Assembly: GCF_900102075.1 (NCBI RefSeq)
Contig: NZ_FNAV01000003.1
Location: 1-64,000, forward strand
Direction of reading: 5' to 3'
DNA length: 64,000 bases
Origin: Salipiger thiooxidans
GTDB lineage: Bacteria; Pseudomonadota; Alphaproteobacteria; Rhodobacterales; Rhodobacteraceae
Positions 1 to 64,000 of this stretch are shown here, in pieces. The notes under the pieces were generated by a model, which had not been told where the DNA came from, did not search any database, and saw only the letters and a program-made list of their open reading frames with translations. How positions within the stretch are numbered: position 1 is the stretch's first letter; every line of letters begins with the position of its first letter. Both the position numbers and the translations under genes were made by a program.

Positions 1-295
1 AAACCGAAAGCCGTACAAACAGTGAAGCTGACACTGGATCATCGGGTTACCCCTACCAGCGCGATATACAGAGACTTGATCCATCGAATGAACCAGAGTC
101 GCCCGCATATCTCTTCAGATATCATCAATGTCAAAGAGCGTGAGAGACAAAAACCAGACCAGTGCGCCCTATCTTCCGGCGCGCCCGCCTTTCCCTGCCT
201 CTCGATGTTCCGTCCGCATCGTCTGCAACCGCGTCTCGTTTCCTCGCCGCCGCCGCTCCGTCCTGCGTCCCGTCAGCGCCTCAGCGCCGCCGGTG
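1..295 (-). other. 16S rRNA operon leader (rRNA gene itself lies off the left edge)
   Basis: Read on the minus strand, this stretch has a boxA-like antitermination element (GCTCTTTGACA at 139-129), followed by a short AT-rich tract and a sequence resembling the pre-16S leaders of Rhodobacterales. No plausible codon use is seen in any frame. It starts just downstream of a strong promoter at 302-330. Transcription runs leftward, so mature 16S rRNA should begin a short way beyond position 1. The boxA and promoter are seen directly. The assignment to 16S rests on my recollection of the family's leader sequences. Confidence 0.72.
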
Positions 296-301
296 AGGGG
301 C

Positions 302-330
302 TATCTACGGATTACACCCGACACCCGCAA
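302..330 (-). promoter_or_regulatory. rrn-type sigma-70 promoter with GC-rich discriminator
   Basis: The minus strand carries TTGCGG (330-325), a 17-bp spacer and TAGATA (307-302), followed by a GCCCC discriminator typical of stringently controlled rRNA promoters. An A/T-rich tract at about 340-415 lies upstream of the -35 box and resembles an UP element. The predicted start is near 295, consistent with the downstream boxA leader. Confidence 0.7.
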
Positions 331-611
331 GCCCCCTTTCCCATTATTCGTCATCTTTTTTTCACCTGAGAGAATATTATTGTGATTTCAGCGGGTTAAT
401 TCATAAGGAAAACTGTGCATCCCCCTGATGCCGACCCGCTGCATGGCCCGGCGATCCTCGGACCGACCCCGGCTTCCACCACATCTTGCGTTACCCACAG
501 CCTTATACCCAAGAGCGCCCACAGGTGGCCTGAGAATCCCAGAGCGTCAGGCGTTGCGACTCGCGAAGTGACTCGTTTTTCCCGCCCGCCAAGGCAGCCC
601 CGCGCCCCGCG
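331..611. other. Gene-free stretch between rrn promoter and msrQ
   Basis: No convincing gene is seen. The part nearest the promoter (340-415) is A/T-rich and probably contributes to rrn promoter strength. The remainder (415-611) is GC-rich without a ribosome-binding site or coding pattern, and no clear terminator hairpin follows msrQ. Confidence 0.5.
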
Positions 612-1229
612 TCAGCCGCGCAGACGGCGGCGGGACATGGTCTCGAGCGCGGGAAGCCTCAGGGCCAGCAGCCCGAGCACCGCGATCAGGTAGGCCAGCG
701 GCTCGATCTGGAAGCCCTTTGCCAGCATCACGAAGTGCAGCGCCCCCAAAAGGACCGCCGCATAGGTGAGCCGGTGCAACTGGCGCCAGCGGAGACCTCC
801 AAGCCGGCGCACCGAGAGATTGTTGGACGTCAGTGCCAGCGGGATCAGCAGCGCGAAACCCGCCATCCCCACGGTGATATACGGGCGCTTCACGATGTCG
901 GCCCAGATCTGCGCAGGGATCTGCACGTCGAGCACCAGCCACACCAGCAGGTGCAGCAATACGTAGAAAAACGCGATCAGCCCCACGGCACGACGGAAGC
1001 GCAGCAGATTCACCCCGGCGAAGCGCCGCAGCGGCGTGATGCAAAGCCCCACGACCAGAAGCTGCAGGGCGAATTCACCCAGCGCATGCTCAAGCGCCTT
1101 GATCGGCTCGACGCCCAAGCCCCCGGTCAGCCCTTGCCAGAGCCACCAGAGCGCCGGCAGCGGTGACAGTATATATAGGGTCCAGCTGGGGACGCGCCGG
1201 GTGGCGGCGTTGATCCGGTCGGCGATCAT
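612..1229 (-). CDS. msrQ: MsrQ, heme membrane subunit of the periplasmic methionine sulfoxide reductase
   Basis: This 205-residue polytopic protein is the b-type heme partner that passes electrons from the quinone pool or flavin donors to MsrP, for repair of oxidised methionine in periplasmic proteins. About six hydrophobic helices are visible, with conserved histidines in the helices (VLLHLLVWL, LHRLTY, ALHFVML). The start ATG (1229-1227) shares one base with the msrP stop (TGATG), so the two are translationally coupled. Length and gene order msrP-msrQ match the family. Confidence 0.93.
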   Translation of the reverse strand: MIADRINAATRRVPSWTLYILSPLPALWWLWQGLTGGLGVEPIKALEHALGEFALQLLVVGLCITPLRRFAGVNLLRFRRAVGLIAFFYVLLHLLVWLVLDVQIPAQIWADIVKRPYITVGMAGFALLIPLALTSNNLSVRRLGGLRWRQLHRLTYAAVLLGALHFVMLAKGFQIEPLAYLIAVLGLLALRLPALETMSRRRLRG

Positions 1230-2134
1230 CAGAAATACGTCGAAAGGTCCATGCCGGCATAGAGCCCGGCCACCTCGTCGCCATAGCCGTTGAACGGCAG
1301 CGTGTCCTGCCGCGCGGCGAAGAGCCCTCCGCCGATGCGCCGCTCTGTGGCCTGGCTCCAGCGCGGATGGCTGACCTCGGGGTTCACGTTGGAATAGAAG
1401 CCGTACTCGCGGGCGTTGGCCTTGTTCCACGAGGTCGGCGGCTCGCTGTCGGTCAGGGTGATGCGCACCACCGACTTGATCGACTTGAACCCGTATTTCC
1501 ACGGCACCACCAGCCGCAGCGGCGCGCCGTTCTGCTTGGGGATGTCCTTGCCGTAGATGCCCGTGGCCATGATCGTGAGCGGGTGCATCGCCTCATCGAG
1601 CCGCAGCCCTTCGACATAGGGCCAGTCGAGCACACGGTAGGCGGTGCCCGGCATCTCGTCGCGGTTCAGGACGGTCTCGAAACCGACATACTTGGCCGAG
1701 GACTGCACCCCGGCGAGCTCCAGCAGGTCGGCAAGCTCGAACCCGGTCCAAGGCACGACCATCGACCAGGCCTCGACACAGCGGAAGCGGTAGAGCCTTT
1801 CCTCGAGCGTCATCTTCGACAGGATGTCCTCGAAGGCGTAATCCCCGGGGCGGTCGACAAGACCGTCGATGCGCACGGTCCAGGGCGCGATGGTGAGCCG
1901 TTCGGCATAGCGGGCAGGATCGTCCTTGCCGGTGCCGAACTCATAGTAGTTGTTGTAGCTGGTGATCTCTTCCCAGCTGTTGGGTTCGAGATCCCCCTCG
2001 GCGGCGCGGGCGCCCCCGGCGATGCCCATGAGCCCGAGCCCCGCGGCCCCGCCCAGCAGCGCGCGGCGGTTCAGCCAGAGCGCCTCATCGGTCACGTCGC
2101 GGTCTTTCAGTGTGCCTGTCCAGCGCAGGGCCAT
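1229..2134 (-). CDS. msrP: MsrP, periplasmic protein-methionine-sulfoxide reductase catalytic subunit
   Basis: This 301-residue molybdenum-cofactor enzyme reduces methionine sulfoxide in periplasmic proteins. A Tat signal is visible (NRRALLGG with RR at 23-24, cleavage near residue 44), as expected for export of a folded cofactor protein. The sulfite-oxidase fold carries the molybdenum-ligating cysteine in RFRCVEAW (Cys119). The start is preceded by AGGAGGACGCC. It overlaps msrQ downstream. Confidence 0.95.
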   Translation of the reverse strand: MALRWTGTLKDRDVTDEALWLNRRALLGGAAGLGLMGIAGGARAAEGDLEPNSWEEITSYNNYYEFGTGKDDPARYAERLTIAPWTVRIDGLVDRPGDYAFEDILSKMTLEERLYRFRCVEAWSMVVPWTGFELADLLELAGVQSSAKYVGFETVLNRDEMPGTAYRVLDWPYVEGLRLDEAMHPLTIMATGIYGKDIPKQNGAPLRLVVPWKYGFKSIKSVVRITLTDSEPPTSWNKANAREYGFYSNVNPEVSHPRWSQATERRIGGGLFAARQDTLPFNGYGDEVAGLYAGMDLSTYF

Positions 2135-2204
2135 GGCGTCCTCCTGTTGCGTCCCCCGCAGCAGAAGGTAGCCGACGCACCGGCGTGCTCAAACAAACAA
2201 AGAC

Positions 2205-3698
2205 TCACTTTGCGGTGTCGGGGTTGTAACTTGGCCGGATCTTGTTGAACGGGATCGAACTGCCGTCCGCCTGCACGATGCGCACATGGCGGCGGCGCAT
2301 CTGTCGGGGCTCGGAGACGCCGACAGAGTGTGCGATGGTCTCGACCTCCTTGATGATGCTCCTGGCGTAGTTGGCGACCTTCACGTACTTGTCCTCGACC
2401 ACCAGCCCCTTCTGCAGGCGCGGGTCATGGGTGGTGATGCCGGTGGGACAGGTGTTGCGGTTGCACTTGAGCGCCTGGATGCAGCCGAGCGAGAACATGA
2501 AACCGCGCGCCGAGGTGACGAAGTCGGCGCCGAGGCAGATCGCCCAGGCCACGTCGGCCGGGTTCACCAGCTTGCCGCTGGCGATGATGCGGATGCGGTC
2601 CTTGAGCCCGTAGCGGTCGCGCAGGTCGACGATCCGGGGCAGCGCCTCGCGGATCGGCATGCCGACAAGGTCGATGAGCGGCATGGGGGCCGCGCCGGTG
2701 CCGCCCTCGCCGCCGTCGATGGTGATGAAGTCGGGCGCGCTTTCGGGGCCGCGCTCGATGATCAGCTTGAACAGGTTCTCCCACTCGTCGGACGAGCCGA
2801 TCACCGTCTTGAAGCCCACAGGTTTGCCCGAGACCTCGCGGATGTGGCCGATCATGTCGAGCAGGTCGCCGAAATCGTCGATCTCGCGGTGGCGGTTGGG
2901 CGAGATGCCGGCCTGCCCGACCTTGAGGCCCCGGATCGCCGCGACCTCCTCGTTGACCTTCTCGCCGGGCAGGATGCCGCCCTTGCCGGGCTTGGCGCCC
3001 TGCGCGAGCTTGAGCTCGAACATCTTCACCTGCGGATCGGTGCCGACCTTCCGGAGCTTCTCGTCCGAGAGCCCGCCGGTCTCGTCACGCAGGCCGAACT
3101 TGGCGGTGCCGATCTGGAACACGAGATCGCAGTCGGCCACCTTGTGATAGGGCGAGAGCCCGCCCTCGCCGGTGTTGAGCCAGATCCCGGCCTTGGCGGC
3201 GCCGCGGCTCAGGGCCTCGACCGCGGGACGCGAGATCGCACCGTAGCTCATGCCCGAGATGTTGAAGATCGACCTGGCCACGTAGGGCACCCGCGCGTGC
3301 GGGCCGATCACCATGGGCTCGGTCGTGGCGAACTGGTCGTCGAGCGGCGGGAACACCGCGTTCACGAAGATCGGCGTGCCGGGGATGTTGAGGTTGCGGG
3401 TCGAGCCGAAGGCCACGGTGTTATCCTTGCCCTTGGTGGCGTGGTAGACCCACTCACGCTGCGCCCGGTTGAACGGCATCTCCTCGCGGTCCATGGCGAA
3501 GAAGTACTGCCGGAAGAACTCTCCCAGCTTGGTGAAGAGCCCGCGGAAGCGCCCGATCACCGGGTAGTTGCGCCGGATGGCATCGCCGGCCTGCGTCGAA
3601 TCGACGACATAAAGCGCCGCCGTCAGCATCACGGCCGCGCCGATCACCGCGACAAAGAGCAACGCGAGGACCTGCAAAGCATACATTGCGGCGCCCAT
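2205..3698 (-). CDS. FMN-binding glutamate synthase family protein
   Basis: This 497-residue protein has one or two N-terminal membrane helices (residues 5-28) followed by a GltB-type FMN/(4Fe-4S) synthase domain. Visible landmarks are GEGGLSPYHK, KPGKGGILPG, GGEGGTGAAP and the cysteine cluster CNRNTCPTGI that in GltB binds an iron-sulfur cluster. It lacks the glutaminase domain of true glutamate synthase large subunits. Members of this stand-alone family are common in Proteobacteria, but their substrate is not settled. It is separated from msrP by 70 bp on the same strand and may be co-transcribed. Confidence 0.85.
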   Translation of the reverse strand: MGAAMYALQVLALLFVAVIGAAVMLTAALYVVDSTQAGDAIRRNYPVIGRFRGLFTKLGEFFRQYFFAMDREEMPFNRAQREWVYHATKGKDNTVAFGSTRNLNIPGTPIFVNAVFPPLDDQFATTEPMVIGPHARVPYVARSIFNISGMSYGAISRPAVEALSRGAAKAGIWLNTGEGGLSPYHKVADCDLVFQIGTAKFGLRDETGGLSDEKLRKVGTDPQVKMFELKLAQGAKPGKGGILPGEKVNEEVAAIRGLKVGQAGISPNRHREIDDFGDLLDMIGHIREVSGKPVGFKTVIGSSDEWENLFKLIIERGPESAPDFITIDGGEGGTGAAPMPLIDLVGMPIREALPRIVDLRDRYGLKDRIRIIASGKLVNPADVAWAICLGADFVTSARGFMFSLGCIQALKCNRNTCPTGITTHDPRLQKGLVVEDKYVKVANYARSIIKEVETIAHSVGVSEPRQMRRRHVRIVQADGSSIPFNKIRPSYNPDTAK

Positions 3699-3802
3699 GA
3701 CTTTCCCTCACATATTCATTGATTTGCATGACTGGCGGAATCTTAGTACTTCGGTATCGTGACAATCGTTGCCGGGAACGGCAACCATTGGGGAGGAGAG
3801 AG

Positions 3803-4240
3803 ATGAAAAAACTGATTTCGGCGCTGGTCTTGGCCACGTCACCTGTCGCTGCGGAGGAGGCAGTGACCTATGACACGGACCAGAGCTTCGATGACGTGAT
3901 CTTCGGGCTCGAAAACGCGATCCTCGGGGCCGGGCTGGTCGTCGACCACATCAGCCACACCGGAGAGATGCTCGAGCGCACCCGGCAGGACGTCGGCTCG
4001 GACGTGGTGCTGTTCGATCATGCGGATGTCTACAGCTTCTGCTCGGCACAGCTGTCGCGCGAGGTGATGGAGGCGGATCCGATGAACGTGATGTTCTGCC
4101 CATACAACGTCTTCGTCATCGTCCGGCACGACACGCCCGACGTGACCACGATCGGCTTCCGGCCGTTCCCAGAGGGCGAGATGCAGACCATCCAGTCGCT
4201 GCTCGACGGTATCGTGCGCGACGCCATCGGGCTGGACTGA
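3803..4240 (+). CDS. DUF302 family protein, probably exported
   Basis: This 145-residue protein starts at ATG 3803 behind GGGAGGAGAGAG, a strong ribosome-binding site. The N-terminus (MKKLISALVLATSPVAAEE) looks like a short Sec signal peptide. The remainder shows the DUF302 pattern: a helix after TDQSFDDVIFGLENAI, the central VVLFDHADVYSFCSA and the MFCPYNVFVIV strand. DUF302 proteins have no established activity. It is divergent from the FMN-synthase-like gene, with about 100 bp between starts. Confidence 0.82.
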   Translation: MKKLISALVLATSPVAAEEAVTYDTDQSFDDVIFGLENAILGAGLVVDHISHTGEMLERTRQDVGSDVVLFDHADVYSFCSAQLSREVMEADPMNVMFCPYNVFVIVRHDTPDVTTIGFRPFPEGEMQTIQSLLDGIVRDAIGLD

Positions 4241-4285
4241 GCGCGGCCCTCGCCGGGGTCCTTTCGCCCGGGCGCCGCGCACATG

Positions 4286-4310
4286 AAAAGGCCCGCCGGT
4301 GGGGCGGGCC
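4286..4310 (-). terminator. Rho-independent terminator of clpB
   Basis: An 8-bp GC stem (GGCCCGCC at 4290-4297 with GGCGGGCC at 4303-4310) and 5-nt loop is followed on the minus strand by TTTT (4289-4286). It lies about 70 bp past the clpB stop, and the convergent DUF302 gene also ends here, so it may work in both directions. Confidence 0.75.
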
Positions 4311-4381
4311 TGTCGGTCTTGTGAGACGTCCTTGCGAGGGCGTCCTGTCGGGCCCCCGCTGGCGGGAGCCCGTGTCAGGCA

Positions 4382-6997
<2,616 letters not shown>

Positions 6998-7080
6998 GGT
7001 GTCTCTCCTTCCATAAGCGCCCGCTGGGAAAATGTCGCGCCCGCCTGGGCGGCACGCGGCTGTCTCGGGCCTCGGATTAC

Positions 7081-7109
7081 AGATGGTTGCCGTCGTGAAA
7101 GGCTTCAAG
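7081..7109 (-). promoter_or_regulatory. Sigma-32 (RpoH) type heat-shock promoter of clpB
   Basis: On the minus strand CTTGAAG (7109-7103) is followed by a 14-bp spacer and AACCATCT (7088-7081). This matches the CTTGAAA-N13/14-CCCCATNT heat-shock consensus closely. It lies about 85 bp upstream of the clpB start. Confidence 0.72.
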
Positions 7110-7161
7110 ATCCGTGATGGCAGAATCCGCATCCATCATATCTTTACCCGTATCGCGGATA

Positions 7162-7175
7162 GTTTCACGGGAAAC
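7162..7175. promoter_or_regulatory. parS-like inverted repeat
   Basis: GTTTCACGGGAAAC differs by a single base from the 14-bp core of the ParB-binding site (GTTTCACGTGAAAC). It lies in the clpB/7189 intergenic region, immediately before the ribosome-binding site of the small gene at 7189. No parAB genes are in the window. Confidence 0.35.
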
Positions 7176-7188
7176 GGAGGCTGACGCG

Positions 7189-7467
7189 ATGCACGTACGG
7201 AGAATCACCCTTGACGGCTTCGACGGGCCGGAACCCGAGCGGATGAAACCGGGAACGGTCTCGCTCGTCGCCGCAAACGGCCGGATCGAGATCGCGCTGC
7301 TGGCCCCGCCCCGGGTCTCGCCATGGCGCATCGCCCTGCCCCGGCGCATCCTCTCGCGGGCCATCGACCGGGTGATGCGGATGCCGGAATACCGCACCGG
7401 CCAGGAAGAGCTGTCTTTCGACGAAGGCGTGCTGACCGGCCTGCGCATGGGCAATCCGCCAGGCTAG
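7189..7467 (+). CDS. Conserved hypothetical protein, 92 residues
   Basis: I do not recognise a function. The start ATG at 7189 follows an ACGGAGG ribosome-binding site with 8-nt spacing. The protein is soluble, basic in its C-terminal half (RRILSRAIDRVMRMPEYR), with no signal peptide or membrane segment. It is divergent from clpB and lies 83 bp upstream of pyrF on the same strand, so it may share a transcript with pyrF. Confidence 0.7.
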   Translation: MHVRRITLDGFDGPEPERMKPGTVSLVAANGRIEIALLAPPRVSPWRIALPRRILSRAIDRVMRMPEYRTGQEELSFDEGVLTGLRMGNPPG

Positions 7468-7550
7468 CAGGCGCGCCCGCCCCCGCCGGGCTTGACGGCA
7501 GCGCCCCTGCGCCGCATGAGGGGACGATCCCAAGACAGCAGGAGCGCCCG

Positions 7551-8270
7551 ATGACCGACGACCGCCTGATCGTTGCCCTAGACGTGCCGAACGCGCTGGA
7601 GGCGCTGAAGCTCACCGACCAGATCGGCGATGCCGTGTCCTTCTACAAGATCGGCCTCGGGATGCTGACCGGCGGCGGTCTGGCGCTCGCCAACGAGCTC
7701 AAGCAGGAGCACGGCAAGCGCATCTTCCTCGACATGAAGCTCTTCGACATCGGTCAGACGGTCGAGAACGCGGTACGCGGGCTGGCGCAGTTCGACCTCG
7801 ACTTCCTCACGGTGCACGGTGACCCGCACGTGGTCCGCGCCGCCAAGGAAGGCGCCGCCGGCAAGGATCTCAAGATCCTCGCGGTGACTATCCTGACCTC
7901 GCTCGACCGCGCCGACCTCGATGCCAGCATGATCCAGACGGGCGAGGTGGCGGACCTGGTGGTCGAGCGTGCCGCCCGCGCCTTCGAGGCCGGGGCCGAC
8001 GGCATCATCGCCTCGCCGAACGAGGCCGCGCGCATCCGCGCCCTGCCCGAAGCCGAGGGCCGGCTCATCGTGACCCCCGGCGTGCGCCCCGCGGGCAGCG
8101 CCGACGACGACCAGAAGCGCATTGCGACGCCCGCCAACGCCGTCGCCGCCGGGGCCGACCACATCGTGGTGGGCCGTCCGGTCTGGCGCTCGGAAAGCCC
8201 GCGCGACGCGGCGCTCTCGATCCAGCGAGAGCTGGCCTCGCCGCAGGCTCAGCGCCCGAACCGGGGCTGA
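7551..8270 (+). CDS. pyrF: Orotidine 5'-phosphate decarboxylase
   Basis: This 239-residue enzyme catalyses OMP to UMP, the last step of de novo pyrimidine synthesis. The TIM-barrel signature is present: LIVALDV at the N-terminus, the catalytic D-x-K-x-x-D motif DMKLFD (Asp61, Lys63, Asp66), the loop TVHGDP and the phosphate-binding TPGVRP and [13 protein letters not shown] 7551 has an AGGAG site 7 bases upstream. Length is normal for the bacterial group I enzyme. Confidence 0.96.
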
Positions 8271-8292
8271 TCGCCGCTTGCGCGCGGGCCCC

Positions 8293-8308
8293 GTTCGGTC
8301 TACCGAAC
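8293..8308. promoter_or_regulatory. Perfect inverted repeat just upstream of the Trp leader peptide
   Basis: GTTCGGT-CT-ACCGAAC is a perfect 7-bp inverted repeat ending 5 bp before the leader ATG at 8313. A weak sigma-70 candidate (TTGCGC 8278-8283, 17-bp spacer, TACCGA 8301-8306) overlaps it, so it could be an operator. If transcription starts further upstream it could be a small hairpin before the leader. Confidence 0.4.
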
Positions 8309-8312
8309 CCGC

Positions 8313-8360
8313 ATGACCCGCGCGACGACCCATATCCGCTTCTGGTGGCAGCCCTCCTGA
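8313..8360 (+). CDS. Trp-rich leader peptide of the trpS attenuator
   Basis: A 15-codon open frame encodes [15 protein letters not shown], with tandem Trp codons (TGG TGG at 8343-8348) near its end. It lies 110 bp before a tryptophanyl-tRNA synthetase gene and directly before alternative RNA stems. No clear Shine-Dalgarno precedes it, so it could be translated from a leaderless or weakly initiated transcript, as I recall for trpL of rhizobia. Its role would be to sense charged tRNA-Trp by ribosome stalling. Confidence 0.8.
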
Positions 8361-8418
8361 CAGGGCGGCCAGCGCGATCATGCACGACACAGGGCCGCCG
8401 CATCCGGGCGGCCTTTTT
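8347..8418 (+). promoter_or_regulatory. Ribosome-mediated transcription attenuator controlling trpS
   Basis: Four segments can pair in mutually exclusive ways. Segment 1 is GGCAGCCC (8347-8354, inside the leader peptide), segment 2 GGGCGGCC (8363-8370), segment 3 GGCCGCC (8393-8399) and segment 4 GGCGGCC (8407-8413) followed by TTTTT (8414-8418). Pairing 1:2 (7 of 8) leaves 3:4 free to form a terminator. A ribosome stalled at the two Trp codons would cover segment 1, letting 2:3 form the antiterminator. This is the classic trp-leader logic placed on an aminoacyl-tRNA synthetase gene. Confidence 0.8.
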
Positions 8419-8470
8419 CATATCCCCTCCCCCGATGCGGCGTCCCGTTCCCCCACAACGGAGACCCAAC

Positions 8471-9472
8471 ATGTCCAGACCCGTCATCCTCACCGGCGAC
8501 CGCACCACCGGCCCGCTGCACATCGGCCATTACGCCGGTTCCCTGAAGAACCGGCTGGCGTTGCAGGACAGCCACCGGCAGTTCCTGCTGCTTGCCGACA
8601 CCCAGGCGCTGACCGACAACGCCGACGACATCGGCAAGGTGCGCCGCAACGTGCTTGAGGTGGCCTTCGACTATCTCGCGGTGGGCATCGACCCGGCGAA
8701 GACCACGATCTGCCTGCAATCGCATCTGCCCGCGCTGGCCGAACTGTCGATGCTCTATCTCAACTTCGTCACCGTCGCCCGGCTCGAGCGCAACCCGACC
8801 ATCAAGGACGAGATCCGCGCCCGCGGCTTCGGGCGCGACATCCCGGCGGGCTTCCTCTGCTACCCGGCCGCGCAGGCCGCCGACATCACCGCCTTCAAGG
8901 CCACCGTCGTGCCGGTGGGCGAGGATCAGGCGCCGCTGATCGAGCAATGCAACGAGATCGTCCGCCGCATCAACGCCAGCGCCGGGCGCGAGGTGCTGCC
9001 CGAGGCGCAGGCGCTGATCCCCGAGGCCGGCCGCCTCCCGGGCATCGACGGCAGGGCCAAGATGAGCAAGTCAGGCGGCAACGCCATCGCGCTCTCTGCC
9101 GGGCCGGACGAGATTCGCGCCGCCGTGCGCGCCATGTTCACCGACCCCGACCACCTGCGGATCGAGGATCCGGGCCGCATCGAGGGCAACGTGGTCTTCA
9201 CCTATCTCGACGCCTTCGACCCGGACCGCGAGGAGGTGGCGCGGCTCAAGGACCACTACAGGCGCGGCGGGCTCGGCGATTCCGTGGTGAAACGCCGGCT
9301 CGAGGAAATCCTGCAGGAACTTCTCGCCCCGATCCGCACCCGGCGGGCAGACTACGCCGCCGACCCGGGCGAGGTGCTGCGCATCGTCGCCGAGGGCACC
9401 GGCGCGGCGCGGGATCTCACCGATGCCACGAAACAGGAGGTGATGGAGGCGCTGGGGCTGTTCCGGCTCTGA
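8471..9472 (+). CDS. trpS: Tryptophanyl-tRNA synthetase, auxiliary-type clade
   Basis: This 333-residue class I synthetase charges tRNA-Trp. HIGH (residues 17-20) and KMSKS (197-201) are intact. The N-terminal pattern [15 protein letters not shown], with [18 protein letters not shown] and [15 protein letters not shown], resembles the clade of TrpRS that often occurs as a second, inhibitor-tolerant copy, rather than the usual alphaproteobacterial housekeeping enzyme (which I recall as GIQPSG-LGNY type). Whether another trpS exists cannot be seen in this window. The attenuator upstream implies induction when tRNA-Trp charging drops. ATG 8471 follows CGGAGACCCAAC. Confidence 0.93.
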
Positions 9473-9520
9473 CCCGCCCCCGGAACGACGGCCTGCCCCG
9501 AGGCGACCCGGGCGGGCCGC

Positions 9521-9787
9521 TCAGTCCTCGTTGATGTCGCGATCCCAGAGCTTGACCTGCCCCTTGCGGACACCGACGAGCTGGCGCAGCACGATCCACG
9601 CCACCAGCGACACCATCGCGAAGACCAGCAACAGCCACGGCCAGGCCACGGCGTAGCCCGCCAGCAGCCAGAGCCCGACCGCCGCCGCGCCCACCGCGAA
9701 GCCGAGGAAGATGAACCCCGGCGCCAGCATCTCGAGAACCAGAAGCAGCACCGCCGCCGCCATCCAGGCCCACCAGAGGTAGATCAT
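9521..9787 (-). CDS. Short NfeD family membrane protein
   Basis: This 88-residue protein has two or three hydrophobic segments (residues 5-30 and 36-70) and a short cytoplasmic tail. It resembles the truncated NfeD (YbbK/QmcB-type) proteins that accompany stomatin-like SPFH proteins and may modulate their membrane assemblies. Its ATG overlaps the stop of the upstream SPFH gene by four bases (ATGA), so translation is coupled. The OB-fold domain of long NfeD proteins is largely missing, which is normal for this subfamily. Confidence 0.8.
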   Translation of the reverse strand: MIYLWWAWMAAAVLLLVLEMLAPGFIFLGFAVGAAAVGLWLLAGYAVAWPWLLLVFAMVSLVAWIVLRQLVGVRKGQVKLWDRDINED

Positions 9788-10683
9788 TCGCTGCGCCCCT
9801 TCAGCATGCCGAACGCGTTGCGGAACGCGTCGAGCGCATCGGCCGGGACCACGATGGTCTGCTTGCCCTCGCCCTTGCCGAGCGCGGTCAGCGCCTCCAC
9901 CTGCTTCAGCGCGACCTGATACTGCGCCGCCGACAGGCCGTGATCGGCGATGGCCTTTGCAACCACCTGCGTGGCATAGGCCTCGGCGTCTGCGGCAATG
10001 CGGCGGGCCTTGGCAACCTGCTCGGCGGCGTAGAGCTCGGCATCGGCGGCCAGTTCGACCGCGCGCTTCTTGCCCTCGGCCTCGGTGACCTGCGCCCGGC
10101 GCGCGCGCTCGGCGTTGAGCTGCTGCAGCATCGCGTCGCGCGTCGCCTGGTCGAGGTTCACGTCGAGGATCTCGGCCCTCGTCACCTCGATACCCCAGTC
10201 GTCGACCTGCTCCTCGACATTGCCCTTGATCGTCGCGATCAGCGCCGCGCGGTTGGACTGCACCTCGTCGAGTTCCATCTTGCCGATCTCGGCGCGCACG
10301 ATGCCGGTGACCGTGGTGGCGATGGCCGCGTCGACATCGCGGATGCGGTAGACGGTCTTCTCGGGTTCGAGGATGCGGTAGAACACCGAGGTCTCGACCT
10401 CTACGAGAACGTTATCCGCCGTGATGGCATCCTGGCTGGCGTTGGGCAGCTGGCGTTCGAGGATCGACACCTTGTGGCGGACCCGGTCGAGGAAGGGGAC
10501 GATGAAGTTGATCCCCGGTCCAAGCACCGCACGCAATCGCCCAAAGCGCTCGACCACATGTTTTTCTGACTGCGGAACGATGCGGACGCCCAGCAGGATC
10601 GCCAGGATGATGAAGCCCGCCAGCAACAGGACGACGAGATTTCCGCCCTGTAGGACCCCGCTCAGAATGTCTTCGATACTCAT
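9784..10683 (-). CDS. qmcA: SPFH/stomatin-like membrane protein, QmcA family
   Basis: This 299-residue protein has a single N-terminal membrane helix (residues 15-37), an SPFH/band-7 domain starting at VPQSEKHVVERFGR, and an alanine- and glutamate-rich coiled coil (AEGKKRAVELAADAELYAAE) before a short tail. Such proteins form large ring scaffolds in the inner membrane and affect membrane organisation and protease control. The ATG at 10683 is chosen because it begins at the membrane helix. The frame continues upstream without homologous sequence. Confidence 0.9.
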   Translation of the reverse strand: MSIEDILSGVLQGGNLVVLLLAGFIILAILLGVRIVPQSEKHVVERFGRLRAVLGPGINFIVPFLDRVRHKVSILERQLPNASQDAITADNVLVEVETSVFYRILEPEKTVYRIRDVDAAIATTVTGIVRAEIGKMELDEVQSNRAALIATIKGNVEEQVDDWGIEVTRAEILDVNLDQATRDAMLQQLNAERARRAQVTEAEGKKRAVELAADAELYAAEQVAKARRIAADAEAYATQVVAKAIADHGLSAAQYQVALKQVEALTALGKGEGKQTIVVPADALDAFRNAFGMLKGRSE

Positions 10684-10802
10684 CAAATTCGCCTCATTAT
10701 TCGGCGGCAGTATGCCGACCGTCACAGGGTCGCGAAAGCGGTTTCCGGAACCCTTGCGCGGTTTTCGGCGTTCTCGAAGCGTAACAGGCAGGAGACTTTC
10801 CG

Positions 10803-11114
10803 ATGATACAGAGCCATGCTCAGATCGGCAATCTGACCTACAATGCCGGTGAAGAGTGCTACGAGGCGCTCGTGACCTTCCACACGGATGAAGGCCGGCT
10901 GCGGGTTGCCAGCAGCTTTCATAGCCCGCTCGACGCAAGCGAAGAGCGGGTCCGCCGCGGCCTTCTGGCCAACGCGATGAAGACGAGAAATTCCTCCGAG
11001 GGGCTGCGCGCCCGGCTCATGCCGCGCGCCGCGCAGGGACCCTTCCGCGAACCGCCCGCGCGCTCGCACCCCTACGATTCCTTCGCGTGGCTGCGCTGGA
11101 TGCGGGCGGCCTGA
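10803..11114 (+). CDS. Conserved hypothetical protein, 103 residues
   Basis: Function unknown. ATG 10803 follows GCAGGAGACTTTCC, a good ribosome-binding site. The N-terminal half reads as beta-strands (GNLTYNAGEECYEALVTFHTDEGRLRVASSF). The C-terminal half is arginine-rich and ends in WLRWMRAA. It has no signal peptide or membrane helix. It is divergent from qmcA (119 bp between starts) and convergent with the NUDIX gene. Confidence 0.72.
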   Translation: MIQSHAQIGNLTYNAGEECYEALVTFHTDEGRLRVASSFHSPLDASEERVRRGLLANAMKTRNSSEGLRARLMPRAAQGPFREPPARSHPYDSFAWLRWMRAA

Positions 11115-11120
11115 CACGGC

Positions 11121-11138
11121 GGCCCGCCAGCGCGGGCC
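11121..11138. terminator. GC hairpin between convergent genes
   Basis: GGCCCGC (11121-11127), a 4-nt loop and GCGGGCC (11132-11138) form a perfect 7-bp stem between the ends of the 10803 gene and the NUDIX gene. No clear T-run follows on either strand, so terminator function is plausible but not certain. Confidence 0.45.
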
Positions 11139-11145
11139 CTGCGTC

Positions 11146-11538
11146 TCAGTCGCGGCCCTCGAGATAGGCGGTCAGAAGCGCGCGGAAATGCGGAATCGCG
11201 TCCTCGCGCGCGGCGTATTCCTCGGGCGGCATGAGCTGCCAGCCATAACCCTCGTCACCGAACCGGATGTCACGTGCGCGGTCGGCGGGCAGATGCGCCG
11301 CGAAGAACACCGCGTAGCCGTGCTGGTGCCCCCATTCGAGCAGCTCCTCGCTCAGCTCGAGCCCCACTTCCTCGCGGGTTTCGCGCAGCGCGCAATCCTC
11401 GGGGCGCTCGTCGCCCTCGCGGCCGCCGCCCGGAAAGTCGAGATACCCCGGCCACGGAATCCCCTCGGTATGATCCCGCCGGATCACCAGAAGATCGCCG
11501 CCCAGAAAGAGCATCACCTTCGCACCTTCGAAGCTCAT
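11146..11538 (-). CDS. NUDIX hydrolase
   Basis: This 130-residue protein has a complete Nudix box (G-x5-E-x7-REUxEExGU), seen as GREGDERPEDCALRETREEVGL in two parts, which binds Mg2+ and hydrolyses a nucleoside diphosphate linked to another moiety. The substrate cannot be told from sequence. It is a single-domain protein. The ATG at 11538 is chosen where the Nudix beta-strand begins (KVMLFLGGDLLVIRR). It is divergent from dinB with 67 bp between starts, and I see no SOS box there. Confidence 0.87.
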   Translation of the reverse strand: MSFEGAKVMLFLGGDLLVIRRDHTEGIPWPGYLDFPGGGREGDERPEDCALRETREEVGLELSEELLEWGHQHGYAVFFAAHLPADRARDIRFGDEGYGWQLMPPEEYAAREDAIPHFRALLTAYLEGRD

Positions 11539-11605
11539 GACATGGCCCCGGCCACCGTTTCCCACTATATTGGACAGGTAGACATTCGCCCGGGAATTAC
11601 CACCC

Positions 11606-12865
11606 ATGCCCGCGCTCTGCCGCGACTGCCTGACCGAATTCGACGACGGGACGCGCTGCCCGTCGTGCGGGCGCCCGAGAGTGGTGCGCCATGACGAGCT
11701 GTGGACGCTCGGCATCGCGCACATGGATTGCGACGCCTTCTACGCCAGCGTCGAAAAGCGCGAGAACCCCGAGCTTGCCGACAAGCCGGTCATCATCGGA
11801 GGCGGCAAGCGCGGCGTGGTCTCGACCGCCTGCTACGTGGCGCGGATCCGCGGCGTGCGCTCGGCCATGCCGATGTTCCAGGCGCTGAAGCTCTGCCCCG
11901 ACGCGGTGGTGCTGAAGCCGCGCATGTCGCTCTACGCCGAGGTCTCGCGCCAGATCCGCGGCTTCATGGAAGAGCTCACTCCCGCCATCGAGCCGCTGTC
12001 GCTGGACGAGGCCTTTCTCGACCTCACCGGCACCGCGCGGCTGCACGGGGCGCCGCCGGCCGTGGTGCTGGCGCGGCTGGTGAGGCGGATGAAGGCCGAG
12101 CTTGGCGTCACCGGCTCCATCGGGCTCTCGCACAACAAGTTCCTCGCCAAGATAGCCTCTGACCTCGACAAGCCACACGGCTTCTCGGTGATCGGCAAGG
12201 CCGAGACGCAGGACTTCTTGCGGCCACGACCCGTGCGGATGATCTGGGGCGTGGGCCAGGCCGGGCAGGAAGCGCTCGACCGCGCCGGCATCCGCACCTT
12301 CGAGGACCTGCTGCGCTGGGACCGCGAGGCGCTGGCGGCGCGCTTCGGCAGCATGGGCGACCGGCTGTGGCACCTTGCCCGTGGCGAGGATCACCGGCGG
12401 GTGACCCGCGACGCGCCGGTAAAGTCGATCTCGAACGAGACGACTTTCAGCGAGGACACCGCCGATCCGGACATCCTCGACGGCCACCTCTGGCGCATGT
12501 GCGAAAAGGTCGCCGACCGTGCCAAGGCCAAAGGGCTGGCCGGACAGGTCGTGGTGCTGAAGCTCAAGCGGGCAAATTTCCAGCTGATCACCCGGCGCCA
12601 CGCGCTGGGACATGGCGACGCGACGCAGATGGCGGACCGCATCTACCGCGAGGCCCGGGCGCTCTTCGACCAGGTCGGCGCGCGCGGGCCCTATCGGTTG
12701 CTGGGGGCGGGAATCTCGCAACTGGTGCCGGCGGCGCAGGCCGACCGGCTGGGCGACCTGCTCGACCCTCAGGCGGAGCGGCGCGCCGGGGCCGAACGCG
12801 CCACGGATGCGATCCGCGCAAGGTTCGGCGACGACGCGATCATGAAGGGCCGCGCCCTGCGCTGA
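11606..12865 (+). CDS. dinB: DNA polymerase IV with N-terminal zinc-ribbon extension
   Basis: This 419-residue Y-family translesion polymerase has catalytic acidic motifs in HMDCDAFYASVE (Asp41, Asp43) and SLDEAFLD (Asp134, Glu135), followed by thumb, palm and little-finger segments. Unlike E. coli DinB, the first 25 residues hold two CxxC pairs (Cys5, Cys8, Cys18, Cys21) that look like a zinc ribbon. I see no canonical beta-clamp motif at the extreme C-terminus, which ends in GRALR. An alphaproteobacterial LexA box (GTTC-N7-GTTC) is not evident upstream. Confidence 0.93.
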   Translation: MPALCRDCLTEFDDGTRCPSCGRPRVVRHDELWTLGIAHMDCDAFYASVEKRENPELADKPVIIGGGKRGVVSTACYVARIRGVRSAMPMFQALKLCPDAVVLKPRMSLYAEVSRQIRGFMEELTPAIEPLSLDEAFLDLTGTARLHGAPPAVVLARLVRRMKAELGVTGSIGLSHNKFLAKIASDLDKPHGFSVIGKAETQDFLRPRPVRMIWGVGQAGQEALDRAGIRTFEDLLRWDREALAARFGSMGDRLWHLARGEDHRRVTRDAPVKSISNETTFSEDTADPDILDGHLWRMCEKVADRAKAKGLAGQVVVLKLKRANFQLITRRHALGHGDATQMADRIYREARALFDQVGARGPYRLLGAGISQLVPAAQADRLGDLLDPQAERRAGAERATDAIRARFGDDAIMKGRALR

Positions 12866-12879
12866 CCCGCGGAACGCTC

Positions 12880-13209
12880 TCAGGCGCCGCGGCGCAGAAG
12901 CTGGTCTTCCTCGTCCGAGGGATCGTAGCCAAGCGCTTCGAGCCCGGCCTCGAGGTGGTCGGCCACGTGCGGCGTGCCGATCAGGTAATCGGCGGTCGGG
13001 GTCGAGGCCTCGGACATGGCCGTCGCGAAGGCTTCCTGCCATTCGTCGGCTTCAAAGGCGTCGCGGCCGATCCACATGATCGCCACCAGCGCGCCCTGCT
13101 CCTCCTCCGTCATGTGCTCGATGACACCGCGCAATTCACCTTCGCCGCGGTCCATCTCGCGCGCCAGCAGGATGACATGGGCGACCTTCCTGACACTGAT
13201 CTCTTCCAT
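12880..13209 (-). CDS. DUF3775 domain-containing protein
   Basis: This 109-residue acidic protein begins MEEISVRKVAHVILLAREMDRGE and continues with a helical segment (LRGVIEHMTEEEQGALVAIMWIGR) matching the alphaproteobacterial DUF3775 family of unknown function. The start at 13209 is supported by AAGGAGACGGGGAAA upstream. It has no membrane helices or signal. It converges with dinB, with 14 bp between stops. Confidence 0.78.
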   Translation of the reverse strand: MEEISVRKVAHVILLAREMDRGEGELRGVIEHMTEEEQGALVAIMWIGRDAFEADEWQEAFATAMSEASTPTADYLIGTPHVADHLEAGLEALGYDPSDEEDQLLRRGA

Positions 13210-13355
13210 TTTCCCCGTCTCCTTGATCGTGGCGATCCACTTAGGACACGTCCGCCACGTCCCGTCATTGATCCTGCTCAAGAGTACGGCAGGTTCGGGC
13301 GTCTGGCAAAACTTCTCGCACGCGGCTCAAACATGGGCCGCGCGCCGGCCGGGTG

Positions 13356-14486
13356 TCAGGAGTTGCGCGGCAGCGGCACGATGGTGTCGTCGCGCCCGTC
13401 CTCGAAATCGAAGGCATCGAGACGCCGCGCCCGCAGCCCCGCCTTCTCGGCGCTGATGCGGATCTCGGCGACGTCGCGCGCCGCCTGTCCGAAATGCCGG
13501 TCGAGGTTCTCGACCCGGGCTCCGAGCCGTTCCACATCTGCGTGCAGCAGCGCCAGCTCGCGCCGGATCGCGCCCGCCTGCTCGCGCATCCGCGCGTCCT
13601 TGAGGATCGCCCGAAGGGTGTTGAGCGTCGCCATGCAGGTGGTCGGCGAGACGATCCAGACCCGCAGGTTGAAGCCCTCGCGCACCACCTCGGGGTGATT
13701 GGCGTGCAGCTCGGCATAGACCGCCTCGGAGGGCAGGAACATCAGCGCGGAATCCGCCGTCTCGCCCTCGATGATGTAGCGCGAGGCGATGTCGCGCAGG
13801 TGCTTGCGCACCGACAGCCGGAAGGCCTGCGCGGCGCGGGTGCGGCTGTCGCCCTGCTCGGCCCGCTGCAGCGCCTCGTAGGCCTCGAGCGGAAACTTGG
13901 CGTCGATGACGATGGGCCCCGGCGGCTCGGGCATGTGGATGAGGCAGTCGGCGCGGCGGCCGTTCGACAGCGTCGCCTGCATGGTGAAGCTGTCCGGGGG
14001 CAGCGCCTTGCCGACGATGTCGTTGAGCTGGATCTCTCCGAAGGCGCCGCGGGTCTGCTTGTTCGACAGGATGTCCTGCAGCGACAGCACGTCGCCCGAG
14101 AGCCGCGAGATGTTCTCCTGCGCGCGGTCGATGACCTTCAGCCGTTCCTGCAGCTCGCCCAGCGAATGCGCGGTGCGGCGGGCAGTGCCGTGCAGGCTTT
14201 CGGACATGCGGCCCTGCACCTCCGCCAGACGGCGCTCCATCAGCTCGAGCATCGCGGTCTGGCTCTGGGTCTGCGCCTCGGTGACGTGGTGCAGCCCCCC
14301 GGCGAGCCGCTCCTGCCCCTCGCCCAGCGCCTCGACCCGGCGCGAGAGCTGCATCAGCGGCTGCGCCATGCGCCCGGCGCGGTTGGCGGCACGGATCGCC
14401 AGCAGCATAACCAGCAGCAGCACCCCCAGCACCGCCGCCAGCAGCAGCCGCGGGTCGTTCAGAACTGGCGTAAGGGTCTCGGTCAT
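13356..14486 (-). CDS. rmuC: RmuC family DNA recombination limiting protein
   Basis: This 376-residue protein has an N-terminal membrane helix (about residues 14-34), a long predicted coiled coil (residues 40-150) and a nuclease-like RmuC domain containing RGAFGEIQLNDIV and VIDAKFPLEAYEAL (the D-x-K of the restriction-endonuclease fold). RmuC limits recombination at inverted repeats in E. coli. Its ATG overlaps the mutL stop by four bases (ATGA), so a mutL frameshift could also disturb its translation. Confidence 0.9.
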   Translation of the reverse strand: MTETLTPVLNDPRLLLAAVLGVLLLVMLLAIRAANRAGRMAQPLMQLSRRVEALGEGQERLAGGLHHVTEAQTQSQTAMLELMERRLAEVQGRMSESLHGTARRTAHSLGELQERLKVIDRAQENISRLSGDVLSLQDILSNKQTRGAFGEIQLNDIVGKALPPDSFTMQATLSNGRRADCLIHMPEPPGPIVIDAKFPLEAYEALQRAEQGDSRTRAAQAFRLSVRKHLRDIASRYIIEGETADSALMFLPSEAVYAELHANHPEVVREGFNLRVWIVSPTTCMATLNTLRAILKDARMREQAGAIRRELALLHADVERLGARVENLDRHFGQAARDVAEIRISAEKAGLRARRLDAFDFEDGRDDTIVPLPRNS

Positions 14487-16365
14487 GTGCGCCCGAACAG
14501 CCGCTCGATGTCCGAGAGCTTGAGCTCTACATAGGTGGGGCGGCCGTGGTTGCACTGGCCGGAATGCGGCGTGGCCTCCATCTCGCGCAGCAGCGCGTTC
14601 ATCTCCTCGGCGCGCATCCGGCGGCCCGAGCGGATCGACCCGTGGCAGGCGACGCGGCTGAGGATGGCCTCGATCTTCTCCTGCACGAGCTGGCTCGAGC
14701 CGTAGTCCGCGAGCTCGTCGAGAATGTCGTTGAGCAGCGCCTTGGCGTTGACCTCGCCGAGGATCGCGGGCGTCTCGCGCACCGCGACGGCGCCGCCGCC
14801 GAAGGGCTCGACGGTCAGCCCCATGCGTGACAGCTCGTCGGCGACGGACAGAAGCCGCGACAGGTCATCGGCCGAGAACTCGACGATCTCGGGGATCAGC
14901 AGCGCCTGCGCCGGGACGCCGCGCTCGGCCATCTGGCGCTTGAGCTTCTCGTAGACCAGCCGCTCATGCGCGGCGTGCTGGTCGACGATGACCACGCCGT
15001 CTGCGGTCTGCGCGATGATGTAATTCTCGTGCACCTGCCCGCGCGCGGCCCCGAGCGGCAGCGCTTCGGCGGGCTGCTCGGGCTCTTCGACCACATCGAC
15101 CCGGCCGGAGTAATCGCGCGAGAACTCGGCAAAGCCCGACGTCGGCTGCGGCGCGGATGGCGTATAGGGCTGAGGCGCCGGGGCCTGCGCCCGCCAGGCG
15201 CTGGAGAGCGCCCCCTGCGACGGGCGGTCCATCTGGTAGACCCGCGGCGCGGCGGCGGGCTGCGGCTCGGGCCGCATCGCGCCGAGCGTGGCGCCCGCGA
15301 CGGTGGTCGAGGCACGGTGCCCGGCCTCGGCCAGCGCGTGGCGCAGCGCCGAGACGATGAGCCCTCGCACGATGCCGGGGTCTCGGAAGCGCACCTCGGA
15401 TTTCGCCGGGTGCACGTTCACGTCGACCTTGTGCGGGTCGCAATCGACGAAGAGCGCCACCGCCGGGTGCCGCTCGCGGCTGAGGAAATCCGCGTAGGCG
15501 CCGCGCAGCGCGCCGTGCAGCAGCCGGTCCTGCACCGGGCGGCCGTTGACGAAGAGATGCTGCGCCACCGAGGAGCCGCGCGAATAGGTCGGCAGCGCCG
15601 CGAGCCCGGTCAGCCGGAAGCCCTCGCGCTCGGCGTCGATGGAAAGCGCGTTGTCGGTGAACTCGGCGCCCATCACCTGCCCCATCCGCCCGCGCAGCGC
15701 GTCGAAGAGATCGCCCGAACAGGGGTCGGCGCGGAAGGTGACGCGGTCCTTGCCGTCGCTCACGTCGCGCAGGGTGAAGCCTACCGAGGGCTCGGCCATG
15801 GCAAGCCTCTTGATGACCTCGGAGATCGACTGCATTTCGGCCCGGTCGGTGCGCAGGAACTTGAGCCGCGCCGGCGTCGCGTAGAAGAGATCGCGCAGGG
15901 TCACCACGGTGCCGCCGTTCAGCGCGCAGGGCTTCACGCCGCCGGTCTGCCCGCCCGCGACCGAGATCTCGGCGCCCTCCTCGCCCGCGGCCCGGCTCTG
16001 GATGGTCAGCCGCCCGACCGCGCCCAGCGAGGGCAGCGCCTCGCCCCGGAAGCCGAAGCTGTGAATGTCGAGCAGGTCGCTGCCGTCGATCTTCGAGGTG
16101 GCGTGCGCGACAGCGCCAGCGGCAGCTCGCCGGCGCTCATGCCGCAGCCGTCGTCCGTGACCCGGATCAGGGTCTTGCCGCCGTCCGCGATCTCGATCGC
16201 GACTCGGCGCGCGCCCGCGTCGATGGCGTTCTCGACCAGCTCCTTGACCGCCGAGGCCGGCCGTTCGACGACCTCGCCCGCCGCGATACGGTTGATCGCG
16301 GACTCATCAAGCTGCCGGATGACGGGACGGGATTCAGGGCTGATATTGGGGGCGTGGGTGTTCAT
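14483..16365 (-). pseudogene. mutL: DNA mismatch repair gene mutL with an apparent 1-nt frameshift
   Basis: The first frame (from ATG 16365) encodes the GHKL ATPase start: [40 protein letters not shown]. Right after SR the family motif RHATSKI should follow. Here the minus strand reads TCGCGC ACGCCACCTCGAAG, where TCGCGC CACGCCACCTCGAAG is expected, so one C is missing near 16105. The frame shifts and soon loses homology. Homology resumes in another frame ([12 protein letters not shown], then MKPCALNGGTVVTLRDLFYATPARLKFLR) and runs to the normal C-terminal motif QCNHGRPTYVEL. The remaining ~600 residues are intact, so this is either a very recent inactivation or a sequencing error. Confidence 0.85.
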
Positions 16366-16749
16366 CCCACTATACCTAGCAGCCGATCCGCGATTCTGAA
16401 ACGGGGGAATGCGGCCTCCGCGGCGGGGCCCGTTGCCCATAGAACCAAAGTATCGGTCGGAGCGTTAACGAAACAATGTTACCCTGTCGCCGAGGGTGGT
16501 CGCAGTATTGCTGCATCCGTCACTCGAGCAAAAAAACGCCAAATTACTGGAGAAACAAGATGCCCGTTACACGCTTCGCATACGAGACAATCGCCGCATT
16601 CTACGGCGAGAGCTTTGCTCAGACCTGGTTCCGCCCGGTGTCCGCCGTTTTCAAGAACAGCTGACGCGCTGCGCTTCACGACCTGAAAGACCCAAGGATC
16701 ACCCGCCGCCGACTGCCGCGGATGACCGCACAGAGGGCTTTGAAACGCC
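16366..16749. other. Intergenic region between mutL and puuD
   Basis: About 380 bp separate the mutL start from the puuD end. The part at 16440-16560 is relatively A/T-rich (AAAGTATCGG, GCGTTAACGAAACAATG) and probably holds a promoter for the small open frame at 16560. A short hairpin AGGGC-TTTGAAAC-GCCCT (16735-16752) overlaps the puuD stop. Confidence 0.4.
16560..16664 (+). CDS. Possible small protein, 34 residues
   Basis: ATG 16560 lies behind ACTGGAGAAACAAG, a good ribosome-binding site, and an A/T-rich candidate promoter region. The peptide begins MPVTRFAYETIAAFYGESF and ends FRPVSAVFKNS. Its aromatic-rich, non-biased composition is unlike the arginine-rich noise frames around it. I cannot assign a function or confirm conservation from sequence alone. 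Confidence 0.42.
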   Translation: MPVTRFAYETIAAFYGESFAQTWFRPVSAVFKNS

Positions 16750-17976
16750 CTAGCCTTCCGTCGCCGCCCTGAACCAGCGACGAATGACGTCACGCTCGGA
16801 GTCTTCCATGAAGGACAGGTTCGCGGGCGGCATGGCCCGGCTCAAACCGGCCTGCAGATATATGGACTTCGCGTTCTCGGCGATGCCCTTCGCACTGTCG
16901 AGATGGACACCCTTTGGTGCCCAGTAGAGGCCCTCCCACCCCGGCTCGGCGCTGTGACACATCGAACAGCGGCCCAGAATGATGTCCTGCACCTCGGCAA
17001 ACCCCTCCGCCTCGGCATAGCGCTGCGATGGCCCCTCGGCCTGTGCGTCCCAGTCACTTTCGCCCGGCAGCGACAGCGTCGAGAGCCACATGATCGCGAG
17101 GAATAGCAGCGCCGTCACCAGCCACGTCCAGTAGGGCAAGCCCTTGCGCGCGTGCATGGTGTTGAAGAAGTGCCGGATGGTGACCCCCATCAGGAAGACG
17201 AGGCTCGCGATGATCCAGTTGTACTCGCTCGCAAAGGCCAGCGGGTAGTGGTTGGACAGCATCAGGAACAGCACCGGCAGGGTGAGGTAGTTGTTGTGGG
17301 TGCTGCGCTGCTTGGCGATCTTGCCGTATTTCGGATCCGGGATGCGGCCGTTCTTGAGATCCTCCACCACGATGCGCTGGTTTGGCATGATGATGAAGAA
17401 CACGTTCGCCGTCATGATCGACGCGGTGAAGGCGCCCAGATGCAGCAGCGCCGCGCGGCCCGAGAACACCTGCGTGTAACCCCAGGCCATCGCCACCAGC
17501 ACCACGAATAGAAACAGCATCAGGCGGTTGTTGTCGTCGCCGAACGTCGACTTGCAGAGGACGTCATAGGCCAGCCAGCCGACGCTCAGCGACAGCAGCG
17601 AGATCAGGATCGCGCCCCAGATCGGCAGGTCCATGACCCGCGGGTCGACGAGGTAGAACTCGGCCCCGAGGTAGTAGACCAGCACCAGCATGGCAAAGCC
17701 CGAGAGCCAGGTGACGTAGCTCTCCCACTTGAACCACACGAGGTCCTCCGGCATCCGCTCGGGCGCCACGAGGTATTTCTGGATGTGGTAGAAGCCGCCG
17801 CCGTGGACCTGCCACTCCTCGCCATCCGCCCCGGAGGCAAGGTTGCGGTCGCGGTGCAGGCCGAGATCGAGCGCGATGAAATAGAACGAGGATCCGATCC
17901 AGGCGATGCCCGTGACAACGTGCAGCCAGCGCACGGCGAACTCGACCCACGCTTCCATCGCGATGAAATCCACCAT
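16750..17976 (-). CDS. puuD: PuuD, membrane urate hydroxylase with fused cytochrome c domain
   Basis: This 408-residue protein has about eight to nine hydrophobic helices in the urate oxidase N-terminal domain, starting WLHVVTGIAWIGSSFYFIALDLGLHRD, and a C-terminal cytochrome c domain with heme motif CSMCH and distal AMPP. The family oxidises urate to 5-hydroxyisourate, passing electrons to the respiratory chain instead of oxygen. The start at 17976 has GGAGACGGGAC upstream. No other purine-degradation genes are next to it. Confidence 0.9.
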   Translation of the reverse strand: MVDFIAMEAWVEFAVRWLHVVTGIAWIGSSFYFIALDLGLHRDRNLASGADGEEWQVHGGGFYHIQKYLVAPERMPEDLVWFKWESYVTWLSGFAMLVLVYYLGAEFYLVDPRVMDLPIWGAILISLLSLSVGWLAYDVLCKSTFGDDNNRLMLFLFVVLVAMAWGYTQVFSGRAALLHLGAFTASIMTANVFFIIMPNQRIVVEDLKNGRIPDPKYGKIAKQRSTHNNYLTLPVLFLMLSNHYPLAFASEYNWIIASLVFLMGVTIRHFFNTMHARKGLPYWTWLVTALLFLAIMWLSTLSLPGESDWDAQAEGPSQRYAEAEGFAEVQDIILGRCSMCHSAEPGWEGLYWAPKGVHLDSAKGIAENAKSIYLQAGLSRAMPPANLSFMEDSERDVIRRWFRAATEG

Positions 17977-18252
17977 GTCCCGTCTCCGTTGTCTCGTTCT
18001 TTTCGTGCTGCATGCCGCGCAAACGGCCATGGCCTTTCCCTTTTTAGAGACCCCGGTTTGACGCCGAACGCATCCCGAAAAGCGTGCCCACGCTCGGGGA
18101 GAAGGCATTCCCCCGTGCCATTGCCCGTCCCGTGATCATTTCCCGCCAGACGCGAACCGCCCGCGCCGTCTCGTCGCATCGCCCTTGAAGGAGGGCCGGA
18201 TACATCCAATTTGTGGAATGAATATCCCGCAACCGCCGAAAGGACCCGCGCG

Positions 18253-18627
18253 ATGAAAACCGAACAGGTCGGAGACGCCCTTCTCGAGACATGGACCGTG
18301 GACGAGGTCGCCGCCGCGTTCAACCGCAACGAGATCATTCTGATCGACGTGCGTACGCCCCAGGAGTTCATGTTCGAGCATATCGAGGGCGCACTCCTGA
18401 TGCCGATGGCCTTCTTCAACCCCGACAAGCTGCCCGGACAGAGCGAGAAGCGCATCGTCTTTCACTGCGGCTCGGGCGTCCGGTCCGAGCGCGTGGCCCG
18501 CAGGGCGATCGACGCGGGCCTTGCCCGGATCGCCCATATGGAAGGCGGGTTCGGTGCGTGGAAGGGCGCCAAGAAGCCCTACATCGGCACCAACATGGCG
18601 ACCGGCGCACCACATCTGGTGAGCTGA
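18253..18627 (+). CDS. Single-domain rhodanese-like protein
   Basis: This 124-residue cytoplasmic protein has the rhodanese fold (IILIDVRTPQEF) and the active-site loop HCGSGVRS with Cys72, so sulfurtransferase chemistry is likely. Physiological donor and acceptor are unknown. ATG 18253 is preferred to an upstream in-frame ATG at 18211 because homology begins near MKTEQVGD. A strong terminator follows. Confidence 0.88.
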   Translation: MKTEQVGDALLETWTVDEVAAAFNRNEIILIDVRTPQEFMFEHIEGALLMPMAFFNPDKLPGQSEKRIVFHCGSGVRSERVARRAIDAGLARIAHMEGGFGAWKGAKKPYIGTNMATGAPHLVS

Positions 18628-18666
18628 CGCGCGTTTTCTTGAGTGACGCCATGACGATGGAGGATG

Positions 18667-18696
18667 GGGCGCCCTGGACGGGCGCCCTTTCCTTTT
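18667..18696 (+). terminator. Rho-independent terminator after the rhodanese gene
   Basis: GGGCGCCC (18667-18674), loop TGGAC and GGGCGCCC (18680-18687) form an 8-bp stem followed by TTTCCTTTT. It separates the rhodanese gene from the zinc-regulated zinT gene. Confidence 0.85.
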
Positions 18697-18738
18697 ATTG
18701 CGGGATTGCCAGGGGGCGGGGTGGCGGGTATCGGGTGA

Positions 18739-18755
18739 ATGTTACGATATAACAT
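18739..18755. promoter_or_regulatory. Zur-like operator upstream of zinT
   Basis: ATGTTACGATATAACAT is a near-perfect 17-bp inverted repeat (ATGTTA...TAACAT) of the kind bound by the zinc repressor Zur in alphaproteobacteria. It lies 27 bp before the zinT ATG, where it would overlap the promoter or start site. Confidence 0.75.
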
Positions 18756-18782
18756 ACGGAATCAATCCCGGAAGGATCCTCC

Positions 18783-19442
18783 ATGTCCAAACCCCTTCTC
18801 GCCCTCGCCCTCGGCGCCTCGCTGCTGGGCCTGCCCGCCGCCGCGGAATCCCACGATCACGCTCATGACCACGCGGACGCGCAGAGCCACGAACACGCTC
18901 ATGGGGATGACGACATCTACCGCGGCTATTTCGACGACGCGCAGATCGCCAACCGCGCGCTGTCGGACTGGGAGGGCGACTGGCAGTCGGTCTACCCGCT
19001 GCTGGGCGACGGCACGCTCGACCCGGTCATGCAGCACAAGGCCGAGCACGGCGACAAGAGCGCCGAGGAGTACCGCGCCTATTACGAGACCGGCTACGCC
19101 ACTGACGTCGACCGCATCCTGATCGAGGGCAACGAGGTGACCTTCTTCGGGCCGGAGGGGTCGGTTTCGGGGAGCTACGCGGATGACGGCTACGAGGTGC
19201 TGACCTACGCCAAGGGCAACCGCGGTGTGCGGTTCATCTTCCGCAAGGACGCGGGCGACGCGGCCGCGCCCGCCTACATCCAGTTCAGCGACCATATCAT
19301 CGCGCCGCAGAAAGCCGGGCACTACCACCTCTACTGGGGCGAGGACCGCGCGGCACTGCTGGAGGAGGTGACCAACTGGCCGACCTACTATCCCGCGTCG
19401 CTGACCGGGAACGAGGTCGCCGCCGAGATGATGGCCCACTAA
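18783..19442 (+). CDS. zinT: ZinT/YodA family periplasmic zinc-binding protein
   Basis: This 219-residue protein has a Sec signal (residues 1-21), a histidine-rich stretch (SHDHAHDHADAQSHEHAHGDDD, residues 23-44) and the ZinT lipocalin-like domain (YFDDAQIANRALSDWEGDWQSVYPLL; later HYHLYWGED). ZinT binds Zn2+ in the periplasm and passes it to ZnuABC under zinc limitation. The Zur-like box immediately upstream supports this. ATG 18783 has AAGGATCC upstream. Confidence 0.93.
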   Translation: MSKPLLALALGASLLGLPAAAESHDHAHDHADAQSHEHAHGDDDIYRGYFDDAQIANRALSDWEGDWQSVYPLLGDGTLDPVMQHKAEHGDKSAEEYRAYYETGYATDVDRILIEGNEVTFFGPEGSVSGSYADDGYEVLTYAKGNRGVRFIFRKDAGDAAAPAYIQFSDHIIAPQKAGHYHLYWGEDRAALLEEVTNWPTYYPASLTGNEVAAEMMAH

Positions 19443-19449
19443 GTCCAGA

Positions 19450-19476
19450 GCGCGGCGCCCTTGCCGGGCGCCGCGC
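19450..19476. terminator. 11-bp GC hairpin between convergent zinT and aminotransferase genes
   Basis: GCGCGGCGCCC (19450-19460), loop TTGCC and GGGCGCCGCGC (19466-19476) form a perfect 11-bp stem 8 bp past the zinT stop and 8 bp before the end of the opposing aminotransferase gene. No T-run follows, but position and strength favour a bidirectional terminator. Confidence 0.6.
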
Positions 19477-19484
19477 AATCCGGG

Positions 19485-20885
19485 TCAGGAGCGGCTGGCT
19501 GCGACCATCAGCCCCTCGGCCTTGAGCCGGGCGTGGCATTCGTCGAGCGATTTCCAGGCGCGCGCGATCAGCACGTCGATCTCTTCCCGGGTCAGAACCA
19601 GCGGCGGCGAGATGATCATGCGGTCGCCGACGTGGCGCATCACTAGGTTGTTGGCGAAGCAGCGCTCGCGGCAGATGTAGCCCACGGTGCCCGCCTCCGA
19701 GGCAAAGGCCGCACGGCTGGCCTTGTCCGGGGTCAGCGCGATGGAGCCCATGAAGCCCACGATCTTGGCCTCGCCCACCAGCGGATGCTCGGTCAGGCTC
19801 TCGAACTTCTGCTTGAGATAGGGGCCGGTCTCTTCGCGGACCTTCTCGACGATGCCTTCCTCGTCGAGGATGCGCAGGTTCTCTAGCGCCACGGCGCAGG
19901 CCACCGGGTGACCCGAATAGGTGTAGCCGTGGTTGAACTCGGTGCCCGAGATCACCTCTGCCACCTCGTCGGACAGCACCGAGCCGCCGATCGGCTGGTA
20001 GCCCGAGGACAGGCCCTTGGCGATGGTCATGATGTCCGGCGTGATCCCCATGGTCTGCGAGCCGAACCAGTTGCCGGTCCGGCCGAAGCCGCAGATCACC
20101 TCATCGGCGATCAGCAGGATGCCGTATTTCTTCACGATGCGCTCAATCTCGGGCCAGTAGGTCTCGGGCGGGATGATCACGCCGCCGGCGCCCTGCACCG
20201 GCTCGGCGATGAAGGCCGCGACCTTCTCGGGGCCGATCTCCTCGATGGCGGCCTCGAGCTGGCGCGCGCGCTCCAGCCCGAACTCCTCGGGGCTCATGTC
20301 GCCGCCCTCGGCCCACCAGTTGGGCTGGTCGATGTGGTGCACGCCCGGCACCACGCCGCCCTGCCCGTGCATGCCCTTCATGCCGCCGAGCGACATCGAG
20401 CCCAGCGACGAGCCGTGGTAGGCGTTCCAGCGCGAGATGATGACCTGACGCTCGGGCTGGCCCTTCTCGGCCCAGTAGGTGCGCACGAGGCGGATGTTGG
20501 TGTCGTTGGCCTCGGACCCGGACGAGGCATAGAACACGTGGTTCAGGTTGCCCGGCGCAAGCTCGGCGATGCGGGCCGAGAGCTGGATCGCCGGGACGTG
20601 AGTCGTCTGGAAGAACGTGTTGTAATAGGGCAGCTCCTCCATCTGGCGCGAGGCCGCCGCGGCAAGCTCCTTGCGGCCGTAGCCGATGTTCACGCACCAG
20701 AGCCCCGCCATGCCGTCGAGGATGCGCTCGCCCTCGCTGTCGGTGAGCCACGAGCCCTCGGCACGGGTGATCACCCGCGCGCCCTTCTTGGCCAGATCGG
20801 CCCCGGTGGTGAACGGGTGCACGTGGTGAGCGGCGTCGAGCGCCTGCAATTCGGCGGTCGGGGTGTTGGTGGAAATGAGCGTCAT
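19485..20885 (-). CDS. Class III aminotransferase, probably putrescine-pyruvate type (SpuC-like)
   Basis: This 466-residue PLP enzyme shows the class III pattern: GLWCVNIGYGRKEL, FYASSGSEAND, LLIADEVICGFGRTG and the PLP lysine in TIAKGLSSGYQP. Its best fit is the aminotransferase branch acting on putrescine or other omega-amines with pyruvate. Context supports polyamine catabolism, because a polyamine-type ABC transporter, a PuuB-like oxidase and a GntR regulator lie next to it. An operator-like palindrome sits 41 bp upstream of its start. Confidence 0.88.
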   Translation of the reverse strand: MTLISTNTPTAELQALDAAHHVHPFTTGADLAKKGARVITRAEGSWLTDSEGERILDGMAGLWCVNIGYGRKELAAAASRQMEELPYYNTFFQTTHVPAIQLSARIAELAPGNLNHVFYASSGSEANDTNIRLVRTYWAEKGQPERQVIISRWNAYHGSSLGSMSLGGMKGMHGQGGVVPGVHHIDQPNWWAEGGDMSPEEFGLERARQLEAAIEEIGPEKVAAFIAEPVQGAGGVIIPPETYWPEIERIVKKYGILLIADEVICGFGRTGNWFGSQTMGITPDIMTIAKGLSSGYQPIGGSVLSDEVAEVISGTEFNHGYTYSGHPVACAVALENLRILDEEGIVEKVREETGPYLKQKFESLTEHPLVGEAKIVGFMGSIALTPDKASRAAFASEAGTVGYICRERCFANNLVMRHVGDRMIISPPLVLTREEIDVLIARAWKSLDECHARLKAEGLMVAASRS

Positions 20886-20925
20886 GGCCGCGTCTCCTGA
20901 ATCGTCGAGGGGTTTGCGCGGCAGA

Positions 20926-20937
20926 ATATGATCAAAT
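20926..20937. promoter_or_regulatory. Candidate GntR operator upstream of the aminotransferase gene
   Basis: ATATGATCAAAT differs at one base from the perfect palindrome ATTTGATCAAAT found upstream of the potF-like gene at 21775. It lies 41 bp upstream of the aminotransferase start, between that gene and gntR. Confidence 0.55.
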
Positions 20938-21020
20938 TATTTGCTGTCAATCGAATCGCTCACTCACGGCCCGGTCGCCGCGTCGGGGCGGACGTTACGG
21001 CAGCGCGCCGGAGGCGATCG

Positions 21021-21683
21021 TCACACCGCCCGCAGCGCCGCCGAGATCTGGTCCATGCCCTGACGGACGTCCTGCTCCATGGCCTTTGCCGCGGCGTCGG
21101 CATCGCCGGCCTCGAGCGCCGACAGGATCGCCTTGTGCTGGTCCGGCAGGTTGCGCGTGCCGAACTGGCCGCAGACCACCCGCAGCGACGGCCCGAAGCG
21201 CAGCCACAGCCCCTCGACGAGGTCGGTGAGAATCGGCGCCGCGGCCACCGCGTTCAGTTCGGCGTGAAACTGGTGATTCTCCACGAGGTAGCCGTGCACG
21301 TCGCCCTTGGAGATGGCCGCGTCGAGCCGCGTGTCGGTCTCGCGCAGCCGCTGCACCTCGCCGCCCTGACAACGCAATGCCGCCCTGCGGGCAAGCTGCG
21401 GCTCGAGCGCCACGCGGGCCAGCGTCAGCTCCTCGACCGAGGCCACGCCGAGCACCGGCACGATGATCCGGCGATTGCCCTGAAACACCAGCGCGCCCTC
21501 GGCGATGAGCCGGCGTAACGCCTCGCGTACAGGGGTCATTCCGACCTCGAGCCGTTCGACCAGACCCTGGATCGTGACCGGCTGTCCCGGCTCCAGCTCG
21601 CCGAACAGAATCATGTCCCGCAACTGGCGGTAGACGACCTCGTGGGTCGGCAGTCCCGCACCGTCTGCTCGCATGTTCACCAT
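21021..21683 (-). CDS. GntR family regulator with FCD ligand-binding domain
   Basis: This 220-residue repressor has an N-terminal winged helix (VVYRQLRDMILFGELEPGQPVTIQGLVERL, then MTPVREALRRLIAEG) and a C-terminal all-helical FCD domain with metal/ligand histidines (ENHQFHAEL, DQHKAI). It lies between the aminotransferase and the divergent transporter operon, and most likely controls both in response to a polyamine or derivative. Starts at 21683 and 21674 both lie close to GGGAGG. The longer frame from 21719 seems less likely. Confidence 0.87.
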   Translation of the reverse strand: MVNMRADGAGLPTHEVVYRQLRDMILFGELEPGQPVTIQGLVERLEVGMTPVREALRRLIAEGALVFQGNRRIIVPVLGVASVEELTLARVALEPQLARRAALRCQGGEVQRLRETDTRLDAAISKGDVHGYLVENHQFHAELNAVAAAPILTDLVEGLWLRFGPSLRVVCGQFGTRNLPDQHKAILSALEAGDADAAAKAMEQDVRQGMDQISAALRAV

Positions 21684-21774
21684 CTGCCTCCCGTTTGACC
21701 AAACCGCCCGCGAACCCATCTTGCACGCTCAGGCGGGCCATGAAAACATCTCGCATGTTGCCATGCGCCGCAAC

Positions 21775-21786
21775 ATTTGATCAAAT
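21775..21786. promoter_or_regulatory. Perfect palindrome upstream of the polyamine transporter, candidate GntR operator
   Basis: ATTTGATCAAAT is a perfect 12-bp palindrome 48 bp before the solute-binding protein start and 92 bp before the divergent gntR start. A near-identical copy is at 20926. Confidence 0.62.
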
Positions 21787-21833
21787 CCAAAGGCCACGGG
21801 GCGACAAGACCCCCTGTCCAACGGGAGCACATG

Positions 21834-22919
21834 ATGAAGAAACCCCTTCTGAGTTTCACCGCGATCCTCGCACTGTCGGCCGGAATGGCCCAGGCCGAGG
21901 AAGTCCGCGTCTACAACTGGTCCGACTACATCGACGAGAGCCTGCTGGCCAAGTTCGAGGAAGAAACCGGGATCGACCTGATCTACGACGTGTTCGACAG
22001 CAACGAGGTCCTCGAGACCAAGATGCTCGCGGGCGGCTCGGGCTACGACGTCGTGGTGCCGACCGGCACCTTCCTGCAGCGTCAGATCATGGCCGGCGCC
22101 TTCCAGCCGCTCGACAAGTCGAAGCTGCCGAACATCGAGAACATGTGGGACGTGATCTCGGAGCGGACCTCGAAATACGACCCCGGCAACGAATACGCCA
22201 TCAACTACATGTGGGGCACCACCGGGCTTGGCGTGAACGAGGCCAAGGTCAAGGAAGTGCTCGGCGAAGACGCGCCCGTGACCTCGTGGGATCTCGTGTT
22301 CAAGGCCGAGAACATGGAAAAGCTCGCCTCCTGCGGCGTGATGTTCCTCGACGCGCCGTCCGAGATGATCCCGGCCGCGCTGAACTACATCGGCGAGGAT
22401 CCCGACAGCCATGACCCCGAGGTCATCGCCAAGGCCGAGGCGGTCTACGACCCGATCCGCCCCTACATCCAGAAGTTCAACAGCTCGGAGTACATCAACG
22501 CGCTGGCCAATGGCGACATCTGCGTCGCGGTCGGCTGGTCCGGAGACATCCTGCAGGCCCGCGACCGTGCGGCCGAGGCCGACAACGGTGTCGAGATCTC
22601 CTACTACGCCCCCGACGAGGGCGCGCAGATGTGGTTCGACATGATGGCCATCCCGGTCGACGCGCCGAACCCGGACGCCGCCCACAAGTTCCTGAACTTC
22701 ATCATGGACGCCGAGAACATGGCGGCGGCATCGAACTACGTCTACTACGCCAACGGCAACCTCGCCTCGCAGGAATTCCTCGCCGAGGACGTGATCGGCG
22801 ATCCGGCGATCTATCCGACGCCCGAGGCGATGGAGAACACCTTCACCACGACTCCGTGGGATCCGAAGGTCCAGCGCGAGGTCACCCGCCTCTGGACCAA
22901 GATCAAGTCCGGCACCTGA
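21834..22919 (+). CDS. potF: Polyamine ABC transporter, periplasmic binding protein (PotF-like)
   Basis: This 361-residue exported protein (Sec signal, residues 1-21, cleavage after AQA) begins the mature chain with EEVRVYNWSDYIDESLL, the hallmark of PotD/PotF. The spermidine/putrescine-binding domain continues with VPTGTFLQRQ and the GWSGDILQA binding-site segment. The second of two adjacent ATGs (21834) has better spacing to ACGGGAG. A strong hairpin follows the gene, which would favour excess binding protein over membrane components. Confidence 0.93.
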   Translation: MKKPLLSFTAILALSAGMAQAEEVRVYNWSDYIDESLLAKFEEETGIDLIYDVFDSNEVLETKMLAGGSGYDVVVPTGTFLQRQIMAGAFQPLDKSKLPNIENMWDVISERTSKYDPGNEYAINYMWGTTGLGVNEAKVKEVLGEDAPVTSWDLVFKAENMEKLASCGVMFLDAPSEMIPAALNYIGEDPDSHDPEVIAKAEAVYDPIRPYIQKFNSSEYINALANGDICVAVGWSGDILQARDRAAEADNGVEISYYAPDEGAQMWFDMMAIPVDAPNPDAAHKFLNFIMDAENMAAASNYVYYANGNLASQEFLAEDVIGDPAIYPTPEAMENTFTTTPWDPKVQREVTRLWTKIKSGT

Positions 22920-22936
22920 GCCGCGACCCGATGACA

Positions 22937-22967
22937 GCCCGCGCCGGAGATCCGGCGCGGGCGTTTT
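22937..22967 (+). terminator. Hairpin between potF and potG, partial terminator
   Basis: GCCCGCGCCGG (22937-22947), loop AGAT and CCGGCGCGGGC (22952-22962) form a perfect 11-bp stem followed by GTTTTG. It lies in the 71-bp gap between the binding-protein gene and the ATPase gene. It could be a leaky terminator or an mRNA-stabilising structure. Confidence 0.65.
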
Positions 22968-22990
22968 GACCTGACAGGATCCGATCCCGC

Positions 22991-24409
22991 ATGGCCCAGA
23001 CCGTCTTTGCCCCATGGACGGACACCGATCAGAAACCACTGATCGAGTTCCGCAACGTGACCAAGAGTTTCGGCGACTTCACCGCCATCGACAATCTGTC
23101 GCTCAAGATCTACGAGCGCGAGTTCTTCGCCCTCCTCGGCCCGTCCGGATGCGGCAAGACCACGATGATGCGGATGCTCGCCGGGTTCGAGTCGGTGACC
23201 AGCGGGAGCATCCTGCTCGGCGGCCAGGACATCTCGGACGTGCCCCCGAACAAGCGCCCGGTGAACATGATGTTCCAAAGCTACGCGCTGTTCCCGCACC
23301 TGTCCGTCTGGGACAACATCGCCTTCGGGCTCCGGCGCGAGAGCCGCGACAAGGCCTTCGTCGAGGAGCGCGTCGAGGAGATGCTGCGCCTGACCCGGCT
23401 CAGCAAGTTCGCCCGCCGCAAGCCACACCAGATCTCCGGCGGCCAGCGCCAGCGCGTGGCACTGGCCCGCTCGCTCGCCAAGGCGCCGAAGCTCTTGCTG
23501 CTCGACGAGCCGCTCGGCGCGCTCGACCGCAAGCTCCGCGAGGAGACGCAGTTCGAGCTCATGGACATCCAGGAAAAGACCGGCACCACCTTCGTGATCG
23601 TGACCCACGACCAGGAAGAGGCGATGACCGTCGCCTCCCGCATCGCGGTGATGGACGAGGGCCGCCTCGTGCAGGTCGACACCCCCGACGTGATCTACGA
23701 GGCGCCGAACTCGGTCTACGTGGCGGATTTCATCGGCGACGTGAACCTGATCGAGGGCAAGGCTCGCGTGCGCCCGGACGAGCCCGCACCTGCCCCGGCG
23801 CCCGAGGCCCCCGCCGTCGACGAGACCCCGGCGCCCGCGCCGCAGCCGGCCGAGCCCGCGACGCCGGTGGTGACCGACGCCCGCCTGCCCGCCCCCAACG
23901 CCCGCGGCGAATGGCTCTACCAGAAGGTCTTCGCCCGCCTCCTCGGCCACCGCGAGAGCGCGCCGCGCCAGCTGCCGCCGCCGAGCCCGGAAGAGCTCGC
24001 AGCCGCGCACAAGGCGCCGCCACCGCCTCCGCCCCCTGCCCCGGTCGCGCCGGCGGAACCCGCCATCAAGCCCGGCGGCATCTTCATCGACTGGGCCGAG
24101 GGCCAGCCGCCGATCATCGCCGCCAACGGCGATCCGGACACCGACGGCAAGCCGGTCACGCTGTCGATCCGGCCCGAGAAGGTCACCATCGACCTCGACA
24201 AGCCCCAGCGCCCCAACGTGCTGCCGGGCAAGGTCATCGACATCGCCTATCTCGGCAACATCTCGACCTACCACGTCGAGCTGCGCAGCGGGCTGATGAT
24301 CAAGGCGCAGATGGTCAACGCCCGCCGCCTTTCGAACCGGCACATCACCTGGGAGGACGAGGTCTGGATCGGTTTCACGGAAACCGCCGGCGTCGTGCTC
24401 GAGGAGTAG
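22991..24409 (+). CDS. potG: Polyamine ABC transporter ATP-binding protein with a proline/alanine-rich insert
   Basis: This 472-residue ATPase carries Walker A GPSGCGKTT, signature ISGGQRQRVALARSLA and Walker B LLLLDEPLGALD in the first 240 residues. A TOBE domain lies at the end (TLSIRPEKVTI ... YLGNISTYHVEL). Between them, roughly residues 258-370, is a low-complexity segment rich in Pro, Ala and Glu that ordinary PotA/PotG proteins (about 370 residues) lack. The insert is in frame with no stop or shift. It starts the ATPase-permease block, with potH 4 bp downstream. Confidence 0.92.
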   Translation: MAQTVFAPWTDTDQKPLIEFRNVTKSFGDFTAIDNLSLKIYEREFFALLGPSGCGKTTMMRMLAGFESVTSGSILLGGQDISDVPPNKRPVNMMFQSYALFPHLSVWDNIAFGLRRESRDKAFVEERVEEMLRLTRLSKFARRKPHQISGGQRQRVALARSLAKAPKLLLLDEPLGALDRKLREETQFELMDIQEKTGTTFVIVTHDQEEAMTVASRIAVMDEGRLVQVDTPDVIYEAPNSVYVADFIGDVNLIEGKARVRPDEPAPAPAPEAPAVDETPAPAPQPAEPATPVVTDARLPAPNARGEWLYQKVFARLLGHRESAPRQLPPPSPEELAAAHKAPPPPPPPAPVAPAEPAIKPGGIFIDWAEGQPPIIAANGDPDTDGKPVTLSIRPEKVTIDLDKPQRPNVLPGKVIDIAYLGNISTYHVELRSGLMIKAQMVNARRLSNRHITWEDEVWIGFTETAGVVLEE

Positions 24410-24413
24410 CCCG

Positions 24414-25307
24414 ATGCGTCGCGCGTTCCTCATCGCCGTTCCCTACATCTGGCTGCTGCTCCTCTTCCTCGTCCCGTTCCTGATCGTGCTCAAGATCTCG
24501 CTGTCGGACGTGGCACTGGCGCGCCCGCCCTACATGCCGCAGCTCGACCTCTCGACCGGCTGGGACGGGATCAAGGCCTTCTTCTCGGAGCTCGACTTCG
24601 AGAACTTCGTCTTCCTGACCACCGACAGCCTCTACTGGAAGTCTTACCTCAGCTCGGTGAAGATCGCGGGACTGTCGACGCTCATCACCCTCTGCGTCGG
24701 CTACCCGCTGGCCTACGGCATGGCCCGCGCGCCCGACGAGTGGCGCCCGACGCTGCTGATGCTGGTCATCCTGCCGTTCTGGACCTCGTTCCTGATCCGC
24801 GTCTACTCGTGGATGGGCATCCTCTCGACCGAGGGCGTGCTCAACAGTTTCCTGCTCTGGACCGGGATCATCGACGAGCCGCTGATGATCATGAACACCC
24901 CCAGGGCGGTCTATGTCGGCATCGTCTACACGTACCTGCCCTTCATGGTGCTGCCGATCTACTCGGCGCTCGAGAAGATGGACGAGAGCCTGATCGAGGC
25001 GGCAGAGGACCTCGGCTGCTCGAAACTCGCCGCCTTCTGGCTGGTGACCTGGCCGCTGTCGAAGAACGGCATCATTGCCGGCTGCTTCCTCGTCTTCATC
25101 CCGGCACTGGGCGAGTTCGTCATCCCCTCGCTGCTCGGCGGGTCCGAGACGCTGATGATCGGCAAGGTGCTCTGGGAAGAGTTCTTCAACAACCGCGATT
25201 GGCCGGTGGCCTCGGCGGTGGCGGTGATCCTGCTGCTGATCCTGATCATCCCGATCGTGCTCTTCCAGCGCAACGAACAGAAAGCCCGAGAGGCCGAGGG
25301 CCAATGA
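24414..25307 (+). CDS. potH: Polyamine ABC transporter permease (PotH-like)
   Basis: This 297-residue inner-membrane protein has about six helices and the permease EAA motif (LIEAAEDLGCSKLAAFWLVTWPLS). It pairs with the next permease to form the transmembrane channel. The ATG follows GAGGAGTAGCCCG, so its ribosome-binding site lies in the end of the ATPase gene, indicating one operon. Confidence 0.92.
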   Translation: MRRAFLIAVPYIWLLLLFLVPFLIVLKISLSDVALARPPYMPQLDLSTGWDGIKAFFSELDFENFVFLTTDSLYWKSYLSSVKIAGLSTLITLCVGYPLAYGMARAPDEWRPTLLMLVILPFWTSFLIRVYSWMGILSTEGVLNSFLLWTGIIDEPLMIMNTPRAVYVGIVYTYLPFMVLPIYSALEKMDESLIEAAEDLGCSKLAAFWLVTWPLSKNGIIAGCFLVFIPALGEFVIPSLLGGSETLMIGKVLWEEFFNNRDWPVASAVAVILLLILIIPIVLFQRNEQKAREAEGQ

Positions 25308-25371
25308 CCATGCGCAGCTTCCCCCTTCCCAATGCCCTCGCCCGCGCCGCCACCGGAACGGGAGCACGCCG

Positions 25372-26190
25372 ATGAGACGCTTCTCCTGGTTCAACGCCAC
25401 CTCGCTGACGATCGGCTTCGCCTTCCTCTACCTGCCCATGGTCCTGCTGGTGATCTACAGCTTCAACGAAAGCCGTCTGGTCACCGTCTGGGCGGGCTTC
25501 TCGACCAAGTGGTACGGCGAACTCCTGCGCGACGAGGCCTTCCTCGACGCCGCATGGGTCACGCTCAAGGTGGGCGTCTTCTCGTCGACGCTCGCAACGC
25601 TGCTCGGCACCATGGCGGCCTACGTGCTGGTGCGCGCGGGCCGGTTTCACGGCCGCACCCTGTTCTCGGGGATGATCTACGCGCCGCTGGTCATGCCAGA
25701 GGTCATCACCGGCCTGTCGCTGCTGCTGCTCTTCATCGGCATCGGGCTTGACCGGGGCGTGTTCACCATCGTGCTCGCCCACACCACCTTCTCGATGTGC
25801 TACGTCTCTGTGGTGGTGTCGTCGCGGCTCACCAGCTTCGACCGCTCGCTGGAGGAGGCCGCGCTCGACCTCGGCTGCTCGCCCTTCGAGGCGTTCCGGC
25901 TGGTCACCCTGCCGATCATCGCACCGGCGGTGATCTCGGGCTGGCTGCTTGCGTTCACCCTGTCGCTCGACGACCTCGTGATCGCCAGCTTCACCACCGG
26001 CCCATCGGCCACGACCCTGCCGATCAAGATCTTCTCGGCGGTGCGGCTCGGGGTGAGCCCGCAGATCAACGCGCTGTCGACGATCCTCATCGGCATCGTC
26101 ACCGTGGGCGTCATCACCGCCTCGGTCATCACCAAGCGCGCGGCAGTGGCGCAGGCCCGCGACGAACAGGCGGCTGCCCGAACCGAATGA
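25372..26190 (+). CDS. potI: Polyamine ABC transporter permease (PotI-like)
   Basis: This 272-residue membrane protein has about six helices and an EAA loop (LEEAALDLGCSPFEAFRLVTLPII). It is the second permease of the polyamine transporter. ATG 25372 follows ACGGGAGCACGCC. The stop overlaps the ATG of the next gene (ATGA at 26187), coupling transporter and oxidase. Confidence 0.92.
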   Translation: MRRFSWFNATSLTIGFAFLYLPMVLLVIYSFNESRLVTVWAGFSTKWYGELLRDEAFLDAAWVTLKVGVFSSTLATLLGTMAAYVLVRAGRFHGRTLFSGMIYAPLVMPEVITGLSLLLLFIGIGLDRGVFTIVLAHTTFSMCYVSVVVSSRLTSFDRSLEEAALDLGCSPFEAFRLVTLPIIAPAVISGWLLAFTLSLDDLVIASFTTGPSATTLPIKIFSAVRLGVSPQINALSTILIGIVTVGVITASVITKRAAVAQARDEQAAARTE

Positions 26191-27506
26191 AACGCATCTA
26201 CGAAGCGCCGGCCTACGGGCCGCAGGGCGCCTGCTGGTGGGCCAATACGGTGCCGCCCGACGACTGGCCGGCCCTGCCCGGAGACCGCAGCACCGAGGTC
26301 GCCGTCATCGGCGGCGGCTACACCGGCCTATCGGCCGCGCTGCACCTCGCGCAGGAGGGCACGGGCGTCACCGTGCTCGAGGCCGAGCACGCAGGTTACG
26401 GCGCCTCGGGCCGCAACGGCGGGTTCTGCTGTCTCGGCGGGTCCAAGGCGACCAGCGGCCAGCTGCGACGCCAGTATGGCCCGGAAGGGCTGATGGCGTG
26501 GCGCGCCACCGAGAAGGCGGCCATCGAGACCGTGGCCGGACTTATCGCCGATCACGGGATCGAGGCCGACACCCATTCCGAGGGCGAGACGCTGATCGCC
26601 CACAGCGCGCGCGCCTTCGGCAAGCTGAAGGCGGGGCTCGACGAGATCGAATCCGAATACGGCGTGACCCCGCGCCTGCTCGAGATGGAGGAGATGGCAG
26701 CCGAGGGGCTCGGCGGGCCGTTCTTCGGCGCCGTCACCATTCCTGTGGGCTTTGCCCTGAACCCGCGCAAGTACCACGCCGGGCTCGCCCGCGCGGCCCG
26801 CGCCGCCGGGGCCACCCTGCACGGCCACAGCCCGGTCACGGCGCTGCGGCGGGACGGCAAGTGGATGCTCTCGACGCCGCACGGCACGCTCACCGCCGAC
26901 CGGGTGATCCTTGCCACCAACGGCTATTCCTCCGAGGATGTGCCCGACTGGCTGCGCGCCCGCTACCTGCCGGTGCAGTCGAGCGTGATCGTCACCGAGC
27001 CGCTCACCGAGGCGCAGCGGGCGGCGCAGGGCTGGACATCGTATCAGATGGCCTACGACACCCGCGTCCTGCTGCACTACTTCCGCCTGATGCCCGACAA
27101 CCGCTTCCTGTTCGGGATGCGCGGCGGGCTAACCGCAACGCCGCGGGCGCAGGCCTCGATCTCACGCAAGATCCGAGGCGATTTCGCCGAGATGTTCCCG
27201 GGCTGGCGCGATGTCCGGCTGAGCCACGAATGGGCGGGGCTGGTCTGTATCATGGCAAGTCTCACGCCCTTTGCCGGGCCAGTGCCCGACCAGCCGGGGC
27301 TGTTCGCGGGGATGGGCTACCACGGCAACGGAGTCGCCATGGCAAGCCACACCGGCATGCTGCTTGCCGACCTCGTGCGGGACCGGGCGCCGCGCGCGCT
27401 TCTGCCCGAGGCGATGAGCACACCGCCCCGGCGCTTCCCGCTGGACCGCCACCGCCGCGCCATGCTGGCGCCGGCCTATGCGGCGGCCTCGCTGCTCGAC
27501 CTCTGA
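26187..27506 (+). CDS. puuB: FAD-dependent oxidoreductase, gamma-glutamylputrescine oxidase-like (PuuB)
   Basis: This 439-residue flavoprotein of the DAO family has a GxGxxG FAD site (VAVIGGGYTGLSAALHLAQEG), the typical YGASGRNGGF motif, and late GLFAGMGYHGNGVAMA. The short N-terminal preamble before the FAD site (SCWWANTVPP-like CWWANTVPP) is characteristic of PuuB-type oxidases. In the Puu pathway the enzyme oxidises gamma-glutamylputrescine. No PuuA ligase lies in this window, so the exact substrate is an inference. It is the last gene of the transporter operon and overlaps potI by four bases. Confidence 0.87.
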   Translation: MKRIYEAPAYGPQGACWWANTVPPDDWPALPGDRSTEVAVIGGGYTGLSAALHLAQEGTGVTVLEAEHAGYGASGRNGGFCCLGGSKATSGQLRRQYGPEGLMAWRATEKAAIETVAGLIADHGIEADTHSEGETLIAHSARAFGKLKAGLDEIESEYGVTPRLLEMEEMAAEGLGGPFFGAVTIPVGFALNPRKYHAGLARAARAAGATLHGHSPVTALRRDGKWMLSTPHGTLTADRVILATNGYSSEDVPDWLRARYLPVQSSVIVTEPLTEAQRAAQGWTSYQMAYDTRVLLHYFRLMPDNRFLFGMRGGLTATPRAQASISRKIRGDFAEMFPGWRDVRLSHEWAGLVCIMASLTPFAGPVPDQPGLFAGMGYHGNGVAMASHTGMLLADLVRDRAPRALLPEAMSTPPRRFPLDRHRRAMLAPAYAAASLLDL

Positions 27507-27523
27507 GGCCCTGACGGCGGGGC

Positions 27524-29011
27524 TCAGCCCCGCGCCAGCCTCACCCGGATCGCATCGGCCAACAGCGCGCCGGTCGCGACCGCGAAGTCATGCGCCAGCA
27601 CCCGCACGTCCGCGAGGCCCGCCAGTTCGCGCGCCCGCGCCTGCCACGCCGCGCTGCGCTCGGCCAGGGCCATGTCCTCCGGTGCCAGCCGGGCGATCAG
27701 CGCCGCGAAGGCCTCGATCGCCGCGCCCTCGGCAAAGCGGACCCCGCGCGAGGCAAGGGTCTGGCAATGGATGCCGTTGGCGCCCTCGTAGATCGTGGTG
27801 ATCCGCGCATCCCGCCAGATCTGTGCCACGCCGTATTCCTCGAGATAGCCATAGCCGCCAAGGATCTGGATCCCCAGATCCGCCGCCCGCAGCCCTGCCT
27901 CGGTGCACCAGATCTTGCAGAGCGGCGTCAGGAACTCGACCAGCGCCGGGGCGTCGCCGCGTTCGAGCTCGCCCAGCGCGATGTGGCACATGGCGCGCGC
28001 CACGCGGGCGGCGTCCTGCTGCTCGGCCAGCATCCGCTGCACGTCCGGGTGATCGGCGAGCATCGCGTCGGACCCGTCGGGCTGGCGCCCCTGCCGACGC
28101 TCGGCGGCATAGGCCGCGGCGATGGCATGGGCCCGCGCCGCGTGGGCCACGCCCTGCAGCGACACGTCGAGCCGCGCGTGGTTCATCATGGTGAACATCG
28201 CCGCAAGCCCACGCCCCTCGGCGCCCACCAGCTCGGCGCTGGCACCGTCGAACTCCATCTGGCAGGTGGGCGAGGCGTGCAGGCCGAGCTTCTCCTCGAT
28301 CCGGGTGACGGTGATGGCGTTGCGCACCCCGTCGCGCTCCGAGGGGCAGAGGAACAGCGACAGCCCCTTCACCCCGTCCTCGGGCGCCCCGGTGCGCGCC
28401 AGCACTAGATGCAGGATGCCCTCGGACAGGTCCTGGTCACCGCCCGAGATGAAGATCTTCTGCCCCTCGATGCGCCAGCTCTCGCCGTCGCGCACCGCCC
28501 GGCAGCGGATCCGCGACAGGTCCGAGCCCGCCCCCGCCTCGGTCAGGCACATGGTGGAAAGCCACGCCCCCGAGGCAAGCTTCGGGATGTAGGCCTCCTG
28601 CTGCGCCGGGGTGCCGTGCACCAGCAGCGTCGAGACCGCGCCCGGCACGAGGTTGGTCACCATCTGCAGCGAATGGTTGGCGCCCGAGAAGATCTCGGAC
28701 ACCGCCGCCGCGGTCAGGTGGTCGAGCTCCTGACCGCCGAAAGCCTCGGGCGCCGTGAGCCCCTGCCAGCCGCTCTCGGCCAGTTCGGCATAGGCGGCAC
28801 CGAAGCCCTCGGGCATCCGCACCCGCCCGTTTTCGAGCCGGCAGCCCTCGCGGTCGCCTGGCCCATTGAGCGGCGCCAGCACGCCCTCGGCGAAGGCGGC
28901 GAAATGGCCCGCCACCTCCTGCGAAAGCTCGGGGTCCCATCCGGGCACCTCGCCGGCAAAGGTCCGGAGGCTGTGGAAGATGTCGTCGAGCGGGGCTTGA
29001 AAGGGGATCAT
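27524..29011 (-). CDS. Acyl-CoA dehydrogenase family protein of the hydroxycinnamate operon
   Basis: This 495-residue flavoenzyme has the acyl-CoA dehydrogenase core: TAPEAFGGQELDHLT, MCLTEAGAGSDL, a catalytic-region YEGANGIHCQTLA and the C-terminal helical bundle, with an extension typical of the roughly 600-residue group but shorter. It is the last gene of the leftward operon with feruloyl-CoA synthetase-like and hydratase genes. It could saturate hydroxycinnamoyl side chains or act on a related phenylpropanoid such as dihydroferulate. That role is inference from context. Confidence 0.85.
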   Translation of the reverse strand: MIPFQAPLDDIFHSLRTFAGEVPGWDPELSQEVAGHFAAFAEGVLAPLNGPGDREGCRLENGRVRMPEGFGAAYAELAESGWQGLTAPEAFGGQELDHLTAAAVSEIFSGANHSLQMVTNLVPGAVSTLLVHGTPAQQEAYIPKLASGAWLSTMCLTEAGAGSDLSRIRCRAVRDGESWRIEGQKIFISGGDQDLSEGILHLVLARTGAPEDGVKGLSLFLCPSERDGVRNAITVTRIEEKLGLHASPTCQMEFDGASAELVGAEGRGLAAMFTMMNHARLDVSLQGVAHAARAHAIAAAYAAERRQGRQPDGSDAMLADHPDVQRMLAEQQDAARVARAMCHIALGELERGDAPALVEFLTPLCKIWCTEAGLRAADLGIQILGGYGYLEEYGVAQIWRDARITTIYEGANGIHCQTLASRGVRFAEGAAIEAFAALIARLAPEDMALAERSAAWQARARELAGLADVRVLAHDFAVATGALLADAIRVRLARG

Positions 29012-29027
29012 CGCGCGGCGCCTCCGG

Positions 29028-29903
29028 TCAGCTCTCGATGCCCAGGAGGCGCATCGCGTTGTCCTTGAGGATGAGCGGCCGCACCTCGTCGCGGAACTCG
29101 GCCTTGTCGAAGGCGTCGAGCCACTTCTCGGGCGCGATCATCGGCCAGTCGGACCCGAAGAGCATCTTTTTCTTCAGGATCGTGTTGGCGTATTGCACGA
29201 GGATCTTGGGGAAGTACTTGGGCGACCAGCCGCTGAGGTCGATGTAGACGTTGGGCTTGTGCTGCGCGACCGAGAGCGCCTCTTCCTGCCATGGGAAGGA
29301 CGGATGCGCGAGGATGATCGGCATGTCGGGGAAATCCACTGCCAGATCGTCCATGAACATCGGGTTCGAATACTTCAGCCGCATGCCGTTGCCGCCGCGC
29401 ATCCCCGAGCCAACGCCGGTCTGCCCGGTGTGGAAGAGCGCCGGCACCCCGGCCTCGGCGATGGCCTCGTAAAGCGGGTAGGCCATGCGGTCGTTGGGGT
29501 AGAACCCCTGCATGGTCGGGTGGAACTTGAACCCCTTGATGCCGTGGTTCTGCACGAGGTCGCGGGCCTCGCGCGCACCGAGCCTGCCCTTCGCCGGGTC
29601 GATCGAGGCGAAGGGGATCAGGATGTCGCTGTTCTTGGCGCAGGCGTCGGCGACCTCGTAGTTGTCGTAGCGCCGGTAGCCGGTCTCGCGCTCGCTATCG
29701 ACCGGGAAGATCACCGCGGCGATGTTCTTCTCGCGGTAATGCGCGGCGGTGACGTCGATGGTCGGCGGATGCGACCACGGCGCGCCGAAGTACTTGGCCA
29801 TGGTGGACTGCAGCTCGTCGTAGCCGTCATCGGCGTGACAGCCGCACGCCTCCTCGGCATGGGTGTGGAAGTCGATCGCGCGGATCTTGGCGAAGTCGAT
29901 CAT
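29028..29903 (-). CDS. Amidohydrolase family protein of the hydroxycinnamate operon
   Basis: This 291-residue protein has the TIM-barrel metal hydrolase pattern of the amidohydrolase-2/ACMSD family: DFHTHAEE near the N-terminus, GFKFHP, ALFHTGQTG, LAHPSFPW and FGSDWP. Related hydrolases occur in hydroxycinnamate (cou-type) clusters, where they are thought to cleave a beta-keto thioester or similar intermediate. By position it could do the same here. Direct evidence is limited to fold motifs and operon context. Confidence 0.82.
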   Translation of the reverse strand: MIDFAKIRAIDFHTHAEEACGCHADDGYDELQSTMAKYFGAPWSHPPTIDVTAAHYREKNIAAVIFPVDSERETGYRRYDNYEVADACAKNSDILIPFASIDPAKGRLGAREARDLVQNHGIKGFKFHPTMQGFYPNDRMAYPLYEAIAEAGVPALFHTGQTGVGSGMRGGNGMRLKYSNPMFMDDLAVDFPDMPIILAHPSFPWQEEALSVAQHKPNVYIDLSGWSPKYFPKILVQYANTILKKKMLFGSDWPMIAPEKWLDAFDKAEFRDEVRPLILKDNAMRLLGIES

Positions 29904-29915
29904 CTGGTGTCCTCC

Positions 29916-31790
29916 TCAGACGCGGATCAGCGCCGGATCTTCGTTGTCGTAGAGCCGCTCGAGAAGCTCCGCCCGGCGGGTCAGGATCTTCTTGATGTTG
30001 AGCGAGCCCTTGTCGGTGATCTCGTGGTGTTCGAGCGACGGCGGCTCGGCCAGCACCATGGCGCGGGTGATGCGCTTGGCCGAGCCCGTCACATGCGCGT
30101 TCATCTCGCGCAGGCGCAGTTCGACCCGCGTCATCAGCGCGGTGTCGGTGACGGCGCCCTGCGTGACCTCGCCCGACGCGGCGGCCCCGGGCACGGGGAA
30201 GATGAAGAGCCCCACCTCGCCCCGGTCATGGCCGCAGATCACCACGTCCTGCGCCAGCCCGGCGAGCTCCTTGAGCGCGGTCATGCGCAGGTTGCCCGCC
30301 TGCACCCAGGTCCCGGTGTCGAGCTTGAAGTCCTCGGACACGCGGCCGTCGAACACCAGTCCACGGTCGGCATCGTCCGGATCGACGAAGCGCACCGCAT
30401 CGCCGGTGATGAAGAACCCCTCGTCGTCGAAGGCCTCGGCGGTCCTGGCGGGGTCGTTGAAGTAGCCGGTCATCACGTTCGGCCCCTTGACGCGCACCTC
30501 GCAGCGCATGTCCTCGTCGGGGATAAGCTTCACCTCGACGCCGGGCAGCGGCACGCCGATCACGCCCGAGCGGCCGATGGGCTCGTGCACCATGAGGCAG
30601 GCGGGGGCGGTCTCGGTGAGGCCCCAGCTCGAGATCATCATCGGCAGACCGCCGCGGGCGTCGATACAGAACTGCTCGAGCGCCTCCCACACGTCCTGCG
30701 GCAGCGAGGCGCCGGCGTAGAACAGCAGCTGCAGGTCCTTGCACAGATGCGCCTGCGTGGCGGGGTCGTCCTTGATGGCGTCGACCAGCATGTTCCAGCC
30801 CACGGGCACGTTGAAGGCCAGCGTGCCGGGCCGGTCGGTGCGGTTTTTGAGCGTGGTGGCAAAGCCCCTGCCGGTGGGCTTGCCGCTGTCGATGGTCAGG
30901 GTGCCGCCATGGGCCAGCATCATGTTGACGTTGTGCGAGCCGCCGAAGACGTGGTTCCACGGCAGCCAGTCAGTGATGCGCGGCGCATGATCCATGAGGA
31001 AGGGAAGCGCCACCTGCATCTGCACCTGGTTCACGCACATCATCCGGTGCGTGGTCAGCACGCCCTTGGGATCCGAGCTCGAGCCGGAGGTGAAGAGGAT
31101 CTTGGCCAGCGTGTCCGGGCCGACCGTGGCATGGACGGCATCCAGATCGGGGCGCTCCTCGGCATGGACCAGCTCGGAAAGCCGCGTCACCGGACGCCCG
31201 GCCTCGCCGCGCGCGGCGACCACCTCGACATCGGCGAGCTGCGGCAGGGCCAGCGCCGAGGCGTAGCGGGTGGCGTCATCGACGAAGGCGAGCTTGGGCT
31301 TCACCTTGTCGAGCACGAAGATCAGCCGGCCATGAGCCTCGGGGATCAGCGAATACTGCTCGGCCAGCGGCACCACCGGCACGCCGATGTACTGCGCCGC
31401 GAGCGAGACCAGCAGGTGGTCGAGCCCGTTGCCCGAGAGCATGGCGATGGTGTCGCCCTCGCCCAGCCCCCGTGCCAGCAGCGCCGAGGCGATGGCGCGG
31501 ACCTGCTGCAGCAGCTCGAGATAGGTGACGTTGCGCCAGCCCGGCCCCTCGACAGGCCGCTCCGAGACGGCGACGCGGTAGGGCGCCTTCTCGGCCCATT
31601 CGTGCAGCCAGACGCCGGTGTTGGCGACCGCCTCGGGCAGGTCGTAGCCCGAGCGCAGCAGGATGGTGCCGTCGGCGCGGTCCTCGCGAACCACCTTGTG
31701 CGGCACGTAGCGGGTCAGCGTGTGACGGCGGGCCCAGTCGGCCCGGGCGGTCGGGTCCTTGGGCGCGCGTTCGATGATCTGGGTGTTCAT
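29916..31790 (-). CDS. fcs: Feruloyl-CoA synthetase-type acyl-CoA ligase
   Basis: This 624-residue AMP-forming ligase has the P-loop LFTSGSSSDPKGV, the adenylation motif SSWGLTETAP and the hinge region FDGRVSEDFKLDTGTWV. The last is characteristic of feruloyl-CoA synthetases, which lack a typical C-terminal end of short-chain ligases. It would activate ferulate, p-coumarate or caffeate to CoA thioesters, the entry step of side-chain degradation. It is preceded and followed on the same strand by hydratase and amidohydrolase genes with short gaps. Confidence 0.9.
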   Translation of the reverse strand: MNTQIIERAPKDPTARADWARRHTLTRYVPHKVVREDRADGTILLRSGYDLPEAVANTGVWLHEWAEKAPYRVAVSERPVEGPGWRNVTYLELLQQVRAIASALLARGLGEGDTIAMLSGNGLDHLLVSLAAQYIGVPVVPLAEQYSLIPEAHGRLIFVLDKVKPKLAFVDDATRYASALALPQLADVEVVAARGEAGRPVTRLSELVHAEERPDLDAVHATVGPDTLAKILFTSGSSSDPKGVLTTHRMMCVNQVQMQVALPFLMDHAPRITDWLPWNHVFGGSHNVNMMLAHGGTLTIDSGKPTGRGFATTLKNRTDRPGTLAFNVPVGWNMLVDAIKDDPATQAHLCKDLQLLFYAGASLPQDVWEALEQFCIDARGGLPMMISSWGLTETAPACLMVHEPIGRSGVIGVPLPGVEVKLIPDEDMRCEVRVKGPNVMTGYFNDPARTAEAFDDEGFFITGDAVRFVDPDDADRGLVFDGRVSEDFKLDTGTWVQAGNLRMTALKELAGLAQDVVICGHDRGEVGLFIFPVPGAAASGEVTQGAVTDTALMTRVELRLREMNAHVTGSAKRITRAMVLAEPPSLEHHEITDKGSLNIKKILTRRAELLERLYDNEDPALIRV

Positions 31791-31811
31791 GGCTCCTCCC
31801 TCCCTGCGATC

Positions 31812-32582
31812 TCAGCGGAACACGGGGCTGCGCTTTTCGAGGAAGGCGCGCAGGCCCTCCTCGGCGTCGGGCGTGGTCTGGACGAGCGCCGCGGCGAGGC
31901 TCTCGGTGAAGAGCCCGTCCGAGCGGGACATGTCGCCGATGCGGGTCAGCGCGTTGATCATGAAGTAGTTGGACATGGGCGCGTTGGCGGCGATCCTGGA
32001 GGCAAGCTTGCGCGCCATCGGCAGCGCCTCGCCCTCGCCCACGCTGTAATGCGCGAGCCCGAGGCGCAGGCCCTCCTCGGCGTCATACTTGCGCCCGGTG
32101 AGCATCATCTCGACCATCCGGTCCGGCCCGAGGATGCGGCCCACCCGGACCGTCGCCCCGCCGCCCACGAAGATGCCGCGGCGGCCTTCGGGAAGCTGGA
32201 AGATCACCGATGGCTCGGCGATGCGCACGTGGGTGGCGGTCGCCATCTCGAGCCCCCCGCCGATCACCGCGCCGGTCATGGCGCTGATGGTCACGACGCC
32301 GCCGAACTGGATCATGTCCATGACGCGGTGCCAGTTGCGCGAGTGGTAGACCCCCTCCTCGGCGCTGCGCGACACGTGCTCGGCGAGGTCGAGCCCCGAG
32401 CAGAAGTGCCCGCCGCGACCGTGCAGGATCACCACGCGGACGTCCTTGGGAAGCGAAGAATAGAACTGCTCGATCTCGGCCATGAGACCGTCGGACATGG
32501 CGTTGCGCTTGTCCTCTCGGACCAGCTCGAGCTCGGCGATCTGCTCGTCGTAGCGGGCCTCGGTGTAGGTGCCTTTCAACAT
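31812..32582 (-). CDS. Enoyl-CoA hydratase/isomerase (crotonase) family protein
   Basis: This 256-residue crotonase has an oxyanion-hole motif (HFCSGLDLAEH and GAVIGGGLEMATATH) and the catalytic glutamate candidate in QLPEGRRGIFVGGG. It lacks the features I associate with vanillin-forming hydratase/lyase (Y and GWCFGGGF context), so plain hydration of hydroxycinnamoyl-CoA is more likely than direct aldehyde release. The ATG at 32582 has GAGGAC at good spacing. A second ATG at 32594 overlaps the SDR stop (ATGA) but lacks an evident ribosome-binding site. Confidence 0.86.
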   Translation of the reverse strand: MLKGTYTEARYDEQIAELELVREDKRNAMSDGLMAEIEQFYSSLPKDVRVVILHGRGGHFCSGLDLAEHVSRSAEEGVYHSRNWHRVMDMIQFGGVVTISAMTGAVIGGGLEMATATHVRIAEPSVIFQLPEGRRGIFVGGGATVRVGRILGPDRMVEMMLTGRKYDAEEGLRLGLAHYSVGEGEALPMARKLASRIAANAPMSNYFMINALTRIGDMSRSDGLFTESLAAALVQTTPDAEEGLRAFLEKRSPVFR

Positions 32583-32590
32583 GTCAGTCC

Positions 32591-33355
32591 TCATTTCGGC
32601 GCAAGGCGAACGGCGCTGTCGAGGCGGATCACCTCACCGTTCAGCAGGGGGTTTTCGACGATCTGCTGCACCAGCAGGGCGAATTCATCGGGCTTGCCCA
32701 TGCGCGAGGGGAAGGGCAGCCCGGCCTCGAGCGCGGTCCGCGCCTCGGGCGGGAGACCGGCGCTCATGGCGGTCTCGAAGAGCCCTGGCGCGATGGTCAT
32801 GACGCGGATCCCGAAGCGGGCGAGCTCGCGCGCGGCGGGCAGCGTCAGCGAGGCGATGCCGCCCTTGGACGCGGCATAGGCCGCCTGCCCGATCTGGCCG
32901 TCCTGGTAAGCGACCGAGGCGGTGTTCACGATCAGCCCGCGCGCCCCGTCCGCATCCAGCGGCTCGGCGGCGGACATCAGCCTGGCGGCGTGGCTGAGCA
33001 CGATGTAGCTGCCCAGCAGGTTGACCCGGAGCGTGCGCTCGAAGGCCTCGATGGGCAGCACCCCGTCGCGGGGCAGGATGCGCCCCGCGGTGCCGATGCC
33101 GGCGCAGTTGACCACGATGCGCGGGGTCCCGAGCTTCGACGCGACCTCGGCGAAGGCGGCCTCGACGGCGGCGTTGTCGGAAACGTCGACCGCAATCGCC
33201 AGCCCGCCGATCTCGTCCGCGACGCGCTCCGCCGCCTCGGCGCCGCGGTCCACCACCGCAACCCTGGCGCCAGCCGCTGCCAGCCGCCGGGCGGTGGCCT
33301 CGCCGAGGCCGCTGCCGGCGCCGGTGACCAGCGCGATCTGTCCGGAAATCTCCAT
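32591..33355 (-). CDS. SDR family dehydrogenase, 3-hydroxyacyl-CoA dehydrogenase-like
   Basis: This 254-residue short-chain dehydrogenase has TGAGSGLG at the NAD site, the NCAGIG strand, and catalytic Ser and YxxxK (NTASVAYQDG and YAASKGG). It is closest to the HSD17B10/type-2 3-hydroxyacyl-CoA dehydrogenase pattern. Together with the hydratase it would oxidise the beta-hydroxy thioester to the beta-keto form, suggesting a beta-oxidative route for the side chain. Confidence 0.86.
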   Translation of the reverse strand: MEISGQIALVTGAGSGLGEATARRLAAAGARVAVVDRGAEAAERVADEIGGLAIAVDVSDNAAVEAAFAEVASKLGTPRIVVNCAGIGTAGRILPRDGVLPIEAFERTLRVNLLGSYIVLSHAARLMSAAEPLDADGARGLIVNTASVAYQDGQIGQAAYAASKGGIASLTLPAARELARFGIRVMTIAPGLFETAMSAGLPPEARTALEAGLPFPSRMGKPDEFALLVQQIVENPLLNGEVIRLDSAVRLAPK

Positions 33356-33370
33356 GATCCGTTCCTTTCC

Positions 33371-34651
33371 CTAGATCAGGCCGCGCAGGGCGAGCATGCC
33401 GCCCACCAGCGCCAGATCGGCGATGATGAAGGGCACGATGCCGGCGAAGACCTGTTCCAGCCGCACGTAGTCCCGGGCGACCGAATGTATGACGAAGACG
33501 TTGAGCCCCACCGGCGGCGTGATCATCCCGATCTCGAGCAGCTTGGCGACGAGCAGGCCGAACCACAGCTTGTCGACGCCGTGCTGGGCGAGGATCGGCA
33601 GGAACAGCGGCAGGGTCAGCAGCAGCGCCCCGATCGGCTCGAGGAACATGCCCAGCACGAGGTAGATCAGCACGATCACCAGCAGCAGCGCGAAGGTCCC
33701 GAGCCCGAGGCTTTCCACGAAACCGCCCATCTGCATCGACAGGCCCGACATGGCCACGAGGCGGGTGAAGAGGTTGGCGCCGATGGCGATGATGAAGAGC
33801 GCGCCCGACGAGAGCAGCGTGTCGACGAGGCTCTCCTTGAAGTCGGCCCAGCTCAGCGAGCGGCGCAGCACGCCGATGAGCAGCGCCGCGAAGCTGCCGA
33901 AGGCGCCGGCCTCGGTGGCGGTGAAGAAGCCCGAGAACAGCCCGCCGAAGACCGCCGCGATGAGCAGCAGCACCGGCCAGATCTCGGCGGTCTTCCTCCA
34001 GCGGTCGCCCATGGTGTAGGGCTCGGCCGGCGGCAGGGCTGCGGGGTTGCGCCACCACACCACCAGCACCGCGCCGATGTAGAAGATAAGCGAGGCGAGG
34101 CCGACGAAGAGCCCGCCGAGGAACAGGTCGTTGATCGAGACCTGCGCCTGGATGCCGAAGAGGATCAGGATGATCGACGGCGGGATCAGCGCCCCGATGG
34201 TGCCGCCCGCGGCGACCGAGCCGGTGGCGATGCGCAGGTCGTAGCCCTGCCGCGCCATCTCGGGCACCGCGATGCGGCCGATAGCGGCGGAACAGGCCAC
34301 CGACGAGCCCGACACCGCGGCGAAGCCCGAGGCCCCCGCCAGCGAGGCGATGGCGAGCCCGCCGGGCAGCCAGCCCCACCACACCCGCGCGGCCTCGAAC
34401 AGGCCCCGGGTCAGCCCCGAGTGATAGGCGATGTAGCCCATCAGCAGGAACATCGGGATCGACGACAGCGTCCAGCTGGCCGAGGTGGTGTAGGGAATGG
34501 TCGAGAGCATCGAGAAGGCCGGGCGGAAGCCGGCGACGGCCCAGATGCCGACGAAGGACACGCCGATCAGCGCGGCGGCGATCGGGACGCGCAGCATGAT
34601 CAGCCCGAGCAGCGCGGCAAGGGACAGGATGCCGATGGTGACGGGATCCAT
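33371..34651 (-). CDS. dctM: TRAP transporter large membrane subunit (DctM)
   Basis: This 426-residue protein has about twelve hydrophobic helices and the DctM pattern (GGLAIASLAGASGFAAVSGSSVACSAAIG, LIPPSIILILFGI, FFTATEAGAFGSF, GMITPPVGLNVFVI). It is the ion-coupled permease of a TRAP system, most likely importing the aromatic acid used by the operon. Its ATG shares one base with the dctQ stop (TGATG). Confidence 0.92.
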   Translation of the reverse strand: MDPVTIGILSLAALLGLIMLRVPIAAALIGVSFVGIWAVAGFRPAFSMLSTIPYTTSASWTLSSIPMFLLMGYIAYHSGLTRGLFEAARVWWGWLPGGLAIASLAGASGFAAVSGSSVACSAAIGRIAVPEMARQGYDLRIATGSVAAGGTIGALIPPSIILILFGIQAQVSINDLFLGGLFVGLASLIFYIGAVLVVWWRNPAALPPAEPYTMGDRWRKTAEIWPVLLLIAAVFGGLFSGFFTATEAGAFGSFAALLIGVLRRSLSWADFKESLVDTLLSSGALFIIAIGANLFTRLVAMSGLSMQMGGFVESLGLGTFALLLVIVLIYLVLGMFLEPIGALLLTLPLFLPILAQHGVDKLWFGLLVAKLLEIGMITPPVGLNVFVIHSVARDYVRLEQVFAGIVPFIIADLALVGGMLALRGLI

Positions 34652-35190
34652 CACGCGTTCTCCTTGAGGGATTCGAGTTCTTCGAGCGGGTCGTGCTGGG
34701 TGCCCGCGAAACGCCCGGTGAAGAGTTCGATCAGGCGGATGACGTTGACCAGCAGCGCGAGGCCGAAGGACACCGGCAGGATCCAGTAGCTGGGCCATGT
34801 CGGGAAGCGCATGGTGCCGGCCTCGACGTAGACGCGGCGGGCGGTCTTGCTCACTGCCTCCACGGCGGAGCCCCAGAGCAGCACGGCCAGCACCGCGCCG
34901 AAGACCGTGAGCCCGAGCAGCAGCACCGCGCGCAGCGGCCAGCCGGTGAGCTTCTCGGTGAACACCGTCGCCTCGATGTGGCGGCGCTTGAGCTCGGTCA
35001 TCGCCAACGGCAGCACGCTCACCGCGACCATGTAATACTTGCCGACAAGATCGGCAGTGGCGGGGAAGCCGGCGCCGAGGAAGGCGCGCATGAAGACGTC
35101 GATCACGACCTGCAGCATCATCGCCAGCAGCACGACGCCACCCAATACCATACTGATCCGCGCCACGGCGGTTTCGATCGGTTTCAGCAT
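34651..35190 (-). CDS. dctQ: TRAP transporter small membrane subunit (DctQ)
   Basis: This 179-residue protein has four helices, with the DctQ core VVIDVFMRAFLGAGFPATADLVGKYYMVAVSVLPLAMTEL split by a polar turn and the HIEATVF motif. It binds the large subunit in the inner membrane. It is 69 bp downstream of the binding-protein gene and coupled to dctM. Confidence 0.88.
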   Translation of the reverse strand: MLKPIETAVARISMVLGGVVLLAMMLQVVIDVFMRAFLGAGFPATADLVGKYYMVAVSVLPLAMTELKRRHIEATVFTEKLTGWPLRAVLLLGLTVFGAVLAVLLWGSAVEAVSKTARRVYVEAGTMRFPTWPSYWILPVSFGLALLVNVIRLIELFTGRFAGTQHDPLEELESLKENA

Positions 35191-35259
35191 CCGATGCTCC
35201 GGGAAATTGCGGGGTGAAGCGGGTGAGCGCCCCGGGTTGGCGGGGCGCCCGGCGGTGAC

Positions 35260-36363
35260 TCAGCCGCCGTAGGTCGCGAAATCGACCTGCGACCAGATCT
35301 CCTGCGCGCGCAGCTCGCCCAGGGCCTCGGGCGTCATGTCGGGGGTGACGAGCCCTTCCCATTTCTCGATCAGCGCCTTGTAGCGGTCGATCTTGGACTG
35401 GGCATCGGACACGCCGCGCTCTTCGAGGATCTTGGCGGCGTTGGCGAGGCGCTCTTCGTTGAACGCGGCCTTGGCATCGACGAGGCTCTGGTCAGGCTCG
35501 ATGAACTCGACGAGCTTCTGTTCGCGCACTTCGGCGATCTGGGCGTCAAAGCCCGCGAGGCCCGCGGCCAGACCGTATTGCGAGGCAGTGGCCAGCGCCT
35601 TGCGGTCGGCGGTGTCCATGCGGTCCCAGAGCATCTTGCCGGCGGTGGCAACGGCCGCGCCGTTGAACACGCCCTGCTCGATCTCGGTGACGTAGCCCAC
35701 CACGTCGCCAAGGCGGTTTGCGATGATCTCGTGCGGCGAGCTGAAGGTGGCGTCGATCACGCCCTGGCTCAGCGACTCGAAGAGTTCGCTCGAGGGCATC
35801 TGCACGGGCGCGCCGCCGGTGCTTTCGATGAAGGCCGCGTAGAACGGCGAGCCGCTGCGGATCTTCAGGCCCTTCATGTCGTCGAGGGTGCGCACCGGCC
35901 TGGTCGACAGCAGGTCGTAGAGCGGCGTGGTATCGGAGCCGAGATAGACCTGCCCGTTGCGGGTGAACTCGGCCTGGCAGGGCTCGCAGGTGACGATGTA
36001 CTCGGTCACCGCCGACGAGACGACCTTGGCGCTGGAGCCCAGCATCGACAGCTCGGAGACCAGCACGCTGTCCGGGTACTCGGCGACGAAATAGGGCATC
36101 AGCAGTGGGCCGAATTCGGTCACGCCGTCACGCAGGCTGGTGGACATCTCGTTCGGCGCGACCAGCCCCGAGGGCGTGTCCATGCCGGTCCAGCGCCCGT
36201 CGGTCAGCTCTTCGAGCTTGGCGAAGATCGTCGGGTAGACGTCGGTGGCGATGGCGTGGCTCGGGCCGAAGCCGCTGGTGGCGCGGATGGTGTCCGCCTG
36301 GGCCGTCAGCGCGACGGCGGAAATCGAGCATGCGAGCAGGCTCGCGGCAAAGCGCGTTTTCAT
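35260..36363 (-). CDS. dctP: TRAP transporter periplasmic solute-binding protein (DctP)
   Basis: This 367-residue exported protein (Sec signal residues 1-23, cleavage after AQA) has the TRAP substrate-binding pattern, with RSGSPFYAAFIESTGGAPVQMPSSELFESL in the ligand-binding lobe. Two cysteines (CEPC) in the middle are unusual for the family and could form a disulfide. It is the first structural gene after marR, with GGAGGAGACCC before the ATG. The substrate is inferred to be a hydroxycinnamate or related aromatic acid. Confidence 0.9.
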   Translation of the reverse strand: MKTRFAASLLACSISAVALTAQADTIRATSGFGPSHAIATDVYPTIFAKLEELTDGRWTGMDTPSGLVAPNEMSTSLRDGVTEFGPLLMPYFVAEYPDSVLVSELSMLGSSAKVVSSAVTEYIVTCEPCQAEFTRNGQVYLGSDTTPLYDLLSTRPVRTLDDMKGLKIRSGSPFYAAFIESTGGAPVQMPSSELFESLSQGVIDATFSSPHEIIANRLGDVVGYVTEIEQGVFNGAAVATAGKMLWDRMDTADRKALATASQYGLAAGLAGFDAQIAEVREQKLVEFIEPDQSLVDAKAAFNEERLANAAKILEERGVSDAQSKIDRYKALIEKWEGLVTPDMTPEALGELRAQEIWSQVDFATYGG

Positions 36364-36424
36364 GGGTCTCCTCCCTGTGTTGCGTCACGCCCGTCCGAAC
36401 CCGGACGGACCGCGACCCTCCTTA

Positions 36425-36898
36425 TCACGTCCGCTGGTCCTCGAGCCGTTCCAGAACGGCCATGAGGCGGGTGCGATCCTCCTTGTCGAGACAGCCGACG
36501 ATCGTGTCCTCGGCCTGCCTTATCTTGTCGGCCGCCCGGTCGCGCAGACGGCGGCCGCGCAGCGTGGCGGTCAGCGCATAGCGCCGACGGTCCGTGGGAA
36601 CCTTCTTGCGGGCGATGAAGCCGGACTGCTCGAGCTCGTCGATGATCACGACCAGGTTCGAACGCTCCATCTGCAAGGCCGCCGCGAGTTCGGTCTGAAC
36701 GATTCCGGGATTGTCGGTGATGATCGACAGGCAGGAGAAGCTGACCACCCTGAGGCCGTCCTCCGCGAGCACCTGCTGTGCCACCGGCTGGATCTGCATG
36801 TAGGCGCGCTTCAGGCGGTAGCCGATCAGGTCACCAAGCACCGTGTCCTCCACATTCTGGCCCACACGGTCGTCCGGACTTTTATCGAGTTGCGGCAT
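36425..36898 (-). CDS. MarR family regulator, probable repressor of the hydroxycinnamate operon
   Basis: This 157-residue regulator has the MarR winged helix: IVQTELAAALQMERSNLVVIIDELEQSGFIARKKVPTDRRRYALT in pieces, with the D-R-R wing. MarR proteins of the CouR/FerR type bind hydroxycinnamoyl-CoA and release DNA, and this one heads the operon. It is followed after 61 bp by dctP. The upstream A/T-rich region is the likely operator and promoter. Confidence 0.88.
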   Translation of the reverse strand: MPQLDKSPDDRVGQNVEDTVLGDLIGYRLKRAYMQIQPVAQQVLAEDGLRVVSFSCLSIITDNPGIVQTELAAALQMERSNLVVIIDELEQSGFIARKKVPTDRRRYALTATLRGRRLRDRAADKIRQAEDTIVGCLDKEDRTRLMAVLERLEDQRT

Positions 36899-37341
36899 GC
36901 GGTCCCTCCTCTGCGATAATTGGTATTCGGTATAATTGTTATGGTCAATAAGTATTTTCAGGAGCGTAATTTCGGAACGTTTTCCGAGAGCAATTCCGAG
37001 GAAAATTCTGAATTAAGATACTGAAAGATAAATATATTATAAAAAGCTCAACGGAGAGCCTCTCCGCCCCTTCCCAAGCATCCGTCCGGCGAAGCGTCAA
37101 CTTTTCCACCCGTTTTCCGCCGCGCCCGACGCCTCGATTCCACCTTGGAACGCCCCGGACTCAGCTGCTCTGCACCGCACCCAAATGCTGCATCTGCGAG
37201 AGCCCGCCCTCGGGGCCCAGTGCCCCCACTCGCCAAAACCGCCCGCAATTTACCTTGCGTAAACAAGCATGAAATGACAACCTTAGGGAGAAACTGGATC
37301 CACGCGATCCACGGTGTCAGGACGAGTCGGGGGAGAGGATC
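36899..37341. other. A/T-rich divergent promoter region between marR and the LodA-like cluster
   Basis: No gene is seen in these 443 bp. The part at 36910-37050 is strikingly A/T-rich for this genome, with GGTATTCGGTATAATTG near 36923 and a run at 37020-37045 (AAATATATTATAAAAAG). These are plausible promoter and operator sequences for marR. The right half is GC-rich. Just before the next gene the ribosome-binding site GGGGGAGAGG is clear. No tRNA or hairpin is evident. Confidence 0.55.
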
Positions 37342-37734
37342 ATGCGCAGCACAGCAGCAGTGACACTGGACCGGAGGGGCTTTCTTGTCGCCACCGTCCT
37401 TGCCGGCACCGCCGGCGCCGTGCCGTTTCTCGCGGCCGAGCCCGAGCCGATACGGCTGACGCTGACCACCGAGACAGGCGGCACCGGCCTGCGCTACCGC
37501 GTCCTGCTCGAGAACCCCGCCAGCGCGCCGGCGCCGGTGCGGTCGGTGCAGGTCTTCGCGCTCGGCGAACGCCAGCCGCTGCTGGCCAGCTTCGACATCG
37601 ATCCGGACGCACCCCGCGCCGAGATGAGCGGCCCGCTCGACCTCGGCCGCGAACAGAACGTCATGGCGCTGGTCCGTCTCGACGACGGCACCATGCTCCA
37701 TGCCCGCAGCCACGTCTCCGCCGCCAGCGGCTGA
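37342..37734 (+). CDS. Tat-exported SoxY-like Ig-fold protein lacking the terminal cysteine
   Basis: This 130-residue protein begins with a Tat-type signal (DRRGFLVATVLAGTAGA, RR at 11-12). The mature part resembles the SoxY/Ig-like fold, most clearly in FDIDPDAPRAEMSGPLDL and REQNVMALVRLDDGTM. True SoxY ends in a GGCGG swinging arm with a thiol-carrying Cys. Here the end is HVSAASG, and the mature chain has no cysteine at all. It is the first gene of the LodA-like cluster. The SoxY relation is my reading of a short pattern and needs a profile search. Confidence 0.68.
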   Translation: MRSTAAVTLDRRGFLVATVLAGTAGAVPFLAAEPEPIRLTLTTETGGTGLRYRVLLENPASAPAPVRSVQVFALGERQPLLASFDIDPDAPRAEMSGPLDLGREQNVMALVRLDDGTMLHARSHVSAASG

Positions 37735-37785
37735 GGCGCAGCCACGAAGAAGAGAGTCCGGACTCGATCCGGGGGGAGGGACCAG

Positions 37786-39084
37786 ATGACATTTCGTACC
37801 GGCGGCCTCGCCGCCATCCTGCTTGCGGGTTTTCTCGGTGTGCCCGCCGCCCAGGCGCAACAGGGCACCGATTGCAGCGCCCCCACGGACTGGTTTCCCC
37901 ACGCGCAGACACCGCCGCCGGACGACAACGCGGATTTCAACAGCAACTGCGCGTTCCACCTGTGGTCGTGGCAGGCCTTCCTGTTCCTCACCCAGAACGA
38001 CGACGACGGCATGCCGCGCTTCCTGAGCCTGATCCCGGCACAGGACGTGGTGGACGGCGTCCCCGACACCGAGCCCAACGAGGTGATGCTGCGGCCCCGC
38101 GCCCGCAAGAGCGACATGGGCGAGACCTTCGACGAGGTCGGACAGGCGGGCTCGCTGGGGCTGCTCGTCGATCAGAACGGCCGGGCGGTCTATTACTCGA
38201 TGTACGTGAACCAGACCTACTACGATTTCGTGGTCACCCAGAACCAGTACAACGTCCCCGCCAACCTGCTCGCCGCCCCCGCCGACCAGAACTACCCGAT
38301 CGGATCGGTGACGCTGAAGGCCGCGTGGAAGATCATGGGCGCCGACGAGGACGCGTCGGGCTTCTTCACCATGCCCGCCACCATCGAGACGCTCAGCGCC
38401 GACGCCGCGGGCAACGTCATCGCCGACCCCGGCCAGACCGAGGAGGTCACCGTAGCACTGGTGGGCCTGCACGTGGTCGGCATCGTCAAGGGCCACCCCG
38501 AGGCGATCTGGGCCACCTTCGAGCACCGCAACAACGCGCCGCAGTTCTCGCTGGGCCAGCTCATCGACGACCCGGTGAGCAGCCAGGATTTCACCTTCTA
38601 CGCAGCCAGCACCACCGCCGGTGAGTGCAACCAGAACAACGCCGCCTTCCTGACCCTGACCGATCCCGCCGCCCAGACCCTGTCGCCGGTCACGCAGGTC
38701 TGCCGGCAGTATCCCTTCGGCGGCGGCTCGACCCAGAATTCCGCCAACATCGGCAGCCTCAACAGCACCGTGCATGCCGGGCTCGAGGCGGACTCGGTCT
38801 GGCGCAACTACATGGAAACCGGTGCGATCTGGTTCAGCCAGGTCGACGCCCTCGAGCCCAACATGGCGATGGACGGCAGCATCATCACCGGCTCGGTGAA
38901 GCTGTCCAACTCGGTGATCGAGACCTTCACCCAGAAGGTGCGCTCCGAGGACCAGTGCTTCTCGTGCCACCGCACCGACATGGTCTTCCCGCCCGACGCC
39001 GTGGACCAGCCGCTGCCGGGCAAGAACCTCAACATCAGCCACATCCTTCTGAACGCCTACGTCCAGAACCTCGAAGCCAAGTGA
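37786..39084 (+). CDS. Exported protein with one C-terminal heme c motif
   Basis: This 432-residue protein has a Sec signal (residues 1-25, cleavage near AQAQ), a long non-repetitive domain containing FHLWSWQAFLFLTQ and LKAAWKIMGA, and a single CFSCH motif (Cys391, Cys394, His395) near the end that should bind one covalent heme. No complete cytochrome c fold is obvious, so the heme may sit in an unusual domain. It lies between the SoxY-like gene and the LodA-like oxidase, with GGGGGGAGGGACC before ATG. An electron-acceptor role for the oxidase is inferred from the neighbourhood. Confidence 0.82.
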   Translation: MTFRTGGLAAILLAGFLGVPAAQAQQGTDCSAPTDWFPHAQTPPPDDNADFNSNCAFHLWSWQAFLFLTQNDDDGMPRFLSLIPAQDVVDGVPDTEPNEVMLRPRARKSDMGETFDEVGQAGSLGLLVDQNGRAVYYSMYVNQTYYDFVVTQNQYNVPANLLAAPADQNYPIGSVTLKAAWKIMGADEDASGFFTMPATIETLSADAAGNVIADPGQTEEVTVALVGLHVVGIVKGHPEAIWATFEHRNNAPQFSLGQLIDDPVSSQDFTFYAASTTAGECNQNNAAFLTLTDPAAQTLSPVTQVCRQYPFGGGSTQNSANIGSLNSTVHAGLEADSVWRNYMETGAIWFSQVDALEPNMAMDGSIITGSVKLSNSVIETFTQKVRSEDQCFSCHRTDMVFPPDAVDQPLPGKNLNISHILLNAYVQNLEAK

Positions 39085-39109
39085 CCGGACACGCAAGGAG
39101 AGACATGCC

Positions 39110-41194
39110 ATGACATTTCGCATTCATCCGGCCATCGGCATCGCGCGCGTCGGCAACAGCCTCGAGTACTACATCGGCCCCGAGACCATGGCCGGCATGC
39201 CGCAGGAGGGCACCGACCTCAACGGCGGCCTGCCGATCCGGCCCGACACCGACGGAGAGACCATCACCAGCGCCGACGTGCGCGACGGCGCCGGGGCGCT
39301 CAAGCGGCAGGCCGCGCGGTTCACCGTCTTCGAATACGACGACGCCCCGCTCGGCAGCTTCCCCTCGGGCGACGGCACGCCGGTGGGCATCGGCACGGTG
39401 CTGTCGGACGGGCGCACGGTGACCGACATCATCTGGACGGTGCACCTTGCCAACAAGAAGGCCAACTGCTGGCTCGAGGTCGACGAGGAGGGCATCGCCT
39501 CCTACACCGGCGGCGGCCTGCCCCCGCTCCGCAACCCGGGCTTCGGCGGCGCCGACGACCCCTCGGCGCCGGAGCGGCTGGCGAAGCTGGTGATCGACGC
39601 CGGCCCCCGCACCGTCCAGGGCACCGGCGCAAGCGTCGAGTTCGACACCGCGACCCCGGCCTCGGCCTATGTCGGCGGCGCGGTGACCGAGCTGCCGGAC
39701 TATCCCAAGCAGTTCCCCGACACCGCGACCTTTCCCGACCTCGTCTGCCCCTCTGGCGAGGCGATCACCACGCTGGGCGGACTGCGCACCGACAGCAAGG
39801 GGCGGCTCGAGGTTCTGGGCGGCCACGGGCTGGCCTGCGGCTTCGGCGCCAACGCCCTGCCGCTGATGCACGACGTGAACAACGACGGCTGGCTAGACGA
39901 CACCTCGGACGGGCCGGTGACCGCGGTGCTGGTGCTCGACGACGGCAGCGAGGTGCCGCTCGAGGGCAGCGCCTGGGCAGTCGCGACGGACCCGGGCTAT
40001 GCGCCGCAGACGCTCAACATCGTCTCGCTCTGGGACGACATCTACAACACCTGGATCGAGCATTTCGACGTCAACCCGGGCATCTACGCCAACGGCGCCT
40101 ACCTGCCCGACTACCAGCCGGATTTCTACGAGGACATCTTCCCGGTCTTCCGCGCCGCCTCGCTGCAGATGTGGAACACCAACCTGCCGGACTCGGCCAT
40201 CGCCGCGCATGACAGCATCGACAACATCACGCCCGAGGACGACCCCGGCAACCGGCTCTACGTCAAGGCGCTGATCCGCAACCCCAACCCCGATCCCGAC
40301 GGCAGCAACGACTTCGCCACCGGCTCGCCGCTGATGCCACTGTCGCTGGGGGACGCGGGCAAGGCCTTCCTGACGCTGTCGACCAGCCAGTATTTCTTCG
40401 TCATGCAGTGGTTCGACAAGAAGTTCACCGCCACCCCGCCGGTGCCGCTGGGACCGGGCGAACGGCTGGACAAGGTGGTGCTGGCGAACTGCCTCGGCGG
40501 GCGCTTCAGCCCGGGCATCGACCTCACCTTCATCGTGCGCGACACCGAGCTCTACAACAGCGACTGGACCAACCCGGCCATCGGCCCGTTCCGCATCGCC
40601 ATGGCGCCGCTGGATTACGGCAGCGCGCAGGCGGGGACGCCCTTCCTCGGGGTCGGCTACACCCCCACGCGGCCGGGACAGGCGGGGGTCGAGCCTGGCG
40701 ACATCTGCAAGTTCATGGCCATCCCCTGGCACACGGATTACAACTCTTGCGCTACCCACCTGCCCGAGCCCAACCCCGGAGGCGACGTCAACAGCCGCAA
40801 GGACCCGCACGTGTTCGAGGGCATCAACACCACGCTCTTCTGGTCCTGGCCCGCGCAGCGGCCGGTGGCGGTCTACACCTTCGACGACCTCGCCGCGAAC
40901 GGCGGCGCCCTGCCCCGGCAGAAGTTCTCGGTGCGCGGCGAAGGCACCAAGGCGCAGCCCTCGCCCGCGGGGCCCGGCCCCTTCCCGGCGCAGAACGTCG
41001 GGCGCTTCCAGGACCGCGAGAACATCCTGCTGAACTGGCAGAAGATCGGCGTCGTCATGCAGGGACCGGCGATCGAGGGCTACGATCCTTCCTATCCCAC
41101 CAACTACTACCTCGAGGTGGCGAGCCTCTTCGAGGACGATGCCGACCCGGTGATCCCGTGGCCGAACACCATCTCCGACAACCCCTCGGGCTGA
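39110..41194 (+). CDS. LodA/GoxA family CTQ-dependent amino-acid oxidase-like protein
   Basis: This 694-residue protein begins IHPAIGIARVGNS, the hallmark N-terminus of LodA (L-lysine epsilon-oxidase) and GoxA (glycine oxidase). The family builds a cysteine tryptophylquinone from a Cys and a Trp. Candidates are Cys547 in DYNSCATHLPEP and Trp580 in FWSWPAQRP. No signal peptide is present, as in known LodA, whose export route is unusual. Substrate cannot be told from sequence. Known members release H2O2 and can be antimicrobial. It is followed after 7 bp by its flavoprotein partner. Confidence 0.88.
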   Translation: MTFRIHPAIGIARVGNSLEYYIGPETMAGMPQEGTDLNGGLPIRPDTDGETITSADVRDGAGALKRQAARFTVFEYDDAPLGSFPSGDGTPVGIGTVLSDGRTVTDIIWTVHLANKKANCWLEVDEEGIASYTGGGLPPLRNPGFGGADDPSAPERLAKLVIDAGPRTVQGTGASVEFDTATPASAYVGGAVTELPDYPKQFPDTATFPDLVCPSGEAITTLGGLRTDSKGRLEVLGGHGLACGFGANALPLMHDVNNDGWLDDTSDGPVTAVLVLDDGSEVPLEGSAWAVATDPGYAPQTLNIVSLWDDIYNTWIEHFDVNPGIYANGAYLPDYQPDFYEDIFPVFRAASLQMWNTNLPDSAIAAHDSIDNITPEDDPGNRLYVKALIRNPNPDPDGSNDFATGSPLMPLSLGDAGKAFLTLSTSQYFFVMQWFDKKFTATPPVPLGPGERLDKVVLANCLGGRFSPGIDLTFIVRDTELYNSDWTNPAIGPFRIAMAPLDYGSAQAGTPFLGVGYTPTRPGQAGVEPGDICKFMAIPWHTDYNSCATHLPEPNPGGDVNSRKDPHVFEGINTTLFWSWPAQRPVAVYTFDDLAANGGALPRQKFSVRGEGTKAQPSPAGPGPFPAQNVGRFQDRENILLNWQKIGVVMQGPAIEGYDPSYPTNYYLEVASLFEDDADPVIPWPNTISDNPSG

Positions 41195-41201
41195 TCGCCG
41201 C

Positions 41202-42311
41202 ATGATCGCAGACACCACGTTCGAAAGCTGCGACGTCGCGGTGCTGGGCGGTGGCCCGGCGGGCGCCGCCTGCGCCATCGCGCTGGCACGGGCCGGGGTC
41301 GGGCGCGTGGTGCTTTGCGAGTCCGAGGAGGTGCGCCCCTTCCGGCTGGGCGAGACCATCCCGCCGGACAGCCGTGCCCTCCTCGACCGGCTGGGCGTGC
41401 TGGATGCGTTCCTGGCCGACGACCACATGGCCTGCCACGGCAGCTGCTCGAGCTGGGGCAGCGACGGGCTGGGCTACAACGACTTCATGCTGCGCCCCTA
41501 CGGCCACGGCTGGCACATCGACCGGCCCCGTTTCGAGGAGCTGCTGCTGGAAAACGCTGCGCAGGCGGGCGCCGAGCTCTGGCTCGGGGCGCAGTTCGCG
41601 GGAACCGAGCGCATCGACGGCGGCCACCGGCTGGCGTTCCGCGGTGCGCCGACGCTAGAGGCGCGCTTCGTGGTCGATGCCACAGGCTGCAGCGCCGCCT
41701 TCGCCCGCAGGCAGGAGGCGCAGCGCACCGGGCTCGACACGCTGCACTGCATCGCCGCGCGCTTCCGCAAAGCCGCCCCAGGCCTGTCGCGGCTGACATG
41801 GCTCGAGGCGGTGCCCGAGGGCTGGTGGTACGCGAGCCGACTGCCCTCGGACCGGCTGCTGGTGCTTTTCGCCTCCGACGCGGACGTCGTGCGCGACCAT
41901 GGTTTCTCGGATCCCGAGACGTGGCTGGCGGCACTGCGGCGCACCCGGCACATTCGCGCCCTGCTCGAGCATGTCTCGGACGCGCACGAACGGCCCCGGG
42001 CCGGGGCAGCGCCGTCCTTCTGCCTCGACCGGGTGGCGGGGGATGACTGGGCGGCGCTCGGCGACGCGGCCTCGGCCTGCGATCCGGTCACCGCGCGCGG
42101 GCTCTGGAAGGCACTCTCGGGGGCGCTGGTGCTGGCCGACGCGGTGCAGGCGGCGCTCGCCGGCGACACCGCGCCGCTCGACGCCTATGCCGGCGCCGTG
42201 CGGCAGGACTTCACGACCTACCTCGCCATGCGCCGGGATCTCTACGGACTCGAGACGCGCTGGCCCGACGCGCCCTTCTGGGCGCGGCGCCACGCCAGCG
42301 TCACCGCCTGA
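41202..42311 (+). CDS. LodB-like FAD-dependent maturation protein for the CTQ oxidase
   Basis: This 369-residue flavoprotein has a GxGxxG FAD motif (VAVLGGGPAGAACAIALARAG), VVDATGCSAAFAR and a C-terminal AGDDWAALGDAASACDP-like segment typical of halogenase-like monooxygenases. In known lod and gox operons a protein of this kind is needed to form the CTQ cofactor. Its position directly after the LodA-like gene supports the same role. Confidence 0.87.
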   Translation: MIADTTFESCDVAVLGGGPAGAACAIALARAGVGRVVLCESEEVRPFRLGETIPPDSRALLDRLGVLDAFLADDHMACHGSCSSWGSDGLGYNDFMLRPYGHGWHIDRPRFEELLLENAAQAGAELWLGAQFAGTERIDGGHRLAFRGAPTLEARFVVDATGCSAAFARRQEAQRTGLDTLHCIAARFRKAAPGLSRLTWLEAVPEGWWYASRLPSDRLLVLFASDADVVRDHGFSDPETWLAALRRTRHIRALLEHVSDAHERPRAGAAPSFCLDRVAGDDWAALGDAASACDPVTARGLWKALSGALVLADAVQAALAGDTAPLDAYAGAVRQDFTTYLAMRRDLYGLETRWPDAPFWARRHASVTA

Positions 42312-42322
42312 GCCCTGGGCGC

Positions 42323-43606
42323 TCAGCCGAAGATCAGACGCGGCACGAAGAGCGAGATCTGCGGGATGTAGGTGATGATCAGCAACACGATCAGGTTCAC
42401 CACCACGAAGGGCCAGACGCCCTTGATGATCTCGGTCACCGGCTTGTCGAGCGTCGAGCTCGCCACGAAGATGTCGAGCCCGAAGGGCGGGGTGATCATA
42501 CCGAGACAGACGTTCAGCGTCGCGATCATGCCGAAATGCACCGGGTCGATGCCGAAGCTCTGCGCCACCGGGAAGAGCGGCGGCACGAGGATCAGCAGCG
42601 TCGAGTTCGGGTCGATGAACATGCCCGCCACGAAGAAGCAGAGGTTCACCACGATAAGGAAGGTGATCCGCCCGGCCTCGGCGGTCTCCATCATCGAGAT
42701 GATCCCGGCGGGGATCTGCGCCAGCGTCACGAAGAAGCTGATGAGCCCGCCCACCGCCAGAAGAACGAAGATGATCGCGGTGTTGATCGCGCTCTCCTCG
42801 GTGATCTGCACGAGTCCCTTCAGATCGAGGCTCCGCAGCACCACCATTTCGACGAGGATGGCGTAGACCACGCTCACCGCCGCGGCTTCGGTCGGGGTGA
42901 TGACACCCGAATAGATGCCGCCAAGGATGATGACCGGCATCCCGAGCGCCCATTTTGCCCGCCAGATGGCATGGAACCGGGCGCCCCACGGCAGGCGCGG
43001 GTCCGCGGTTACGCCGCTGCGCAGCGCCTGGATATGCACGAAGATCGCGAAGGCTGCCGCCAGCACCACGCCAACCGCGAGCCCGCCTGCGAAAAGTTGC
43101 GAGATCGAGGTGCCGGTGATCCAGCCGTAGACGATCAGCGTGATCGAGGGCGGGATCAGCAGCGCCGTCTCGGCCGAGGCCACCAGCAGTCCGAGGCTGA
43201 ACTTCTCGGAGAACCCCGCGCGGCGCATCTCGGGGTAGACCATGCGCCCCATGGCGGCGACCGTGGCGGGCGCCGAGCCCGAGACCGAGCCGAAGGCCAT
43301 CGAGCCGCCGACCACCACGTGACCCATGCCGCCGCGGGTGTGCCCGAGCAGCGCCTTGACCACGCCGATGAGCTGGCGCGCGATCTGCCCCGAGCCCATG
43401 AGGTTGGCGGCGAAGATGAAGAACGGGATGGCCAGCAGCGTGGAATGGTCGATGCCTCCCACGATCTTCTGCACCACCGCCGCGTCAGGCAACTGAGGCC
43501 AGAACGCCTGCTTGTAGGCCAGCGCCGGCAGGCCCAGCACCAGCAGCATCTCGAAGCCGAGCGCCAGCAGCGCCACCGCCAACAGCAGGATCAGCGCGAG
43601 CATCAT
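42323..43606 (-). CDS. TRAP transporter large membrane subunit (DctM), second system
   Basis: This 427-residue membrane protein has about twelve helices with GGMGHVVVGGSMAFGSVSGSAPATVAAMG in pieces, LLIPPSITLIVYGW, GVITPTEAAAVSVVY and MITPPFGLDIFVA. It is the third gene of a leftward dctP-dctQ-dctM unit that lacks a regulator. The first of two adjacent ATGs (43606) overlaps the dctQ stop as ATGA. It converges with the lodB-like gene, with 11 bp between. Confidence 0.92.
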   Translation of the reverse strand: MMLALILLLAVALLALGFEMLLVLGLPALAYKQAFWPQLPDAAVVQKIVGGIDHSTLLAIPFFIFAANLMGSGQIARQLIGVVKALLGHTRGGMGHVVVGGSMAFGSVSGSAPATVAAMGRMVYPEMRRAGFSEKFSLGLLVASAETALLIPPSITLIVYGWITGTSISQLFAGGLAVGVVLAAAFAIFVHIQALRSGVTADPRLPWGARFHAIWRAKWALGMPVIILGGIYSGVITPTEAAAVSVVYAILVEMVVLRSLDLKGLVQITEESAINTAIIFVLLAVGGLISFFVTLAQIPAGIISMMETAEAGRITFLIVVNLCFFVAGMFIDPNSTLLILVPPLFPVAQSFGIDPVHFGMIATLNVCLGMITPPFGLDIFVASSTLDKPVTEIIKGVWPFVVVNLIVLLIITYIPQISLFVPRLIFG

Positions 43607-44100
43607 GCCTGCTCCTCCTGCGCGGAGAAGCGGTCGATGACGCCAAAGAGGCTCAGCGCGTAGCGCAGCGCCAGCAGCAGGAAGCCCGCCACCGGCGCCA
43701 TGTAGATCACCCCCATCGGCACGCCGAGCGTGGGCGAGCTCTGCCCCGATCGCAGCACGAACTGCACCAGCCCCACCGCCAGCCAAGCGACGTAGAGACA
43801 GAAGCCGATGCCCGCGATGTCGATGAGCCGCTGCACCGCCTTCAGCGCCGCCGGCGGCAGCCGGTCGCGGAGCGTGGTGATGCCCACATGCTTGCCCCGT
43901 TCCAGCGCCAGTCCCAGCGCGAGGAAGACGAGGAACAGGTTCATGATCCGCACCGCCTCCTCGATCCAGGCGAAGCGGCTGGCGAAGCTGCCGCCAATCT
44001 CGCGGGTGATCACCGAGCCGGTGTAGAGCGTCACCATCGACAGGAAGAGCGCGACCAGGACGGTGCGTTCGACCGTCCGGAGCAGGCGGAGGGCTTTCAT
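43603..44100 (-). CDS. TRAP transporter small membrane subunit (DctQ), second system
   Basis: This 165-residue protein has four helices with the DctQ pattern: VALFLSMVTLYTGSVITREIG, FAWIEEAVRIMNLFLVFLALGLALERGKHVGI. It lies 49 bp after the binding-protein gene and overlaps dctM by four bases. Confidence 0.88.
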   Translation of the reverse strand: MKALRLLRTVERTVLVALFLSMVTLYTGSVITREIGGSFASRFAWIEEAVRIMNLFLVFLALGLALERGKHVGITTLRDRLPPAALKAVQRLIDIAGIGFCLYVAWLAVGLVQFVLRSGQSSPTLGVPMGVIYMAPVAGFLLLALRYALSLFGVIDRFSAQEEQA

Positions 44101-44149
44101 CGGGGCTCCTTGATGCAGGCGGCCCCGTGTCGCCGGGGCCGCCCTGACC

Positions 44150-45160
44150 TTAGTTCAGGCTCTCATAGGCCTGCGTATAGGTGTCGAGCAAGGCCTGCCC
44201 GGCGTCGCCGGTCTTGGCGACATAGGCGGCGGAGGCGGGCTCGAACATCACCTCGCGGAAGTTCGCCCGCTCGGCCTCGTCGGCGATCCGCACGTCGGTG
44301 CCCGACTCCTTGATGGCGGCGAGCGCGTCTTCGACGGCGGCGGCCTTGTGCGCGGTCAGCTCGGGGATGACCTCGGCAAAGGCGTCACGGATGATGGTGC
44401 GGTAGTCCTCGGGCAGGCTTTCCCAGAACATCGGGTTGAACAGCACCACGTCCTCCATCGCGCCGTGATCGGAGACGACGAGGTAGTCCTGCACCTCGTA
44501 GAACTTCATGGCGCGGATGGTGTCGAGCGGGTTCTCCTCGCCGTCCACGACGCCGGTCTGCAGCGCGGTGTAGAGCTCGCCGAAGGGCAGCGCGATGGCC
44601 GAGGCGCCAAGCGCGTTGAACTGCTCGATGAGGATCGAGCTGTCCATCACCCGGAACTTCTGGCCCGAGAAGGCCGAGATGTCGTCGAGCGGCTTGGACG
44701 AGGTGAACTGCTTGGTGCCGTTGGGCCAGAGGTCGATGGCGACCAGACCCTTGTCCGAGAAGCTGTCGAGCAGCGCCTCGCCGAAGGGCCCGTCGCGCAG
44801 CTCGGCGGCGGCGGCGGTGTCCTCGGGGACGAGGTAGGGAATGTCGAGGATCGACACCAGCGGGTTGAAGCCGCCGAGGAAGGCCGCTGGCGACACCGTC
44901 GCCTCGAGCGTGCCGAGCTGGACGCCCTCGGTCATCTGGCGCTGGTTGCCGAGCTGGCCCTGCGGGAAGAGCTGGAACTCGACGGCGCCCCCGGTGCGCT
45001 CCTTGACCAGCTCCGCCACCTTCTCGAGGTGGACGTGACGGCTTTGCTGGGTGCTTTCTAAGTGGCCGATCTTGGCCACGAAGTCCTGCGCGAAGGCCGG
45101 GGTGGCGAGACCGATCGCCAGCGTGGCGAGGATCGGATGAAGGAAGGACGCGGTCCGCAT
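44150..45160 (-). CDS. TRAP transporter periplasmic solute-binding protein (DctP), second system
   Basis: This 336-residue exported protein has a Sec signal (residues 1-24, ending TPAFAQD) and the classic DctP pattern (FQLFPQGQLGNQRQMTEGVQLGTLEATV; KFRVMDSSILIEQFNALGASAIALPFGELYTALQTGVVDGEENP in pieces) with the conserved ligand-arginine region. A C4-dicarboxylate or hydroxy acid is likely but not determinable. The ATG at 45160 begins the signal peptide and has CGGAGACATCCCG upstream. Confidence 0.91.
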   Translation of the reverse strand: MRTASFLHPILATLAIGLATPAFAQDFVAKIGHLESTQQSRHVHLEKVAELVKERTGGAVEFQLFPQGQLGNQRQMTEGVQLGTLEATVSPAAFLGGFNPLVSILDIPYLVPEDTAAAAELRDGPFGEALLDSFSDKGLVAIDLWPNGTKQFTSSKPLDDISAFSGQKFRVMDSSILIEQFNALGASAIALPFGELYTALQTGVVDGEENPLDTIRAMKFYEVQDYLVVSDHGAMEDVVLFNPMFWESLPEDYRTIIRDAFAEVIPELTAHKAAAVEDALAAIKESGTDVRIADEAERANFREVMFEPASAAYVAKTGDAGQALLDTYTQAYESLN

Positions 45161-45436
45161 CGGGATGTCTCCGTAAAGTCGCAAATTCCTGGTGGTGCGC
45201 CGCAGTTTCACACCCCGCCCCATCGGGGCAAGCGCCATGCGTCAGATTTATGACACGCCGCGCTTTTGCCGCCGCACCCATGGGGGCACGCTGAAAATTT
45301 GCACAGGCGCCGCCGGGCGCGCAAGTCCGCTGCACGGGCGGCCCGCGTCAGATCGCCCTTGGCCAGCCGCGCGCCGGGCGCCATATCTGCAGGAGGGCGG
45401 CGCATCGGGCCGCCGCTTCTGGGACGGAACGGGCAG

Positions 45437-45799
45437 GTGCGGGCACTCTGGATCATGCTGGGCGTTACAAGCCTCGGGCTCGGGATCATCGGGATCGTGC
45501 TGCCGATCCTGCCGACCACGCCCTTCGTGCTGCTCTCGGCCTTCGCCTTCAGCCGCAGCTCGCCCCGGCTGCACGCGGCGCTGCTCGCGCACCGCACCTT
45601 CGGCCCGCTGATCCTGCGATGGCAGACCGAGCGCGCGATCCCGCGCCGCGCCAAGATCATGGCGGTCACCATGATGACGCTGGTCTTCCTCGGCAGCCTG
45701 CTGGCCGGCGTCTCCGAGCGGGTGCTGCTGATCCAGGGCATCGCCATGGGCGGCGCGGCGATCTTCGTGCTGACCCGGAACCGCCCCTCGGACGAGTGA
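45437..45799 (+). CDS. YbaN-type DUF454 inner-membrane protein
   Basis: This 120-residue protein starts at GTG 45437 (VRALWIMLGVTS), where the family's first helix begins. The frame is open further upstream but without homologous sequence. It has two N-terminal helices with the DUF454 motif LPILPTTPFVLLSAFAFSRSSPRLH, and a pair of C-terminal helices. The function of YbaN proteins is unknown. It is divergent from the TRAP binding protein. Confidence 0.78.
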   Translation: MRALWIMLGVTSLGLGIIGIVLPILPTTPFVLLSAFAFSRSSPRLHAALLAHRTFGPLILRWQTERAIPRRAKIMAVTMMTLVFLGSLLAGVSERVLLIQGIAMGGAAIFVLTRNRPSDE

Positions 45800-45941
45800 G
45801 CCGCCACCATGGCCCGCGGGTCGCGCCACGGCCGCAGATCAGGCGAATGGGCTTGACGCGACCCAAGCCATGCGAATTGATGCCCCCAGGCCAGAGGCGC
45901 CGCCGTCCGGGCGCGCCGGCGGAGAAGCGAGGAGAACCACC

Positions 45942-46493
45942 ATGAAGATGTGGGTGAAATGGCTCATTCTGGGCATCCTGTCGATCCTGTTCGGCCTGTT
46001 CGTGCTTGCGAACCCGGTCGCCGCCTCGATCGCCGTCACCACGCTCGCCGGCATCCTCTTCGCGGTCGCCGGCGGCTTCCAGATCTTCGCGGGGTTCGGC
46101 GAGGGCAGCACCTCGAACAAGGTCATGAGCTTCGGGCTCGGCCTGCTGCTGCTGCTGCTCGGGATCTCGCTGATGTTCCGCCCGCTCGAGGGCGTGGTGT
46201 CGCTGACGATGATCGTCACCATCCTCTTCGCCGCCAACGGCGTCACCCGGCTGATCACCGCCTTCCGGATGCGCCAGACCCCGTTCTTCTGGGCGATGCT
46301 GCTCTCGGGCGCGCTGTCGGTGCTGCTCGCAGGCTACATCATTGCCAACTTCTTCGAGGTCGCGCCCAGCCTTCTCGGGATCCTTCTGGGCATCGAGCTG
46401 ATGTTCAACGGCATCGGGCTGGTGATCCTCGCCTTCTTCCTGCGCACCCACGCGGAAGAGATCAGGCAGGCGCTCAAGGACCTCGAGAAGTAA
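45942..46493 (+). CDS. HdeD/DUF308 family membrane protein
   Basis: This 183-residue protein has six hydrophobic helices in three similar hairpins, as in the HdeD family associated with acid resistance in E. coli. Visible landmarks are LGILSILFGLFVLANP, GGFQIFAGF and FNGIGLVILAFFLRTHAEE. ATG 45942 follows GAGGAGAACCACC. It is not part of the polysaccharide locus, though it converges with its ligase-like gene. Confidence 0.83.
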   Translation: MKMWVKWLILGILSILFGLFVLANPVAASIAVTTLAGILFAVAGGFQIFAGFGEGSTSNKVMSFGLGLLLLLLGISLMFRPLEGVVSLTMIVTILFAANGVTRLITAFRMRQTPFFWAMLLSGALSVLLAGYIIANFFEVAPSLLGILLGIELMFNGIGLVILAFFLRTHAEEIRQALKDLEK

Positions 46494-46500
46494 GCCGCCC

Positions 46501-47919
46501 TCAGGCCGCCACCGCCCGCACGGGCCCGGCCACCGGCGCGCGGCGAGCCTCTGCAAGCTCGCGCGCATGGATGCCCAGCAACACCAGCGCCGGCCACAGG
46601 AGATAGGCCTCGATCTCGAGGTTCTCGCCGAAGGTCAGCAGCACGATCACCATGCAGAGCCCCAGCGGCAGGCGCCCGCGCGGCCCCATGGCGGCATCGC
46701 GCAGCGCCAGCGACGTCTGCCAGATCAGCGGCACGGCAAAGGCCAGCAGCCCCACAAGCCCCTTCACGAAGAGCAGCCCGAACCACGTGTGGTGGCTGCC
46801 GATGGGCATGTACTCGACGATGTGCGGGCCCGGCTGCACGGTTCCGTGGCCGAACCAGACCGCCTCCTCGCGCCAACGTTCCTCGGCGATGCGCTGCAGG
46901 GTCTCGCGCACCCGGGTGCTGTCGGCGCGGGCGCCCTTGAAGGCGTCGACCCCGTTCGAGATGGTCCGCGCCAGCCACGTGCCGGTGATCGCCAGCGAGG
47001 CGGTCAGCCCCGCCGCCGCAGCCCAGGCCCAGCTGCGCAGCACCAGCGGCATCATGCGCGGCCCCATGGTGCAGGCCACCAGCCCGACGAGCCCCATGCG
47101 CGACTTCGACGCCAGGATCATCAGCACCCCCGCCGCGATCCCCGCCGCGCGCCAGCGCTTGTCGGTGTCCTCGAGCGCGAACAGCACCGTAGACACCCCG
47201 AGCAGCGCGGCAAAGGGCGACCAAGGCGCATAGAACTGCCAGCGCGGCGTCCACGAGGCCGGGTCGAAGGTGAAGAAGTAGACCGAGAAATACTCGGGCC
47301 CCGGGCCGCCGATGGCCTTGAGCGGCGAGGTCCAGATGCGCTCGGGCAGCCCGAGATGAGGGGCGGCCAGCAGCACCGGCGCGAGGCAGAGGGTCACCAG
47401 CCCAAGCCGGCACTGGGCGCGGACGAGGATCTCGCGCCGGATCGGCAGCACCGCCCCGATCAGCGGGAAGAGCGCCAGCAGCGCCCATCCCTTGGCCCAG
47501 CCGATCGAGGACTTGATGGTCTGCTTCATGCCCAGCGACCAGTCGAGATGTCCGACCCAGAGCGCCACCAGCATGACCAGCATGCCGACGCCCCAGCCCC
47601 AGATCACCGGCGGCACCGGGCCGGTGGCACGCAGGTCCTCGCGGATCGCGGGCCCGAGGTAGAGCGACAGCCCCGCCAGCATCGCCAGCGTCCAGGCCAG
47701 CACCGGCCCCACCACGTAAAGCGCCCCGATGCCATAGAGCGGCCAGGTCCAGGTGATGGTCTTCCAGATCATCGCCTCGGCCGGGTTCCGGGGGGCAATG
47801 ACCGCTGCGGAGCGGGGCGCCGCGATGACGGCCTCCGAAGGGTCTTGCGGGCAAATCACGGCCCCGGCAGGACCACGGGGAGCGATCACCGCATCCGGGG
47901 AGTTGCGACCGGCGCTCAC
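46501..47919 (-). CDS. O-antigen ligase-like (Wzy/ExoQ-type) membrane protein with N-terminal repeats
   Basis: This 472-residue polytopic protein has about eleven helices. A large periplasmic loop and a small region with WFGHGTVQPGPHIVEYMPIGSHHTWFGLLFVKG match the O-antigen ligase/polymerase family, which joins or polymerises lipid-linked glycans. The chosen GTG 47919 overlaps the Wzz-like stop (GTGA). It adds 49 residues made of four imperfect AVIAPRxPAx-type repeats, which vary by synonymous changes and keep frame, so they look translated. An ATG at 47772 (423 residues) is the alternative start. Confidence 0.78.
   Translation of the reverse strand: MSAGRNSPDAVIAPRGPAGAVICPQDPSEAVIAAPRSAAVIAPRNPAEAMIWKTITWTWPLYGIGALYVVGPVLAWTLAMLAGLSLYLGPAIREDLRATGPVPPVIWGWGVGMLVMLVALWVGHLDWSLGMKQTIKSSIGWAKGWALLALFPLIGAVLPIRREILVRAQCRLGLVTLCLAPVLLAAPHLGLPERIWTSPLKAIGGPGPEYFSVYFFTFDPASWTPRWQFYAPWSPFAALLGVSTVLFALEDTDKRWRAAGIAAGVLMILASKSRMGLVGLVACTMGPRMMPLVLRSWAWAAAAGLTASLAITGTWLARTISNGVDAFKGARADSTRVRETLQRIAEERWREEAVWFGHGTVQPGPHIVEYMPIGSHHTWFGLLFVKGLVGLLAFAVPLIWQTSLALRDAAMGPRGRLPLGLCMVIVLLTFGENLEIEAYLLWPALVLLGIHARELAEARRAPVAGPVRAVAA
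47776..47893. repeat. Four imperfect 27-30 bp tandem repeats in the ligase-like gene
   Basis: On the minus strand four copies of a unit encoding A-V-I-x-P-x-x-P-x-x (the third unit is one codon shorter) lie between the GTG start and the first membrane helix. Differences between copies include synonymous GTG/GTC and ATC/ATT changes, and all lengths are multiples of three. Confidence 0.65.
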
Positions 47920-49352
47920 TGCCCCTGCCCCTTGACCGACAGCAGCCCACGGATCAGCGCGCCGCGGATCCAGGCGAGGCAGAGCGAGAAGAACAGCAGC
48001 ATGCAGGCGGCGACACCCGCGGCCAGCGCCAGCTTGCGGTTGGGCGACGACGGCCGGTCGGGCAGCGTCGGGTCCTCGAGCACCTGCACCAGCGGGTACG
48101 AGGCATATATGTCGGTCTTGCTCGACTGGGTGCGGGCGATGGCCGAGGCAAAGACCGCCTCCGCCACGCTGAAGTCGCGCTGCAGGTCCTCGAGCTGCGC
48201 CGCCAGCGGGGCCAGCGCATCGAGCCGGGCGCTCTCGGTCCGGCGCAGGGTCTGCAGTTCGGAAAGCTCCGCCGCGATGCCCGCGCGCTCGGCGTCCTGC
48301 CGGACGAGCTCGGTCAGCAGCGTCGCGCGGCCACCGTCGATGGCGCGTTCGAGCCGCAGCCCCTGCCCGGTCAGCTCCACGGCGCGGGCCTCGGCCTTGC
48401 TGCTCGCGGCGTCGAGCGTGGCGGCGGCCTTGACCACCTCGGGGTGCTGGCGCCCATAGCGCGACCGCACGTCGGCCAGCTCCGCCGAAGCCTCGGCGAT
48501 AGCATCGAGCAGCGCGAGATAGGTGCTGTCGCCATTGAGCCGCAGGATGGTCGAGGCCTCGGTAGGACCGGTGTCGAGCTGCAGCTCGAGCCGGCGCACC
48601 GCCGCCTCCTTGCTCTTGTGCTCGGTGGAGAGCGTCTCGATCTCGGCCTTGAGGTCGTCGAGTTCCTGCACCTGCCGCCGGTACTGCTCGGCCGAGTGGA
48701 GCCCGCTCTCGGCCTGCAGCCCGGCGATGTCCGAGCGGGTCGCGGCGACCGAGTTCTGGTATTCCTCCATGGCGGCGAGCCCGCCGTTCTGGCGGCTGTC
48801 GAGCTCGTCGCCGCGCAGACGGTCGATCTCGGTGAAGAAGGCATCCATCAGGGCGCCGTTGCGGGCCTGCGCCTCCTCGGGCGAGGGGCCGACCATCTCG
48901 ATATGGATGAACGCGGTCTGGTCGACGAGACGCACCCGAGGCTCGCCGAAACCGCGCGGATCGACGCCGAGCCGACCGGCCGCGTCTCGGATCACCCGGT
49001 CGGCGGCGAGCAGGCGCTTGTAGGTCTCGGTGGGCGAGATCGAGTTGCTGGCGAAGGCCGAGTTCGAATAGCTCGACGCCTGCCCGATGTCGGCGAGGTT
49101 GACCGAGGCCGACGCCCCCGAGCCAGGCAGGATCAGCGACATCTGGCTGCTGTAGCGCAGCGGCGCGGATTTCAGATAGCCGGTGATCGGCGCCCAGATC
49201 GCGGCCGATCCCAGCGCGAAGATCCACAGGTACCGCGGCAGACGGCTGAGATCGAGCGAGGCGCCCCCCATGAGGAGGCGCCGGAATGTAAACCGGCGAA
49301 GGAATCGCGGCTTGCGGGCGGGCGTGTCGAGCGAGGCATCCTGCGAGGTCAT
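47916..49352 (-). CDS. Wzz/GumC-type polysaccharide chain-length and export protein
   Basis: This 478-residue inner-membrane protein has two helices (about residues 40-60 and 445-465) flanking a long periplasmic coiled-coil domain, as in Wzz/PCP proteins. The N-terminal part starts RYSSQMSLILPGSGASAS, and the C-terminal proline motif LPDRPSSPNRKLALAAG precedes the second helix. A tyrosine-kinase domain is absent. ATG 49352 has AAGGAG seven bases upstream. A candidate operator lies 91 bp upstream. Confidence 0.88.
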   Translation of the reverse strand: MTSQDASLDTPARKPRFLRRFTFRRLLMGGASLDLSRLPRYLWIFALGSAAIWAPITGYLKSAPLRYSSQMSLILPGSGASASVNLADIGQASSYSNSAFASNSISPTETYKRLLAADRVIRDAAGRLGVDPRGFGEPRVRLVDQTAFIHIEMVGPSPEEAQARNGALMDAFFTEIDRLRGDELDSRQNGGLAAMEEYQNSVAATRSDIAGLQAESGLHSAEQYRRQVQELDDLKAEIETLSTEHKSKEAAVRRLELQLDTGPTEASTILRLNGDSTYLALLDAIAEASAELADVRSRYGRQHPEVVKAAATLDAASSKAEARAVELTGQGLRLERAIDGGRATLLTELVRQDAERAGIAAELSELQTLRRTESARLDALAPLAAQLEDLQRDFSVAEAVFASAIARTQSSKTDIYASYPLVQVLEDPTLPDRPSSPNRKLALAAGVAACMLLFFSLCLAWIRGALIRGLLSVKGQGQ

Positions 49353-49442
49353 GGGCAAACTCCTTTGCCCAAGCTTCTACCTCAGCGTGTACCGTTCCGG
49401 GGGTGCGCGGCGGGAGACGCGCGGCGGGCGGATGTCCCGCCG

Positions 49443-49460
49443 CCTATCCGTCCGGACAGG
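49443..49460. promoter_or_regulatory. Exopolysaccharide operator site A
   Basis: CCTATCCGTCCGGACAGG is an 18-bp inverted repeat 91 bp upstream of the Wzz-like gene start. Three more copies of the motif lie at 50184, 51760 and 56502. Confidence 0.72.
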
Positions 49461-49463
49461 GTC

Positions 49464-50096
49464 TCAGAACAGCCCTTCGTCGCGCGCGACGATGGCGGCC
49501 TGGGTCCGGTTGTTGACCTCGAGCTTGCGGTAGAGCGTCTTCATGTGCAGCTTGATCGTCGGCTCCGTCAGGTCGAGATCGCGGGCGATCTCCTTGTTCG
49601 ACTTGCCCTCGGAGAGCCCACGCAGCACCTCGAGCTCACGCTTGGTGAGCCGTTCGGCCAGCGGGTGCTTCTCTTCCTCCTCGGCCGCGGTCATGAAGGC
49701 GATCGGGGCGTATTGCTCGCCCATCGCCATGAAACGCACCGCATTCACCAACGACTTCGCGGGCAGCGTCTTGGGCACGAAGCCGGCGGCGCCAAGCGCA
49801 AGCGCCTGTTCGGCGACATCCTTGGTGGCCTCGCCCGAGATCAGGGCGACGCGCTGGCCACCCTTCATCTCCAGCGCCTCGCGCAGGCTGTCGAGCCCGC
49901 GCATGCCCGGCATCTTGTAGTCGAGCAGCACGAGATTGTAGGCCTCGTCGTTGCGGATGCGCTCGCAGGCTTCCTCGAAACTCGACGCGGGCGTGGTTTC
50001 GATCCCGTCCTCGGCGCCGAGGAAGGCGATCAGCGTGTCCCTGAGCAGATCGTGGTCGTCTGCAATCAGCACTCTCATACCCATTTCACGTACCAT
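49464..50096 (-). CDS. LuxR family response regulator of the exopolysaccharide locus
   Basis: This 210-residue two-domain regulator has a receiver with acidic pocket (IADDHD), phosphoacceptor Asp59 in LVLLDYKMPG and switch residues LISGEA and VPKTLPAKS. A GerE helix-turn-helix follows (LTKRELEVLRGLSEGKSNKEIARDLDLTEPTIKLHMKTLYRKL in pieces). It lacks a cognate kinase next to it. The hybrid kinase at 52406 is the best candidate. Start 50096 is favoured over 50084 and 50078 by GGGACAG upstream, but all three are possible. Confidence 0.88.
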   Translation of the reverse strand: MVREMGMRVLIADDHDLLRDTLIAFLGAEDGIETTPASSFEEACERIRNDEAYNLVLLDYKMPGMRGLDSLREALEMKGGQRVALISGEATKDVAEQALALGAAGFVPKTLPAKSLVNAVRFMAMGEQYAPIAFMTAAEEEEKHPLAERLTKRELEVLRGLSEGKSNKEIARDLDLTEPTIKLHMKTLYRKLEVNNRTQAAIVARDEGLF

Positions 50097-50183
50097 CCTC
50101 TGTCCCGATCCGCGCAACCTACACGCGCACGGCCTCCCGGTTAAGCGATATTTAACCGTTTTCCTGTTTGCGAGGATAGATGA

Positions 50184-50201
50184 CATATCCAACCGGGTAG
50201 G
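50184..50201. promoter_or_regulatory. Exopolysaccharide operator site B
   Basis: CATATCCAACCGGGTAGG, the most divergent of the four copies, lies between the divergent response regulator (88 bp from its start) and the glycosyltransferase fusion (142 bp from its start). Confidence 0.62.
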
Positions 50202-50342
50202 TCCACTCGCGGAGACGTCATGGCGGGCGCGTTCGAAAGCCTGTTAAAACGTTTGCTCCACGCCGCTGACCTGTTGCGAAATTGCCCGGAATCGCTGCGC
50301 CACCGCATGAACGTGAGGACTTCAGAACGGAGGAGACACGTC

Positions 50343-51725
50343 ATGCGGATGATCCCGCCCCCTGCCTTTTCGACCGAACTCGCCACCCCGGCGCACGGCC
50401 TTCCCATGACCCGCGTGCTTGGCCAGCCAATCGTGGATGCCACCACCGACGACTGCGTCACCGCCCTGCTGGACGGCCGCGAGCGCACGGTGTTCTTCCT
50501 CAACGCCCATTGCGCCAACCTGCGGGCCCGCGACCGGGGCTATGCCGCCGCGCTGGCCCGGGCCGACGTGGTGCTGCCCGACGGGATCGGCGTCGAGCTG
50601 GCCGCCCGGATGACCGGCGACCGGCTGACCGAGAACCTCAACGGCACCGACTTCACCCCCGAGCTGCTGCGCGCCGCCGCCCGGCAGGGCCTGTCGGTCT
50701 TCCTCTTCGGCGCCCGTCCCGGCACCGCCGAGGCCGCCGCCGAACGACTGATGGCCGACATTCCCGGGCTGCGGATCGCCGGCACCCGCGACGGCTACGC
50801 GGGATCCGCAGATCCGGAGCGCGCGGTGCAGGAGATCAACGCCTCGGGCGCCGACATCCTGCTGGTCGCCATGGGCGTGCCGATGCAGGAGCTCTGGATT
50901 GACCGCCACCGCCCCGACCTCGCGCCGCGGCTGGTGCTAGGTGTCGGCGCGCTGTTCGACTTCCTCGCCGGCAACGTGCGCCGCGCGCCCGCCCCCGTCC
51001 GCAAGGCGCGGCTGGAATGGGCCTGGCGCCTCGCGCTCGAGCCGCGCCGGCTGGCGAGCCGCTACCTGCTCGGCAACGGCACCTTCCTGATGCGCGCGGC
51101 GGCCCACGCCCTGCGCATGGCGGGGCGCGACGCCATCGCCAAGCGCGCGCTCGACCTGACCGCGAGCGCTGCGCTGATCCTCTGCCTGGCGCCGGCGCTC
51201 TTGCTGGTAGCGGCGGTGATCCGGCTCGACAGCCGCGGCCCGGTGCTGTTCCGCCAGACCCGCATCGGCCGCAACGGCCGGGCCTTCACCATCTTCAAGT
51301 TCCGCACCATGCACACCGACGCCGCCGAGCGGCTGGCCGAGATCCGCGCGCTCTCGGACCGCGCGGGCATCTGCTTCAAGTCCCGCCACGACCCGCGCGT
51401 TACCCGCGTCGGCCGGCTGCTGCGGCGCTTCTCTGTCGACGAGCTGCCGCAGGTCTTCAACGTGCTCTTCGGCACCATGTCCCTGGTCGGCCCCCGGCCC
51501 GCGCTGCCCACGGAGGTCGCGGCCTACCCCGCCCGCGCGCTCGAGCGGCTGGCCGCGAAGCCGGGAATCACCGGGCTCTGGCAGGTCTCGGGCCGGGCCG
51601 ACATCGGCTTCGACAAGATGGTCGACATGGACATCGCATATGTTCGTTCTCGAGGCATACTTCTGGACGTGATGCTTCTTCTCCTCACCGCCCGCGCTGT
51701 CGCTTCCGGACGCGGAGCCTATTGA
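50343..51725 (+). CDS. Fusion of WecG/TagA-type glycosyltransferase and undecaprenyl-phosphate sugar phosphotransferase
   Basis: This 460-residue protein starts at ATG 50343 behind ACGGAGGAGACACGTC. Residues about 20-250 are a GT26 (WecG/TagA/CpsF) domain: FFLNAHCANLRARD, VVLPDGIGVELAARM, RAPAPVRKARLEWAWRLALEPRRL in pieces. Residues about 267-460 are a bacterial sugar transferase (HPT): DSRGPVLFRQTRIGRNG, FKFRTMHTDA, DELPQVFNVLFGTMSLVGPRP, KPGITGLWQVSGR. The HPT domain would load the first sugar-1-phosphate on the lipid carrier, and the GT26 domain would add the next sugar. Joining both in one chain is uncommon. Confidence 0.9.
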   Translation: MRMIPPPAFSTELATPAHGLPMTRVLGQPIVDATTDDCVTALLDGRERTVFFLNAHCANLRARDRGYAAALARADVVLPDGIGVELAARMTGDRLTENLNGTDFTPELLRAAARQGLSVFLFGARPGTAEAAAERLMADIPGLRIAGTRDGYAGSADPERAVQEINASGADILLVAMGVPMQELWIDRHRPDLAPRLVLGVGALFDFLAGNVRRAPAPVRKARLEWAWRLALEPRRLASRYLLGNGTFLMRAAAHALRMAGRDAIAKRALDLTASAALILCLAPALLLVAAVIRLDSRGPVLFRQTRIGRNGRAFTIFKFRTMHTDAAERLAEIRALSDRAGICFKSRHDPRVTRVGRLLRRFSVDELPQVFNVLFGTMSLVGPRPALPTEVAAYPARALERLAAKPGITGLWQVSGRADIGFDKMVDMDIAYVRSRGILLDVMLLLLTARAVASGRGAY

Positions 51726-51759
51726 AACCCCTACAGAATATGCCTTCGGGCGTCGGTCA

Positions 51760-51777
51760 CCTATCCGTTCGGGTAGG
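51760..51777. promoter_or_regulatory. Exopolysaccharide operator site C
   Basis: CCTATCCGTTCGGGTAGG lies 76 bp upstream of the molybdopterin-fold gene that precedes the hybrid kinase, and 35 bp past the end of the fusion gene. Confidence 0.72.
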
Positions 51778-51852
51778 TCTTCAATCCCGATCCGTGGATG
51801 AACCTGACCGGCGATGGTGGCAGAATTGCGGAAGATCCAAACAGGTGCGACC

Positions 51853-52368
51853 ATGATTCATTCCTCCTTCAGACTACTGACCGCCGCGGCGCTCACCGCG
51901 CTGGCCATGGCGTCCAGCGTCAAGGCCGAAGAACTGCCCGCGCCGGAAGGCACTGTCCTGCTCACCATCAGCGGTGACATCGAGAACACCAACGGCGACG
52001 GCATCGCGGAATTCGACATCGACATGCTGCGGGCCATCGGCGAAACCGAGATCACGACCGAGACGATCTGGACCCCCGGGACGAAGGTTTTCAAGGGCGT
52101 GCCGCTCAGCACGCTGCTTGAATATGTCGGCGCCGACGGCGAGAACATCGACGCGACAGCCATCAACGACTATTCCATTACCATCCCGATGTCCGACGCG
52201 GTGCCGACCGGCCCGATCATCGCCTACGAGATGGACGGAGAGTTGATGTCGCGTCGTGACAAGGGCCCGCTTTGGGTGATCTACCCGTTCTCGTCCTCCA
52301 GCGAGTACCGGACCGAGGTCATCTATTCGCGGAGCATCTGGCAGCTCGATCGTCTCGCGATCAAGTGA
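51853..52368 (+). CDS. Exported molybdopterin-binding-fold domain protein
   Basis: This 171-residue protein has a Sec signal (residues 1-25, ending SSVKAEE) and a short oxidoreductase molybdopterin-binding-like domain (TIWTPGTKVFKGVPLSTLLEYVGADGE; IAYEMDGELMSRRDKGPLWVIYP). The Cys that ligates molybdenum in sulfite-oxidase-type enzymes is absent, and the domain is about half the usual size, so catalysis is doubtful. It directly precedes a hybrid kinase with a periplasmic domain, and might act as its ligand-sensing partner. Confidence 0.8.
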   Translation: MIHSSFRLLTAAALTALAMASSVKAEELPAPEGTVLLTISGDIENTNGDGIAEFDIDMLRAIGETEITTETIWTPGTKVFKGVPLSTLLEYVGADGENIDATAINDYSITIPMSDAVPTGPIIAYEMDGELMSRRDKGPLWVIYPFSSSSEYRTEVIYSRSIWQLDRLAIK

Positions 52369-52405
52369 ATAAAGGCGCCCCTCGCGGGCCGAAGTGGGGG
52401 GCACC

Positions 52406-54988
52406 GTGGCGCTCACTGACAGAATTCGTCGTGGCGGCAAGGCCGTACTAGGGGCTTTCGCAGGCCTCAGTGTGCTTGCGATCCTCTTCATGTCCTTCGA
52501 GATCGTCGATGAGCTGCGCTTCCTGAGCTCGGCCAACTCGGACAACGTCCACTGGACGCTGTCCCAGGCCGAGGTCGAATTCCTCGAATTCCAGAATGCC
52601 GTCGACCGGGCCCGGATGGCCGACGACCCGCCGCCGAACCTCGATGAGGTCATCATCGAGTTCGACGTCTTCTACAGCCGCCTGGCAACGCTCGGCACCG
52701 GCCTGCTCTACTCGCCCCTGCGCGAGTGGTCGCAGTTCCGCACCCCGCTGCTCGACGCCCGCGAGCGGCTCGAGAACATGATCCCCCTGATCGACGGCCC
52801 CCGCACCGAGCTTGCGGCGGCGCTTCCGGACATGGCCACCGAGCTGACCGAGATCCGCCCGCTGATCCGCAAGATGGCGACCACCGGGCTCGAGTTCTTC
52901 GCCTTCGAATCCGACGCCAGCCGCACCTCTGTCGCCGTCACCCTGTCCCGCGTCGCGCTGCTGACCATCGGCCTGCTGATGGCGCTCGCGGCGCTGCTCT
53001 TCCACGCCCGCCGCGTCACCCGGAAGAGCCAGGACCGCGAGCGTGAGCTCGCCGCCTCGAACGCGCGGCTCCACACCATCGTCGGCACCTCGCTCGACGG
53101 CGTCATCGTGAGCGACCTCGACGGCAAGATCATCGATTTCAGCCCCTCGGCCGAGAAGATCTTCCAGCGCAGCGCGGAGGACGTGAAGGGCAAGCGCCTC
53201 GGCGAGATCATCGTCCCGGAATACCGCCGCGCCGAGCACGAGGAAAACCTCCGCCGCCTGCGCGAGACCGGCAACCACGAGATGCTGCGCAAGGGCCGCC
53301 TCAAGCTCGATTCGCTGCGCGCCGACGGCGAGATCTTCCCGACCGAATACTCCGTCGCCAAGGCCAGCGCCGGCGACGAGGACCTGCTGGTGGTCTTCCT
53401 CCGCGACATCTCGCACCGCGTCGCCGCCGAGAACGAGTTGGTTCAGGCTCGCGACCGTGCACTCGCTGGCGAAAAGGCCAAGGCCGAGTTCCTCGCGATG
53501 ATGACTCACGAGATCCGGACGCCGCTGAACGGCGTACTGGGCAACCTGTCGCTGCTCGAGGACACCAAGCTCAGCCTGCCGCAGAGCCGCTACGTGCGGA
53601 ACATGAAGATCTCGGGCGAGCTGCTGATGCGCCACGTCAACGACGTGCTCGACATCGCGCGCTTCGAGTCGGGCGCCGACACCGCGCAGGAGCAGGCGGT
53701 CCACATCGGCCACATGATCCAGGACATCGTCGACTCGCAGGTCAGCAACGCGCAGTCCCGCGGCAACGTGCTGCAATGGGGCTGGACCGGCGAGCCCGCC
53801 GGCTGGCTGCGGCTCGACGCCTCGCGCCTGCAGCAGGTGCTGCTGAACCTGATCGGCAACGCCATCAAGTTCACCCGCGACGGCCGCGTCACCATCGAAG
53901 CCGAGCTGCAACGCGAGGGCGGCGGGCTCGCGCTCGAGCTGCGCGTCATCGACACCGGCGCCGGCATCCCCGAGGCAGACCAGAAGCGCATCTTCGAGGA
54001 TTTCCAGACGGTCGAGCGGGCCGTGGGCGAAAGCATCGGCGGCACCGGGCTGGGTCTTGGCATCGTGCGCCGCTTCGTGCGCGCCATGAAGGGCGAGATC
54101 GGCGTCGAGAGCGATCCGGGCGAAGGCAGCGTCTTCTGGCTGCGCCTGCCGGTGACCGCCGCGGACGACATGCGCCCCGCGCTCGCCTCCGAGATCGAGC
54201 CCGAGGCCGCAGACGACCGCCAGCTCGACATCCTGCTGGCCGAGGACAATGACATCAACCTCGAACTCGCCCGCGAGGTGCTCGAACGCATGGGCCAGAC
54301 CGTGACCACCGCGCGCAACGGCCAGCAGGCGGTCGACGCCGCAGCAAAGCGGCACTTCGACCTGATCCTGATGGACATCCGCATGCCGGTGCTCGACGGG
54401 CTCGCCGCCACGCGCGAGATCCGAGCCGGCGACGGCCCCTGCCGCGAGACGCCGATCGTCGCCTTCTCGGCCAACGTGCTGCCCGAGGCCCGCGACCGCT
54501 TCGCCGCCGCCGGGATGAGCGACTTCCTCGGCAAGCCACTGCAGACCACAGAGCTGCGGCAGGTAATCGCGCGGCTCAGCAAGAAGCACCGCGCCATGGC
54601 ACCCGCTGCCGAACCGGTTCCTGCACCGGCCCCTGCCCCGGATCCCGTGGCGGTGCAGCCGACGCCCGCGCCTGCCCCGACACCTGCCCCGCAGGCCGCG
54701 GCCGAGCATGACCGCGACAGCGTGATCGCCCTGCTCGGACGCCGTCACCTCGAGGAAACCGAAGAGCTCTTCGACTGGCTCGCCGCTTGCCCCGACGATC
54801 TCGGCGCCGTCGCCGACCGCGCCCACAAGATCGCCGGCAGCGCCGCGGCCTTCGGGCAGCAGCGCCTGCGCGACGCACTGGTGGCGCTCGAGAAGGCCGC
54901 CGAGACCGGCGACCCCGACGCCGTGGCGCCCGCGATCTCGCGCGCCCGCGCCGCGTGGGAAACCGCGCCCGCCCCCTGCGTGGGCTGA
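52406..54988 (+). CDS. Hybrid sensor histidine kinase with PAS, receiver and Hpt domains
   Basis: This 860-residue kinase has two membrane helices (about residues 13-34 and 177-200) around a helical periplasmic sensor domain and no evident HAMP. A PAS domain follows (about 215-340), then HisKA with His368 in MMTHEIRTPLNG. The HATPase has NLIGNAIKFTRDG and GTGLGLGIV, the receiver has Asp657 in LILMDIRMPVLDG, a Pro/Ala linker follows, and the C-terminal Hpt has His807 in RAHKIAGSAAAFG. Start GTG 52406 follows GGGGGGCACC. A GTG at 52394 is possible. The His-Asp-His relay would end on a separate response regulator. Confidence 0.9.
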   Translation: MALTDRIRRGGKAVLGAFAGLSVLAILFMSFEIVDELRFLSSANSDNVHWTLSQAEVEFLEFQNAVDRARMADDPPPNLDEVIIEFDVFYSRLATLGTGLLYSPLREWSQFRTPLLDARERLENMIPLIDGPRTELAAALPDMATELTEIRPLIRKMATTGLEFFAFESDASRTSVAVTLSRVALLTIGLLMALAALLFHARRVTRKSQDRERELAASNARLHTIVGTSLDGVIVSDLDGKIIDFSPSAEKIFQRSAEDVKGKRLGEIIVPEYRRAEHEENLRRLRETGNHEMLRKGRLKLDSLRADGEIFPTEYSVAKASAGDEDLLVVFLRDISHRVAAENELVQARDRALAGEKAKAEFLAMMTHEIRTPLNGVLGNLSLLEDTKLSLPQSRYVRNMKISGELLMRHVNDVLDIARFESGADTAQEQAVHIGHMIQDIVDSQVSNAQSRGNVLQWGWTGEPAGWLRLDASRLQQVLLNLIGNAIKFTRDGRVTIEAELQREGGGLALELRVIDTGAGIPEADQKRIFEDFQTVERAVGESIGGTGLGLGIVRRFVRAMKGEIGVESDPGEGSVFWLRLPVTAADDMRPALASEIEPEAADDRQLDILLAEDNDINLELAREVLERMGQTVTTARNGQQAVDAAAKRHFDLILMDIRMPVLDGLAATREIRAGDGPCRETPIVAFSANVLPEARDRFAAAGMSDFLGKPLQTTELRQVIARLSKKHRAMAPAAEPVPAPAPAPDPVAVQPTPAPAPTPAPQAAAEHDRDSVIALLGRRHLEETEELFDWLAACPDDLGAVADRAHKIAGSAAAFGQQRLRDALVALEKAAETGDPDAVAPAISRARAAWETAPAPCVG

Positions 54989-55077
54989 CCGGCGCGTCGT
55001 CTGCCTGGGCGGAGCGCTGCGGGTCTCACGCTTCGAACGGCGCGGGTCGACTGCGCGGGCTCACCGGCGCGCCTTCT
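54977..55077. repeat. Imperfect 26-bp direct repeat in the kinase 3' end and following gap
   Basis: TGCGTGGGCTGACCGGCGCG and following bases (54977-55002) recur as TGCGCGGGCTCACCGGCGCG (55052-55077), with four mismatches in 26. The first copy spans the kinase stop codon. The 211-bp gap to the Wza-like gene end holds nothing else I recognise. Confidence 0.4.
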
Positions 55078-55199
55078 CCACGACGGCCGAGCACCGCACG
55101 GTTGCTGCGACGGCTGACCACCCTCCTTTGCGTGCTTCGAGCACGGCGCGTCCTGATGCGGACTGAGCGCCCCCTTCGTAGGACGAGCGCCGCACGGCG

Positions 55200-56414
55200 C
55201 TATGGAATCACCGGCACCACCGAACCCAGCACGCCAGCCACCTCGGAGAGGTTGGTGATGCTGCTGTCGTAACAGGCGATGGCGTCGCCCGGCAGCAGGT
55301 AGGGGTCGAAATCGTCACGGTCGGCGCGGCGGAGCTGGTCCTCGATGCTGCGCTCGATCACCGTCGAGACCCCGGTCACCGGGTCCCGCGTCAGCAGCAC
55401 CGCCGAGCGGTAGGCGCTGGTCGCCCGCGCCCCGCCGACGCAGTTGGTGTCCACCACCGCCTGCATGAATCGCGTGCCCCATGGCATCTCGCGCACCTCG
55501 CGGCCGATGGCCGAGATCGCGTTGCCCGTCGCCGGCTGCGTCAGGTTCGACAGGAACAGCGAGACCCCCGGCGGGCTCAGCGGGCTGGGGCGCATCAGAT
55601 CGTCCTGGAAGCACTGGCGCGAGGGCACGGTGATCTCGTCCCCGGTCAGCAGCATCACGTCCGCGGCGTTGCGCCCCTCGAACACGCCACGCAGGTCGAG
55701 CGTGTAGCTCCGACCGGCTCGGCGCAGCTGCACCGCCGAGAGGTCCGCGTCCGGCCGCACCCCGCCCGCTGCGCGGATCGCCGCGGAGAGGTTGCGCGCC
55801 TCGGTCGAGGCGCCGAGCGCCAGTTGCCGCGCCGGGTCGAGGTCGTCGCCCGACTGCCGCCCGATCTCGATCGCGTGCGGCTCGAACACCGCGCCCGAGA
55901 CGGCGACCGAGACGCTGGCGAAATCCGTCGCCCGCACCGAGACGCGGGGCGCCGCGTCGTAGAACTCGGCCCGCACCAGCGCCGCGGCGAGATCGGCCTC
56001 GATCTCGTCGGTGCTGCGCCCCTGCGCCGCGATCGGCGGCAGGAAGGGCAGCTTCAGCATGCCGTCGCGGGACACCACGTAGTTGCTGGTAAAGGTCGGA
56101 TCGTCCGAGACCCGCACGTCCACGAGGTCGTTGCGCGACAGCCGCTCGCCGCGCAGCGCGTATTCCACTAGCTCGCTGCCCTTGACGCCGCCGTCGGGCC
56201 CGCCGCCATGGGGCGTGCAGCGCTCGGCATTGAGCCGGGCCGAGAACAGCATCGCGGGCTCTCCGCCGCGGGCGGGCGGGTCGCGATATTGCGCCTGATA
56301 GCCGCCGCCGCTTTCCACCGGTGCGATGTTCTGCGGGTTCGGCGCAGGACCGCAACCGGCGACCAGCCCGAGCCCGAGGCAGGCCCCGAGCGACCTGCGG
56401 CGCGCATTCGACAT
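55200..56414 (-). CDS. Wza-type polysaccharide export outer-membrane lipoprotein
   Basis: This 404-residue protein has a lipoprotein signal (LVAGCGP lipobox, Cys at 21-22) and a Poly_export domain (YALRGERLSRNDLVDVRVSDDPTF, then VSRDGMLKLPFLPPI). SLBB-like segments follow (VSVAVSGAVFEPHAIEIG; LLTGDEITVP; LLPGDAIACYDSS). It would form the outer-membrane channel for the exopolysaccharide. ATG 56414 has GAGGG close upstream. It is divergent from the flippase gene, with operator D between them. Confidence 0.86.
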   Translation of the reverse strand: MSNARRRSLGACLGLGLVAGCGPAPNPQNIAPVESGGGYQAQYRDPPARGGEPAMLFSARLNAERCTPHGGGPDGGVKGSELVEYALRGERLSRNDLVDVRVSDDPTFTSNYVVSRDGMLKLPFLPPIAAQGRSTDEIEADLAAALVRAEFYDAAPRVSVRATDFASVSVAVSGAVFEPHAIEIGRQSGDDLDPARQLALGASTEARNLSAAIRAAGGVRPDADLSAVQLRRAGRSYTLDLRGVFEGRNAADVMLLTGDEITVPSRQCFQDDLMRPSPLSPPGVSLFLSNLTQPATGNAISAIGREVREMPWGTRFMQAVVDTNCVGGARATSAYRSAVLLTRDPVTGVSTVIERSIEDQLRRADRDDFDPYLLPGDAIACYDSSITNLSEVAGVLGSVVPVIP

Positions 56415-56501
56415 GCAACCCTCACGCGTGTTCATTGACGTGCCCAGACCTGCTCTCCTAGCGGGAATCCCTTCAGGGACACTCGCGCGACTGCGTTCGA
56501 A

Positions 56502-56519
56502 CCTATCCCTCCGGATAGG
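56502..56519. promoter_or_regulatory. Exopolysaccharide operator site D
   Basis: CCTATCCCTCCGGATAGG lies between the divergent Wza-like gene (88 bp from its start) and the flippase gene (110 bp from its start). Confidence 0.72.
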
Positions 56520-56579
56520 GGGCGCCACTCTTGCGGCTTGTCCCCCTCCCGCCGCGCGCACGACAGGCACGGCGCGGCG

Positions 56580-56601
56580 AAGGTATGGTTACTTATACCT
56601 T
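56580..56601. promoter_or_regulatory. Second inverted repeat upstream of the flippase gene
   Basis: AAGGTAT (56580-56586), an 8-nt spacer and ATACCTT (56595-56601) form a perfect 7-bp inverted repeat in a short A/T-rich stretch 28 bp before the flippase GTG. It may be an operator or part of the promoter. Confidence 0.35.
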
Positions 56602-56628
56602 AAGACTGACCTTAAGAGAGACAGCCCC

Positions 56629-57858
56629 GTGTCGGAAACCCGAAAAAACCTCCTTGGCCACCTGCTCGCCTACGGCGCCTCCGAAATGGCGTCGAAACTG
56701 TCGCGGCTGGGCGTGGTGATCGCGGTGGCTCGCACGCTTGAGGCGAGCGAGATCGGGATTGCCGCGGCGGCCATCGCCACCGGCGACATGCTGAAGGCGC
56801 TGACGGAAAACGGCGTCATCCAGCGCATCATCGCCGCCCGCGACGAAGAGCTCGACGCCACCTGCAACCGCGCCCACGGGCTGTTCTGGGCCTGGTGCCT
56901 CGGGCTCTTCGGAGTGCAGGCCGCGGTGGCCACGGGCGTCTGGGCGCTGACCGGCAACGTTCCGCTGGCGCTGCTCATCCTCGTGCTCTCGGGGGAATAC
57001 CTGTTCATGCCCGGCGGGCTGGTGCAGGCCGGCCTCGCGCTGCGCAACGGCAAACTGCGGCAGACCGCGGCCATCGCCGGCGGACAGGCGGTGCTCGCCA
57101 ACGGGCTCTCGGTGGTGCTGGCCCTGCTCTGGCCGAGCGCGCTGGCGCTGATCCTGCCCCGCCTGCTCACCGCTCCGTTCTGGCTGGTCGCCATGCGCCG
57201 CCTGAACCCGTGGGTCCGCAACCCCGAGGCCGGCAAGACCCCGATCCGCCCGTTCCTGAATTTCGGCTGGGCAGTGCTCGGTGTCGAGGTCGTCAAGGCG
57301 GCGCGGATGCAGGCCGACAAGCTTATCGTCGGCGCGCTTCTCGGGCCGCAGGCGCTCGGGCTCTACTTCATGGCCTTCAACGCCGGTCTCAGCCTCGCGA
57401 CCTCGTTCTCGACCGCCTTCGCCGCCGTGCTCTTCCCGCATCTCTGCGCCAGCGAAGACCGCGCCGCGGCGCTGCGCCAGGGCATGGCCGTCTCGCTCGG
57501 CCTCGTCGGGCCCGCCGTCATCCTGCAGGCGCTGCTGGCGCCCTGGTACGTGCCGATCCTGCTGGGCGACGGCTGGGCCGATCTCAGCGCCACCGTCTCG
57601 GTGCTCTGCCTCGCCGCGATCCCGACCATGCTGTGGACCGCCGCCGCCGGCTGGATGCGGGCCGAGAACCGCCCGCAGCACGAACTGCTCGGCACCGCGC
57701 TGCTGACCGGCGCGCTGATGCTCAACACCGTCCTCGCCGCGCCGTACGGGCTCGAGACCATCGCGTGGGGCTACCTCGCCACCGCCAGCGTCACGATGCT
57801 TGTCATGTCCTGGCCGGCGCTCCGCTTCGCCCTTGTCCCCACTCTTGCAAAGGCCTGA
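56629..57858 (+). CDS. Wzx-type oligosaccharide flippase (MOP superfamily)
   Basis: This 409-residue protein has about twelve to thirteen helices of the Polysacc_synt_3 family, starting LLGHLLAYGASEMASKLSRLGVVIAVARTLEASEIGI. It would flip lipid-linked repeat units across the inner membrane. The GTG at 56629 (VSETRKNLL) is the best start. The frame is open far upstream, but that part is not homologous and crosses operator D. Three glycosyltransferase genes follow with small gaps. Confidence 0.86.
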   Translation: MSETRKNLLGHLLAYGASEMASKLSRLGVVIAVARTLEASEIGIAAAAIATGDMLKALTENGVIQRIIAARDEELDATCNRAHGLFWAWCLGLFGVQAAVATGVWALTGNVPLALLILVLSGEYLFMPGGLVQAGLALRNGKLRQTAAIAGGQAVLANGLSVVLALLWPSALALILPRLLTAPFWLVAMRRLNPWVRNPEAGKTPIRPFLNFGWAVLGVEVVKAARMQADKLIVGALLGPQALGLYFMAFNAGLSLATSFSTAFAAVLFPHLCASEDRAAALRQGMAVSLGLVGPAVILQALLAPWYVPILLGDGWADLSATVSVLCLAAIPTMLWTAAAGWMRAENRPQHELLGTALLTGALMLNTVLAAPYGLETIAWGYLATASVTMLVMSWPALRFALVPTLAKA

Positions 57859-57862
57859 TCCC

Positions 57863-58786
57863 ATGTCCCTGATCTCGATCGTCATTCCGGCCTTCAACGC
57901 CGCCGCCACGCTTCCCGAGACGATGCAGAGCATCGCCGCGCAGACCTGGACCGGGTGGGAAGCCATCATCGTCGAGGACGGCTCGCAGGACGACACCTGG
58001 GCCATAGCCCAACGGCTCGCCGCCGGCGACCCGCGCATCAAGCTGGTGCGCAACCCCGGCAAGGGCCCGAGCGACGCGCGCAACCACGGCGCCCTCGAGG
58101 TCGCCAGGGGCCAAGTCATCGCGTTCTGCGACGCCGACGACCTGTGGGAGAGCGGCAAGCTCGCCTCCGTCGCCCTGGCGCTGATCTTCGGCGCCTCGGA
58201 CGCCGCCTTCGGCCGCGTCCGCTTCTTCCGCGGCAAGCCCGGCAACCTCGGCGCCAGCTCGACGGTTCCGGTCGAGCCGGTCACGGTGCCGATGCTGATG
58301 GGCGAGAACCCGGTCTGCACCATGTCCAACCTCTCGGTCCGGCGCTCGGTCTTCGAGGCGCTCGGCGGCTTCCGCAACGACATGATCCACAACGAGGATC
58401 TCGAGTGGCTCATCCGCCTCGTCGGCGCCGGCTACGAGCTCGAGGGGCTCGACAGCGACCACGTGCTCTACCGCACCAGCCCCCATGGCCTGTCCTCGGA
58501 TCTCGTCGCGATGGAGATGGGCCGGGCCGAGGCGCTGCGCACCGCCCGCGCGCTTGGCTACGCCCCCGACGCCCGCGCCGAGGCCGTGCACCTGCGCTAC
58601 CTCGCCCGCCGCGCGCTGCGGCTCGACGCCGACCCGCGCCAGGCCATGACGCTGGTGGCCAAGGGGCTGCGGCGCAGCGTCCCCGCCTTCCTGTTCCCGC
58701 TCAAGCGTGGCCTGCCGACCGCCATCGGCGCGCTGATCGCCCCGTCCCTGCCGCGCGACCTCCGTCGCAGCCTGTTCTCCCGCTGA
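57863..58786 (+). CDS. Glycosyltransferase family 2 protein
   Basis: This 307-residue GT-A enzyme begins ISIVIPAFNAAATLPETMQSIAAQTWTGWE, has AIIVEDGSQDDT and the metal-binding FCDADDLWE (DxD), followed by a region with NEDLEWLIRL (the conserved ED of inverting GT2 enzymes). It has no membrane helix. ATG 57863 is 4 bp past the flippase stop. It is paralogous to the next gene. Confidence 0.87.
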   Translation: MSLISIVIPAFNAAATLPETMQSIAAQTWTGWEAIIVEDGSQDDTWAIAQRLAAGDPRIKLVRNPGKGPSDARNHGALEVARGQVIAFCDADDLWESGKLASVALALIFGASDAAFGRVRFFRGKPGNLGASSTVPVEPVTVPMLMGENPVCTMSNLSVRRSVFEALGGFRNDMIHNEDLEWLIRLVGAGYELEGLDSDHVLYRTSPHGLSSDLVAMEMGRAEALRTARALGYAPDARAEAVHLRYLARRALRLDADPRQAMTLVAKGLRRSVPAFLFPLKRGLPTAIGALIAPSLPRDLRRSLFSR

Positions 58787-58818
58787 TCGTCCGCCGGTCC
58801 CAGTCAGGAGTCGATCCC

Positions 58819-59805
58819 ATGCCCTACGCCTCCATCGTCGTCCCCGCCTTCAACGCCGCCGAGACGCTTGCCGAGACCCTCGTCTCGCTGTCGGCGCAGA
58901 CTTTCCGCGACCTCGAGATCGTCGTCGTGGATGACGGATCGACCGACGCCACCTCGCGCGTCGCCGAACAGCAGGCCCGGACCGACGGCCGCATCCGCGT
59001 CGTGCGCCAGCACAACCGCGGCCTTGCCGGCGCGCGCAACAGCGGCATCGCGGCGGCGACCGGCGAGATCGTGGGGTTCTGCGACGCCGACGACCGCTGG
59101 CTGCCCGAGAAGCTCGACACCCATGTCCGCCATCTCGAGCGGTCGCCGCAGGTCGGCATCAGCTACTCGGGCTCGGCGATGATCGACGCCGACGGCCACC
59201 GCATGGGCCACGCCCAGCGCCCGCGCCTGCACGACGTCACCACCGCGCTGGTGTTCAAGCGCAACCCGATCGGCAACGGCTCGGCCCCGGTGTTCCGCCG
59301 CGAGGCGCTTGCCTCCATCGCCTGGCGCCCGCATTTCGAGACCCGCCGCGACTGGGTCTTCGACGAGACCTTCCGCCAGTCCGAGGACATCGAGTGCTGG
59401 CTGCGCTTCTGCCTGTCCACCGACTGGATCGTCGAGGGCGTGCCGGGGCTGCTCACCGAGTACCGCGTCAACGCCGGCGGCCTCTCGGCCCGCACCGAGG
59501 CCCAGCTCGCCGCGTGGGAGCGCGTGGTCGACAAGCTGCGCCCGCGCGACCCGGCGTTCTTTGCCCGCCACGAGGCCGCGGCCCGCGCCTACCAGCTGCG
59601 CTACCTCGCCCGCCGCGCCATCAGCAGCGGCGACGGCGTCACCGCCTGCGAGCTCATCGACCGCGCCATGGCGGAATCGCGCACGCCCCTGCACGAGGAG
59701 CCGTTCCGCACCCTCAGCACCATCGCCGCCGCTCGGCTCTCGTCCCGCTTCGGCGACGGCCCGATGCGCCTTGCCACCGCCGTGCTTTCGGCCGTTCGCC
59801 AGTGA
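58819..59805 (+). CDS. Glycosyltransferase family 2 protein, paralog of the preceding gene
   Basis: This 328-residue GT2 enzyme has the same landmarks as its neighbour: SIVVPAFNAAETLAETLVSLSAQTF, VVVDDGSTDAT, GFCDADDRWLPEK and a later QSEDIECWLRF. Both also end in a helical region with YLARRA. The shared organisation suggests tandem duplication followed by divergence in acceptor specificity. ATG 58819 has CAGGAG eight bases upstream. Confidence 0.87.
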   Translation: MPYASIVVPAFNAAETLAETLVSLSAQTFRDLEIVVVDDGSTDATSRVAEQQARTDGRIRVVRQHNRGLAGARNSGIAAATGEIVGFCDADDRWLPEKLDTHVRHLERSPQVGISYSGSAMIDADGHRMGHAQRPRLHDVTTALVFKRNPIGNGSAPVFRREALASIAWRPHFETRRDWVFDETFRQSEDIECWLRFCLSTDWIVEGVPGLLTEYRVNAGGLSARTEAQLAAWERVVDKLRPRDPAFFARHEAAARAYQLRYLARRAISSGDGVTACELIDRAMAESRTPLHEEPFRTLSTIAAARLSSRFGDGPMRLATAVLSAVRQ

Positions 59806-59824
59806 TCCCGGAGGAGACCTCACG

Positions 59825-60838
59825 ATGACCGACAGACCCCTTGTCCTGCACCTCGTCGACGACACCACCGCCGGTGGCGTGACCCGTGTCCTCGACTTCA
59901 TCCGGACCAACCCCGATATGGCCGCGACCGCCCGCCACGAGGTGCAGGTCGTCGCCCGCAACCGCAGCATCCCGGCGCTGTCCGCCGACATGATCGTCTC
60001 GCATCTGTCGATCAGCTGGCGCAGCCTGCCGGTGCTCATCGCGCTGCGTGCCCGCCATGCCGGCCTGCCGCTGGTCCATGTCGAGCACAGTTACACCGAG
60101 ACCTTCACCGCGCTGAACGTGCCCTTCAAGGTGCGCTTCTTCACCCTGCTGCGGAACGCATATGCGCTCTTCGACCGGGTCGTCGCGGTGAGCGAGGAAC
60201 AGGGGGCGTGGATGCGTCGCCGCGGGCTCGTCAGCCGCGAGGCGCTGCAGGTGATCCGCTCGGCGGTCGATCTCGGGCGGTTCCGCGCGCTGCCCGCCCC
60301 CGCGGGCCCGGCACTGCGCATCGGCGCCATCGGACGGCTCAACCGGCAAAAGGGGTTCGACGTGCTGATCGAGGCCTTCCGCGAGCTGACCTCGCCCGAG
60401 ATCAGCCTGCACTTCCACGGCACCGGCAGCGAGGAGCAGGCGCTCCGCGCGCTCGCCAAGGGCGACCCGCGCATCCAATTCCACGGCCACAGCGCCGTGC
60501 CGGAAGAGGCGCTTGCCTCGGTGGACGTGATCGCCATGCCCTCGCGCTGGGAGGCCTTCGGGCTGGTCGCGCTCGAGGCGCGCGCCGCCGGGCGCCGGCT
60601 GGTGGTCTCGGATCTCGACGGGCTGAAGGACAGCGCCGGGATCGAGGCGCAGTTCGTGACCGGCCACGGCGTGCAGGACTGGCGCCTCGCGCTGAAGGCG
60701 GCGCTCGATGCCGGCACCGCCGCCCCCGCCCGCGCACCGGGCGCCGAACAGGAATTTGCCGACCGCTGGAATCACCTCGTCCAGCTCTGCCTCGACCGGG
60801 GCGAGCCTCTGACGCGGGTCGCCGGCGGGCGCGCATGA
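59825..60838 (+). CDS. Glycosyltransferase family 4 protein
   Basis: This 337-residue GT-B enzyme has an N-terminal LVLHLVDDTTAGGVTRVLDF, an acceptor-site HVEHSY, the middle IGRLNRQKGFDVLIEAF and the nucleotide-sugar motif MPSRWEAFGLVALEARAAGRRLV (E-x7-E). It is probably a retaining transferase finishing the repeat unit. ATG 59825 follows GGAGGAGACCTCACG. It is the last gene of the flippase operon. Confidence 0.87.
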   Translation: MTDRPLVLHLVDDTTAGGVTRVLDFIRTNPDMAATARHEVQVVARNRSIPALSADMIVSHLSISWRSLPVLIALRARHAGLPLVHVEHSYTETFTALNVPFKVRFFTLLRNAYALFDRVVAVSEEQGAWMRRRGLVSREALQVIRSAVDLGRFRALPAPAGPALRIGAIGRLNRQKGFDVLIEAFRELTSPEISLHFHGTGSEEQALRALAKGDPRIQFHGHSAVPEEALASVDVIAMPSRWEAFGLVALEARAAGRRLVVSDLDGLKDSAGIEAQFVTGHGVQDWRLALKAALDAGTAAPARAPGAEQEFADRWNHLVQLCLDRGEPLTRVAGGRA

Positions 60839-60908
60839 CGGAATCAGTCCTGGGGGATCCGGAGCTAACCCCCTAGCTTCCGGCTTTCGGGTTTCCCTGG
60901 GCTGACGG

Positions 60909-60941
60909 GGTGTCCGGCCTTCGACATGAAGGTCGGGCACC
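60909..60941. terminator. 14-bp hairpin at the end of the exopolysaccharide operon
   Basis: GGTGTCCGGCCTTC (60909-60922), loop GACAT and GAAGGTCGGGCACC (60928-60941) pair over 14 positions with two G-U pairs, followed by TCACTTTACGTTT. It lies 70 bp past the GT4 stop and 90 bp before the MFS gene. Terminator is the simplest reading. Confidence 0.6.
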
Positions 60942-61030
60942 TCACTTTACGTTTAAGGGTTCTTTTCCCTGATTCCTTTTCCCCGGAGAGGGCATTTACC
61001 TCCGAGGGCGGGCGTGGCTAAGGTCCGCCC

Positions 61031-62341
61031 ATGTTACGACAGCTCCTGCCCATCAGCGCCCTCCTGCTCGGCTCCGCCTTCCTGCTCTTCGCGGGCGGCA
61101 TCAACAGCCTCATCCTGCCGGTGCGCGGCTCGGCAGAGGGCTTCACCGCAAGCGCGCTGGGCCTGCTCGGCACCGGCTGGGCCATCGGCTACGTGCTGGG
61201 CTGCATCCTCGCGCCCCGCATGGTGGGCGCGGTGGGGCACATCCGGACCTACGGCGTGCTCTGCGCCTTCGCGGCGATCTCGATCCTGCTGCAGGCGCTG
61301 CTGGTGACCCCCTACGCCTGGATCCCGGTGCGCGCGGTCTCGGGCTTCTGCTTTGCCGGGGCCGCGATGATCGTGGAATCCTGGCTCAACGACCACGTCC
61401 AGCCCAGCACCCGCGGCAAGATCTTCGGCATCTACACCATGGTGAACCTCGCCGCCGTGACCGGCGGGCAGATGGTCATCTCGCTCGGCGACACCATGGG
61501 GTTCACCTTCTTCGCCATCGGCGCCATCATCTTCTGCCTCGCGCTCGTGCCCACCGCGCTCTCGACCTCGTCGAGCCCGGCGCCGCTCACCTCGGTGACG
61601 CTGGACATCGGCGCACTGTGGCGGAACTCGCCGGTGGCGGTCTCGGCGGTGTTCCTCGTGGGGATCTCGAACGCCTCCTTCGGCACGCTGTCCGCCGTCT
61701 ATGCCGACCGGGTCGGGCTGGGGCTGACCTCCATCGCGTTTTTCTCGAGCATCCCCGTGCTCGCGGGCGCGCTTGCGCAGCTGCCCTTCGGCTTCGCCAG
61801 CGACCGCATGGACCGCCGCAAGGTGCTGGTGGTGGCGGCGGTCTGGGCGCTGGCCGCGGATCTCGCCTTCATCATGATCGCCCCCGAGGGCCGGCTCGCC
61901 AACCTCGCGCTGGCGGGGCTCTTCGGCGCCGCGATCTTCGCCATGTACCCGGTGATCGTCGCCCACGCCAACGACCACGCCCCCGCGGGCACCTCGATCC
62001 AGGTCTCCGGCGGGCTGCTGCTGGTCTTCGGTCTGGGGTCCATCGCCGGGCCGCTGATCGCCGGCGTGGGGATGAGCTGGATCGGTCCGCAGGGCTTGTT
62101 CCTGACCACCATCGTCGCGCATGTGCTGATGATCGCCTTCACCCTCCTGCGCATCGCCCGCCGCGCGCCGGTGCCCAATGCCGAGAAGGGCAGCTTCCAG
62201 GTCAGCCCGCCGGCCCGCGCCGCCACCCCCGAGACCGCCGCGCTGGCCGTGGGCGAGGATGAGGACGCGCCGCTCGAACCCGCCCCGCCGCCCGCCGACG
62301 CCCCGCCGTCCGAGGCCCAGGACGGCGCCCCCGGGCGCTGA
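61031..62341 (+). CDS. MFS transporter, YcaD-like
   Basis: This 436-residue protein has twelve predicted helices and the MFS loop motif FASDRMDRRKVLVV between helices 6-8. It has a long Pro/Ala/Glu-rich cytoplasmic tail (about residues 385-436). It resembles the YcaD/UMF group, of unknown substrate. It begins at ATG 61031 after an A/T-rich stretch that may hold its promoter, and is separated from the exopolysaccharide operon by a strong hairpin. Confidence 0.83.
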   Translation: MLRQLLPISALLLGSAFLLFAGGINSLILPVRGSAEGFTASALGLLGTGWAIGYVLGCILAPRMVGAVGHIRTYGVLCAFAAISILLQALLVTPYAWIPVRAVSGFCFAGAAMIVESWLNDHVQPSTRGKIFGIYTMVNLAAVTGGQMVISLGDTMGFTFFAIGAIIFCLALVPTALSTSSSPAPLTSVTLDIGALWRNSPVAVSAVFLVGISNASFGTLSAVYADRVGLGLTSIAFFSSIPVLAGALAQLPFGFASDRMDRRKVLVVAAVWALAADLAFIMIAPEGRLANLALAGLFGAAIFAMYPVIVAHANDHAPAGTSIQVSGGLLLVFGLGSIAGPLIAGVGMSWIGPQGLFLTTIVAHVLMIAFTLLRIARRAPVPNAEKGSFQVSPPARAATPETAALAVGEDEDAPLEPAPPPADAPPSEAQDGAPGR

Positions 62342-62439
62342 GCGAAACGGCGCCGCCCACCCCTCCCCGGCACGGAATGGTTAACCGCCATCGTCGCCAG
62401 GCCCTTGATTTGTCGTCGCAAGAAGCGCAGCTTTGCCGA

Positions 62440-62790
62440 ATGAACAGCCTTACACCTTTTCCGGGATCCGGGCGCCCGACGCAGGACGTGGTCGCCTTTC
62501 ACCGGACGGAGCTGAATGTCATCCTCTCGCTTTACGGCCGCATGGTCGCCGCGGGGGAATGGCGTGATTACGGGATTTCCTCGCTGCGCGACGTGGCGGT
62601 GTTCTCGGTGTTCCGACGCACCGCGGAGAACCCGCTCTACCGCATCGAGAAGCGCCCCAAGCTGCGAAGTCGGCAGGGCGAATACGCGGTGATCGGCATG
62701 GACGGGCAGGTGCTCAAGCGTGGCCACGACCTGCGCACCGTGCTGCGCGTGCTCGAGCGCAAGCTGATCCGTCCGGTCGATCTCGACTGA
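62440..62790 (+). CDS. DUF2794 family protein
   Basis: This 116-residue protein matches the alphaproteobacterial DUF2794 family in length and pattern (VVAFHRTELNVILSLYGRMVAAGEWRDYGI; DVAVFSVFRRTAENPLYRIEKRPKL). Its function is unknown. ATG 62440 is taken over an upstream in-frame ATG at 62377, because the upstream part is arginine-rich and not family-like. It converges with the agmatinase gene. Confidence 0.85.
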   Translation: MNSLTPFPGSGRPTQDVVAFHRTELNVILSLYGRMVAAGEWRDYGISSLRDVAVFSVFRRTAENPLYRIEKRPKLRSRQGEYAVIGMDGQVLKRGHDLRTVLRVLERKLIRPVDLD

Positions 62791-62838
62791 TCTCCCGGAC
62801 CGATCCGCCCGCGGCCCAGCGGCTTTCGGCTGCGGCCG

Positions 62839-63801
62839 TCAGGCCGGCTTGCCGATCATCACGCAGAGCAGCTCGAACATCAGCGTGACGCCGAGGAACG
62901 CAGTGCCCCCAGCCTGGTCGAAGGGCGGCGAAACCTCGACGAGATCGGCCCCGACGATGTTCAGCCCCTCGAGCTCGCGCACCACCTGCATCGCCTGGTA
63001 GCTGTTCGGACCGCCGACCTCGGGCGTGCCGGTGCCCGGCGCGAAGGTCGGGTCCACGAAGTCGATGTCGTAGCTGACGTAGCAGGGCTCGGAGCCCACG
63101 ATGTCGCGCGCCTCGGCCATCACGTCGGTCACGCCGCGCGCGTGGAATTCCTCGATCGGGATGATGCGGATGCCGTTGGCGGCGGCGAAATCGCGGTCCT
63201 CCATGTCGTACATGCTGCCACGGATGCCGATCTGCACCACCCGCTTGGGGTCGAGCAGGCCTTCCTCGACCGCACGGCGGAATGGCGTGCCATGGGTGTA
63301 GAGCTGGCCGCCGAAATAGCTGTTCCAGAGGTCGGTGTGGCTGTCGAAATGCACCATCCCGAGTGACGTCTCGCGCCCGAGCGCCCGCAGCACCGGCAGC
63401 GAGGTCAGATGGTCGCCACCCGCGGTGAGCGGCCGGATGCCGTTGCGGGTCAGCCGGTTGTAGAAGGCGGTGATGCGCTCCATGCTGTCGAGGATGTCGG
63501 CGGGGTTCGGACCCACGTCACCGAGATCGGCACAGGCGACCGTGTCGAAGGGGCGCAGCCCGGTGACCGGGTGCTGCGCCCGGATCATCGTCGAGGCATC
63601 GCGCAGCTGGCGCGGACCGTGGCGCGGGCCGGGGCGGTTGGTGGTGCCGCTGTCCCACGGCACGCCGACGATGCCGATCCCGACCTCGGAAAAACGGTCG
63701 TGATCCGGTTGCACCAGCGGCAGCCGCATGAAGGTCGGGATGCCCGCGAACCGCGGCAGGTCCATGCCCGAGATCGGATGGAAGAAGGGGTCGGTGGTCA
63801 T
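62839..63801 (-). CDS. speB: Agmatinase/ureohydrolase family protein
   Basis: This 320-residue ureohydrolase has the two-manganese site: AGGDHLTSLP, MVHFDSHTDLWNS (D-x-H-x-D) and YDIDFVDPTFAPGTGTPE. Agmatinase (agmatine to putrescine and urea) is the usual annotation, but the related guanidinobutyrase and guanidinopropionase look alike, so the substrate is open. An N-terminal extension of about 30 residues precedes the catalytic core. It may feed the polyamine pathway seen at 19.5-27.5 kb. Confidence 0.87.
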   Translation of the reverse strand: MTTDPFFHPISGMDLPRFAGIPTFMRLPLVQPDHDRFSEVGIGIVGVPWDSGTTNRPGPRHGPRQLRDASTMIRAQHPVTGLRPFDTVACADLGDVGPNPADILDSMERITAFYNRLTRNGIRPLTAGGDHLTSLPVLRALGRETSLGMVHFDSHTDLWNSYFGGQLYTHGTPFRRAVEEGLLDPKRVVQIGIRGSMYDMEDRDFAAANGIRIIPIEEFHARGVTDVMAEARDIVGSEPCYVSYDIDFVDPTFAPGTGTPEVGGPNSYQAMQVVRELEGLNIVGADLVEVSPPFDQAGGTAFLGVTLMFELLCVMIGKPA

Positions 63802-63889
63802 GCTGTGTCCTTGCGTGGCCTGTGCCGGCGAGACGACCGCATTTCCGCCCCCCTTTGCAAGAGGTTTGCGCCGGCCCTCGGCCCCGGGC

Positions 63890-64000
63890 TCAGCTCTCGG
63901 GCTCGGTCTGCATCAGGATCTCGCGCGATTGCGAGGCGAACTCGCGACGCAGGATAACCACCAGCGTGACCACGGTGGCCGCGATCAGCGCCTCGCCGCC
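63890..64000 (-). CDS. C-terminal end of a membrane protein gene, cut by the window edge
   Basis: Only the last 36 codons are present on the minus strand, ending ILMQTEPES before a TGA at 63892-63890. They encode one hydrophobic helix (ALIAATVVTLVVIL) and a short basic/acidic cytoplasmic tail. The family cannot be told from this fragment. Confidence 0.6.
   Translation of the reverse strand, partial: GGEALIAATVVTLVVILRREFASQSREILMQTEPES

Follow-up and report, generated by a model that had tools for sequence, protein, structure and literature searches.

The auxiliary tryptophanyl-tRNA synthetase (TrpRS) gene of the marine bacterium Salipiger thiooxidans in the window (the whole stretch of 64,000 nucleotides that was analyzed) very probably stands under a ribosome-mediated attenuator, which would render the enzyme inducible by poor charging of tRNA-Trp, with stalling, termination and induction all being predictions from the sequence. 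The transcript would begin about the ATG of a short leader ORF and would be translated at once. As long as charged Trp-tRNA is plentiful, the ribosome would get to the stop codon of the leader and cover segment 2, and the pairing of segments 3 and 4 would end transcription. If Trp-tRNA runs short, either by tryptophan starvation or by a block of the housekeeping TrpRS, the ribosome would stall on a pair of Trp codons and cover segment 1, so that segments 2 and 3 would pair and transcription would run into trpS, the product of which would recharge tRNA-Trp. The leader of the E. coli trp operon contains segments 1 to 4 in the same order, and its 14 codons include two adjacent Trp codons close to the end, but it differs from the leader in the window in having its own ribosome-binding site and in preceding trpE. 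The features of the locus are listed in Table 1.

Table 1. Features of the trpS leader region and the auxiliary trpS gene (positions of the window).
Feature	Position	Strand	Pairing partner, details and basis
Putative promoter	8278-8306	+	TTGCGC 8278-8283, 17-nt spacer, TACCGA 8301-8306
Leader ORF with tandem Trp codons	8313-8360	+	ATG 8313, stop 8358-8360; sequence
Segment 1 (GCCCT)	8351-8355	+	Pairs with 8362-8366; RNA fold
Segment 2 (AGGGCGGCC)	8362-8370	+	8364-8370 pairs with segment 3 (8393-8399), antiterminator; fold
Segment 3 (AGGGCCGCC)	8391-8399	+	Fold; 8396-8404 (3' part and loop) also pairs with segment 5
Segment 4 (GGCGGCCTT) and T5 run	8407-8415, T5 run 8414-8418	+	Terminator with segment 3 (8391-8399); fold, terminator scan
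Segment 5 (GATGCGGCG)	8434-8442	+	Nine perfect pairs with 8396-8404 (CGCCGCATC); sequence
Anti-Shine-Dalgarno stretch (GTCCCGTT)	8442-8449	+	Pairs with AACGGAGAC (8457-8465), one base bulged; fold of 8430-8474
Shine-Dalgarno sequence of trpS (GGAG)	8460-8463	+	Sequence
Auxiliary TrpRS gene (trpS), TrpRS-II type	8471-9472	+	333 aa; KMSKS present, Gln at the His43 position

A first-pass annotation of this DNA had proposed four segments pairing as 1:2, 2:3 or 3:4, and these mutually exclusive pairings, by which an attenuator of the trp-leader type is recognized, were indeed all present in the folds of the window, although only 3:4 was better than shuffled sequences. The 1:2 pairing (-8.2 kcal/mol, z -0.66) and the stretch with the 2:3 pairing (-17.6 kcal/mol, z -0.66) were by themselves no better than shuffles, whereas the 3:4 pairing reached -18.3 kcal/mol with a z of -3.70, and 1 of 200 shuffles was as good. 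The terminator, which had been annotated with a T5 run 53 bp before trpS, is confirmed at 8391-8418 by the fold and by a consensus scan of positions 8150-9600, which called two overlapping sites (0.6 expected); the first two bases of the T run are inside the stem, and its last T lies 53 bp ahead of the trpS ATG. As judged from 36 non-redundant related loci, 2:3 complementarity exceeded that of shuffles at p<=0.05 in 25, and 11 of 5000 permutations were as low when own and swapped regions were compared. A script combining ribosome-state folding with a loose terminator search was applied to 119 loci, representing 110 distinct upstream stretches, and after leaving out L036 it recorded a hairpin of -8 kcal/mol or lower with a T run behind it at 85 of 118 loci, which had not been made non-redundant; many of the 33 loci without a good terminator by this script are of the Rhizobiales or gamma type. 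None of the Rfam families, attenuator leaders and the T-box included, matched anywhere in the window at gathering scores.

The leader ORF was found as annotated, with 15 codons and two adjacent Trp codons at 8343-8348 (codons 11 and 12). An ORF resembling pyrF, recognized by eye, is located ahead of it in the window. Among the best 80 of 301 related loci, reduced to 78 by dropping L042 and L043, which have no upstream DNA, 77 contain an ORF with two adjacent Trp codons (WW leader) within 300 nt upstream of trpS. The same 77 of 78 were obtained when ATG starts only were counted, as compared to 14 of 1560 dinucleotide shuffles, while the control windows contained a WW ORF in 21 of 1260 other 300-nt stretches of these loci. 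By these sequence comparisons, the WW leader is not a product of chance; together with the 2:3 stems (25 of 36 loci), its presence agrees with the expectation of the first-pass annotation that orthologous upstream regions keep tandem Trp codons and stems. The lone exception, L090 from Camelimonas, contains a leader ORF with one Trp codon, and single Trp codons were also seen in the leaders of L096 and Acetobacter L150 (all by eye).

WW leaders are not confined to alphaproteobacterial loci such as those on the plasmids represented by L146, L153, L159, and L166. They also occur at plasmid loci of gammaproteobacteria (Klebsiella L151, E. coli L152, Vibrio L160, Salinivibrio L161, and Salmonella L165), betaproteobacteria (Burkholderia L148 and Variovorax L149), Deinococcus (L154), and actinobacteria (Streptomyces L162, Microbacterium L163, and Rhodococcus L164, the last with a GTG start), as well as in further genomes of the phylum. 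By the likeness of their leaders to those of named loci, L134-L143 look gammaproteobacterial and L132 and L133 betaproteobacterial. No WW leader was present upstream of trpS in Acinetobacter baumannii L147, Lactobacillus L155, Staphylococcus L157 and its near-copy L156, and Bacteroides L158. T-box control of the Lactobacillus, Staphylococcus, and Bacteroides copies was considered and rejected, as there was no Rfam match before trpS; searches of L154-L158 returned just M-box and tRNA matches, neither of them before trpS. WW leaders were likewise absent from the 300 nt upstream of the own housekeeping trpS, from the 151-300 nt upstream of the housekeeping trpS of relatives (0 of 14), and, with regard to ATG starts on either strand, from the own trpE locus. 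With other starts, a single GTG-started WW ORF about 180 nt upstream of trpE was found, which by eye appears to lie inside the preceding gene.

The leader ORF is probably leaderless, with the mRNA beginning at its ATG, because promoter-like boxes place the start at the ATG and an SD-like motif is not more frequent there than at random positions. In the position-specific conservation upstream of leader ATGs, a TTG[ACT] and a TA box at the matching distance were present in 56 of 79 non-redundant leaders, but only at 16 of 1580 random positions. SD-like motifs preceded 7 of 79 leader ATGs, 161 of 1580 random positions, and 64 of 79 trpS starts, and no Shine-Dalgarno sequence was seen before the leader ATG of the window. 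We infer that the transcript in the window starts at this ATG or within a few bases of it; a general sigma-70 scan gave no call at the putative promoter.

The enzyme encoded behind this leader is supported to be an auxiliary copy, the second TrpRS in the genome, as the first-pass annotation had surmised. The genome contains three PF00579 genes, which by sequence code for TyrRS, a separate housekeeping TrpRS, and the TrpRS of the window, and it shows two TIGR00233 matches; the two TrpRS are 31% identical. The annotated placement of the enzyme in a clade of second copies also held: the best PDB match is TrpRS II of Deinococcus radiodurans (1yi8, 2a4m) with 397 bits, compared to 221 bits for the next distinct enzyme, and a quick maximum-likelihood tree, built from 76 proteins and flagged by the program for long branches, separated seven housekeeping rows with an SH-aLRT value of 99 from 69 rows, three of them actinobacterial, that had been gathered for their likeness to the window enzyme. 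The tree contains the Deinococcus plasmid homologue in place of the D. radiodurans protein itself. Both results support that the window enzyme belongs to a TrpRS-II clade apart from the housekeeping TrpRS. The distribution of the gene is patchy: at the thresholds used, matches were present in 7 of 198 genomes of the family (including the own one and one truncated copy), 34 of 387 genomes of the class, and 72 of 397 of the phylum. Two matches at the class level and the majority at the phylum level are 38-43% identical and may represent other TrpRS types.

As judged from the sequences, the WW leader accompanies genomes with two TrpRS and is mostly absent where TrpRS-II stands alone, a pattern drawn from few independent lineages. 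Among 57 rows of known copy number, from which degenerate copies of G130, G803, and G735 were left out, it is present in 30 of 32 two-TrpRS genomes, the exceptions being L096, with its one Trp codon, and L130, and in 2 of 25 genomes with TrpRS-II alone (L118 and L129). Fisher's test gives p 1.5e-11 if kinship is ignored. The tree offers 3 to 4 independent contrasts, in which the leader follows the expected direction in 1.9 and the opposite one in 0.4 on average, and the corresponding sign test, which cannot reach 0.05 at 3 to 4 contrasts, has a median p of 0.5. Two TrpRS genes were also found in each of 16 genomes drawn from the best 80 of 301 loci; this sample includes L090 with its single-Trp leader, the genome of L067 has the same places as G410, and the second match in the genome of L088 contains a stop. 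The sole-TrpRS proteins L120 and L122 of the phylum, which share a family group with L132 and L133, sit within a mostly alphaproteobacterial group (support of 86 at the nearest fork and 97 for the 24-row set). This nested position suggests that a spare enzyme turned into the only TrpRS and that the switch was lost in the process, which would constitute a natural test of the purpose of such switches.

Downstream of the terminator, the leader contains a fifth segment, which was absent from the first-pass annotation, as were the adjoining anti-Shine-Dalgarno stretch, the probably leaderless start, and the spread beyond the alphaproteobacteria. The E. coli trp leader is not known to contain such a segment. 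Segment 5 is complementary to the 3' part of segment 3 together with the terminator loop, and its two pairings, with segment 3 (3:5) and with the Shine-Dalgarno region (5:SD), are supported in relatives by locus-specific complementarity. Over 36 non-redundant loci, the mean energy of 3:5 pairing was -22.3 kcal/mol within the own locus and -16.7 kcal/mol (sd 0.5) with swapped regions, with 0 of 5000 permutations as low in a test that ignores kinship among loci, and the own region was among the best tenth in 20 of the 36. The respective values for 5:SD were -10.8 and -8.5 kcal/mol, again with 0 of 5000 permutations as low. The swaps were based on short hairpins with small loops, which were chosen automatically and may be wrong in single loci. 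Within the 27 loci taken as alphaproteobacterial, each of the two pairings still yielded 0 of 5000, as did the terminator loop alone with the segment-5 region. Compared to dinucleotide shuffles of the region, p<=0.05 was reached for 3:5 in 32, for 5:SD in 13, and for the loop alone in 11 of the 36 loci. Two control pairings were null, namely segment 3 with the beginning of the coding sequence (2002 of 5000 permutations as low, 4 of 36 loci at p<=0.05) and the Shine-Dalgarno sequence with region 2 (4928 of 5000 as low). Matched changes in 3:5 were observed as GTTCA/TGAAC in L123, AGCCAT/ATGGCT in L132, GTGG/CCAC in L097, and CTGG/CCAG in L134. A preference of 3:5 for the own locus was absent in the Deinococcus locus L154 and in L017, L076, L118, and L129 (ranks of 0.67 to 0.97); L011, which differs from the window in one base over 160 nt, ranked at 0.31 among its swaps.

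These pairings raise the possibility that segment 5 adds a second, translational gate by switching between two partners, the Shine-Dalgarno region on the one hand and segment 3 plus the loop on the other, which we regard as a realistic prospect, if somewhat short of a probable one. When pairings were forced on 34 loci (L118 and L129 were left out), the Shine-Dalgarno sequence was unpaired to a mean of 0.37 in the 3:5 state, 0.24 in the 3:4 state, and 0.22 in the 2:3 state, the latter alone thus not opening it, and a change from 3:4 to 3:5 raised its exposure by more than 0.1 in 19 loci and lowered it in 3. L011 gained no exposure in 3:5 compared to 3:4 (0.23 and 0.25, respectively). Over the whole leader, 3:4 was the most stable forced state, with a mean of -44.7 as compared to -42.0 for 2:3 and -41.5 for 3:5. 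A translational gate would also fit the loci whose 3:4 hairpin has no T run, as among the 33 of 118 mentioned above. In unforced equilibrium folding, the exposure was 0.27 with a stalled and 0.28 with a released ribosome, rising in 19 and falling in 20 of 118 loci. Simple translational attenuation at equilibrium was rejected on these grounds, since placing the ribosome on the Trp codons or on the stop codon causes no mean change in exposure of the Shine-Dalgarno sequence. The same result would fit a role of segment 5 in the stability or folding of the read-through mRNA instead of a translational gate. Such a role nevertheless appears rather unlikely, given that the 5:SD complementarity surpasses that of swapped regions (0 of 5000) and, at 13 of 36 loci, that of shuffled ones. 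If segment 5 gates translation, it would represent a second output of a classical attenuator. We tentatively extend this reading to a five-segment attenuator in which one leaderless Trp-codon uORF would set both termination and ribosome binding, with segment 5 pairing with the Shine-Dalgarno region as long as 3:4 is closed and changing over to segment 3 plus the terminator loop once 3:4 opens; leader and TrpRS-II would move between lineages as a unit, and the switch would be lost where TrpRS-II is the sole TrpRS, an overall scheme that is possible but still doubtful.

Concerning the benefit of an inducible second TrpRS, the attenuator may mainly protect against indolmycin, chuangxinmycin, or other natural inhibitors of TrpRS: a block of the housekeeping enzyme would lower charging, and a tolerant TrpRS-II would take over. 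We consider such a defence plausible and close to evenly balanced between true and false. His43 has been linked to indolmycin sensitivity, and an Asn in its place leads to resistance, according to the available part of PMC4899734. The corresponding position is occupied by Gln in all 156 TrpRS-II rows. The own housekeeping enzyme has His there, as have, by eye, 14 of 14 housekeeping TrpRS from relatives. A replacement of His43, the sequence mark of indolmycin resistance, is present, with Gln instead of the published Asn, and may bring tolerance. A defensive role would further be consistent with the Streptomyces precedent discussed below, the patchy distribution, the plasmid records, and the decayed copies in some genomes. 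However, Gln at this position occurs equally in the sole-TrpRS rows and therefore marks the clade, which leaves inhibitor tolerance only plausible, and D132 and Q147, which the available part of PMC4899734 gives as the two remaining binding residues, are kept in 156 and 154 of the 156 rows, respectively. A spare TrpRS under such a switch would bear on the possible failure of TrpRS inhibitors against some bacteria.

A general reserve function, in which TrpRS-II is induced in tryptophan starvation and raises the capacity or affinity of charging without any link to inhibitors, is possible as well, although we are inclined to doubt it. The sensor would read charging whatever the cause, and an excerpt of PMC2805695 lists trpS2 of Salmonella Typhimurium (STM4508), matched by name only, alongside trp genes as being raised 2-fold in biofilms. 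A mere reserve would not explain why the leader-bearing second copies belong to the Gln-bearing clade and are not duplicates of housekeeping enzymes; the loci were gathered by likeness to the window enzyme, and other inducible copies would be missed. A rescue from toxins inactivating the housekeeping TrpRS, such as HipT kinases, appears quite improbable: the accessible text of PMC6581861 reports that HipT phosphorylates Ser197 in the KMSKS motif of TrpS and is suppressed by extra TrpS, but TrpRS-II retains this very motif. That TrpRS-II partners a nitric oxide synthase to nitrate tryptophan, as is reported for D. radiodurans TrpRS II, the nearest solved structure, and mentioned in the available part of a review, is hardly conceivable in S. 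thiooxidans: its genome encodes no NO synthase (PF02898), which the same search did detect in Bacillus subtilis and Deinobacterium chartae, two of the 14 control genomes, and the deinococcal nitration role therefore does not apply.

A close parallel in terms of attenuation logic and auxiliary status is the gene for an auxiliary antibiotic-resistant TrpRS of Streptomyces coelicolor, which is reportedly under ribosome-mediated transcriptional attenuation and is said to have been described by Vecchione and Sello in 2010; in the window, induction is a prediction. Resistance of the S. coelicolor enzyme to indolmycin is stated in the accessible part of a review. The comparison includes a Streptomyces plasmid TrpRS in place of the S. 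coelicolor sequence itself, and this plasmid protein is 43% identical to the window enzyme, is preceded by the leader MHLSSCLSWWRSS, contains Gln at the place of His43, and stands on the window enzyme's side of the tree. A Trp-codon leader that is leaderless and separated from its gene by hairpins is also known from S. lividans TK24, where trpL2 precedes a monocistronic trpS and was found via RNA-seq; unlike the window leader, that of S. lividans (MMTRTCTQLWRAA) has one Trp codon, and no uridine-rich stretch was found, according to the available sections of PMC8079986. Attenuators before trpS have been predicted in some Streptomyces, including a candidate classical one upstream of S. avermitilis trpS2; in the portions of PMC1262725 available, these trpS predictions are confined to Actinobacteria, the gammaproteobacterial synthetase named being pheST, and no proteobacterial trpS appears. 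In the alphaproteobacterium Sinorhizobium meliloti, the transcript of trpL-trpE(G) starts with the ATG of a Trp-codon leader and is subject to transcription attenuation (available parts of PMC7298713 and PMC10117765), which resembles the leaderless start proposed for the window; that attenuator governs biosynthesis, whereas the one in the window would govern a synthetase, the trpE of the same genome being devoid of an ATG-started WW leader. The Deinococcus plasmid homologue shares the WW leader and is without the own-locus preference for 3:5. Within the accessible text of the open-access literature searched, no report of proteobacterial trpS leader attenuators or of a fifth segment was found. 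If the attenuator proposed here is real, the Streptomyces case would become a wider rule, with several bacterial groups keeping a spare TrpRS on a charging-sensitive switch. A small coding sequence detected by ribosome profiling is also located before trpS in Caulobacter crescentus (PMC4117421, available part), the TrpRS of which was matched by gene name only.

The auxiliary-type TrpRS (TrpRS-II) of another genus is nearer to the enzyme of the window's leader-trpS unit (8313-9472; 82% identity) than that of L008, a locus from the same genus as the window, which shares only 79% identity with it and whose leader is of another type: MENIIIIAMTWWLAS. Taken together, these sequence comparisons suggest transfer or replacement of the gene. 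In the tree, L120 and L122 are nested within a mostly alphaproteobacterial TrpRS-II group; both come from genomes outside the Alphaproteobacteria, each encodes the only TrpRS of its genome, and neither carries a leader with two adjacent Trp codons (WW leader) upstream of trpS. The copies L010, L144 and L145 (genomes G130, G803 and G735) are truncated, stop-bearing or split as deposited, and look like decaying accessory genes.

The leaders of L072, L084 and similar loci end in WWRSF and no good terminator was found there, so these genes may be controlled mainly at the level of translation.

The window enzyme has matches in 26 staphylococcal plasmid records (E<=1e-10), ordinary trpS among them. 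On the mobilizable staphylococcal plasmid L157, the TrpRS-II gene, at which neither a WW leader nor an Rfam T-box was found, adjoins an MFS efflux gene.

Features of the Staphylococcus epidermidis plasmid L157
Feature	Position
trpS (TrpRS-II)	2501-3508
MFS efflux gene	3657-5036

An AT-rich pair of trpS and an mdeA-like gene resembling the staphylococcal one is present in L156, a 9.3-kb record titled as a Streptomyces griseorubiginosus plasmid, which is probably a contaminant. Finally, the TrpRS protein of L011, a record titled as a Cytophagaceae MAG, matches that of the window at every residue, and the 160 nt upstream show a single difference; the title or the binning of this record is probably wrong.
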